From Ascidia mentula (taxonomy: Eukaryota; Chordata; Ascidiacea; Phlebobranchia; Ascidiidae), in NCBI GenBank assembly GCA_947561715.1, contig OX387200.1:9054501-9118500 (forward strand): a stretch of 64,000 nucleotides of DNA, given 5' to 3'. The notes below the pieces were generated by a model. It saw nothing but the letters and a program-made list of their open reading frames with translations. It made no database searches and was not told the origin of the DNA. How positions within the stretch are numbered: position 1 is the stretch's first letter; the number at the start of each line of letters is the position of its first letter. Made by a program: the position numbers and the translations under genes. Shown one piece after another: positions 1 through 64,000 of the stretch.

Positions 1-216
1 GTTCATTTTGATATAAAGGAAATCACAAAAATTCTGGTATTTTGAATAAAATGTAATGAATAATAAGTTTGTTGATAATCTGAATTGCCATGATTTTCTG
101 TTTTTTACTTCTTACTGTCTGCAGTAAATAACGGGAGAAGAAATCAAGTAAAACCCCCAGCGATACCTGTGAGGTTTACTACTCTACATTTTCTATATTT
201 ATTTATTCACTTTCAG

Positions 217-3200
217 GTTGAGTACAGTCCCCTGAACGTTCAAAACCCACCTCGTTTGAGGACAAATGTTCGAGTGACCGAAGAAATGCGTAAATCCAAG
301 TTACTTTATGTCCATCTGACAAACCTACAACCTGACAAGGAATACCACATAAGTGTTATGCCAGCAACCAGACTTGGTGCTTACGAAGGTGCATCTGGTG
401 GAGATGAGGGATTGATGGAAGAAAAATTAACATCAAAAATCTCGAGTGAAGAAAACTGTCGTCCTAGTGAGATTTTCTTAGGTTTTATTAAAGATATTTA
501 ACCTGGTTGTACTGTGTGAAAGCTTAATAGAATCAATATAGTTTTCAATATTTTTCAGTTTTTAATTACAAATAGTGATAAATTTTTGTAAATTTCTTTT
601 ACCATTATATATTTGAGAGTTTATTGATGTTTCCTTTCAAATATTCTTAAGGTAATACATTACACATGCTTTTTTAGCACAGAATTTCACAGATATGCTT
701 TAATCTGCAGGTGACAATGACTTGCAAGTGAAGGCCAAATTTATCCACAACTCATCAAACGATTTGCTGGTTACCTGGCAATACCACAAGGCGGTTCAAG
801 TTGCCAGATCCCGTCTGTCGCTGCTTGATTATGTGGGCAATCTTATCTTCGACCAAAATTTTCTTCCGCAAACAGAAAGGTCTTTCGTAATTCCTGACTT
901 AGGTGAGTTTAGTAACCAAATGAAACAACTGCATCAAGAAATTTAGTTAATGGAGATGTTTTTGCAGATCGCTTGGAATTTTACAAAGTGACACTGCAAG
1001 TTTATTCTACCTTCAATAAAACCTGCCTCAACGTTTCAACTGCTGTATTTCCTGGTGGTATGGAAGTTCTTTCAATGTTTCTGATCGATTATTATAATAT
1101 TTGCCATAATTGTGTAGTTTTCCACATTCTAATTCTAATGAATGCTGGCATATTTTAGTAACACTGACTTTCAAGATGTATTTATTTTTGTTGCATGATC
1201 GTTCAGGTTGTGTTGTTCACATATTGGTGGTAAAATTTGTCTCAATTACAAATTTTTTGGGGTTGAGGTTGGCCCACATGTTGACATTCCTGAAATGACT
1301 AATTGTGTTTAGCCAAACCTGCTTTTTCGACACCTACAATTGTTTCGTTAAATCGATCCTCGACAACGGAGATTTTTGTTCGTTGGGAGTTCAATCCCAA
1401 GTGGTATCCTGACCAACCGATTCACTACTTTGAGATTCAGTGCTTGTCAAAGTATGATGACGACCATTTTGTAAACAGGTAAATATGTTTAGAGTATAAA
1501 GATACTGGCCCATATTGCTATTAACACTGTCATGTTTAAAAGAAGACATTTCGGCAAAAACTTATGCCATCATCAGTTTGATACGATTTTTAAGCCCAAC
1601 ATTTTACCAGACAGTAATGATCAATAGAAAATTGAAAGGGCTGGATATAGTGTGTGTGTGCCAGTGGCTTCAAAGACATTTTGTTTTTTCCTAACTTTTT
1701 TTGTTGAGATTGTGTGTCAGAAAAGAGAGATGTGTTATGTGAATGGATCATGATGTACTTCTGTTATTATTATCTAACAATAATTTTAAATGGTCATTGA
1801 ACATTTTTTCCAACCATCTACGCCATATTTTTAGTACAACCACTGAAGCAAAATTATCTGGTTTGAAGCCTGGAACATTGTATGAGATATCAGTCAGAGC
1901 TGTGTTTCTTAAAAGCATTGCAGAGCGCGGTGCAACACCATTTTCAGCAGTTCGTGCAGATTTTACTAAGTGGCGTAAGTAAAGTTTGCAATTGGTATGG
2001 GTATCACATTATAAATGTAGCAAATATAGGTGTGTTTTGCCTATTTCGGTTCAACGAAATTGGTTATGTATTGACTAATCATGGCTTTATTGAAAAGTTT
2101 GAAAAACCAGTGGAAGAGATGCTTTGACAATACAGATTATGGGCGCTTAAAGTCATATAATGTAAAAAGAAACTTATTATCAGAAAGTATCCCTTTTGTG
2201 ACAAAATCCATGTGTTACTCTGTCAAAAAAACAACAACACAGATTGGGAAGTTTTCAAAAAGTTTGAAAATTTCTGTGTAAAGCTGATAAGATTGATCAA
2301 ACAGATGACTCCATATATGTTTCATACCAGAAAATTTGATCATTAGCCGGGTAGCTTGGTTCAAGTAATAATTCCTGGTATAGTGTTGATTAGTTTTTTG
2401 ATCAAGTTATTGAGAAGTTTTTTTTTTTGTGAAAACACAACAGTTAACGTCACATCTTATGCTTCCAGCTTTACACCAGGCACCCACACGACTTGTGGTC
2501 GTGGTTACTGAACAAAATATGGATATAAAGGTTGAAGATTATAATATCTTGAACACGGATCATCCCCGTTACTTGTTGAAGTACAATTGTGTGAAGGATA
2601 ATGTCACTGTCATGTCCAAAGACAGGTTACTGAAAAGTATGTCACAAAATCTTCTTTGCTTTGACTTTATTCTTGTTTGTTTTTACATGCTTGAAGATCT
2701 TTTAAAAGGTTTCATTGAAGTTTTAGGAAACCACTAGCCTTTTTTGATCATTGAAAGAAACAAAAAAAAATTTGGGAATAATTGATATCAGTGCCCAGTG
2801 TAATGTCTGTAAATTTGTTAAGGTACGACACTGCAGATAGATTGTGCTCCAGTTGGTACAAAATGCCACTTGCATGCTGCTAGGATTAACGGAGATGATA
2901 AAGAAGGAAAATTTAGAAGCAAGTCTGTTGAAATTGTGGAAAGAAGTGAAAAATGTGGTCCTTCTGGTAAGTGAAAATATCTCATACTTTACTTCCTCTT
3001 TATGGCACAATAAACACTAGTGTTTCAGTCACAAATAAATGTGTTTACCTTAAAATTGTTTTTTGTTTTTTTTATAAAAGTAGTGGTAACCTGGAAATGG
3101 ATAGCAAGCTGATGATTTTCCCAATGCAAAAATTTCCTAAAATTTTTATTTTTAATGCTGTAGAGTAAAAAGGTGATTTTCCTTGTTACTAAGTTGTTTG

Positions 3201-5198
3201 CTGAAATTACTGAATATTTTCAGTGCCACCAACTACTGCTGCTCCACCTCGTGATAATAGTACGACAGCAGCACTGATTGGATGCTTAATATCACTTAGT
3301 TTCATTCTTGTGATTGTACTAATCTTGTGGTGTTGCTGCAGGTCAGTGGTTTTGTGTTTACAATTTCGAACCTTGCTAATATTTTGATGGCAAAAGTGTG
3401 TATTTTTACATTTCCACAGTTTAAAAAATGTTCTGTAAAAGCTTTCAAATAATCTACCAACAGAAAGTTCATTTTAAATAAGTGGCACCAGCACACGCTT
3501 TGAGATGTTTAATTACTATGCCTCCAGTGCATTTTTGTGTGGCTTGAGCCATTGCATGCAAAAATAACAAGTGAACCGTCTGTTCATATACACGATAGAC
3601 GTGAAATGATGGAAAGTGCGAAATGCCTTTGGTGCAAGAAATCAGCCACGGATCTGCGTCACTGCAGCACCAAGCGTTCAACCCCAGCCAGGTATGACCA
3701 GCGCAAAGTGTACGTGATGCAAGTAATTTGCCAAAATGGGTATGAGCACGAAACCGCCACCTTACAACTGTAACTTAACGAAGTCAGTCTGTTTGCGCGT
3801 CTAGACAACAACAAATGTGTTTTTTGCGTCATAAATCTCAATTGGGAAACGCTTTCGCAAAACAAACAATTTTGAATCCACATATGTCAATTGATCAAAA
3901 ATTGCGTTTTGCAGGCCTCATGACAACCGATGCTCAACGGTGGTGGACAGCAGTACTTCGCAAAACAATGTGGTCGGCAACGGGCATATTGCCAATGGCC
4001 ACGGACCTGGCCATTCGGGGGTAAATTGTGTTTCTCATTCTGGAACAAGTTGGTGATAAGTTGTTGATTTTGGAACAAAACAAAAGCGTCTATGACCCGT
4101 TTATTAGTTGGATAACGTATTTGTTGATTCTGAAATTATCTTGCATCGTTAAGACAAATTAATCATTGCTAATTATATTGTTACGTAGAAATTTGCGACA
4201 TTCCGCCTGCTTTGACCTGTAAGTGTAATCCACCTTTCGGCAAACGCATAATCGTAATAAGATAGTGGTTTTTACGTAGAAACACACTAGAAGTCAGCTT
4301 GCCTAGTTTAATATTTGTAGTTCTTAAGTTTGATTTCAAACGGATATTTTATGACGCAGAAAAATGGCTTTCACAAACAAAACAACGAAGTGTCCAAGGA
4401 GCTGATCAAGGCAAAGCAGTAAGTTACTCGTCATTTGCAAAAGTATTCAAGAACACACGCTTTTAACCACCCTCGTGTATACTTGCAGTCTAAACGGAAT
4501 GACTAATCACAAGAGGCCATCGACAAGCGTTGTTCCCTTGTTATTCAACAAAAATTTACGAAAGAACGGCGCAGTTGTTCCAAGAAATAACCAAGTAAGT
4601 TTCGAAAACTCATTTTCCAAGAAACGGCGGCAAGAATAGGAAGTGCGGTATATATTGTGGAGATGACTCATCCAACTTGCTAAATATAGTTTGTGGTTCA
4701 GACTTCTTGCCATGATTCAAACCCCTGCTTGTCTTGCGTTAACCACATATTTTACTTCTCTACAGCAATGCTACCTTCTGACCTCAGTGCCCATCCCAGC
4801 TCACAGCAAACTGTTACGACAAGGAAGCATAGCAGGTTCGTGTCGAGTTTTCGAGCTAAAAGCTTTTCCCCAAAATACGCTGTTTTACAAGAGTGGAATT
4901 CCTGCAACTGAATTTCCATCAGTGACCGCTTATCTACACTGGCTAACTTATGCTGTATTTTTAACAGATACGTCTAATGAGGTTCCGGATGTCGAAGAGA
5001 TGGTGGACATGGTGCCAAACGCGGAAGAATCCCTATTGTCAGAAATAGGTACGTATTGTCGTGAAACCTCCGGCACCAACACCACAAACCAACATATCTC
5101 TAACCCTCTCCCATCCTCGCGCAGATTGCCTGTTATTCAAAAAAACAACCCTGACACCAAGTAATCTGCACACCGATTATGACGTCACAAGCGCCTGA
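217..5198 (+). CDS. FN3-repeat single-pass membrane receptor-like protein (5' end outside window)
   Basis: Multi-exon gene assembled from splice sites with continuous frame. Predicted exons: 217-466, 711-902, 968-1057, 1313-1478, 1835-1974, 2469-2636, 2823-2967, 3224-3341, 3572-3691, 3915-4020, 4360-4418, 4489-4594, 4766-4835, 4968-5048, 5125-5198 (stop TGA). The first eight exons encode about four fibronectin-III-like modules, with the usual Leu-x-Pro-x-x-x-Tyr turn seen as LQPDKEYHISV and LKPGTLYEISV. Two modules end in similar Cys-Pro-Ser motifs (NCRPS, KCGPS). Exon 3224-3341 carries a Thr/Pro stalk and a hydrophobic segment (ALIGCLISLSFILVIVLILW) followed by CCC, a transmembrane helix with a possible palmitoylation site. 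The remaining exons form a cytoplasmic tail of about 200 residues with no kinase, phosphatase or TIR motif that I recognise. The acceptor at 3572 is weak. A cytokine-receptor-like or adhesion role is possible, but no WSxWS box is visible. Confidence 0.72.
1503..1591 (-). repeat. Diverged copy of the foldback-element arm with a hammerhead-like core
   Basis: Within an intron of the FN3 gene, this stretch matches the arms of the element at 27957-28394 (shared ACTGGCCCATATTG, TTAACACTGTCATG and ATCATCAGTTTGA). On the minus strand it contains CTGATGA, then a hairpin with stem GGCA/TGCC, then GAAA. The arm elsewhere has GACA/TGTC in the same stem, so a pair has changed while pairing is kept. Only one arm is recognisable here. 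Confidence 0.65.
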
Positions 5199-6702
5199 CG
5201 TCACGGACTCGCATCAAAACTTTTGTGTCGATAACCTCCTTCGTTGTGTAGTCCGGCCTTTAACTACCCCCGCTGCGGTGACGGAAGGGGATTCTTTTAT
5301 TACGTCACTATTGTCAGTGACGCATGTAAGTTTGTACATGTACTTTTGTGCGGCGGGGGCAGGAGAGCAGTATTGTCTCGTTCGCTTGAACAGTGTAATC
5401 ACGCCCAAAAGACGACGCTCCCATGACCTCAAGTTCTATCCTTCGCCGCGAATTTCGTTCCGCATCATCGTTATGAGTGCTTTCTTGTTGTTTTGTTTTT
5501 GAAAAAGTTCGGCACAAGCGTACATTTGTGTTTTTGCGCCTTTATCGACATCATGTTCATTACTACCTTCGCGGCGTGACAGACAGTGCTTTCAGTTTCC
5601 CTTCTAGTTATTCGTGTTCTCGCTGTTGTTGTTTAATATTTGCTCGATCACCTCCCGCGTAAATTGTACGTGTCTATGACCTCACAAATTAATATGACGA
5701 ACACGCGCGATGGCTCTTCCCGTTGCCAAACAACTGACAAAACTCCAATTTTCGAAACCTCACAGCGATCCACAGTTAACAGAAAACACGTGACCAAATT
5801 ACGTCATGCCCCGGTGATCGTTGTGTGTTCCTTACATTTCCGGTTCGGGGAAAGTTTCTACCTCAAATTTTCGGTACGCCATTGTTGCGTCTGCGTTATG
5901 GAAGTTACGTCATACACAAGAACGGGTGCATCGGATCGACTTGTATATAACGAACCGGACTTTTATTGGTGGACTTTGATTTCTATGTACAGCACTGCTA
6001 CGATCTCTATGTCCATGTGTGCTCGCTTGTTGTGTTCGTGTTTTTTTTCCGTCGCCTTTCTCAGGGATTCGTAGGGAATTCCAGCAAATTACATAAAAAA
6101 CGCATTGCTGACGTCAACGCCGCCGGCATCGCGTCAGCAACGGTAATAGTATGACGTCATAATATAAAGCGGTTGGCCACTGCCCTCGTCTGGTGTGTGT
6201 GTGCGTGTGTGTACGTTTGTTTGTATGTGTATGTATGTGTATGTATGAATGTTTGTGTGTGTTTGTATGTGCGTGTGTATGAGATGTGTGTGTCATTGGT
6301 GGATACCTCACCGCGAACTATCTTCATATTCGCGTGGCTCTACATGGCTCTTCGGACACTTTTTGAAACTCTACCTCCTATATTTCCGCGCGCCCGCCAT
6401 GTGCAAACGGGCGGCTGCATTAGACGCGAAGTGCTCGACCTCACCCCACCGAATACCACCAAAAATCCCCTACAAAGGGTTAAGTATACGTATAAAAGAC
6501 GACACAGTTTTGAGACTCGACCGCCAGGTGCTAGAATCACGTCCCACACACGTCGATTGTGACGTCATTGGTTTTTTCCCCGCCGAAGGCACGCCAACTG
6601 GTCGTGTCATTTTCGCTCCACCACTTTTATACCTCAACCTTTTTTATAAACTTGTTTTAAACCTGTTCGCTTATCGTGTTGTACCTTTTAAAATGAAATA
6701 AA
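5199..6702 (+). other. Probable long 3' UTR of the FN3 receptor gene, ending at a poly(A) signal
   Basis: No convincing coding exon lies between the TGA at 5196-5198 and an AATAAA at 6697-6702, which is followed by a T-rich downstream stretch. Short open frames here show no family resemblance. The segment contains four complete TGACGTCA palindromes or parts of them and a TG-rich microsatellite. Whether it is one continuous 3' UTR or includes a spacer cannot be told from sequence alone. Confidence 0.45.
6191..6300. repeat. TG/TATG-rich microsatellite
   Basis: About 110 bp of alternating GT, GTAT and GTTT units on the plus strand. It explains the low-complexity Cys/Val open frames in this interval, which I do not treat as genes. 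Confidence 0.85.
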
Positions 6703-8805
6703 ACACGAACTATTTTTTGTGCACAACTTAGTGCGTTGCTCTTTTTTGTCTGTCAGGAACGTCGTATCACAGTTTTCACGTGAGAAGTAACAAAACACTA
6801 GTTCTACTATAGGCCTACGAATTTATCAGGCTTCCATTATTGTGTACGATAGAAACGGTCAATATCTTGCATGATACGGATTCCGTTATATTCTCATTAT
6901 TCCATTGTTGTACTGGGACATAAACACACAAATACGTTTGTTATTAAAACGGGGAAGTCAGTGTTTTGTCCCAAGTCTCGAACGTAAGAACCACGGCCAG
7001 CAATTTGACTGTGACAGTGACGCCGTACACTTCAAGCTGTATGTGGTTGCTTGTTGGGACAGCAAAGCCATTCCACAAACTGGCTAATGCGTCAGTGGCG
7101 ACGCAGACGGCTGTCGTTCGCTTTAGCAGCCGCAAGGTGGCACGCGAGTCCACTTGTTGTGTCGCGCACTGAAACGGGTAAAAAAACAAAAACAGCATCA
7201 TATCGTCGCCAAAAAAGTGTATACTGGACGTGGCTATCGATGGCCAGCTGTTGCAAATTCCAACAATTCGACATCCATTCAAGTTAGAAGCAACATATTA
7301 AAGTTAATACTGGTGAGGTTGAGTCCTACAACTGCGAGTACAATACTGAGATAGATTGTCGTTTAAATCCAGTCTTTGTAGCAAGTTCGACTGACGCAGA
7401 AAAAACTGCTTTAGCCCCAGGATAACGTACACCAATGACGAAGCTTCCCCTCAAACAAGAACGTCTCCCTTGGACAGAATATTGCAAGCTTCGCTGGTAA
7501 ATGAAGTATATCCAACGTTGTAAGCAGCGGAGTTGCACACCAAAAAAAGAATGTTAAATTTGCGGATCAGCAAGACACGACATACAGCACATTGCTGTTT
7601 CGGTCATTCTTCGTAACTTTTTTGTTTTGTAATCCACACCTGAAAAGTGCTAGAACCATTCAAGTAGTCATGAGTAGCGACACTGAACCAACAAGACAAA
7701 ATATTGGCAGAACCAAAATAAACATAACACCCAGAAAAAACTTAAAAATACAACAATATACTTTGAACCAAGTGAAAACACTGTCACCGGATAAAAAAAA
7801 TGCTTGCCTGAAGTGCATTGACCAATACTAAATATAGCCAATAGTCGGTAAAATGACACGAATAACGTTTTCAAGGTTAATCGCACACGTCAGTTATTTT
7901 AGAACTTTCCTTGTGGTAGATTGGTGCTGCTGCATTTCAAGTTATTTACGTTCAAGTCACCTGAAAAGAGGTTAAAGGGTGTTTGCATTGATGTTTTTGC
8001 CATATGGGGTTTTTATATAACATCCGTATAGAATTTTTTTTAAATACATTTGTTTCACAGCATTTTTACAGTGTGTTTCACAATCAATTGAATCATACGT
8101 AAGTAAATCGTTAAGTAACGCCCTGGGAAAAGTTTAAGCGCCGAACGTTACACATAGAGAAAGTGTGACGCGACCCAAACTGCGACTAAATTAATCACAA
8201 AAAGCCAAGTTGAATTTAAGTGCTTAACAAGTAATATCACAATAAATTGCTTGCTTTGTAAAAAGTTTGCTTCCATCAGCTCTTGAAATGATACCTCAAT
8301 GACTTATGAAGACCAACGTCAGCTAACTGTTTAGCGGTGATGAAATTATGGAATATCGTCAGAAAATGCTGCACTTCAGATCAAATTGTAATAATAGACT
8401 TTTTAATAACAGTCAAAATGTTCGCCAGTGTTTTAAATTTCCAAATTTATACGTCTATAACATAATGAAACTTTGATGGCATTTCTTGATGGTACTGTCT
8501 CTAAAAGCATTGATGATTTTCACAGTAATTTGATGAGACACGCGAGGTATAAATGATATAGTTGGGAGTCACGATTGAAACTCACTGATGTTGAATCATT
8601 GAAGGCTATCGTCTCATATGAGTTTGACTGGATGGTGTTCGCATGTTTTCAACTGAAATTCATAGCTTACATTGCTTATCATCGGTGCATAACACCGTTT
8701 CGCCTCCTCGCGAATTAAAAATACAACACACTGTTGCGGTTATGTACACACAATGCGGTTATGTACATTGTATTTCCACATATATCTCGTCACAACTGGA
8801 TCAAT
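6703..8805. other. Intergenic stretch without a recognised gene
   Basis: This lies between the poly(A) signal of the plus-strand FN3 gene and the stop codon of the minus-strand protease-homologue cassette, so the two genes converge on it. Several open frames of 60 to 110 codons occur on both strands, but they overlap each other and show no domain signature or convincing splice structure. It probably holds the 3' UTR of the minus-strand gene. Confidence 0.5.
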
Positions 8806-11800
8806 TTAAGCCCAGGACGGATACTTTTTCGCGTCTTTGCCAGATCCCACGCGACGAATAAGGAACGGATAACGTAGAGATTTCGAAACGACAATTCCTG
8901 CGAGATACCAGTGGCAGTTGGAGCATCGTTGGCACATGAGCGGAGAACCGATGTTTCCCTGCAGAAAACAAACTTTATCACTTTCGGCGTTCTATCAGAA
9001 AGAAGCAAGTTGGTCGCAGCAGTTTTGCAGGAATTAGTATCTACAACCCAACATAAATTAAATGCTTGGTTTGGAACTTTTCCTATAATTACTTTTTTTC
9101 TATTAAACCACCAGATATATTGTGATAAGTTTGGGGAAGTTAGCATGGTCACGCGAATCCAGTTATCATCTTTTGTCACCCGGCACATATTTGCAGCAGT
9201 GAATTTAAAAATTGATCTCAACCAACTCGATGTGTCGTTTAATTATAATTACAACAATGAGATAGTTTGCGTTAGCGGACACTCCTGTTAACTTTGCGGC
9301 CGACAAATAGTTAGTAACAGATTTTTTCGATGATCTTGGAAGGTCGTTTTTATTGTAATCTTAGTGACACATTTGTGGGCATCACCAGTGTCAATAAAAA
9401 CGTACACAACGCAGTTCAAAACTAACATGAATATATATAAAGATTCGGGTTTGAAATTCTTTTGGCAAGTTAGTGTATTATGTAATCGGAAGCATACTTT
9501 AATTGCCTGAACTTCATTTGGAGCAAAGCCTGCACATAAAAGATCATCGTTAGGTTTTTGAGCTTCGTCCCCGCAAAGCGTCCTTGGTAGAATCCTGACT
9601 GTGAAGTAATATAACTCATCTGGGAAATAAAATAAAATATTTTTTCGCAAGTGTGAGCTTGAAAACAAATCACAAAACCCCAAAACGAACTATAGCCTAC
9701 TGTAAAAAATGGAACTTTTTGTTTAAGTATTTATGTAACAAAATCGGTCATTCGTCGTTCTATTTTTTATTATTGTGCCTGCAATTAGGCGTCGTCAGTA
9801 AGTAAACTTGTATTGCTAACAGAAACCAAAAAAAGAATACTTTAGTGAAGAATACTATTAGAGGTGACGGTGTCAAAACGGATTATAGCGTGATTAAAAT
9901 CGTATTTACAAACAATTAAACAACTCAATACACTACCTTTTTTCCAACCGGCTATTACACAACTCATATCTTCTGGGGGACTTTCTCCCTTGGGCAAGCA
10001 GATTTTTTCAACATTCCGCAGCCGCAATAAGTCTATTTGACCGACCTAAGCAAAAAAAAGTGAGAAAAGGTTGAGTGTGTTGAAAAGGAAACACTTGTCA
10101 CTAACCCCAATAACCGAAGTGCTATCAATTATGTGGGACTCCTGACCGGTGCGTGGATCGCTAACGGTGTGGTCAACAATAACTGTACTTGGTATTTCAA
10201 ACATTGAATTTCCCCCTTCCTTGTAGGGGCCAAGTTTTACAGAAATCCGACTTGTTGGTACAAGACTTTCCATACAACAAATAGTCAAATGTTGTTCACG
10301 ATGTTAGTAAACTTATTCACTGTAACGCCTGTTTTAATTTTTGCAGCAAAATTATTCAGTAACTCGAAAAAATCCGGGATTTTAGATATTGCGTCATGTA
10401 ACAGCAATATAAAAATGAAATAAAAATCTGGGCTTCAAAAGTTACGAGAGTTTGCCCTATCGCATATTTGGTAACTACTATAACCACTAACAAACACAGT
10501 GAACATATTTCGCTATTATCGGTAGTAATATGAATATTGGGTAAATTAATAAGATTGCATTTTTTTAACTAGCCTACGATACTGTACTTGCAATTAGAAA
10601 TTATTGCAACGAGAAAGTAAACGTAAACACTTACTTCACACAGCTAGTCGCAGTTAAAATATGTTGTCTGGATATTATGACACCTGCACATTCTTCTACT
10701 CTACTGGGAAAATTTACAGTTACTTTTGCCTGAAAATATTAAAAAACATTTTCTGTCTGCAAAGAATGTTGACTTTTAATATACTGTTTTAAGTTAACAT
10801 GGTTGTGTTTTTTATCAACTTTGAACGAACATTTAAACAGCATTTTTCTCTTCTGCTGCGAATCAAAATGACTAAACAATGACGTAAGGCATTTGACATC
10901 ATGTATATCAAACTGGTACACCACTTACCACCCACGGAAAAGCGGCTCGGTTTATACCATAGGCATTAAGCCCACAATCTTCATACGGGTCATCGTTGCA
11001 ACATTCGTGCTCCATGGGCCGATCTCTACGTCGAAAGGGAGATAGGCACGTTTCTGGTAATGCAAAATAACACGTTAGAGATTATCATAATTAAGCAGAT
11101 AGCTATAGTTTTTCTAGCATTATTTCTAGAAATTAGGAGTGTATGCTTGCAAAAAATCAGTACATTTTATAAAGCGATTAAATTCGCACTATTATTGTTG
11201 GCAAGATGTAATGCATTTAACTTGGCTAACTTTTATCATTGAGGAGTTGACAAAATGCCATGGAATAGCAAAAACCCGCCGCGGTTGATTGTGTCGCATG
11301 GTTCTGAATTTATAAAGTTGAACATCTATCCCATATGTAAGTTACTACTACGCACGTATTGGACACGGTCTCTCGTTGCATCGTTCACATTCCAATTCAA
11401 ACTCCGTTGTTCCATCTTTAAAGACGTGTTGACACTTCCAACCCAAACCGCAAGTCCTTGAACATGGGCCCCACTGAAATTTCTTAACTAAAACAAATTA
11501 CGTTTTTGGTGAATAAAAACTGGTCGAATATGAAAGGCTACCAAAGTGTCCAAGGTATATTTGCAAAATCATTTTATATGTACAAAGTCCACTCATTTTG
11601 GCTTTGGCAAAATTGCGCCAAAACATACTTAAAAAATTAAAGTGTCTTAAAATTGAAAATACTGAAGTTTTTCAAATAATTGGAAAATGAAATGTGGTTA
11701 GTTTTGACATGGTTTTAGGTATTTGCGATATATATATGTATAAAGTCTACCTTCGCATTTTCCGAGGAAACAAGTAGTTCGATCAACGCGAGCTCCATGA

Positions 11801-11949
11801 CAGGGTTTTGACAGGCACTCTCGTGTTCTTGTCTTATGTCCGTAGCCGCACTTTTGACCAATCTTTCCCTTGCATTTCGACCATTTGCCCCACTGTCCCC
11901 AACTTCCACGTATAACTATTTCAACAGCAAATGACGTTATAACAACCAT
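8806..11949 (-). CDS. TSP1 + trypsin-like serine protease homologue, catalytically dead (cassette B)
   Basis: Predicted minus-strand exons in transcript order: 11915-11751 (TSP1), 11487-11356 (short TSP1-like, CSRTCG), 11053-10929 (Cys-rich linker ending FPWV, as at the start of an S1 domain), 10729-10635, 10265-10106, 10045-9937, 9619-9498, 8958-8806 (stop TAA). The S1 fold is recognisable: CAGVIISRQHILTATSC keeps the C42-C58 spacing but has Ser where the catalytic His should be (TAAHC becomes TATSC). GQIDLLRL replaces DIALLKL, losing Asp102. The ICLP and CVIAGW motifs match the usual CLP and GWG region, and LLCAGF precedes KGNIGSPLMC, where the GDSGGPL Ser is Ile. The fold was probably kept for binding rather than proteolysis. 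An ATG at 11949 reads in frame into the TSP1 exon but encodes no clear signal peptide. The TSP1 exon instead has an AG acceptor in phase 1, so it may be spliced from upstream exons. Confidence 0.75.
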
Positions 11950-12219
11950 AATACAATATCTGTTGTTGTAGATCCGCCTAAAAAATCCAACAATTCAAAC
12001 ACATAAATATCGCGGGTTATTTTAGTCATTTGCAAGAAATATGACAAGTGACGTGTGCCTTTGACTTAGGTTATACAAGCACCATTCAGTTTACTAAAGG
12101 TCTTCTTGCCGAGTCCATACACATATAGTTTACTGAAGGCTATAAAAGTTGAAATTGCTTTTGATAGAAGCTATACAAAAATTCAATGGATAATGGTTTA
12201 GGACCACCATATTCCTATA

Positions 12220-15200
12220 TTATACAACATAATCAATGGGAATACTTTCGTTACCGCTCTGATTCGATGCTCCACAAAGGAACGGGTTTTCCACTTGCTG
12301 GCCAGCATCTCCGGGGCAAATTTGAACCGAGCTGGTGTTGAATCTGTTCCCGCCGGGGTAGCGATTGTTCTCCCCGGGGTTGGGATTGTTCTCCCCGGGG
12401 TTGGGATTGTTCTCCCCGGGGTTGGGATTGTTCTTCGCTCTTTTCCCAGTTCTGATACGACGTATGAGGAGACCTTCAGCAGTGTTTGAAACCAAAATTC
12501 CAGCGAGATACCAATTGCAATTGAGGCGCTTTTGGCACATAAGAGGAGATCCGAGGGTTCGCTGCGCATTAACAACTATAGTCAGTTTCGGGGGTTTCAA
12601 GAAGCAAGCAATTTGGTGCGCATTTATAACCGTGTAGATCAGCAAATAAATAGCTTTACACCACAAGTCAAGGGTCATATATGTTGTAAATACCCCTAAT
12701 TGGCTGTAGAGATTGTTTCTGTCTTTAAATGTGCAGTATGCGAATATGATTAGGTTTCCCTCCTTTGTAGCGATTCTTTGAACGGAAACCAAAATGGGTG
12801 TGTTTTACTAAACTTGGTAGTTGTGACTATACTATGTTTAGGCTTAAAATATAAATAAAAGTTCGCATTTTAACGAGTAAAGCCTACTTTGCTTGCAGCA
12901 AGATTTGTGGTTTTCAACCAAGCACACAAATACTGCTCGTTATATTTTTTGGATTCATCGGATTTGGGATCTCTTTTCGTATGTTTATCTGCGCAAAGCA
13001 CTCGTGGAAGGATGAAGACCGGAGCGTAGTGTAACTCTCCCCCTCCTGGCCCTGAGAAAAAAGTGACAAATATTCAAGTAAACAAATTGAATTGGATTAG
13101 AACCTCCAGACGCAATAATACTGTTCCAAATAATACGTGTGTTTATACTGGCACAGTTGTGAACCCTATTTACTGGGAAAGTTTGCTCTGATAAAACATT
13201 TCGGTTTCAGCCCTTAAACAAAAGTGATCTTTTTTATGGCCTGAAATCACGTCCTTCAAACCGTTCAATCAGCAACCGGAATATTTGCGTGAACAAATGG
13301 ACCAATGTCGTTTATCCAAGATCACAATTATTCCGTACTATTCGGCAAGATATTGGCTTTTAATGACGCTTAGTTTTTCACTACGTATTTCATGTCGTTG
13401 TCTTTTTATGATACGATAATATTTCTACCAACCGCAACTTTTTTCGCCCGATTTATTTTGTGTTTTGTAAATCTCCAAATGCAACTGCCGCAAACACGAT
13501 TTTGTAAAGCTAAATAAAAATAACTAACGGTAACAGACCCTAATAATGGATCCTAAGACAGGTATGCGATGCAAGTTAGATTGAGACTACACGGAAATCA
13601 TTTTTTTTCGTAGAAACAGTAGAAAAGCAATACCATCTTTCCATCCGGCAATGACACAGCCTATGCCTTCGTGGGGACTTTCCCCTTCGGGTGGGCACAA
13701 TTTGTCAGCACGTCGACTACGCTTCAAGTCTATGGGGTTAATCTAAACAAAAAATCAGGCTCAAAATTAGGAATTAGGAATCAAAATTATTTTTTTCCTG
13801 CATTTACTTTTTAATATTATCGATGTAAGCGCATTTGTGCATAGTTTGTTGCAATAAATGTGCGTTTCATATTGTTTTAGTTTTAAAGTTTGAATAGGAT
13901 GCTGCTTTTTTATTTTTCCAAATATTTCTAAGAAACATTTGAAAAAAAATGTAAAGCACACCTTGCTTTCTTTTGGATGTTTTAACATATATTTTTATGG
14001 GTTCAATGATCACCAGTGAGCGACGGTGATTTGGTTTCGGAAAACGGGAGGTTTTATTGAAGTTTTTAATTTTTGTGTGTTGATGGAATGCCCTTTTATT
14101 TTATTTTTTCAAAAAAACGTACAGTAAAAGAAAAGAAAATGATGAATTGGAAGCAAAGAGGGCGATTAAACCCTTTTTTGCGCCACAATGCTTGCACTCC
14201 AGACTTATATGCCAAAAAATTCGTTAATGTCTGTGTGTTGACAATCAAACACAACAAAAATTTTTTTTTCTAATTTCATGGTTGTTTCCCCTAATAATTT
14301 AAACATATCTCCGCCACTGACGTACAGTACAACTAAGGTACAAGTATTTGTTCTTCATTTTGACTGCAGCATTTTATGTGAACGCGCGTTGTTTCGTCGT
14401 TGGGCGCAACAATTGATTTTTCATTTTTTTTTTCAAAAAATGAGAACCACTTGTGTTATTAATGAAAAGAAAATCTACCGATACAAACGGTACATGTGGA
14501 CAGGATGTACCGAAACCACATTAATCTGGACCCTATCAAGACCATTTTTTCTCTGTTGTTAGTCCAACTTAAAATCGTGCCACTTACCTTAATAAACGCA
14601 ACTTTGTTATCAACAGGCACTTTCCCCTTATCTTTGCGAATGTCACGAATACCAGCCTTTGGTGTATCGAACGTCAGCTTTCCTCCGTTGGCAGATCGGT
14701 AACGACCAATACTTACAGTGATCTGATTTGGTGTTGCAGACCTTTTCACACAATAAATAGCAGATAGCGTTTAAAATTAATTTTGTGTTTTTACTGTTAG
14801 ATGTGCAGCAAAATAATTAAAACAAATTGACACTTACCTTATACAACTGGTCGCTGTTATAATGAGTGTCTTTGCTACTATGACTCCTGTACATATTTCC
14901 ACTTTATTTCCCAAATTAACGGTCACTTTAACCTAGTAATAATAATGAAATATTGCGTAATATGACTACTACCATATCGAGCAGCCATAGAACAAAACAT
15001 TTAATTAACGTGATAATCAACTACAGTATATACTTTCTAATACATCCACTTCGATATTGGATGTGACATTAAAACGAATTTTCCTGTAAACAAACCATAG
15101 AGTAGCGCTTCTTATTCGTCGTGAAGGTGACGAGGATCGCAAAGATGTATAATGGGTGGGTCGTGAAACAATTTCATGCTCGCTAAACGGGGGCATGTTG

Positions 15201-16405
15201 CTAAACGTGCATGAATATGTGTAAGAAACATCACTTACCACCCAAGGAAATAGGATGAGGTTTTTTCCGGCTGCGTCAAGTTTCGTTATGGCCTTAAGTC
15301 CACAATTTCCTTCCGTTGTGTCATCGTTACAACATTCATGCTCCAGTGGCACTTCTCTCGGTCGAAACGGAGCTTTGCACGTTTCTGGTAAAGTACCATA
15401 AAGGCTAATATTCTAGGCAGACGGACATATTGTGAACAGACGTTTTAAACACGACCTATGTTCGTCACCAGTGCTTGTACCAACTGATTAATCGTTTTAT
15501 TATTGTACATATTAAATGAGTATTAAAAGCATTCGTCTCTCAGTATATCCCCCTAACTTTAATGCACTAAGTATTTTGTAAAGAAAAGTTTAAAATAGTT
15601 AAGCAATTTTTCGTGGTTTCTAATTAACAAGTTTGTACATCCACGGTCCTGCTATACTACGATTAGCTTGTAAACCATTGCTAAGTTGGGGAAAAAAATC
15701 TTTTTTATATTTATTTATTAACAACATGCTTACGGAGATCATTTTTGAATCAAGAAAAAAACGGGGCCATTGGCATTCTTGCGTGGTTCTGGATTAAAAG
15801 CTGGGTGCATCATCCACATTATAACACCTATCCAACATGTAAGTTACTATACTTGATTTACTACCCACGTTTTGGACATTCTTTTTCATGGCATTCTTTA
15901 CATTCCAGTCCCAATTTGCCATCTCTCGTGACACGTCGATACTTCCAACCCCAACCACAAGTCCTTGAACATGGAGTCCACTGACTTCCTTTTGCTAAAA
16001 TAAATTGCATTATTGGTGTATGAAAATTTATCACAGAAAGTCGAATATGAAAGGTTAATAAAATAATTGGGGTAGAGATGTTTGAATTACTTGCGAGGGC
16101 CTGATCAGATTTCACTTCGGTTATATGGCATTTATACCAAGTTTTTAATGATAATAATCTGCAATTCCAAATAAAGTTAATAAATTTTGTGAGTTTGTCG
16201 CGGTTTCACGTGTTTGCAACATACATGTATATTTTTTTACCTTCGCAGTCGCCGAGAAAGCAAGTAGTTCGTTCAACACGAACTCCTTCGCATGGTTCTT
16301 GTAAACAATTTCGCGTTCTTGTCTTACGCCCATAGCCGCAGTTTTGACCATCATTTCGTTCACATTCCGACCATTGGCCCCACTTTCCCCATGTTCCACG
16401 TAAAG
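12220..16405 (-). CDS. TSP1 + trypsin-like serine protease homologue, catalytically dead (cassette C, paralogue of B)
   Basis: Predicted exons in transcript order: 16405-16241 (TSP1), 15994-15869 (TSP1-like, CSRTCGWGWK), 15384-15239 (Cys-rich linker, ending FPWV), 14932-14838, 14741-14588, 13742-13634, 13051-12888, 12561-12220 (stop TAA). Exon number, phases and two exon lengths (95 and 109 nt) match cassette B exactly. The catalytic His position is Ser (TATSC), the Asp position is Pro (NPIDLKR), and the active-site Ser position is Leu (RTLGSPLMC). The C-terminus extends well past the S1 domain with a 7-residue repeat and a Cys-containing tail that cassette B lacks. No signal-peptide exon is evident upstream before the retrotransposon. 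The first exon begins in phase 1 and is compatible with the last exon of the mosaic gene at 23766, so it may be that gene's 3' end. Confidence 0.75.
12358..12438 (-). repeat. 21-bp coding minisatellite (NPNPGEN repeat)
   Basis: Three nearly perfect 21-bp units plus a degenerate fourth lie inside the last exon of cassette C. On the minus strand they encode NPNPGEN three times and then NRYPGGN. The period is a multiple of three, so copy-number change would keep the frame. Confidence 0.9.
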
Positions 16406-17697
16406 CTGTTTTAAAAGCCACAAAAGTTCACTGTTACCATGCATCTTGTTGAGGTCGATATAATACCTAAGCTTGTTTATTTTTTTATTTTTATTATATG
16501 TTTACGGAGTGAAACAGCAGCAGCTCAAATAACTCGGAATTAATTTTATCGAAAACAGTTTGGAAAAATTTTGAACGTTTAAATTAAACTAAAAATCCAA
16601 AGGTGAAAACAATCAAAAAGTGGAAAGTTATAAGAATGTTATAGCAGGGGTTTGGGTAATGGGAAATATTACGACAGCGTCATCACTTTGCTTTGTTCTG
16701 GCGTGTTGATTTTCTAAAATGTTTTTCTGGTAAGATGCCTGCTTTGCCACGAAGCTTACGATTATTTTATGAGTAGATGACACATTTATAGAGGTTGGGT
16801 CTGTCTTCCAACATTATGTAAACTATTACAAGTCCATTGTGTTTGCCTTGGAGTTTTGCCTAAAAGATACCGCCTAATTGCAATGGAAGTCTTTTAGAAA
16901 ACCAAGGCCGTATGAAATGGGTCGCGATACCGCCTACTTCGGGTCGCGCAAACACAAAATATGTACATAAACGACGCATTTATGTCACGTTTTGTGGTAT
17001 ACTTAACTGCACAAGACACAATGTACGTTAGAAGAATCTTCTTGGTTTTCTATCTGGTCCCTTGTATTGTGTTGTTTTGTTATCACACAAGATTTTGCTA
17101 AGGTTTTTGTCTTTACGTCAAAGATAAATGGGGGGCTGACTATTGCGTTTTTTAAAATGCGGGGGATGACTGTTGCATTTGCTTCAACGATAATGCTGAT
17201 TGGCGCGAAAGAGTAGCTTGTCGTACTTCGATTACCATGTGTTCTGGTAATACCAGAGTTTTTTTTTATTTATGTTGATATATTTTTATGAATTAGCTGC
17301 ATTCGCAAAGAATTTATCAATATATTCATTAATGACGTGCCGCGTCCCCACTGTGTTGTATACTCCGAAGTTCTTGCCAATAAAGGCCTAAAGACAGGGA
17401 AATTGGAACGTCATTATAATGCTAGGCACCATAACCAATAACCCTTTTTCGGCGACAAAAAGGATGTCAGCAAGAACGAAAATAATGAAGAATTTCAGCA
17501 TCCTATGAAGTGGCTTACTTGATCGGAAAATATACAAAAATGTATTCCGTTGGAGAAACTCTCCTGATGTTATTGCAATCGGACAAATTATGCATGAGGA
17601 TAAAACAGCCGACGATTAATGTACACACATTTTGCCATTCTAAAAGAATACCACTTAAAACCCACCATGGTCCAATATAACAAAATATATTGATACA
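16406..17697. other. Intronic or intergenic stretch, no gene recognised
   Basis: This is A+T-rich sequence between the first exon of cassette C and the BEL/Pao insertion. I found no signal-peptide exon or other coding exon on the minus strand. If the mosaic gene continues into cassette C, this is part of a single large intron with the retrotransposon. Confidence 0.5.
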
Positions 17698-17702
17698 CTA
17701 TA

Positions 17703-18033
17703 TGTTACGGACAATACTCTCCCCAGCACGAAATAATTCTTTCCCGCCACCAAAGTGATTTTTGTTGTCGACGTCTTGTGACGTAATAAGCATGTACTAT
17801 CTTTCATTCTTCACTTTTCGGCCAGTGTAATGTTGAAGCTGGTGTAATGAGTCTGTATGTGCTTATAATATCCTTTTTGAATAGGTATGGTCAGAAAATC
17901 GTTTAAAATCACAATTTAGGAATTGATTTTGAAACTGTCGAAATAAACGTGCATATTAAACTGGACCAACCTTATAAGCAACTACCAGTTGAAGAACTGA
18001 AAGGTGGAATTGAGAGAGTGCTCGAATTCTACA
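17703..18033 (+). repeat. 5' LTR of the BEL/Pao element
   Basis: A 331-bp terminal repeat, TG...CA bounded, nearly identical to the 3' copy. It is preceded by the target duplication CTATA. Confidence 0.95.
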
Positions 18034-21000
18034 TTATTTTAAACGCATTTTATTTGCCTCGGTGATATCTCAGTCACCATCACAAATTTGAAGATCTATG
18101 TCTAAAGACACAGGAGAAGTCCCGCCTACATCACAAGAGCTGTTTGATGTAATTGATGCTGTGAAACCTGTACAGCCCGGTGCACCGTCTTCTAATGGCT
18201 CGGTACGGACTTTCAAAAGCACAGCAAGTGCACGTGCTCGCCGAAATGCTGAGGCCGCAGCTTTAAGACTCCAACAACTTAAGCGACGATGTGCTTTAAA
18301 ATCAAGAATGTTGGATCTTGAGCTCGAGCTCTCTAAAGCCCAGGACGATGTGGAATTGGCTGAATTCGCTGCGGACACAGTAAGTGAATTTGACTCATGC
18401 GAATCTACGCAAGGATGGGACCTCACCCCAGTTACAAAGCGGAAGCCCATACCTCTGTTGGAGCACGCCAAAACTACTGAACTACACAAACTGGGCGAAA
18501 CATCCACGAAGGAAAGCGACCTTTTGGGTCAACCAAACTCCAGAGTACATGAACATGATTTGACACCATCTGATAGGCCGTCATTTGTGGACAGTAATAA
18601 AATGATGAATGTGAACTCGACAGACAAGCCACTTGCGACAGGCAAGTTACAGGTTCCAGTCGAGCCTTCCAGTGTCCTCCCAGCGAAGACAGAAGGATTT
18701 GGTCCAGCTGTTGTCACCAGCGCAGATGCCACTGGGGCCGGCACATTTGAGACGAGTCCTCTCAACCGGGCGTTGGGACCTCATAAAATACGTCCACAGG
18801 CGACTACCTCAGATTTGTACGTATTTGCTGAAACCGTGAAGCAAGGTTTTAACTTACCCAAACTGACGTTAGAGAAATATGACGGGGATTCTCTTAATTA
18901 TCACAAGTTCATGAACGATTTTGATCGACAGATAAACAAGGCTTATCTATCTGACGCCGAGAAGTTGGGATACCTCTGTGAATTTTGCGTTGAAGACGCC
19001 CTGACTAACATTTTAGAATGCAAAAGCATGCCTCCCGAATTAGGATACAGGGAGGCATTGGATATACTCCACAGGAGACATGGGAGATTATACCTTGTTG
19101 TTAGAGCACACATGGACAGACTGACCTGTCGGCCGCCACTTAAAGACAACGACTTCAGAGGTTTGCGTTCTTTTCGAGCACAGGCTTCTGAGAGTTATAA
19201 ACTGTTTAGTCAGTGGAACTGTCAGTACACACTTGATTTGCCACAAAACATTGAGGCCGTTGTACAACGTTTGCCACAAAACGCGATCAGACGATTTATC
19301 ACGAAGTCATCCGAACTCCGTTTGCGAAATCGGCCAGTGACTTTTCAAACCTTGTTGGATCTTCTTGAACTGTTGGCAGAGGATAGTCTTTCGCCTATGA
19401 TGAGGTTTGTTTCCGTAGATGAACGTAGGTCAAAGGGTCAAGCGAGCATGAAAGGAAAGCCGCCCGAGCGAGTTGCAGCTACCTACTCAACGGTAACCAA
19501 CGGTGTCACCTGCCCCGATTGCGAAGCCTTTCATTTTTTGTGGAAATGCGAGGTCTTCAAGAAACGGTCGCTCGAAGAACGCCACGCATTGGTACGTCGT
19601 AACAAGTTGTGTTACAATTGCTTTCGTCCCGACCATTTCGCGTCCGAGTGCACATTGAATCAGGTGTGTCGGGTAGAGGATTGTGGTAAAAGGCACCATA
19701 CACTACTACATTGGACACATCCTACTGGTCCATCGGGTCAACGGACAAGTTTACCCGTGGAAGTTCACGGGACCGGCGTGTCAGGAACGTCTGCTGCCAC
19801 GCTTCGAGCTAGCTCTGTGCGTCTGAAAGTGGTGCCAGTGACTGTCTTTGGTACGAATTCGGAGCCTTGCTTTACCCATGCATTTTTAGATGACGGATCG
19901 GATACTTCACTATGTTCTGAGGTCTTGGCAAAAAGGCTGGGATTGCGTGGTGTGGAGGACAACTTAACGATAACCACCGTAAATGGAACGCAGACATTGC
20001 GCAGTAGTAAAGTTTCGTTATCAGTACAGGGTTTAAAGGAGAACGAACGAAGCTGCCATACAATAGAATTTTGGCAGAGCGACGCTTGCTACATTTAAAG
20101 CGCCGTTTTGAGAAAGATACCAAGCTTTTTGAGAGATACAAAGAAAAAATAGAGGACTACTTAAAACAAGGGTTTGCGCGGAGAATACCCACGGACTGTT
20201 TGCCATGTACAGAGCAAACATGGTACATACCATACCATGCTACGGGTAGCAAATTTCGAATTGTCTTCGACTGCGCTGCTTCCCACAAGGGATCCTCTTT
20301 GAACGACAAGCTGTTGCAAGGGCCAGACCTTACCAATAGTCTTGTGGGAGTGCTGCTACGTTTTCGCCAGGAGGTTGTTGCCTTTGCGGCCGACATCAAG
20401 GGCATGTTTCATGAGGTGAAGGTTGTTCCAAAGGACTGTGATTCGCTACGATTTCTATGGTGGCCTGATAGCGATTTAAAACGTCCCCCTGTGGACTACC
20501 AAATGCTTGTGCATTTGTTTGGTGCCACGTCTTCGCCAAGTTGTGCAAGTTTTGCGCTGAGGAAAGCAGCGTTGGATAAGAAGGACTTATTTTCGACACC
20601 TGTTGTTGAGACTGTTTTAAAGAATTTTTATGTAGACGACTGTCTTAAGTCAGTGCCAACAGTTGACCTGGCCACTGAGCTTATCAAGGATGTAAGTGCC
20701 ATTTTGCGTGAGGGAGGATTTCATCTGACAAAATTTCTCAGCAACTCATCTGTTGTGCTCGAATCTGTAGATAAGGACGACCGCTCAGAAGCGCTGTTGA
20801 ACTTGGATTTATCGTACTTGCCGATGGAAAGAGCGTTGGGTGTTCAGTGGGACATGGCCAACGACTGTTTTGGAATTCGTGTGAATATAAACGAAAAACC
20901 ACATACTCGCCGCGGTATGTTGTCAATGATCAGTCAGGTCTACGACCCGCTGGGGTTTATTCAACCATTTGTCCTTCCCATGAAAAGACTGATGCAGAAT

Positions 21001-23321
21001 CTGTGCAACCAACAATTTGGTTGGGACGACCCACTTCCCCAAAGTGTGGTCGAGCATTGGAATGTCTGGTTGGACCATGTGCCTCTGTTAAAAAACGCGA
21101 CAATTCCGCGTTGCTTCAAACCGCCTGACACTGTTATCGTATTGACTGAACTTCACTGCTTTGGTGACGCCTGCGAGGCCGGGTATGGCGCCGTTTGTTA
21201 TCTACGTTTTGAGGACTCAAGCGGGAATATACACTGCTCATTGGTGGTAGGAAAATCACGAGTGACCCCTCTGAAGCCGGTCACGATACCTCGGCTGGAA
21301 TTAGTGGCCGCAGTAACTGCTGTCAAATTGGGGACAATGATTATTCAGGAATTGGACTATGACGTAGACAATGTGTGGTTTTGGTCTGATTCCACCACGG
21401 TGTTGCACTACATTCACAATTCTTCACGCCATTTTCAGACCTTTGTTGCGAATCGACTCGCTGTAATTCACGAGCACTCGATACCGTCGCAGTGGCGACA
21501 TGTGGGGAGTAAGGATAATCCCGCCGACATTGCTTCGCGTGGGTTGATGCCCAGCGAATTTGAAAAGGCCAGAACGTGGTTTAGGGGCCCAGAATTCCTG
21601 TGGAAAGGTCGGAAATTTTGGCCAGATCAACCGCATGTCCTTCCCGTGCTGGATGCAGATCTCGAATTAAAAGCACACACTGTTTGTACTGTTAATGTGA
21701 CCGTTAACCAAATGCCTTTGCAGAGACTGTTGCAACATTTCTCCTCGTGGGTTACCTTACAAAAATCAGTTGCCTGGTTAACCCGTTTCAGAAATTGTCT
21801 GCTGTGGAAATACGGACGAAGAGGAGCTGCAGCTTTCACTGAAACCCCGAAATTTTGTTCGGTTGGTCTAACAGTTCAAGAGTTGGATCTGGCCACGAGA
21901 AATATCCTGCAATTGGTGCAACGAGAAGCTTTTCCTGCTGATCTAGCGAATCTGGTAAACTGTACAAGTTTTGAAGAAAGAATTAAACACCATCGTGCAA
22001 CGAGCTATGCGTCGTCGCTGTGCAAGCTCTACCCTTGTGTCGTCAACGGAATAATTCATGTTGGAGGAAGGTTACGAAAATCAGACTTGGATTTACAACA
22101 GAAACATCAGGTAATTCTGCCCCATCGCCACCATGTGACGGATTTAATCATAGACTATTATCACCGCTCCGAAGGACATAGCGGAACTCTACATGTGCTC
22201 GCGTCAGTGCGCGAGAAGTATTGGGTAGTTAAGGGACATTCAGCTGTACGGCGCGTCGTGCGTCAGTGTACAAGCTGCAAGCTGCGGCACGCCAAGGCAG
22301 GGTCGCAAATCATGGGTGCCTTACCAAAAGAACGGATTACCCCTGGAAACCCGCCATTCACCAGCGTGGGGGTTGACTACATGGGGCCTTTTCTGGTAAA
22401 GGTGGGAAGGAGCCAAGTAAAACGTTATGGTTGTGTTTTCACTTGTATGTGCACGAGGGCTGTGCATATAGAGGTCGCTCACTCGCTTGACACTTCCTCG
22501 TTCATCAACGCTTTTCGAAGGTTTTCATGTCGAAGAGGTTCGCCTTCTGACGTGTTCAGTGACAACGGCACTAACTTTGTCGGGGCGGAACGTGAGCTTG
22601 GTAATGGCATTACCAATTGGAATCAAACTCACATACACAATCATCTGAGCCAGCAAAGAACCAACTGGCATTTCAACCCCCCGCTTGCAAGTCACCAGGG
22701 TGGAGTATGGGAGCGTGTCATTCGTTCCATACGCCGCGTTCTTCAAGCGGTCGCGGGCAATGCTTCGTTGTCCGACGAGTCTTTGTGTACATTTCTTGCA
22801 GAAGTTGAACGAATACTGAATAACCGACCAATCGCCGCCGTTGGGGACGATGTTCGGGACCTACGAGCTCTCACTCCCAACATGTTGTTACTTGGTAAGA
22901 TGGACTGTTCGCTCCCCCCAGACGAATTTGCGACGGCTATCGGAAATCATGGCGTACAGTCCAGTTGTTGGCCGACATGTTTTGGAAGAGATGGGTACGG
23001 GACTACCTTCCAACGTTGCAACTGCGCCACAAATGGGTCCGACAATCCGCAAACTTTGGAGTTGGCGACCTGGTTTTGGTCGTGGACGAAATGAACCCCC
23101 GGGGCGCTTGGCCGAAAGGCCTTATTGAGGAGGTGTACCCTGACGGAGAAGGGGCTGTTAGACGTGTTCGCGTACGCACTGCAAGAGCTGTTTACACGCG
23201 TGATGTGCGCAAGCTGTGCCTACTCGAGGCCGCTTGATGATTGTGTATATACCTGTGTTTCGTTATTGTCCATTGTTGTGTGAAATAACTTCGTTCCCAC
23301 GTTCGTTATTTGGGGCCGGTA

Positions 23322-23652
23322 TGTTACGGACAATACTCTCCCCAGCACGAAATAATTCTTTCCCGCCACCAAAGTGATTTTTGTTGTCGACGTCTTGTGA
23401 CGTAATAAGCATGTACTATCTTACATTCTTCACTTTTCGGCCAGTGTAATGTTGAAGCTGGTGTAATGAGTCTGTATGTGCTTATAATATCCTTTTTGAA
23501 TAGGTATGGTCAGAAAATCGTTTAAAATCACAATTTAGGAATTGGTTTTGAAACTGTCGAAATAAACGTGCATATTAAACTGGACCAACCTTATAAGCAA
23601 CTACCAGTTGGAGAACTGTAAGGTGGAATTGAGAGAGTGCTCGAATTCTACA
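23322..23652 (+). repeat. 3' LTR of the BEL/Pao element
   Basis: Same length as the 5' LTR and about 99% identical by eye. It is followed by CTATA, completing the target-site duplication. Confidence 0.95.
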
Positions 23653-23765
23653 CTATATGTTATTGTTTTCGTGTTGTAGCAAAACAATTGCTTTCTTAAA
23701 GCACGACTAAGGAGTGGGGGGTTAAAACTCAAATTATTTATATTGAATGGATCAATTTATTTTAC

Positions 23766-26700
23766 CTCTAGCTGGTACAAAGGACTCGTTGGATGCAGAA
23801 CAAAGAAACACTCTTTCCTCCTCCTGCCCATCCACTGAGCAAACGTAGGTTAAGCTTGAGTCGTAACTGTACGGGGCCGATTGACCGGGAGGATATATTG
23901 TCAAATTGAAACAGGTTTCAGGAACAAGAGGGAGTTCGGAGCAACCCGAAGGTGTTTCACACTCAGGGACGACCGACATATTCCAAGCCCCGTTAACACA
24001 CACGGCTGTTTCAGGACCTTGAAGTGTTGCGATTGTGTCGTTGCATCTAAACTTGACTTCGTAGCCTGGAGGGTATTTGAGTTGGTTTGGACCAAGCGTG
24101 GTCACTCCAACGGAAAGCTGAGGCGCTGTGCAATCTGGAAGTTAGCATTTTTCGGGTTAAATAAAACCCGTAAATGAAAAAATGTTGACTTTTTAATGTT
24201 TTATATTTTAGGACGAATTAAATTAATCACGTATAATTGTTTTCGAAGACTTCATTCTAATGGTCTGTGGGTGTTAACCCCAAGTAGTCATGTACCATAG
24301 CAAATAGTAGTGAGGTTCAGGATGGTAAACCGTAGGCAACATTACTTGCACGGATGTTTTTAACAAATGAAGATATACAATCCAATAAATAAACATTTCC
24401 TGACTATATACAAAAACCTGTTTACAGTGCTCTTTGAAAATATCACATGAAATACCTCCACATGGTGGCAAGAGGCAAGGTAAAGTTTCGATATTTTCGC
24501 CGAGACAATTTAAGCCAAGACACTCCCTCGTTCGAATTTGTGATCCAGATCCACACGAAACCCCACAAATCCAACTTGTCCAATCTGACCAAATTGGACA
24601 ATCTCTATCATTGCAGCTTGAAATTTCTGCCCCATCTCCTCTGCAGGGTGGCTGCGGACATTCCCGAAATCTAATCGTCGTTCCAGCTCCACATGTTTCC
24701 GAACAATCTGACCATGTAACCCACTCTGTCCATGTTCCTGGGACTGCAATTTGCAATTATTTTACGAAACTAAATATTCAACAGATCTCAATACCAAAAA
24801 ATCATGGTCACGTTTCTGTGATGTTCCAATTATTAAGAGGAGCAACAAGCTCTTCGCTGAACCCACTTCATAAACGGCTTGGTATAAAGATGGACAATTA
24901 AGGGGACAATTTTAAGTCAATGGAAAGTGATTGTTTATGTTTTATTTATATTTATCATGCAGGGCAAATTTAGGCATTTCCAAACCATTCTGCAAAAGTC
25001 AATACCTCTACAAGGTGGTTGGGTGCATGAACCGGTTTCACTATTTTCACCAACGCAATATGATGTCGAACAACTTCTAGTTCGGGATTGTGACCCTGAC
25101 CCGCATGAAACTCCGCACACCCAACTTGTCCACGTCGACCAGACCCCGATTTCTGTGACTAAAAACAAAAAGTGATTTCAACGGAAAAACGTTCTGTTGT
25201 CCAACATTATAGATAGAAATGACTAAGGAACGATGGAACCCAGTACATCAGAAAGTACAATTACTAACCCAGTACAAATATTAAACCTTAATCTTATCTC
25301 TTTTTTGTAAAATCTAAGGAATAAGTATTAGGAGGAGCTGCAATTCACAAGCACAATAGAAAAATTAATTTGGAAAACAAATCATAAAGCGATACCTCTA
25401 CAAGGTGGTTGGGTGCATGGACCGGTTTCACTGCTTTCACCAACGCAATTTGACGTCGAACAACTTCTAGTTCGTATTTGTGTTCCGGTGCCACAGGAAA
25501 CCCCGCAGAACCATTGGCTCCAAGGTGACCAGCTACCAGGTTCACCTCCTGTTGATAAAATATATTTTAATAAACAATGAAACATGGTTTTGCACAAGAA
25601 CCAATAAATTGAGGAATCAGTAGTAATACCGTCACAAGGTGGTAAGGTGCAAGGTAGGTTTTCAACACTCTCTCCGACGCAATTCGAAGTCGAACAACTT
25701 CTAGTTCGGGATTGTGATCCTGCCCCGCACGAAACTCCGCACACCCAACTTGTCCACGTCGACCAGATCCCGAATTCTGTGACTAATAGCATGGTTTTTG
25801 AAAGAGGAAACGTACTGTTTTCTAACAATGTAGATAGAAATAATTAGAGGGAACGTTGGAAGTCCGTGCTTAACATTTTCGTCATTAACAATACGTTCAG
25901 AATGTAACAAAACACAGAAAGAACTCCTCGTAACAATTATGTATCGCTGTACGAATTAAACCAAATAAATGAAAACAAAAATGGGGTTAGACAAGTTTTT
26001 TTTGTAAGTCTATGAGATATTGAGGTTTAAAAATCATCCATGAAACGACAGAGTTACTAAATATCAATCCTTTTTCGGAAAATCTAATGAACAAGTATTA
26101 TAGGGGAGCTGCAAAAAAACAAGCACAAAAGAAAATTAAATATTTCCAACATAATACGAGGTTTGTCTTCATTTTCTCCTGTTCTGGACACGATACCCAC
26201 ACACACGAAAAGTTTAGGTCAACTCGAAAGTGATTGTTTCTATTGTAATTTTAAATGCTTGGAGATGCAAAGCGACTACATGTCCGTTTTTATCAATCGA
26301 ATATTTTTGGGCAGTGCAAATATTGATTCAATCCAAGATTTCAAACCGTTTAATTTGGAAAAAAATCCTTGATAACGCGATACCTCTACAAGGTGGTTGG
26401 GTGCATGGACCGGTTTCACTGCTTTCACCAACGCAATTTGACGTCGAACAACTTCTAGTTCTTATTTGTGTTCCGGTGCCACAGGAAACCCCGCAGAACC
26501 AATGGCTCCAAGGTGACCAGCTACCAGGTTCGCCTCCTGTTGGTAAAATATATTTTAACAAATGAAAATGTATAAAAAAATTTTCTGCACAAGAACCAAT
26601 CATTTGGTGAATACACGGTGGTAATACCATCACAAGGTGGTAAGGTGCAAGGTAGGTTTTCAACACTCTCTCCGAAGCAATTTGATGTCGAACAACTTCT

Positions 26701-29700
26701 AGTTCGGGATTGTGACCCTGCCCCGCACGAAACTCCGCACACCCAACTTGTCCACGTCGACCAGATCCCGAACTCTGTGAATAAGAAAACAACAGAGTTT
26801 CCTTCGCAAAACTACTCCGTTCATTTCTAACACATTCCCTATACAAGTTTGCAAAGTTTCTTTAGACAATTTACTCACCAGTGGAAGGAGTTACGGAACA
26901 TTCACCGAGATAACAAGAGGTAAATTCAGTTCCAGATCCCGAACATGAACCGGCAACGCATGACCTTGATCTTGACCTTGCACCAAACCCACACGTCATC
27001 GAGCATTCGGTCCAATTTCCCCACGAAGACCACTGATGTAATGGAGTGGGGCAGACTCCTTGGTCAGGGCATGACCTTGATTCATACGATTCGCCTTCGT
27101 TACAACTTGATAGGCAGTGTCGGGTTCGAATTGATTCCGACGAGCCACATGTTGCCTGGCAAGGTGACCAAGAACCCCATTGCGACCAACCTTTTAGTAA
27201 AGGTAAACAGTTCAGCACAAGAAAATGGCGTGGAAAAGGTTGTTTTACCAAAAAGTACCGCTTGTCTTGCCTAACGCAAAAAAATGTTTTGTACACTTGT
27301 AATATCGTTTAGCTTAAAGGTCAAATGTAAAAATACCTTCACACGGTGGACGTGTACAAGACAAAGTATGAGTACTCTCCCCATCACAGTTTGATGACAA
27401 ACAAGTTCTTGATCTAGTCTGTGTGCCAGATCCACAGGAAACACCACAAACCCAACTTGTCCAAGACGACCAAGTGCCTGTGAATATGGTTCGTCGCAGC
27501 AAAGGTAAACAATAGTTGTAAGATGGTATAAAACATTAAAACCACTCTATGTTCTGTTCCCTGTCGAGCGATTCGAAATGTCACTGTGTGTTTCTTAGGG
27601 TTTTAAACTTTTCCAATTCATTCAAAAAACAAATATGACGAATATTTTCCACAAAACCAAATCAATAAACTTTATAATTACAATTGTTGAGCAGGGTGGA
27701 CTTTCTGGCAAACTATTCGTAAAAATAACCACAGAGACGAACCGCCACAATCTTCAATCTTGCAGTTCATCGTATCGATCGAACTTCCAACGCACTGACC
27801 GGGGCATTGTCGGTTCCGAATCTTTAGACCGTAATCACAAGTTTTCGAACATTGAGACCACTGACCCCAGGCTGTCCATGAAGCTTTTGGTAAAATTGCA
27901 AGGAGTTTACAAAAAACAATCATTGCATAGGAACACAACTCACGGGTTTTCTCATAATTCTGAGTATAAATAGATTGGCCCATATTGTTATTAACACTGT
28001 CATGTTAAAGACGTTTCGACAAAAACTTTTGTCATCATCAGTTTGACTGACGCGATTGGTAGAGCTCCATCAATATAAGGAGCTGACCTGACCGACGTCA
28101 CAGATAAGGCTCGCGCGGGTGGTGACGTCATTTTGCTATGCCGTTTATTGTGTATTTTGCGTTTTGCGTCGCTTTCTGCGCATTTTCCGCCTCTCAGTGG
28201 TGTGTGGCCGATAGCAAAATGACGTCACCACCCGCGCGAGCCTTATCTGTGACGTCGGTCAGGTCAGCTCCTTATATTGATGGAGCTCTACCAATCGCGT
28301 CAGTCAAACTGATGATGACAAAAGTTTTTGTCGAAACGTCTTTAACATGACAGTGTTAATAACAATATGGGCCAGTCTATTTATACTCAGAATCATTGCA
28401 TATTATGCATTTCGACATATCTCTGCTAAGCCTTACTGTTGGGAAAAAAAGATATCCACCCACATAGTAAAAGAAACATTTCAATAATTAAATGTTCACT
28501 ACCGTTGGTCGAGTTGCCTTGTCCGGGACCATTAGAACATTCGATCAAAAGTCCGTCATCTGGAATCCAATCACCGTTTGCACACGTTGATGTCAAAGGA
28601 CCATTTGTAATTGTGCCCCCATTCGTACAATAAAAAGTGACCACATCGCCATTTTCGAAGGACTGGGATGAAGGACGAAACAAAACATTATGGACATGTG
28701 ATGGAATACCACATCCTAACAACACAAAAAGGTTTTCATTTTTGTTGTCTGGCAAGTAAAATAATATTTCAAATTCATTATAAAATAAATTTAAAGATTT
28801 AATCTCTGCTCAAGGTTTAATATATTTTTAAATAAAAAGTGTCATCTCTGTAAACAAGAGTGGTATAGGCCCAAATGACTTCATAAAATTTATTGTGGAG
28901 TGCCTTATTCTAACACTTAGACAAACCCCTTCGCATTTTGTTTGTGATTTTTAACCGGTTGCATTATTCGTCACAGAAAGCTTGTGTACCTTTAGTGCAC
29001 TGTGCTGGGCCAGATGTCCATAATCCGTTTTGACACACACTCGTCAATGGCCCAGTTATAGTATATGTGGGGGGACAAGCGAATGTCACCATTTCACCAT
29101 GCTCGTAGACATCCTTTGGCAGGATGTGAAATACGTGTGGACCAACAGGCATCCTCGGGCATGGGTTATCGAAGGCTGGCAATAAATAAGTGCGATTATT
29201 TGTACAAAAGCAACTTCAGTTTAAACTTACTGTCACACGGTGATCGTGAGCAAGGAAGAGTTTGCGTACTTTGACCATTGCAATTTGACTCAGAGCAACT
29301 TCTTGTTCGAATTTGTGAGCCAGACCCACAAGAAACGCTGCAAGCCCAGTTGGACCACGACGACCAACCTACAGTTGCTATGGGAAAGAAGAAATACGCA
29401 AGAAAAACAATTAATTGTTCGATTAAATCACAATTTGAGCAGTTAAAACTGTCATTTGGATTTATATTCGAGGATGATGGCAATAAAAAAACATTTATAG
29501 TTCGGCCCTATCCCAAACGAATCCAAATATCTATAAATTTATGACGTCATAACTTTACACATGGTCGCAAAATCGCACTTACGTTTGATATCTTTGCATG
29601 AAGCGACATACTCCAATTTTAATGTCGATATTCCTGCGCTCAATTTACTTATGTTTGCTTTGTGCAATCTACTGGTAACTTTCCCAACCAACATGCGCGA

Positions 29701-30832
29701 TTTTAAGCATCGTTGTTTCAATTTGAGAAAAACACATTGAATGTTGGACTTTCGGTCAACATTCGGATTCTGTCGCATATGAAATATTCTACTCGATCGA
29801 ATCTGAATATTCGGATTCGTTTAGGATCATGCGGAATTTTATAGCATTTACGACCAAAAACCACAGCCCAGGATTGTAGTAACATATTTTACTCACTTGT
29901 TGAAGGAGCGGAAGAGCAAACACCTTGGTAACAGATGGAGAAACCGATAGTGGATCCAACGCATCGACCGAAAACACAAAATCTTCCCCTTGTTTTCATT
30001 CCAATTCCACACGATTTGGAACAAACCGACCATGAGCCCCAAGGGGCCCATTGGGGCAGTCTGGGTGGACAGGGCCCCAGGGTGGCACATGGACGTGCCT
30101 CCGTCGACTCACCGTGTCCACAAATTGATCCTGGAAAGCAAGATCTTCTTCTCACAGAAGTTGAGCGGCCACAAGTAGCCCTGCAAGATGACCAAGGCCC
30201 CCAATCGGCCCAACCTTCAAATTTAAATTTTTTAAACGTTTTAACGAACACTATTGCAATATTTTACACTTAAAATATCATTTCAGGTGTTCAAATCTAT
30301 GCTACAAACATACTGTAATGTTGTATTGTACAATGCTGAAAATTAACACAACGTTTAGACATCACTGTCGCTGTAAAAGAAATTAAAAAATTAGAAATTT
30401 CGCAAAGAATTTCAAAATTTTACTTTTTACGAGCTTACCTTTGCAAAAGTCACAGGTCCTTCTACAGTTTTCGGTCAAGTACGGAACCCATATCCGATCT
30501 TTGCACCTTTGCTCGGATTTGTAAAGTTGACAGTAAACACTATGAAGTTTGTCGGCGCAACCTGACGTAAATGTACAGATTACTTTTTTGTGTTCTTGTG
30601 GAGATAAGTTTGAATGTTGCCAAAACGGACGTTTGTCGACTTACCTTGACTCCATGACCTTCCAATCACCGACAAAAAAAACAGACATAGAAATAACGCA
30701 CTTTTGAGCATATCGTCTCTCACTAAAAACAACCATTGGTTTCTGAGCAATGTCAATACAACATAGAAATCCGGGAATTGCGACCATAAAAATTAAGATT
30801 ACAAAACACTTTGTTAAGAAATTAACATACAT
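23766..30832 (-). CDS. Secreted mosaic protein: signal peptide, ShKT, 14 TSP1, 4 CCP domains (3' end open)
   Basis: Exons in transcript order: 30832-30724 (ATG, hydrophobic signal peptide), 30561-30439 (ShKT with its six Cys, ending CRRTCDFCK), 30214-29897 (two TSP1), 29377-29231 (TSP1), 29175-28990 (CCP), 28715-28503 (CCP), 27883-27743, 27477-27337 (one TSP1 each), 27190-26879 (two TSP1), 26774-26628, 26536-26384, 25776-25630, 25548-25396, 25152-25006 (one TSP1 each), 24743-24456 (two TSP1), 24134-23766 (two CCP). TSP1 modules show WSxW and the CGxG core with six Cys; CCPs show the C...C...W...C pattern. Every domain exon is phase 1-1, the classic arrangement for exon shuffling. The exon at 23766 ends at a donor, so the transcript continues left; the next in-phase exon is cassette C at 16405. 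I infer an extracellular adhesion or immune-recognition role; no named orthologue is recognised. Confidence 0.82.
25396..26774 (-). repeat. Recent tandem duplication of a two-exon TSP1 pair
   Basis: Exons 25776-25630 with 25548-25396 and exons 26774-26628 with 26536-26384 are near-copies, about 1 kb apart. Each exon pair differs by about one residue (Val/Phe in the first, Gln/His in the second), and the intron between them is also similar. Exon 25152-25006 is an older relative of the first exon of the pair. Confidence 0.85.
27957..28394. mobile_element. Foldback (palindromic) element, 438 bp, with hammerhead-like core in each arm
   Basis: Arms 27957-28139 and 28211-28394 are near-perfect inverted copies around a 71-bp spacer. 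The ends read ATTCTGAGTATAAATAG and its complement. It sits in the intron between the CCP exon 28715-28503 and the TSP1 exon 27883-27743 of the mosaic gene. There is no open frame for a transposase, so it is non-autonomous. A diverged single arm occurs at about 1503-1591, so it belongs to a dispersed family. Confidence 0.85.
28309..28352 (+). ncRNA. Hammerhead-like motif, right arm of foldback element
   Basis: CTGATGA (28309-28315), a perfect hairpin GACAAAA/TTTTGTC in the helix II position, then GAAA (28333-28336) and a short helix GTC/GAC in the helix III position. The base following the expected U16.1 reads as G rather than A, C or U, and I see no good helix I. This is therefore probably a relic or a structural relative rather than an active ribozyme. 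The left arm carries the mirror copy on the minus strand (28004-28041). Confidence 0.5.
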
Positions 30833-33599
30833 TTAATTGTGTCAAGCTATATCTGCTGTGTATCGTCTACAGCAGAAATACTTCTCCTGATAATGTCTCA
30901 GCCTCTTCGCTAACCTGCAAACTAGATTTTGACCTGTTCTGTGATGGCCACTTCAAGTTGCAATGATTAAGATGCCATTTATGTAAAAGCGTAGTGGTGG
31001 AATTGCCCGAACATTCAAACACGCTTTTCAGTCGGTAAATATCCCAATTATGCCAGTAGCGATATATGCAAATAGCATGCCAGCACAAAAAAATTTTAAT
31101 TGCGGATTAGTCAGCATTTTATGTAATTATACCCGCAGGTGATTTTTTGTTAAGGTCATATTTCAACTCATTGTTTATCTATGTGGGAATTTTAATTAAC
31201 TAAACACTGATTATCGCTGTGTTAGCCCATGTTCAAAATTTTATCGCAGTTTGAGTGTGAATTTATCGTGAGATTATCCCGACCTAACGGTGTATTATCG
31301 CATATAGTTTTAATATAGAAACAGACTCGATACAAAATGCAATCAGTATAATTATAACTCGACAGATGCTACGCACATATTACCTCAAATTGCGATAAAA
31401 TCTTAAGCCTGCAGAGGCGGATTTGGTAAAACGCCTTCGGACTTAACAACGTCAACAAGCACGCGCGTAAACACGACACGCGAGTTAGTCAGTCCCGGTT
31501 TCGAATGTCGTGATCGTCGCGAACGTTGCCTGTAGTCAAGTATGGACTTTCCTGCGTGAAGACAATGGTGGGAAAATTAGTTTTGAAATTAATTATCTCA
31601 CGTGAAAATTTTTTGTAAATCATAAAATATTCAAATTTCGTTCAGCAGTCAGGTAAAGTCTTGATGCTGGATAGGCCGTGACTTGATTATTGTGAGGTAA
31701 TTTTTTCCTCTACTGGGATTTGTCGGCAAGGGTCAACTGTTCACGCGTCTTCCTATTTATTTATACAAATTTCTTTTTTTATGAAGACTTTTGCTCATGT
31801 GACTCCCGGAATGTAATCTTTTCTCACACAAGTAGCAAAATCACTTGCACGTAACGACACCGTAAAAACACCACGGGAATATTACACATAACAAAACCAA
31901 GACTTTTAAAATATATTTTGCAGTTTTGTAACAAATTTTCCAAGGCTACGAATAAAGTTTGTTGCGTGTGAGGTCTTCAAGTAGGTATTTTAGGCCAATC
32001 TGCTAAAATGTTGACCCAAGTGAAAATAACATTATAGCGAACGTTTGTTTTCCAGGGCACACCATAGTGATACATGGCAGATAAATGGATGGTTGAATGA
32101 ACGCAGTTGCGTTTACCATTGGTGGTGTGGATTTCGGCATTTTAGTGCCTTTTATGTTTTTATAGCTTGGTGCAGGTAATTGGTGCTGTGTGGTGTTAAA
32201 AATACATCTAAAAGTGCAGAAATATTTATCCATACGCCCTCAGCACCTCGCATGCACAGCTTCAATTTCTGAACGTTGTTGTTCTTAATTTGTGCATGGG
32301 GGTTTTCAAACTTTTAAGGGTCGAAGCGTAGGCTACTTGTATCCTCTTAAATTCATTTGCGGACACACCAACCTTTCAGTCTGTTAAGTTTGAATCAGGC
32401 TGAAGTAAGGTCTTGGTTTAGTGAACAAATTGTTTTGTTTCGGGGTTGGATGCCTGATCAACACACTCCCAGTTTTTCTCCCACAGCTTTAAGTTTCGAA
32501 AGTTATTTTTCCGATTATTGTTTTATTACAGCAGTGGTATAACTTAGAAGCGCTTGCAATTCATGTTTTGCAATTTTAGACAACATATGACGGAACTTAT
32601 TCAAAAATTATTGATAATTGGTGAAAATTTTGCGGAACACCGAATGCACTGCACACAGTTTGGGAAACCCTATATCAGTGTTATGGAGAAAAAGGCCGGT
32701 ATTTGCAGTGGTATTGTCTCATAATTTAAATTTTACACAAAACTTCCCAAAACATTTTCATCGGTTATTATCATAGTGGTGGCATATGTCCTTCGCGTAC
32801 TTTGTTATATGTCATGAAGTTTCAGGACACGTCACAAAGCGATCAGCGTTAGTTTTACGGTTGATAAGCAAATGCATGGACAGTTGCTGGTGGTGCGAAT
32901 TGGCGATTGTTTTTGTTTGACAGCATTTTTGTCAGTGTGTCAAATGGTGCTTAGTGAAGTTAACAATTCAGACAGATTTTGATCATTAAAAACACTACAA
33001 ACTACTTTGTGATTGTGTATTAGGTCTGTCTCACGTCTATGCGTTCAAGTCGAAATTGGTTGCAGGGCTTTAGGGTGTATCTCTCAATTAAATCCGAAAA
33101 ATGGAGGTTTGGAGGTGATCCTCATTAATACACGGCAGTTTCGCTTGTTTGCCAAAACAATTTGCTGGGGCCTGTGTGTGGACATTGATGATATATATAT
33201 TATAACTTTTTTCCAAAATATACATACTGTCAATCACAACTGGCGGTATTCTTGGAGGTAGATATTTTAGGTTTATGGAAGCTTCATTCAGCTTGCACAG
33301 AACACAAACTCTTTAGGCCGTATCTCTGTATTTCCATAGAAAAGAGTTTCTTGGTTGGGAAATGCCCTTCTCGAACTCTGTCCTGCGTAACACAGTTAAT
33401 TGTGTGTAACAATGCAATGGGGCATGCATGGTTGCCAGTGTTTTGGATGAATGGGCGCAAATGAACAGGCTGTTGCCAGAGCGATTTTCAACGAGTTTGG
33501 GGCAGTGTTACTATGGTTTCCCGGGTTATCAGGCAGTAAATTGGTAGAGGGTGCTGTTGAAAATGTAGCTAAAAAACTACCAACATATTGAGGTGGATT

Positions 33600-33815
33600 T
33601 TGTGGAAAAATGAATCACAGAAAGTATGCTCAATTTGTGATTTTCTGTTAGTCCCGACCCTTGTCTAGGAATTCTGGTCAAAATTATACTCGAAATAACT
33701 ACTTTAACCGCTCTCCCAGGGGCATTTTGTCCCCCTGTTGGACATTATTTTAGCTAAAAAAGCAAAAAAAAGTGTAGGGTTGTTTTGCGAAAAAAATGAA
33801 TCACAGAAAGTACCC
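33600..33815. repeat. Short direct repeat pair (AATGAATCACAGAAAGTA)
   Basis: The string TGAATCACAGAAAGTA with similar flanks occurs near 33610 and again near 33797, about 185 bp apart. It may be a local duplication; nothing else supports a function. Confidence 0.5.
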
Positions 33816-35296
33816 TCCATTTTCAACAAAGTTAAGTCACTAACCCTCCTCTGCACAATGCATTTAGAATTAGATGTCTCCTGACTGTTTATGTTTGTAC
33901 TCCCCTAGGACTGGCAGTTTGGCGGTAAGTCTTTGCAAAAACTCCCCATGTGCTGTCTTAATGCAGCTGCAATCATTTTTTTCTGTTAATTGATAGTAGT
34001 CCCCCGTGAGTCATCAGACCCGGAAATTGTTTTTGGCAAACAGGAGAAACTGTCACCAGGTGCATGAAGGCGAATGACTTCTAAAGCTCAATTTGCAAGA
34101 TTTAATTGTGAGATACGGCCTTTACCAACATGTGCGACTTATGTTAAGTCAAGGACCTGCATTGCGTTTTAACCCGAGCAGCTGACATAAAAAATGTTTG
34201 ATTCTGAACACAAACGATGTCAACGTGTGGTTCGTGTATTGTTAAGAAGGGGAGAAAGGGGCGCAATATTCATAATATCATGAAACACGAGAAAAAGTAA
34301 AGACGCTTTTGTGTGTGAACGTGGACAAAGACGACCACAAGGAAAAGGGGGCACTTTGTCAGGGGGTAGGCGGGTTCGCGCGTTTAATTATTGCATCACA
34401 ATCGGCGATGACGCGCGCTTTATGTCGGGGACGGCTATGTAGATAAAAAAACTGCAGGTCTGAGGTCCTCGTACCGGTGAGCGACCATTGGCAGTGAGAT
34501 TTTGTACGAACACAAAAACCTTAAGCAGCCAGCGACCTGAGGTCCGTTTACGACGGAAGTGACGTCGAAGGCACGTCACAATAACGCGCCGCAGTTAAAA
34601 CGACGTAGTAATAATTATTGCTGCGGCGTCGCACAAAAAAAAGTATTTCATCAAGAAATGCGGCGGGCGTAAGAGATATGTATACTGCAAAACATGTAAA
34701 AGACACAAGAGAAAAATGGTAAATAAAACACGGGGGGGCGTAGATACACGGCGCTTGACTGCTGCGGTCAGCGAAGTAAAATTGTACTGCATTTAACTGC
34801 CGCACGTGGGCGCTCGACGCTCATTCTATCTCTATCTGAGTTATTCTGGTTGGAACGAAATTCCCCCTCAAACAGGGGTAAGTGTGTGTGGACGGAAGTA
34901 AAACCTACAACTGCTGTCTGTCAAGAGCTGAAAAAAGCGGCTGAGATCGGTCCCGAGTGGAGTATGTCTCGGCCATTCGATCAGTAAGGCGTGAAGCGGT
35001 AACCCCTCGCGTGGGCCAGGGTGGTCTGCAACAGAACAAAGGGGTCAGATCAAAAATTAATAAACGTCACCCGATTTGTGTCCTTGGAACAGCGCGGATA
35101 CCTGACTGGTATATTAAATTTTTTGAGTTTTTTTTAAATACAGGCGGGAATTTAAACAGCAACATATCGCTGGGTTGCGATATTCAGATCGGATGAAAAC
35201 AAATCGGGTGCAATTACACAGATGTCGCGGCATGCACGCAACCCCCAATGGGTCCCGAAGCAAAATACCTAAAGCTGTCTACACCAACACTGCTTC

Positions 35297-35478
35297 TGAC
35301 GTCATAACACTGCCTGTGACGTCAAATAGTGGCCTTCATGCTGGCATGCAGGCGCGTGGCTGATTTGGGGCTAACAACGGGAAGGGCCCCAATCGGGGGC
35401 CATATTGGCACCTACACCTCTGCATGCCTCTCAACACAACATCATCAGAGGCCGTGATGTCATCGGAGAGTGACGTCA
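35297..35478. promoter_or_regulatory. Cluster of three CRE-type palindromes TGACGTCA
   Basis: Perfect octamers at 35297-35304, 35317-35324 and 35471-35478. TGACGTCA is the consensus CREB/ATF site. No gene start is visible nearby except the divergent mosaic gene about 4.5 kb to the left, so function is uncertain. Confidence 0.35.
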
Positions 35479-36448
35479 CACACACACACGCACACGTTGC
35501 ACACTAACAGCTGATGACGTGGTTTGTTTGTTTGTTTGTTGTTTTTTTTTCTCGGTTGTTAGTCCAAGCAACAACAGTTACTTTGAAGGCGACGGTAGGC
35601 GCCATGACATCATATTCATGCATCGCGATTACAAAAAAATATTCTTTGACATATTTCAATGATTTTAGAATATAATTGCTTGGGCGCGAAACCAAAATAC
35701 CCTTTTTGGCAGTCAATTGCGGCTTTACCAAATCGTGATGATGCAACCACCGACATTTGGTGATGTTTAACCGAAATGACTTTATTTGCTGCCCCGCAAA
35801 AGGAGGCTACCCCGACCATTCACATTACATCACGTCACATGCATCATAATAGCAATAATTTTGGTTGTGAAGCGAAACATCGAGAGACTTGCGTTTGTTG
35901 AATCGACTGAAATATGCAGCCAGGCGCGGTACGATTTAAAGTACCGATATCCGCATGCCAGCATGCGACCATGTGAACTTACCGACTGGGGACTGTAGGG
36001 GAATATGCGCATCCTTACACAACTGGGGCGAGAGGCACTGCTGACTACACACACAAACATCGTATATAAGGGAACGCACGAAAGACGAAGTTTTTTTTGG
36101 GTAAGAATGTCATTGTCAGTGCTATGTGTAGTTAGATGGAGGTTAACTAAACAAAACGTCCATCTCTACATCAAATATTCCATCAAAATCAAGTTTACGA
36201 CGTTTAGTGTTTAGAGAGGCCCGTTGGGAAATACCGAATTACCACAAGATCGGATGAAGTAAATTGTCCTCTTGTTTGTGTCCGTCTTGTTCTTTTACTG
36301 CGCCTTATACTTAGAAGTAATTCTCCTTTCAGAATTACAGAACATTAAAATATTCCATACGGCTCGCGTAAGACAATTTTCCATCGGAACTCATGCTTAC
36401 ACATTTTGGTGATAATATATAGAAATGAACGAGCCATGCCGGACTTAC

Positions 36449-42405
<5,957 letters not shown>

Positions 42406-45400
42406 AATGACACAAACTATCCTCTTGTAAAGATTTAGGCGGTTTGCTGGGCAGTGCTACCGTAATAAGCAGCAAAGACGCCTGCGGCAACGTTGCTTTG
42501 ACGAAGATTTATTGACAACAAACAGCGACTTGCGTTGAAGTTTTTGATGTCCTATCAGATAACAATCTGTAGCAAGAGAGAGGTTACAGATAAGTACAGA
42601 TACTCGCGACCTTTCGAAGGCATTTGTGAAAAAAAAGTCAACAACCTGACTAACTGCACAAACCGGCTTCCGAACCTCTCAAAAGTTTTATTACTTTTAG
42701 GACTCGTTTCACAACGCTGTTAAAGCTGAAATGAGGTCTGCCCGGTCCTGACCAGAGAAAGATGGTGACGCTGCAGACAGACAACACAAACGCTCTGGAG
42801 TTGTCTGCGGATCAACTGCAATATAAAGCTATCCTCAAACTGTGAATTTCCGCGCCCTGTCCAAAGCACACAGCGCGCAGGGGCGACAATAAGAAAAAAG
42901 TGTATATCACCAATTATCGCACGCTGGGCTGGGACGGCGTAGGCAAAACTTTGTTGATGAGTAACTTCAATATACCTATGACACAGGATATGAACTGTTC
43001 TAAACAACAACGACCGGCCCGTTAGCTGGAAATATAACGCTAGACGATGATTATACGGGTTTTGCTACACTCAAAACTGTTGAGATTATTCAGGTCATTT
43101 TGCATACAACCCAATGGTTTGCTATTTGCGGATGAGGTTTATTAAATAATGTAAATACAGCACTACCACTATCGGCAAATTATTTGATTAGGAATTTACA
43201 ATGCGCTATACAACCGTAGTAAAACAACAGTCGCATGTTTGTTTTTAAGGCAAAACAATATTTGACACAATTTTAATTATACGACCTGGTAATGATTATG
43301 ACAAACAAAAAGAGACATCGATTGAATGGAGACGTGTTTGTACGCAGAAAGCCAGTAGGGGCCACGATGTGTTCGAGTGGTCCCTTCAGACAAAGAAACG
43401 CGGCTAACTTAATTATGCATCGGTGTAGAAGACAGCTGCTGCACGCCTGACAACTGTTGGCTCTTTTAATCCCACTGGGGGAGGCAAATCTCACACGCAA
43501 GCGAAAACTTTCGCCGCTCCGTTCTTTTTCTTTGTTTCGCCCTATAAGGATGTAACAAGGAGGGCGACATCAGTCAAGTTCCCTGTGTAAATATCCAACG
43601 CGAATTTTGGCGGATCTAATACTTGCATAATTTGAAAGTAGATAAATATTTACTGCTTTAGTCTTTATGTGTTTATGTAATTGCCCAACAGACCAACTTG
43701 GACAAATTGATTAAAAATTTAAAAAACACGTGAATTGGCATCCAAGCCAAAACCTAGCAGCCAAAATGGTACAAAGAGATTTTCTGCGATTACTCAGACG
43801 ATTCACGAAACACGCAACGAAAACATTTTACTTTTCGACAGCCATCTCACTAACACTTCAACAGTTCTCATTTATTATCTATTGTTTTAAACACCGAAAA
43901 AATAATTCTTACAAACGACGGTACTACAAACAATGTTCCAAAGCTATCAACATAGCTGATAGTAATGTAACAAACAATGTTGAAATGACCTGTAGCTATG
44001 CAATTGTACGCACCGAAAACAAAAAACAACTGACACTTGTTGTTTTGCGCAAAACAACTCAAACCGAGCTTTTCTCTACTTAGAAATCACATCATGACGT
44101 CACCGGGCAGTTTAATCGCAACACGAAGATCCACAATAGCCCAAGGACTTTTTTGAGGTTATCCCACCAAATCTGGCTGATTATGAGTACGCGATACAAC
44201 AAACGTAAATAAAGTTTAAACTGTCGCTTAAGTGAGCTGCAATGCGGGCGGTGATTAACAGCAGGGCGTCGGAAATGATGCGCTATTTATTTAACAGGCG
44301 TCACAACATAGCTTTATCACGTAACACCGCAGCGATGTTATAGATTAGAATTGACAACAATGGATATCAACAACAACACTGCTCTCAGAAAAAAGTTTCG
44401 GTTTGGAAGTATTTTGGCCGAAATTTATTGCCTGTAAAACATGAAACTGTCCCAACCTGTTATTTACAAGCCCCTGTGGTAACTGAAAACCATCACGGTA
44501 AGTTTACGACACGACAACGCATAAAATGACGAGCAGCGCTAGCCAACCAGGTTCCTCGAAAAGGGACTGTAAAACGAAAACACAAACGAATACTTTTACA
44601 ACGTCAGTTAAAAAAATTACTCGTTTGCCAAAATGCCGGGAGCAACGCAAAACAACTAAACTCCTAACTTTCCTAAGATGTAAAACATGAAACTGGCCTA
44701 CCGAGGAAAAAATGGGTTGAGTTTTGAGTATTTTTTTAAGAATCCGTTCATGAATAAGACAGTCTAGACGAATACATTTTTCGTAACATTACATCAAAAC
44801 GCAACAATCCATCGATCCAGTAATCGGGTTACCTGCCTGTAATACTTCAAAGTAAGGTGAGTAAGCAAACCTGACGGGTAGAGCGAACCATGCCGTCAAG
44901 CCTTAACAAAAATAAATTACGGCAGCGGGCGACTTGCTTTTACTCGAAGTGCTGTTAAATTATTCACGAGGCCTTACACAACGCAAATACGAGAGTGTCT
45001 TGTCCATAAAACGCTAGCATAAGCTCACTTGGGACCTTCGGGCCCGAAAAAGTGGCTTTTCTTCGTTAAACCAAGTGCTCTTACATCGCAAAACGTTAAA
45101 ACCTTATTTATGGCAACTTCGCTATGCGGCCTAAAAAATACCGCGGTTACCTCAATGACTTAATTTACAAAAAAAATAACTTGTGGCAAACCGGTCAAAA
45201 GCGGTTTCAACCAAAGACGCAGCTCAAATAACAATCGAGATCTACTTCTGCAAAATATTCACTCGCTGTGAAAACCTGGCAAAGTGAAACCTTTTCATTG
45301 GGTTTTGCAAAGGACACGACTCTCCGACGTGACACCATGCAAAAGCTTTGAATAGCGCCACGCTATCTCGCAGATAATATTCACCACTCGAGCTGTCAGT

Positions 45401-48400
45401 GCGACGAACAACAGGTTGAACGCAACACGCCGTCGAATCTATCTCTCGCCTTTCCCAGGGGACTTGCAAATGGCGCCCGAGGAAATCCATTTATTGAAGA
45501 AACGCCGAAGGCCCCACGAGAGTTCAACATAATCCCGGTGCTCGACCACTGCTCGGCAATAAATTTTATGCCGACACGCCTCAATGGTTTCTGTCTCCAT
45601 GATGTCACAATCTTGCGTGCATTAATGCAGGCCGTTGCCCGTCTTAGGAAAACGCGTGACTGGGTGTGCATTAGCGTCGCGACAGAGCCGTTACAGATTA
45701 TCGTGTTGCGTCATATGACATAAATAATGGAAAGCATTTTATCCCCGGGTAGGGATACGCCTTGTGACGGCAAGTTGATTTGTTGCATCACAGTTGCCCT
45801 TCCAGTCTCATGGGACTGTTGAATGGCCAAATGTTTTTTCTTCCTTTTTTAAAACACTTCAGCACATTTATTACGTGTGTTTTATACAATAACGAGAACT
45901 CTGATACTTTCTTTTAAGCGTCGTTGCTACGAATACACGAAGTTTTTCCACTTAACCAATATTTAACACCAGACGCTAGTTTCAAAACTAACGACGATTG
46001 CCGCCCTCATGCGGAGGAAAACATTGGAAATGTAACGACACTAGGTGGAACAAACACGACAAAAACCCCAACTGACTCCGAATACTGAAAGCAAAAGTTG
46101 TTTACTGCAGTCTAAGAGCAACCATAACCTTTTCAAAATTTCGACGAAGGCACTAGCCCTGAAGCAAACTTAAAATTTCGGTCTCGGCTAATGCTAACTA
46201 TAGTAACTAAATGTAAAACCACGCTGTTACATGTATTGAACGGCGTTATACGTGCTTAAAGTGCGTCGCCACATCAAACACACCAGGTTGGTCCTTTTAA
46301 GCACGTTGGTTGACATTTCCTGTAGCAATCTAAACCGAGTGGTCGTGGCAAGTCGCAAAAAGTAATCCGTTTTAAATATGTACTCAGGCGTGCTAAAATA
46401 ACGACCACAAAAAGTTTATTCTATTTTTTAAAGTGGACAAAAATAATTATAAGGACGGCGTGACGAGTGTTGCTGATCATTATGTCATAACAAAAGCTTG
46501 CTGTGTGATTCATGGAGCAGATATGCGTGACACAAACATCGCACAGCAGTTACGATAGACTGGAGCGCCAGAAAACAACCGCGAATAACTGTAAAGCATA
46601 AAAGCCCACAACAACATCGCATTAAGACGTATTTTCCTTGGGGTTTGGCTCAGATGGCGTCAGCAAAACCACTGACTGATCCACAATTGAGAAGAAAAGA
46701 AGCACAAAATTCCTGCTCTTTACCTTGTGCGATAGAGCGTGGCATGCCTACCCTGTAAGCCATAAAGCTTTGCCTGCGGCGATCTTTTCACGAGCAGACC
46801 TAAAATGGCAGAATTTTGAACCTTGAGTCTCGGTAATAACAACAGCCTGCACTTAGCATTGGAAACTACATACATATTAGTCACACAAAACCACCATATA
46901 CCGATATAATATAAACTTTTCATGTTTTACCATGCCATGTGTAAAAATAGCCACACAATGGCCAATTAATGTCTGCTGAGGCACAGCGTTTAATATATCA
47001 CGTATTGAATATCGCCGGTTTGTGAGGTCATACACTCCCCAGCAAGGGCTGGCAAGATCAAAAAAAATCTGAATGTTCAACGACATCTATTGAAATTTAA
47101 TGCCTGGGTTTTAAGACAGGAAGCAGGGCAACCTAATGGTGCAAGGAAGCTATCAAGTGGCACTGTAAGGCTGGGCAAATATGCCACCCTATTCATGTCC
47201 GTAAGAGCTTGAATTGAGCCTTTACCTACTAACTAATAAGGGACAAAACCATTCCGATTGTGTCAAGGAATAAATTAGATTTAATAAATTTGTGGGCATG
47301 TTGTTGAATAAAATTGTAAAATGATTCGATATTACATGTTTATTTATGCTCTACAAAGGTATGATATTAGTTTTGTATTTAGAAGATCTTTTTGTCTGAA
47401 AAATATAGGGTGTACTACTCTTTGAAACTATACCCAGCAAACTCATCAGTACATGTTTAACTAGAGAAAAAAAAACAACTCAACAAGACCGTGATCTGAA
47501 AATTAAGCTTGTTTTCAATTGTGAGTATAGCGGGAGAAACAAACGTGCCCGTGTTCACCACAAAAAATTATAAATAACCACGACAGGAAGAAGCTGACAT
47601 GACAAAACACAACATAGGGTGACCATAGTCACTGTGACAAACAACCAAGTATTCATAATATCTGCTAGAAATCACAAAACCTTGTTCTTTGTTAACGATT
47701 TTCCCCAAAACCCTTTTATGAATCTAAGAATTCAAAAATATACAGGTGCGCAAAATATTGTTACATTTTCCTTATTTACATACCTATAAAACCATACAAT
47801 AACGGAAAATTATTTTTAATTGCCATCCAGCACAAATTAGCCGTGGAGTAAGTACTTGCAAACAACAACAACAATATATAATCTGTTTTAGCATGGGCAA
47901 CAAACTAAACATTTTATGTTTTACAAATAGGTGGACCAGAAAAATGCCAAAGAACAAAACATATAAATGCCCACTTCATACTTTTTTAAACTTACATACT
48001 GAAGTTGTGGAGCAATGATCTTATCTATGGCATGTTTGCCAAAGGCGGTCCTGGTCAACCAGGCAGTCATGACACAAAGCAAATAAAACTTATCGTGTCC
48101 GAGACGTCAGGTTAATGTGTAAACCTCCATACAAGCATAAACTTTTGAATCAAACTTACAGTTCAGCATTTCATAGACAAACTGAACTCAACTATAATGC
48201 ACAGAGATGGAATGAGCAGTATAAACCAACCTAAAATATTTTTACTCAAGATTTAACAAACTTTAACTCATAATCAACACAAAGGCAGTAAATGAAAATA
48301 ATAGTAAGGCACATTTCAGATGGACAACTTTGAGTGATGTAATTATGTTTAAACACAGCATGTTGAATTTTGCGTAACACAAACGCCATCGCAATGCTAC

Positions 48401-51400
48401 CCAAAGACAATTAATAAAATATTGCCATGTTTAAAATTCACACAGCAACATTCTTGTCATTTTCTGGACCGAGGAATAGCAGGTGTACCATTTTCAAGTG
48501 ATGGGATATGGTGCTGTTACAATATGCTATGCAAATAATGGGCATGTGCCTTCAACTGTTCAACAATCTGTAAAGTAAACAGCCACACAGAATGTGAGCA
48601 AAGCTTATCATAACAAGAGAGGGGCTGAACCAGTTAACATTAAATCTGGTTTCCTTTGTATTGTTTAAAACCTAACTGCTCCTTTATAATATGGTTTGTA
48701 GAAGTTTCCACATAAAACTGTTGTTATTAACATTTTGGCTGACAAAATGCTGTTGTGTTCAACTGTGATATAAACAAATTTAATTGTGTAAGTAACAGAT
48801 GCATGTGGATAGTTTTTTAACATTGGTTATTAAGTTTGAATGGGAATGGAGAAGAAGTTAAATGGTTTTAAAGTGAAAATGAAATGTTTTGATGCATGAT
48901 TTGTTTGTAATTTGGACATTTTGTGGTTCATTGTGTGTTGTGTTTGTAAATTTTCTACAAATTTTAACATACATACATATATATATAGGCATACAGTTAA
49001 AACATTTTACAACAAGTTTTTAAACATGATTATTAAATACAACAATGTAAATAACATTTAGTTACCCACATATTTACACACAAATAAACATAATTATATA
49101 ACAGAAAAAGTACATGTCATGAAAACTTGTTTTGCAATTCAAAGAGTGCACAAAACTGGATGACTACAGTTTTGTGGAAACATCTAGCACAAAATTGCAA
49201 CCAAAATTGTTAAAGCCATTCACGTTCTACTTAGTTTTGAAAATAAACAACTCTCAAACAAGTGCTTCACCACAGTTGTTATGTTTGCACCGGGCTTTAC
49301 ACAAGCACCATTGGCCGACACAAGCTAACTTCAGTAGAAAAATACTTGGTGCATTGATATCGACTAATCCACAAACAACATGCATCAGGATCTATGCTCT
49401 CAACACTGATGCAACAATTAGCGTTATACTCAGGCCAAGTGCATGCATATAAGGTGCAAGTATCTATGACAACATCAAAAGAGTTGCATCACACTTTTCA
49501 CTCCGGTTGTTCATGCAATGTAAGAGTGGCTGTCGTAAAATAACAACTCTGACCCCAGGATTTCAATAAATCAAGAAGTTGGCTACAATTAATCTCACTT
49601 TTGTGTGGTTGAAATGAAAAGAAGAACATTTTCTTCTTGCATGGATGTTAAGTTTCCTCTAGGTTTGGGAAAAAAATAATACATTTCATATTGAGCTAAC
49701 AAATATATCTTTATCTTAAGTGTGTTTTGCACATGCTGGATGGAATCAAATGAAATTGCTATCAGTATTGCAGAAGCATATGGCCTTCTACTACTATGTG
49801 ATTGAAAAATCAGAAGCATGTTTCCCCCAGCACCTGTACCACTGTAGTGGCAGCTTGTAACAGTCAGCTGTGGTTCGTTCCAAATCAAATGGTTAATTAG
49901 TGAATTAACACAATTCATTCAGGGTCAAGCGTAGTGATGCAAAAAATAAGGACATCTCCCCAGCGTGCAATTCCTGCGCTGTTGCATCATTACGCAAGGC
50001 AGATAAGTAGGTGATCTAACGTGACACACACAAGGGATGCAGCCCAAACCAGAAAAAACACAGACCAAAAGCCAACCACAAAATAAATTAAACAAGTTAG
50101 TAAAATACAAACACATGAAGGTAGGTTATATTGGCGAAGTCCATTCAAAAGGAAAGCCAGCATATTTTGACAGAAATTGCTCTTAAACTACCACAAATGA
50201 AGCAAATGTAATAAATGAGGTCAAATTGCATTCCGCGTATGATCAATAAGAAAGATGGTAGTGACACAGACAAAAGGATTTCCAGGCATAGTTTGCTTGC
50301 TTGTGTGTCTGTGTCAAAACATTACCTCATTTTGTCGTGTGCAACTGCTGTCATCAAGAAGACAAAAGTACTAAGACAACTCTGCAAGTAGCTGTTGACA
50401 TATCAACATGTTAAGTGGCAATTTCAGTAACAGAAGACTGAGTGCCAAATTTTTTTATTGTACATGTATATCTATATGTTAAAAACTAGTTGTTAAAATT
50501 ACACGGAATAACTGAAGTTACTAAAATATTTTTCCAATCAAACCTTTTACATTTCTATCAGTTGTTGTGTTTCTTAAAAAGGATTTTGGTTTTGTTAATG
50601 GTAACTATTTTATCTATACAGTAAAGAACAATTAAGGATTAAAGAGATGGAAATTCTTTACCTAAAATTAAAAAATTCACACATTTTGACAATTAAGCAG
50701 TAATTATTAAAAGCAAACGTTATTACCTCTTTTATGTTGGTCATTCAACAGTCTTAAATGTGATCATTCAAGGAAATAACTTTATTGGTCTTCAGTCGCT
50801 TGCAAAATAACACACAAAAAACAACGACGCGCTAAAGGTTTTGCACACAATTTCTGTCAGCACAACACAAACTTCAACTGCAAGAAGTTTACGATTCTTT
50901 ACAAACGTTAAAAACTAAAAGCGAGGCATAAAATATAACTTTCGGGAAATGGCTCTTGGAAACTCACACACGCCTCTAGTGGACGTTTCAAGCTTTGGCG
51001 AATATTTCTAGCAATTTATTGGGGGAGCTTGACCAATGATTTGCGTATTGCTATTTTTACAGTCTTCCCTAATAAGTGCTATAATTTCTCCAGCATAACT
51101 TTATAAAACAAAATACTCAGCTGTGTCCCTTTTATTTGATACATAGACTTTGTTTTGTCTGCGAATGTTTTTTTGTCACTAAAGTATTCTATAGTCGAAC
51201 CAAACGTTATTATTGTTACTTATTAATTGGTAAACCCATAATTTTAATCCAGGTTTATGCTAAGCCACATCTTCTTTGAAATCCCCAAAAAAATTTATTA
51301 ACCCCAAATTTAAAATATATCAATGTACTTGATGACTGCATATGATCGTTTGCCAAAAAACAACCATCCAGCAACTAGTCAATGAACAATAACGGACATA

Positions 51401-53007
51401 ACATAGGGAAATAGCCGGTCTAAATTTATTCTTACACAAAGACTCAACTGCCAGTAGAGGAAAATAAGGGGTTAAGGATTCATTTTACTGTAAAACCGCC
51501 CAAGTTGCTTTTGCTGTTTTTTTTAATTAAATTTTTAACTCAGCACCAGTGTGTTTCTGACTTAGAACGTCACATTAAAACCAGTGGTGAAAGTAGAATT
51601 TTTTTCGGAACGATCAAGTGGACACGAAAAACAAAACCACTAGTTTTTCGAGATTCCTCAAAAAGGTGAGTAACTTTGACTATTTAAAACAAACCAGCCG
51701 CTCGATTCTTACCTTCACGAACTACCGACAAGAATTATTTTCCTGTCCAGGACCGTTTCGGCTTACTTGGTACCACTGATTACAATGGCCCGAACTATGC
51801 TGCTCAAGTTTGCTCCACAACAATTACCTGAACATTATATGATGATTATTGTGACGTTGGGTGAGAAGGGCATTTTTTAAAGGCAAAACTGTATTCCATA
51901 GGCAAATGCGATCTGAAATATTTGATGTAGTATTCTTTTACTGTTACAAGTAAACGCACAGAATAGCAGATTCAGGATTGAGGATGTTTTATTAGTAGCC
52001 CTAACATTCTTTCCAACGACAATAGATATAGCATTAAAAAGTAATGTGATCGTAGGTGCCTAAAATGTGTACCTACGGTATTACTTGTGTTTAAATGTCC
52101 GGTATGTTTGGGCAAATTGTATGAAGTCAATAGTATTTTTTTCCAAATGATCAGAAACAAAATTATTAACATCACTCCAGACGGCCGTATAATGCATTGA
52201 AGACTTTCATCATCATGCCTTAATGCAACCGTTGTCCATTGGTTACTTAGTCACACTGAACTCGATAAGTCTAACCAAGCGTACCTGCTTCAAAACCAAC
52301 CGTGTAAAATTGTGGGTCACGAAAATATGTAACACTGTGCAATAAACTACAAAGGTTGGGTTTAGAAAATATCCAATCCCAGTACCAAGTTCATAACGGT
52401 GATTTTCCCACCTGGTATAAATCCTCTTTGACAAACTCTCAACAAAAACATGAGTTGATGATTGTTCTCCAGCCACCATATCACGTTCTGTCCACTTTCT
52501 GTAAGATAGGTTTTTCTATACTCCCAGAGGGGGGATAAAAATATTAGACCATTGTAGTCCTTGCACGGTTGCCTTTTTGAAACCCAACAAAGCAATCATC
52601 AGTTGTCCTCTTTGCGCTACAACGAACTCGCTTTATTTCTCGAAACGGCGAACGTAGTCATGGCAACAGCAAATTAAGTAGCGTGATGCGTTACGTGAAG
52701 TTACAACGTACCAGCTTAAGTGAGGGGAAGTACCTCTTTCGTTATTGGTGACTTGGAACAGCCAATCAATGCGCGTGGAACAATAATAATATGATTCGGG
52801 ACATACCGAATAAAAAGCGGCTAATAATTCGGCTTCGTTACGTAGGGGAAATATTTTCAAATGTTATTTCAAGAAATGTGACGTCAGATGGTGATATGAC
52901 GCGGGACATTCACGCGTTCATTTCACCGCCGGGAGTTAGTTGAACAAAAAATAGGTAAAATAAAAAAAAGAAGTTCAGTGACGATTATGACGTAATAATG
53001 AAATGTA
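42406..53007. other. Long gene-poor stretch between RBFOX start and DAAM end
   Basis: I find no exon with family resemblance on either strand. It is A+T-rich, with a somewhat more G+C-rich portion around 42.7-46 kb that could hold RBFOX promoters and 5' UTR exons. Short open frames (for example 43730-44083 plus and 49132-49452 plus) show no domain, codon signature or splice support. Confidence 0.5.
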
Positions 53008-53013
53008 TTTATT
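53008..53013 (-). terminator. Poly(A) signal AATAAA of DAAM
   Basis: AATAAA on the minus strand, about 225 bp downstream of the DAAM stop codon (53237-53239). It is the nearest canonical signal, giving a short 3' UTR. Confidence 0.55.
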
Positions 53014-53236
53014 GCCTAACAAAAGGGCAGTTGTGATGTTGAAAGGCACGTTGCCTATGACGTGATAAAGCATAAAAGGCGAAGCTGTCGCGGGGTACAG
53101 TGACAGCCAATTGAAAATCGCCACGTTAGTACGACGCCAGCGCCAGTCCTCCACGTGAGGGCGCTGTTGCAGACACCTTGCCGCACACCTGTGGGCGGGT
53201 CACGAACCACGCCCACATTTGCTGCGCTGCGATTGG

Positions 53237-56200
53237 TCAAATGTGCGTGGTAATCTTCGTGACGACTCTCTCGCGATCCGAGTCCATTCCGGATGGAACC
53301 CTCCGGTTTCGGTTTCTTTTCTGGAATTTACTGACTTCCTTTTCGAAGACTTCCCCGGACCTGAGAGCGGAAACAAGGTCGTCGAATTCACCTCTCTCAT
53401 CCTTTTTCCCTCCACCTTTCGCCGTTTTACGTTTCTGTTTTTCCTTTTCTCTCTGAAACGGATTAAAGAGTGAAATTATGAATTATGAAAGCTTGAAGTT
53501 GAAGAGGAAACGGGGGCAAACCTCGATTTCGGTTTTCTTCCTTCGTTCCTCGTCTTCTTTCTTCTTGCGCATCGCCGCGTTGTCCTTCTTCGCATTGTTG
53601 AACGTATCCATAAACGCGGTGAAGAGACCGAAGAATTGATCGGGCTGAAGTTTGTTCGGATCTTCGGCAAAAAGCCCGCACACTTTTCCATACTAAAAAG
53701 TATCAGAGGTGAGAAGTTGTACATGCGAAGGATGCGCACGGACTCTGTATGTGATCCATGTTCAGTTAAATAATTATCCCATTGTTGGTAAACAACAGGA
53801 AACAGATTTCAAACACCAGGGCTTCCGAAACTTATTGGTCGGGACCATTTCCAATTGACCAAACTTTTTGTAACCTTTTCTGTTCGGCAGTAATCAATTT
53901 TTCGACATATCAAGAAATATAAATTTACCCACAAGGTCGTGACCCCCAGTTTGGGGAAACACCGTCCTAAACCGACGAAGTCCATAAAAGTGCAGCGACT
54001 CAATCATACGCACCCTGATGACCAGAGCTCTCACACACACATAGGGTAAATTAACCATAAAACGCAAGGTTGCAAAGCTACAGTAAAACAAATTAAATTA
54101 TCTTTAAACATTCTACTTACTCCTTTCTTTGCATCAACTTGCAACTCCTCAAGTTCGGTAAATCCGAACGTTGCCACGGTAACGAAGTCAGTCATGACCG
54201 GGACAAACTGGTCCTGTGGATCGTTCTGACCCGCCAAAACCCGCGCTTTTTGCAAGTCAAGTTCCGTTGTCAAGCTTTTGAATCCTGCACGGAGCTGCGC
54301 TAATTCTTTGTCCACCTCTCCAAGGCTGCAATAACACAGACTGTTACGTCACAATTTGGCTTTGACATCCCGGTTACGTCACCTGACACCGGCCGCTACA
54401 TCCACGTGGCTCAGATCTTCAGGCAGGTCGAGAAGTTCGGGTGAGTTTTTCTCCAGCATTCCGACAAGGAAGTGCATGAGGGTGACGTTTCTACATAGTG
54501 GTAAGGAGTTGGTGATTAGAATAAAAAACTTTTATCACATGGAACCAATAAAAAGAAACATATACATAAAAGCTATTTAGCTTCTGAAATGATAGGGGAG
54601 AGGAATGTTCAAAATCGCTGAACTTTTTCAGCTTTTTCTGACAAATAGACAAAAGCAAAGTGGAGTCAATAATATGAATTGTGTAAGCTGAAGACAGATG
54701 GCCACTGTTTCGACCTAAAAGGTCTTATCAGTGCACAAATTGACGAAAGTTAAAAAACGTAATTTTTTTCCTTCGTGCATTTTTTTTTACGTTCAGTTCA
54801 CGCCTTAGCACATTTTAATATGAATTTGTTTAACATTAGCTCGTTGAGTTTTGCTCTACCTGTTGGCGCTAGACTTTGTATCAGCAATCTTGTTCAAGCT
54901 TTGTAGTTTAAATCCGTACGCGTTTCCCCTCTGCCCTTTGTTCATGTAGTTGCCAAACGCCAAAACCATCTCCAGAACCCTGCGCAGCTTCTTGCTACCT
55001 TCAACCTCCTTCACCGCTTTTAGAATAGCTAAATATGACGTCACAAATCACGTGAGGGAATATGCGCGAGTATTAAATGTTAAGAAGAACGTCATCACAC
55101 CTTCGACTTTCGGCTGAAGTTCGGATATCCGTTCGTGGAATTTCTTCTTGTAAAATAGGGCTTTTAGTTTTTGCTCGTAGTGGTGGATTCTGAGGAAGAC
55201 ATGAATATTTTATTACGAAGTCATATACAATTTTGCGCAGATATGGGCATACGGCTTATTGAAAAACATTAAAATTAAAACAAACGAAATTGTGTATAAG
55301 CTGCAGACAGATGGCCACTGTTTCGACCTAAAAGGTCTCATCAGTGCAGCTGGTGTGACTATCAGACGACTTTGCTGACCAAACGGCCAAGCAAAGACTT
55401 CCACAAACGAAAGTTTTTTCCATCACGTTTCGTGAAACACAACATATTTTGCCACATTTGAACCGGAATAAATTAATGAATCCCTAGTACTCACTGGCTC
55501 ATTTCGAAAAGAAATCGGTCAGCTTTGGCCATCTTCGAAATATCGTTTTTGTGTTCGTTTAACATGTCGATCTCCTCTTTAGAGGGTATGAACTTGATCA
55601 GCTGCTCCAACATGTCTTTTTGCAAGTCCTCGCTCTGTCACAAAATTTTACACAATAACGTTGAGATTAATTCGATTTACAACAGCCATAAATTGTGCAT
55701 TGGTAGGAAATTAGAGTTGGTTCCGTGATTCGCCTTTTACTGAAAATGTTTGTTTTTCTCGTGAATATGACTTTTTATATGATGATCGTAAGCACACGTA
55801 TACAAAAAAATTGCTGTTGAAATGAAAGTTTATCGAATGTCGAAGCAGCTTTAGTGGGAACGCGAACAGACGCTACGTGTCCAGGGAGCAAGATACGCCG
55901 CCAATTAAACTGACAAGAAATCAATTTCGAAACAAAAATACATTTTCGATGGAAGCGTTACGTTGTCGCAAGAAAGAAAGGGCAATGAGGTGATCGAATA
56001 TTACCTTATCACAACTAAGTACAGCCCTCTTAATGTCTTCGTCCGACAATTTGAGTTTGGAAAGTAGGATGGTGCAGTTTTGTGCACGACGTCCGTCGAT
56101 CACTGACAACTCCTTGACTTTCTTTACCGCAAGATCTTCCTGCGATCCGTACTTCTGCACGGGTTTAGATGGGATTCGTTCAGTAAACAGTGGTACAACA

Positions 56201-57981
56201 CTTGTGGGTATGGCACTCATAGGTATTTTATCAAACGTTTTAAACATCGTATATTGTTTATAGCTTGCAACACATAAGCGAAGATATTCTGCAATAAAAC
56301 ATATATATATAATGATCGACATTTTCCTCACAAAAATTAACGTATTTTGCAAAACTAATTGGTTCAATACGGTTAACACCACAATCACGGTCAAATTTGG
56401 CATTTTTTGAAAGCCATTCAATATGTTTCGAATTATTTCAAGTGTTATCAATTCCCAGAGCAAAGCATAGATAGAAGTATTGCTTCATGCAGTATGAGGT
56501 GCTCACCTTTAATGGAATGTTTATTGGCGTCTCCTTCGTAGACATGCAAAGAGCAATTAAGTTAGTGCAGCAAAAACACGTGGTTATGAACAGGTTAAAC
56601 AAAATCGGGCAGGCACCGCAAATGCACGGGGATGTGAAACGTTTTGCAACTGTTGCTGATTGCAACATGACACTGGACATGAATGGGGGCAACATACAGT
56701 GTTATGAGTTACATGCGTGAGGATAGCGCAGTATGTAAGAAGCACCACAGGCCACCCAGGATATATTGTTAGCAGCATCTGTATGTTGGTCGCAAACACG
56801 GCCTTACTTCATGTGATTTTAAACAGTAAAACCGCTGTTTAACTACAAAATTACAAGTACAATAACTTGTGACAATATGAAAAGTATACCTTGTATGGAA
56901 TAACCAGATATGTTGACATACACAAACAGCCCTCAAGTAAATAGTAGCGTGTGCATGACAAGGGCAAGAAAGCTGTTTCTTTTGAAACTCTCACAATTAA
57001 AAATGAATATCAATTACATGTGATACATTTGTAAAAGGCACCAATTTTCTAAATAGCTTCGTGAAAATTATTCATTGCCATGCCAAACAAACAGTACTAT
57101 TTGATTTCTTTAAATACGCTTTAATTTTTTCTTATCTTTTAAAATGCAACCAAAATCCATCGTTGTCTGTTTAAGTTTCAATTCCCAATATTTATTTGAT
57201 TTCGTAACGCCGGGCCCTCGGCAACCATGCAATATTCATGCAAGCCAAATGCGCAATTACATTGTTTCTGGCGTGGCTATTTACCTGCTGTCGTTGGTAG
57301 GCAGAAAATGTGTTGTCTAAGTTGGGTAAATCGATCAACTTCAATGCCTAAACCACACGGGACAGCGTAATTATAACAGGAAATACATAAAATATGCTAT
57401 GTGCAATAAAAGCGCTAGATACTACTTGAGGAACTTGCTTGTTTTAACCAGAAAGTAATATTATGCAAAGCATTTTGTGCGTTTTTGGCAATAATTTGTT
57501 TAAAACCAACCAAATCGAGATAATATTTTATCCGCAAGCCTGAAAAGTAATTTTGTACATTTGGTGTGGGCAACAAACAAACCGATACCTTCGAATCGTC
57601 AAGATCCATCCAGATTGTCCCCGGAAGCTTACTTTCGGGCAACTTCGACCAGTTGAATGATTTAAGGGGGTTTGGCGCTTTAGGTATTTGTTTTTTGGGA
57701 AGGTTTAGTGATGGGCCACCAGCACCACCACCCGGAGGCCTTGGAACCCCACCCTTTGGAGGGGGTGGCACCCCACCTGGTGGAGGTGGTGGGGGTATTC
57801 CACCCATGGGAGGAGGTGGGGGTGGAATTGCTCCTCCTGGTGGAGGGGGTGGAGGGATGTTGCTTGGGGGTGGAGGTGGGGGAACAGGTGCTGAAGCAAT
57901 CGACTTTTTCACGTCATCTGAAATGTTTCCACTCTGGATAATTTGCTGCAACTTGGCTTTTTCTTCTTGCTCGTTGGCAAT
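53237..57981 (-). CDS. daam: DAAM-type formin, FH1-FH2-DAD part
   Basis: Exons in transcript order: 57981-57589 (coiled-coil start and FH1 polyproline, then [14 protein letters not shown]), 57347-57285 ([10 protein letters not shown]), about 56288-56005 ([16 protein letters not shown]; 5' limit uncertain), 55634-55495, 55189-55101, 55028-54860 ([16 protein letters not shown]), 54490-54383, 54325-54121, 53692-53522, 53452-53237 (stop TGA). The FH2 sequence follows vertebrate DAAM closely, and the last exon has the autoinhibitory [19 protein letters not shown] followed by a basic tail. The protein nucleates and elongates actin filaments with profilin and acts in planar-polarity Wnt signalling. 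The GBD/FH3 half is not in this window: upstream of the FH1 exon lie SLC5 exons on the same strand. One junction before exon 56005 is unresolved in phase, so a small exon may be missing. Confidence 0.93.
54686..54738 (-). ncRNA. Decayed hammerhead ribozyme copy
   Basis: Same sequence as the copy at 55299-55351 through helix II, GAAA, helix III and the GTC triplet. The core reads CTGATAA instead of CTGATGA, changing the catalytic G8, and helix I no longer pairs (TTGTGCA with TTCAGCT). It lies in the next DAAM intron, same orientation, 613 bp away. Homology between the two copies covers only about 60-65 bp. Confidence 0.8.
55299..55351 (-). ncRNA. Complete type I hammerhead ribozyme
   Basis: Read on the minus strand: helix I 5' strand AGCTGCA (55351-55345), core CTGATGA (55344-55338), helix II hairpin GACCT-TTT-AGGTC (55337-55325), core GAAA (55324-55321), helix III ACAG/CTGT closing a 7-nt loop (55321-55307), cleavage triplet GTC (55308-55306), helix I 3' strand TGCAGCT (55305-55299). 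Helix I is 7/7 paired, helix II 5/5 and helix III 4/4, and every invariant core base is present. Such ribozymes occur in Penelope-like retroelements and retrozymes. It lies in the DAAM intron between exons 55495 and 55189, on the transcribed strand, so it would be present in the pre-mRNA. Confidence 0.88.
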
Positions 57982-58101
57982 CTGCAAGATAAAGTTAAGC
58001 GTAGAAACCAAACAGGAAAACGCCACCACAGCACATCAGTAAAGCGGCGATATTCACATTCCACAGGTTGGAATGGCTAAAAAAAATATTCTTGACAATT
58101 G

Positions 58102-59862
58102 TCAAACCTTTTCTCGGATAAGATCATACACATTTAACCTCTTTCGTTTGCAGTAACGCGTCCACCAAGTAAGTCGTACAAGCTGGTTAAATAAAAAAAG
58201 TTATTTAATCCGCAATAAACCTATGAACCATTAACATCTTACACATCTTTTGTCAATTGGTGGAGTGACCAGTGAAACCGACACTGATATAACGATGGTT
58301 AATGCAAAAAGGATCATGGCAAAGTAAAGATAGTGAACTTTGAAAAGGATGGTTGGTCTGAACTCTGGTTTTCCACAGGCTGGGGCCCCTGCTGCAAACT
58401 CGAAAATCATTCGAACCAGACCGATAATTAAGCCAAGAACAAGTCCCCAGAAGGTTCCCTGTTTAAGAATAGTGTAACGTCATACACCTTTAACGCGGTA
58501 AAGCAGCATCAAACAGGCGAAAGTATTTTTGTCTAAAACTAAAGTAGCCTATTTTTACCCACCGGTTCATTTAGTCTGTCCCAAAATACAGACATTACAA
58601 ACACTGCAGTAATTGGAGGTGCCAAGAAACTTGTAATTGACTGAATGTAGTCAAACAACTTTCCATCAGCAAATGCCTGAATAATTGGAACCCAAGCCAC
58701 ACTTACTCCAACCATGACAAGAATGAAAACTCTGTTGTAAAACATCATAATTTTGCATATTGTATAAAACGGATCCAAATTTATTTACCGGCCAACTATC
58801 ATCAGTTCTTTATTGCCGGCTTTAGGCCGCAGTTTGGCCCAAATATCGCATGTAAACAAAGTACTTGCGCTGTTGAAAACTGATGTGAGCGAGGACATTA
58901 GGGCTGCGATCATTACTGCCAGCAAAAGACCTAAAAACAATAATACGTTTTTGCAACAATAAAGTTTGGTACAGTTAGGATCGACGTAAACATTGCAACA
59001 CATATGAGGTGAAAAAAGGTCTACAATACGTCTATTGGTGAAAAGCAAAAACACTAATTCCAAAGCAGTACAGTATGGCATGATTCATATTTAGGAAGTT
59101 TTTTAAAAACAAATTTTGCCTTGTTCTTACCTTTAAGACCAGTTGGCATGATTTGCAAAACAAGTTTGGCGTACGCGTAGTTTGTACATCCCACAGAAAC
59201 TCCGCAAGCTGCCTTGCAAACTTCAGGAGTTGCGCAACCGATACTGTCTGCAGAAACTTATGGAGTGTTAACAACATTGAATTAAATCGACTGTGAGGAA
59301 GCTTACTGGGAAAAACAATGCGACTGATCATTCCAACCATAACCATCATGTACATAGGCAAAACTTTAAGCAATCCAGCCATAACGCATCCACCTTTGGC
59401 ATGAGAAAGGTTTTTTGCAGCCAGAGTTCTTTGAACGATTACCTAAAGATGTCAATAAAAGTTCTCCAAATCTACGCTACATTCTTGTTTCTGAATTTTC
59501 AAACTACACCAAATAAACTTACAATAGGATCTCGAAGTAACTTTGTTTAGTCACACAAAACATTTGGTTTTGACTTTTAAAATAATATGTTATAGTGTTG
59601 ACTTCCTATATAGGAGCAACGTCCATGTAAGTTCAGTGCTTTCATACATTATCTACCTGATCAGTGCACCAATACCAGGTGGCAATTATACTGATACCGA
59701 AGAGCATTCCTGGCCATGGCATGTCGCTATCAATAGGATCTCGAAACACATGGAAAGAATCCGGTCTTGGCAAACCACATGTCGTATTTGGAGGTCGCTC
59801 ATCGGGAATCGCGTTCATGTACTTACATTCCAGTTGATCATAACCTCCAATTTGGTTAAAGG
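58102..59862 (-). pseudogene. Duplicated 3' part of the SLC5 transporter gene, lacking its 5' exons
   Basis: Exons 59862-59657, 59442-59307, 59247-59131, 58930-58789, 58731-58563, 58459-58243 and 58182-58102 (stop TGA) duplicate those of the SLC5 gene to the right. There is no copy of the N-terminal exons on this side, so alone it would encode a transporter lacking its first several helices. It could still be spliced from the SLC5 5' exons as an alternative set. If the duplication is an assembly artefact, these are simply the true SLC5 exons counted twice. Confidence 0.75.
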
Positions 59863-60085
59863 CTAAAACAACATTATTGTTATTCCCACTGTAAAGATAA
59901 ACTGTTCAATCTGTTAACAATTTTATTAAAAAATAATAATTTTCAAATTTCAAAAACTTTTGAGAGGATATTAGTACCTGGTATTTGGTTTTATAATTTC
60001 GTCGCCATAAAATTTTTGTAACATATAAAGTTGTTATACATAAATGTTTTTGTTGTTATGTTGTTGATATTTTATCACTATATAA

Positions 60086-60257
60086 CAGTGTTTCCCAACC
60101 GGTGGTACGCGACGGCATTCCATGTGGTACGCGAGCACCTTTCTGTAATTTGCGGATATAGTGCGAATTTAAAAATCGTAAGTGATCTCAAAATGTTTGT
60201 TACTTCATACCCTAGGCATAATGCTCAACTAGGTGGTACGCGTCGATATTGTTTTAC
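60086..60257. mobile_element. Truncated copy of the hAT MITE at the duplication junction
   Basis: It begins with the same CAGTGTTTCCCAACC terminus but stops at the edge of the duplicated unit. Only 15 bp of filler separate it from the start of the second copy. Confidence 0.9.
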
Positions 60258-60272
60258 AAAAAGAATGGACTT

Positions 60273-63154
60273 ACAGGAAATACATAAAATATGCTATGTG
60301 CAATAAAAGCGCTAGATACTACTTGAGGAACTTGCTTGTTTTAACCAGAAAGTAATATTATGCAAAGCATTTTGTGCGTTTTTGGCAATAATTTGTTTAA
60401 AACCAACCAAATCGAGATAATATTTTATCCGCAAGCCTGAAAAGTAATTTTGTACATTTGGTGTGGGCAACAAACAAACCGATACCTTCGAATCGTCAAG
60501 ATCCATCCAGATTGTCCCCGGAAGCTTACTTTCGGGCAACTTCGACCAGTTGAATGATTTAAGGGGGTTTGGCGCTTTAGGTATTTGTTTTTTGGGAAGG
60601 TTTAGTGATGGGCCACCAGCACCACCACCCGGAGGCCTTGGAACCCCACCCTTTGGAGGGGGTGGCACCCCACCTGGTGGAGGTGGTGGGGGTATTCCAC
60701 CCATGGGAGGAGGTGGGGGTGGAATTGCTCCTCCTGGTGGAGGGGGTGGAGGGATGTTGCTTGGGGGTGGAGGTGGGGGAACAGGTGCTGAAGCAATCGA
60801 CTTTTTCACGTCATCTGAAATGTTTCCACTCTGGATAATTTGCTGCAACTTGGCTTTTTCTTCTTGCTCGTTGGCAATCTGCAAGATAAAGTTAAGCGTA
60901 GAAACCAAACAGGAAAACGCCACCACAGCACATCAGTAAAGCGGCGATATTCACATTCCACAGGTTGGAATGGCTAAAAAAAATATTCTTGACAATTGTC
61001 AAACCTTTTCTCGGATAAGATCATACACATTTAACCTCTTTCGTTTGCAGTAACGCGTCCACCAAGTAAGTCGTACAAGCTGGTTAAATAAAAAAAGTTA
61101 TTTAATCCGCAATAAACCTATGAACCATTAACATCTTACACATCTTTTGTCAATTGGTGGAGTGACCAGTGAAACCGACACTGATATAACGATGGTTAAT
61201 GCAAAAAGGATCATGGCAAAGTAAAGATAGTGAACTTTGAAAAGGATGGTTGGTCTGAACTCTGGTTTTCCACAGGCTGGGGCCCCTGCTGCAAACTCGA
61301 AAATCATTCGAACCAGACCGATAATTAAGCCAAGAACAAGTCCCCAGAAGGTTCCCTGTTTAAGAATAGTGTAACGTCATACACCTTTAACGCGGTAAAG
61401 CAGCATCAAACAGGCGAAAGTATTTTTGTCTAAAACTAAAGTAGCCTATTTTTACCCACCGGTTCATTTAGTCTGTCCCAAAATACAGACATTACAAACA
61501 CTGCAGTAATTGGAGGTGCCAAGAAACTTGTAATTGACTGAATGTAGTCAAACAACTTTCCATCAGCAAATGCCTGAATAATTGGAACCCAAGCCACACT
61601 TACTCCAACCATGACAAGAATGAAAACTCTGTTGTAAAACATCATAATTTTGCATATTGTATAAAACGGATCCAAATTTATTTACCGGCCAACTATCATC
61701 AGTTCTTTATTGCCGGCTTTAGGCCGCAGTTTGGCCCAAATATCGCATGTAAACAAAGTACTTGCGCTGTTGAAAACTGATGTGAGCGAGGACATTAGGG
61801 CTGCGATCATTACTGCCAGCAAAAGACCTAAAAACAATAATACGTTTTTGCAACAATAAAGTTTGGTACAGTTAGGATCGACGTAAACATTGCAACACAT
61901 ATGAGGTGAAAAAAGGTCTACAATACGTCTATTGGTGAAAAGCAAAAACACTAATTCCAAAGCAGTACAGTATGGCATGATTCATATTTAGGAAGTTTTT
62001 TAAAAACAAATTTTGCCTTGTTCTTACCTTTAAGACCAGTTGGCATGATTTGCAAAACAAGTTTGGCGTACGCGTAGTTTGTACATCCCACAGAAACTCC
62101 GCAAGCTGCCTTGCAAACTTCAGGAGTTGCGCAACCGATACTGTCTGCAGAAACGTATGGAGTGTTAACAACATTGAATTAAATCGACTGTGAGGAAGCT
62201 TACTGGGAAAAACAATGCGACTGATCATTCCAACCATAACCATCATGTACATAGGCAAAACTTTAAGCAATCCAGCCATAACGCATCCACCTTTGGCATG
62301 AGAAAGGTTTTTTGCAGCCAGAGTTCTTTGAACGATTACCTAAAGATGTCAATAAAAGTTCTCCAAATCTACGCTACATTCTTGTTTCTGAATTTTCAAA
62401 CTACACCAAATAAACTTACAATAGGATCTCGAAGTAACTTTGTTTAGTCACACAAAACATTTGGTTTTGACTTTTAAAATAATATGTTATAGTGTTGACT
62501 TCCTATATAGGAGCAACGTCCATGTAAGTTCAGTGCTTTCATACATTATCTACCTGATCAGTGCACCAATACCAGGTGGCAATTATACTGATACCGAAGA
62601 GCATTCCTGGCCATGGCATGTCGCTATCAATAGGATCTCGAAACACATGGAAAGAATCCGGTCTTGGCAAACCACATGTCGTATTTGGAGGTCGCTCATC
62701 GGGAATCGCGTTCATGTACTTACATTCCAGTTGATCATAACCTCCAATTTGGTTAAAGGCTAAAACAACATTATTGTTATTCCCACTGTAAAGATAAACT
62801 GTTCAATCTGTTAACAATTTTATTAAAAAATAATAATTTTCAAATTTCAAAAACTTTTGAGAGGATATTAGTACCTGGTATTTGGTTTTATAATTTCGTC
62901 GCCATAAAATTTTTGTAACATATAAAGTTGTTATACATAAATGTTTTTGTTGTTATGTTGTTGATATTTTATCACTATATAACAGTGTTTCCCAACCGGT
63001 GGTACGCGACGGCATTCCATGTGGTACGCGAGCACCTTTCTGTAATTTGCGGATATAGTGCGAATTTAAAAATCGTAAGTGATCTCAAAATGTTTGTTAC
63101 TTCATACCCTAGGCATAATGCTCAACTAGGTGGTACGCGTCGATATTGTTTTAC
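60273..63154. repeat. Tandem segmental duplication, right copy (2,882 bp)
   Basis: Near-identical to 57376-60257. Its right end runs into unique sequence within an intact hAT MITE, indicating that this copy is in the ancestral context at its right edge. The left copy keeps the ancestral context at its left edge, next to the DAAM exon 57285-57347. Confidence 0.97.
60486..60878 (-). pseudogene. Duplicated DAAM FH1 exon, orphaned between SLC5 exons
   Basis: Identical by eye to the DAAM exon 57589-57981: Glu/Lys-rich start, polyproline/Gly FH1 repeats and the DAAM-specific [14 protein letters not shown]. Acceptor and donor are intact. The next DAAM exon (57285-57347) is not in the duplicated unit, so this copy has no adjacent partner exon. 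Joined to 57589-57981 it would lengthen the FH1 while keeping frame, since it is 393 nt and phase 0 at both ends. Confidence 0.8.
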
Positions 63155-63928
63155 CTCCAAATGGTACGCAACCGCAAAAAGGTTGGGAATCACTGCTCTA
63201 TAACATGAAATATGGTTTTACCGAGTCCCATCATCACCAGTCCCCCAATGAGCATGACAACGGTTTGAACGGTGTCTGTGTAGATGACTGCAGCCAATCC
63301 ACCCGTCACAGTATACAATGCCGTGATTGAAAGCAAAATCACAATAGCTAAATATATGTTTAGGCCAAGGGCAGTTTCTATGAAAATAGCTCCGGCAAAC
63401 AAATCAGCCTGAAACAAAAGCGTTATTTTACATTGTCTAACAGCCCAACTACACTCGGAGAAAATCTTACCGGAATTTTGGTAAAAACGTAGAGGATTAG
63501 AGAAAGAACAGAAAGAAAAGTTCGAATTCTTTGTCCTCCAAATCGTTCTCTTAGATATTCTGGCATTGTAACTACTCCGGATGCAATATATATGGGAGCA
63601 AATATCCAACCCAACAGAAGAAGGGTCAGGACAGCCTGTCAAGAAATGTATAACACGCAAGAATTTTATCATCAAGAAATATTTAAAGTATGCCAAGTTA
63701 AATTAATGCTTTAAAAAAAGGTAAAATATTTATTGCTTTTATGACACTTACGTTCCATTCAAACGTTCCCTGTGCTATTCCAGACGCTGCGCCACTTCCA
63801 GCCAAGCCAACAAAGTGTCCACTTCCAATATTACTGCTGAAAAGCGATGCTCCAACGGGAAACCAAGTTATGTCGCGACCAGCAAGAAAAAATCCACTGA
63901 CGTTTGATCGGTTCGTCTTGCACATTGC
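60999..63928 (-). CDS. slc5a: SGLT-type sodium/sugar cotransporter (SLC5 family), 5' end outside window
   Basis: Exons in transcript order: 63928-63752, 63635-63471, 63408-63222, 62759-62554, 62339-62204, 62144-62028, 61827-61686, 61628-61460, 61356-61140, 61079-60999 (stop TGA). The protein follows human SGLT1 closely: [12 protein letters not shown] with the sugar-site Asn and His, [34 protein letters not shown], the conserved Lys in the GLLKVLP loop, [12 protein letters not shown] (sodium site) and LFDYIQSIT with the sugar-site Gln. All sugar and sodium residues that I can place are kept, so it should transport a sugar or similar solute with sodium across the plasma membrane. The first exon or exons lie to the right of the window. 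The reading frame stops at REKV soon after the C-terminal HYLYF helix, so the loop and last helix of vertebrate SGLTs are absent unless further exons follow. Confidence 0.92.
62983..63195. mobile_element. hAT-type MITE, 213 bp
   Basis: Terminal inverted repeats CAGTGTTTCCCAACC and GGTTGGGAATCACTG (one mismatch), flanked by 8-bp duplications CTATATAA and CTCTATAA (7 of 8 match). It is non-autonomous, with internal GGTACGC repeats. It lies in an SLC5 intron. Confidence 0.9.
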
Positions 63929-64000
63929 CTTAAAAATTTACGTACGTAATACATGGTCCAAAACTAGGGTCGTTTACCGTAATAAATGTAAAATTTACCC

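What the first reader, a model, noticed from the sequence alone, without database searches (positions are those of the whole stretch)
55299..55351. Intact type I hammerhead ribozyme in a DAAM intron
All invariant core nucleotides (CUGAUGA, GAAA, GUC) are present with three perfectly paired helices (7, 5 and 4 bp). The chance of this by accident is negligible. Located on the transcribed strand of an intron, it could cut the DAAM pre-mRNA or be the trace of a Penelope-like or retrozyme-type element. Hammerheads in such elements are known; an apparently functional copy reduced to about 60 bp inside an intron of a formin gene is unusual.
Basis: partly seen in the sequence, partly recalled or inferred. 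Interest (0 to 1): 0.88.

Follow-up and report, generated by a model that had tools for sequence, protein, structure and literature searches.

The report
Retrozyme fragment in a DAAM intron
The hammerhead ribozyme in this sea-squirt formin intron is a short fragment of a very common jumping RNA, and the way its copies are inserted points to a known class of jumping gene, Penelope-like elements, as the machine that moves it.

Summary
The motif is real: window 55299-55351 (minus strand) is a type I hammerhead with an intact core and helices of 7, 5 and 4 bp. It is not a lone 60-bp relic. It lies in a 113-bp insertion (55290-55402) with a 10-bp target-site duplication, one of 1,808 similar places (632 with the identical 35-nt core) in this 196-Mb genome. 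A damaged copy lies two introns further on. Full units are 284-285 bp, in tandem: an animal 'retrozyme'. The mitochondrial code says tunicate.

The surprise is how copies are inserted. They end at one of two points, about 15 or 44 nt past the cleavage site. Copies with two opposed halves have their tails outward, and in 20 of 21 resolved ones each point is used once; duplications are mostly 12-14 bp. Penelope-like elements here obey the same rule (7 of 7, ends about 39 nt apart). The one such protein studied in vitro starts copying at two sites and cuts both DNA strands. So Penelope-like machinery probably moves this retrozyme, until now a suggestion in the papers I saw.

Self-cleavage, circular RNA and any effect on DAAM are untested; Rfam scores stay below threshold.

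The parts
55290..55402 (-). retrozyme fragment, 113 bp: about 97 nt 5' of the predicted cleavage site plus 16 nt 3' of it (short, 'no-tail' 3' end)
   Evidence: alignment to the 285-bp unit and duplication-defined edges
55280..55289 (.). target-site duplication, first copy (ACAAACGAAA)
   Evidence: letters printed
55403..55412 (.). target-site duplication, second copy (ACAAACGAAA)
   Evidence: letters printed
55299..55351 (-). type I hammerhead: helix I 55351-55345/55305-55299, core CTGATGA 55344-55338, helix II 55337-55333/55329-55325, GAAA 55324-55321, helix III 55321-55318/55310-55307 with loop TGGCCAT 55317-55311, C17 at 55306, predicted cut between 55306 and 55305
   Evidence: read from the sequence; energy of this fold -16.0 kcal/mol
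54651..54734 (-). second, older retrozyme fragment (84 bp, about 90% identical to the unit, core CTGATAA, 3' end with tail); likely duplication ACAAATAGAC 54641-54650 / ACAAATTGAC 54735-54744, 9 of 10 letters
   Evidence: the imperfect duplication was seen by eye in the letters (one search reports 6 exact letters and treats it as unresolved)
55101..55191 (-). DAAM FH2 exon ([13 protein letters not shown]), approximate edges, between the two copies
54860..55018 (-). DAAM FH2 exon ([11 protein letters not shown]), approximate edges, between the two copies
55495..55639 (-). DAAM FH2 exon (SEDLQKD..FEMSQ), approximate edges, upstream of copy 1 in the gene

Best explanation
The window holds two short fragments of a non-autonomous animal retrozyme with a 284-285-nt unit. 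Proposed cycle: tandem genomic units are transcribed; the hammerhead cuts the RNA into 285-nt monomers, perhaps best as a dimer because the helix III loop is self-complementary; a host ligase closes them into circles. A Penelope-like element (PLE) protein with a GIY-YIG nuclease and a reverse transcriptase makes a staggered double cut that leaves about 12-nt 3' overhangs. Both 3' ends then prime DNA synthesis on retrozyme RNA, one starting about 15 nt and the other about 44 nt past the cleavage site. The two cDNAs run along the template for a variable distance and join head to head, or one of them alone is fixed, as in DAAM. Shown here: family, unit, duplications, two preferred 3' ends, outward polarity, the one-of-each rule, and the same rule in PLEs of this genome. 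Inferred: transcription, cleavage, circles, ligation, overhangs, the identity of the enzyme. In DAAM the fragment is most likely a passenger.
For: Family size. Tandem 285-bp units. Duplications: 32 of 42 retrozyme rows have 8 bp or more with a positive length; 26 of the 32 have 12-14 bp, while 992 flank pairs taken across insertions gave at most 11 bp, once, and 8 bp or more in 38. Two clusters of 3' ends, scattered 5' ends. Polarity: 9 of 9 close inverted neighbours among the 100 listed places, all on one contig, point tails out; of the 32 resolved insertions 21 are tail-out, 11 single-orientation, 0 tail-in; without the 7 loci fetched because they were inverted, 14 tail-out and 0 tail-in of 25. 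One end of each kind: 20 of 21; 0 of 200,000 label shuffles of those 20 reach 20, largest 18. PLEs: open frame with RT and GIY-YIG; duplications of 12-13 bp, ends near +60 and +99, 7 of 7 one of each. Published PLE behaviour: PMC11167929 (parts 1-3 of 4) and PMC3846280 (passages). Dimer fold -47.7 against 2 x -17.4 kcal/mol.
Against: No expression or cleavage data exist here. Rfam scores are below gathering. The best fold of the monomer and of the 285-nt circle is not the hammerhead fold. No PLE with the same hammerhead or tail was found in the PLE loci held, so the driver is unnamed. In the anole PLE, hammerhead mutants inserted as well as wild type in vitro, uncut RNA was the main substrate, and the template needed the start of the PLE reading frame (PMC11167929), which the retrozyme lacks. 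The 3'-end spacing differs (29 against about 39 nt). L001 breaks the one-of-each rule (ends 225 and 49), and L072 (duplication unresolved) would too. Seven of the 20 retrozyme cases and three of the 7 PLE cases come from loci chosen because they were inverted, though not for their ends. LINEs were not surveyed as a control.
Confidence: 0.78

Rival explanations
1. The retrozyme is moved by a LINE (L1-like target priming with twin priming), not by a PLE.
For: Twin priming also gives inverted insertions with duplications (recalled; PMC12016303 seen only in the search listing). LINEs were not surveyed here.
Against: By eye, no poly-A or simple-repeat 3' end at the junctions printed. Two preferred 3' ends used once each in head-to-head insertions match the PLE 'tail' and were measured in PLEs of the same genome.
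Confidence: 0.12
2. The 285-bp unit is a degenerate pseudo-LTR of a PLE rather than a separate retrozyme.
For: PLEs here carry hammerhead-like motifs and form the same tandem and inverted arrays.
Against: The unit repeats head to tail directly. No match to the protein of one PLE family lies within the 47 retrozyme loci held (about 1.5 kb either side for 40 of them, stretches of 0.6-1.04 kb for 7). The unit has only weak matches in the 32 PLE loci held, most of them in neighbouring retrozyme-like hammerheads. PLE motifs read here have a loopless palindromic helix III (by eye).
Confidence: 0.12
3. The DAAM copy has been kept for a host role: it cuts or regulates DAAM pre-mRNA, as suggested for a few conserved hammerheads of amniotes (mentioned in PMC7229834).
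For: Sense orientation, intact core and helices; a second copy in the same transcript could in principle pair with it (cofold -61.6 against -55.5 kcal/mol).
Against: 632 places share the intact 35-nt core, so intactness shows youth rather than selection. The second copy has a changed core G, and the predicted 1+2 pairing does not form the full hammerhead.
Confidence: 0.05
4. The motif is a chance match or cannot cleave.
For: Below Rfam gathering scores; monomer folds otherwise.
Against: 632 exact 35-nt copies against 0 for the reversed control exclude chance; cleavage itself is untested.
Confidence: 0.05

Closest known systems
Metazoan non-LTR retrozymes (Cervera and de la Pena 2020, PMC7229834, parts 1-4 of 6 read)
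   Same: Type I hammerhead inside short tandem repeats of 170-400 bp, GC under 50% (132 of 285 here), target-site duplications, co-existence with PLEs.
   Different: Here the 7-bp helix I next to the core has no internal loop, so the usual loop-loop contact is not evident. Of 20 resolved insertions in L001-L030, 13 are shorter than one unit. Paired 3' ends are described here; I saw no such description in the parts of that paper read.
Penelope-like elements (Poseidon of anole, PMC11167929, parts 1-3 of 4; Adineta Penelope, PMC3846280, passages)
   Same: Two alternative 3' ends giving an optional tail, head-to-head inverted copies, tandem arrays, AT-rich target sites, target-site duplications (8-10 bp in the rotifer passages against mostly 12-14 bp here).
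   Different: The 285-bp unit encodes no RT or GIY-YIG protein, and its tail is 29 nt against about 39 nt in the PLE family measured here.
Minimal PLE hammerheads that cleave as dimers (Cervera 2014 and Lunse 2017; cited in PMC7761336; neither paper held)
   Same: Self-complementary helix III suited to dimers.
   Different: PLE motifs here have no helix III loop (by eye); the retrozyme has a 4-bp helix with a 7-nt loop.
Conserved hammerheads of amniotes (mentioned in PMC7229834; details recalled)
   Same: A hammerhead in an intron.
   Different: Those are few and highly conserved; this is one of many mobile copies.

Membership tests
Type I hammerhead ribozyme | Invariant core with three helices, helix I open | tested here: met
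Type I hammerhead ribozyme | Rfam covariance score above gathering | tested here: not met
   (Hammerhead_3 20.6 of 48.5 bits); no positive control; none in six retrozyme and PLE loci either
Type I hammerhead ribozyme | Self-cleavage in magnesium | not testable with these tools
   none
Metazoan retrozyme | Type I hammerhead in tandem repeats of 170-400 bp | tested here: met
   units of 284-285 bp; the window itself holds only fragments
Metazoan retrozyme | Low GC (under 45-50%) | tested here: met
   132 of 285
Metazoan retrozyme | Non-coding | tested here: inconclusive
   frames of up to 88 aa with GTG or TTG starts and stop-free stretches of up to 94 codons, one stop per unit, are open in L021; two of the frames match no Pfam family at E up to 1
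Metazoan retrozyme | Dispersed by retrotransposition with target-site duplications | tested here: met
Metazoan retrozyme | Expressed as circular RNA | not testable with these tools
   insertions that span the cut site and exceed one unit fit a circle or an uncut multimer
Penelope-like element (autonomous) | ORF with RT and GIY-YIG | tested here: not met
   no match to one PLE family's protein in the retrozyme loci held; such ORFs are present in separate PLEs
PLE-type insertion (works like) | Two alternative 3' ends, one at each outer end of a head-to-head insertion | tested here: met
   20 of 21 resolved retrozyme and 7 of 7 resolved PLE insertions

The most novel reading that the evidence does not exclude
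Animal retrozymes are passengers of Penelope-like machinery, and in each head-to-head PLE-type event both template start sites are used exactly once, one per DNA end, as if a dimeric enzyme held the two sites of one circular RNA. The genome would then record the enzyme's architecture.
Probability: 0.5. Interest if true: 0.72.

Novelty: new member of a known kind. Interest (0 to 1): 0.55.

Why it matters
Which autonomous element moves animal retrozymes has been open: a 2020 review says the repeats show no conserved motif that would reveal it (PMC7761336, passages), and PLEs are named as strong candidates only (PMC7229834). The insertion pattern here is specific evidence for PLEs and can be tested with one purified protein. 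It also shows that a retrozyme can leave many fragments shorter than one unit (13 of 20 resolved insertions in L001-L030), so a lone intronic hammerhead need not have a host role.

Tried and rejected
Reading the two window copies as the ends of one 613-bp retrozyme unit: rejected, because FH2 exons lie between them and the unit is 285 bp. Rfam as proof: no hammerhead at gathering. Viral contigs: no exact match of a 32-nt pattern. Covariation: the pattern for a changed helix II gave 27 places, by eye mostly single changes, so no covariance claim is made and no model was built. A PLE with the same hammerhead: not found among the PLE loci held. 'Non-coding' could not be settled.

Rows dropped. 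One search has 42 retrozyme rows. 32 with a duplication of 8 bp or more were used; 9 unresolved (L005, L010, L012, L013 twice, L014 second, L072 twice, WIN2) and 1 spurious row (WIN2, negative length) were dropped; the first L072 row is inverted and would not fit the rule. The first L006 row is counted though its duplication is only 8 bp. The wider flanks give chance matches of 8 bp or more in 38 of 992 cross pairs. PLE rows: 7 used; L058 dropped as a likely duplicate of L049 (same duplication letters); L083 and L085 (6 and 7 bp) dropped though their ends agree; rows cut by locus ends dropped. The length list typed into holds one 8 too many; numbers here are. One search's 28 duplications are 28 of the 32.

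Full report
WHAT IS THERE. A pattern made from it occurs twice in the window and in none of 100 shuffles. The second copy, 54693-54731, has a core G changed to A (CTGATAA). Three exons of a formin lie around the copies. Joined, they match FH2 (153.9 bits), and the best solved structures are DAAM1 (181.7 bits, next formin 79.9). Both copies are in introns, in the sense orientation, with two exons between them, so the second copy is two introns further on.

THE GENOME. The mitochondrial COX1 match has five TGA codons inside and fits known COX1 better when AGA/AGG are read as glycine: best 829.3 bits under table 13 against 796.4 under table 5. That code is the ascidian one (recalled), so the host is a tunicate. 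The species is not identified.

THE FAMILY. A 66-base query gave 45 matches from 40 scored of 989 candidates; 40 are identical over all 66 bases. The 32-nt inner motif has 957 + 851 = 1,808 places at up to 3 mismatches, 0 for the reversed control. The intact 35-nt core has 326 + 306 = 632 exact places, again 0 for the control. At C1:17581142-17584207 (L021) units repeat every 285 bp, two hammerheads in minus and four in plus orientation, the whole enclosed by a 12-bp duplication. This fits the animal retrozymes of Cervera and de la Pena (PMC7229834, parts 1-4 of 6): type I hammerheads in tandem repeats of about 170-400 bp, low GC, up to many thousands of copies. One caveat: the unit is not free of open frames (up to 88 aa with GTG/TTG starts), though two of them match no Pfam family.

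THE WINDOW COPY. The unit aligns over 55286-55404 at 96%. The flanks carry the 10-bp duplication ACAAACGAAA, which sets the insertion at 55290-55402, 113 bp. It starts about 97 nt before the cleavage site and stops 16 nt after it. So the template spanned the cleavage site, uncut or religated.

INSERTION RULES. One search, repeated, gives 42 rows; 32 have a duplication of 8 bp or more (and a positive length), of which 15 are 12 bp and 26 are 12-14 bp. Flank pairs taken across insertions: 992 pairs, at most 11 bp (once), 8 bp or more in 38; in an earlier pass with narrower flanks, 662 pairs, at most 10 bp (twice). 3' ends (47 rows): 17 at 15-23 nt past the cut, 16 at 39-59, 1 at -4, and 13 that run into a further unit; 39 5' ends scatter over the unit, with 4 (the window copy among them) at 99-100 nt before the cut. 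Among the 100 places listed, all on contig C1, close inverted neighbours are 9 of 9 minus-then-plus, tails outward. Of the 32 resolved insertions, 21 are tail-out, 11 single-orientation and 0 tail-in; leaving out the 7 loci fetched because they were inverted, 14, 11 and 0 of 25. Of the 21, 20 have one 3' end near +15 (mean 15.1) and the other near +44 (mean 44.2); L001 has an end at 225. Shuffling the labels of the 20 never gave 20 in 200,000 trials, the largest being 18. Single copies have either end; the window's first copy has the short end and its second the long end.

PENELOPE-LIKE ELEMENTS IN THE SAME GENOME. There are 121 GIY-YIG matches from 150 scored of 382 candidates. One family has an 886-aa open frame with RVT_1 and GIY-YIG and lies in an array of 2,870-bp units. 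In one search its 7 resolved insertions have duplications of 12 bp (six) or 13 bp (one) and outer ends near +60 and +99 from the hammerhead-like cut site, one of each in 7 of 7; three of these loci were fetched because they were inverted. Two rows with shorter duplications agree. By eye, the inverted pairs within 5 kb among the 43 matches are 13 minus-then-plus and 0 the other way. The array on C67 also has one end of each kind (L043, L047, by eye). No match to this family's protein lies in the retrozyme loci held.

WHY THIS POINTS TO PLE MACHINERY. A purified anole PLE protein starts reverse transcription at two adjacent internal sites, which its authors tie to the optional 30-40-bp tail of PLE copies; it cuts and extends both strands and prefers AT-rich ATT sites (PMC11167929, parts 1-3 of 4). 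In rotifers the tail is optionally present on one of the inverted pLTRs, and inverted copies are mostly head to head (PMC3846280, passages). The retrozyme shows the same: two ends 29 nt apart, one per outer end, tails outward, AT-rich targets (28 of the 32 duplications, typed into: 76% AT against 60% for the window; 20 of 28 contain ATT or AAT, against 40% of random window 12-mers). Against: in that work hammerhead mutants inserted normally, uncut RNA was the main substrate, and the start of the PLE reading frame was needed in the template; the retrozyme has no such frame, so how its RNA would be recognised is unknown. The papers seen name PLEs as candidates (PMC7229834; PMC7761336 and PMC11722881, passages). 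I saw no earlier report of this pattern on retrozymes in the listings of searches or in the passages read; the library holds only openly licensed papers. Hammerheads are in print for a tunicate: 9 type I loci in Didemnum (PMC8704543, one passage).

RIBOZYME ACTIVITY. Not shown. The hammerhead fold of the 53-mer is -16.0 kcal/mol against -17.4 for the best fold, but two molecules fold together into a double hammerhead at -47.7. The helix III loop TGGCCAT contains the palindrome TGGCCA, and several divergent copies have other palindromic loops (by eye). Cleavage as a dimer, reported for amphibian retrozymes (PMC7229834) and proposed for PLE hammerheads (PMC7761336), is therefore the likelier mode. 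The 285-nt circle is predicted to be more stable than 100 of 100 shuffles (z -3.1, 65% paired), with the hammerhead not formed in its best fold. Rfam gives no hammerhead at gathering.

VERDICT. Observation confirmed; interpretation partly supported. The object is a new member of a known kind, but its family carries a specific and testable signature of the machinery that moves it.

Noticed in passing
L032, L034, L036, L041-L047, L050-L055, L056, L061, L062: Many PLE loci carry a minimal hammerhead-like motif whose helix III is a loopless palindrome (ACGT, AGCT or ATTAAT) with a short matching helix I; as monomers these could hardly fold (read by eye; no such motif printed for L031, and none of this kind seen in L040).
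   Followed up: partly
L050:694 (plus), L060 about 2940-3009 (minus), and places: Divergent retrozyme-like hammerheads, some with a longer helix III and palindromic loops such as GTGTACAC.
   Followed up: partly
L072:1409-1889: An inverted element with ends at unit positions 281 and 7 and no clear duplication, unlike the other copies; perhaps decayed or nested.
   Followed up: no
L062 about 5300-6690 and about 60 (minus strand): A tandem array of about 138-bp units beside a PLE array, with another such unit on its other side (positions converted from the reverse strand).
   Followed up: no
L060:571-645 (minus): A tRNA match (50.1 bits, gathering 29) in a locus that also holds a PLE and a divergent retrozyme-like copy.
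   Followed up: no
G000:C79 (19,461 bp): The contig with mitochondrial COX1 looks long for an ascidian mitochondrial genome (recalled). Its gene content was not examined.
   Followed up: no
L049 and L058: Two PLE insertions at different places on C70 with the same 12-bp duplication letters, so probably one insertion copied by a segmental duplication.
   Followed up: no
L021:162-1601: The 285-bp unit is a multiple of three (95 codons) and keeps one frame open on each strand (94 and 87 codons), without ATG at the listed starts; no Pfam match for two of these frames.
   Followed up: partly
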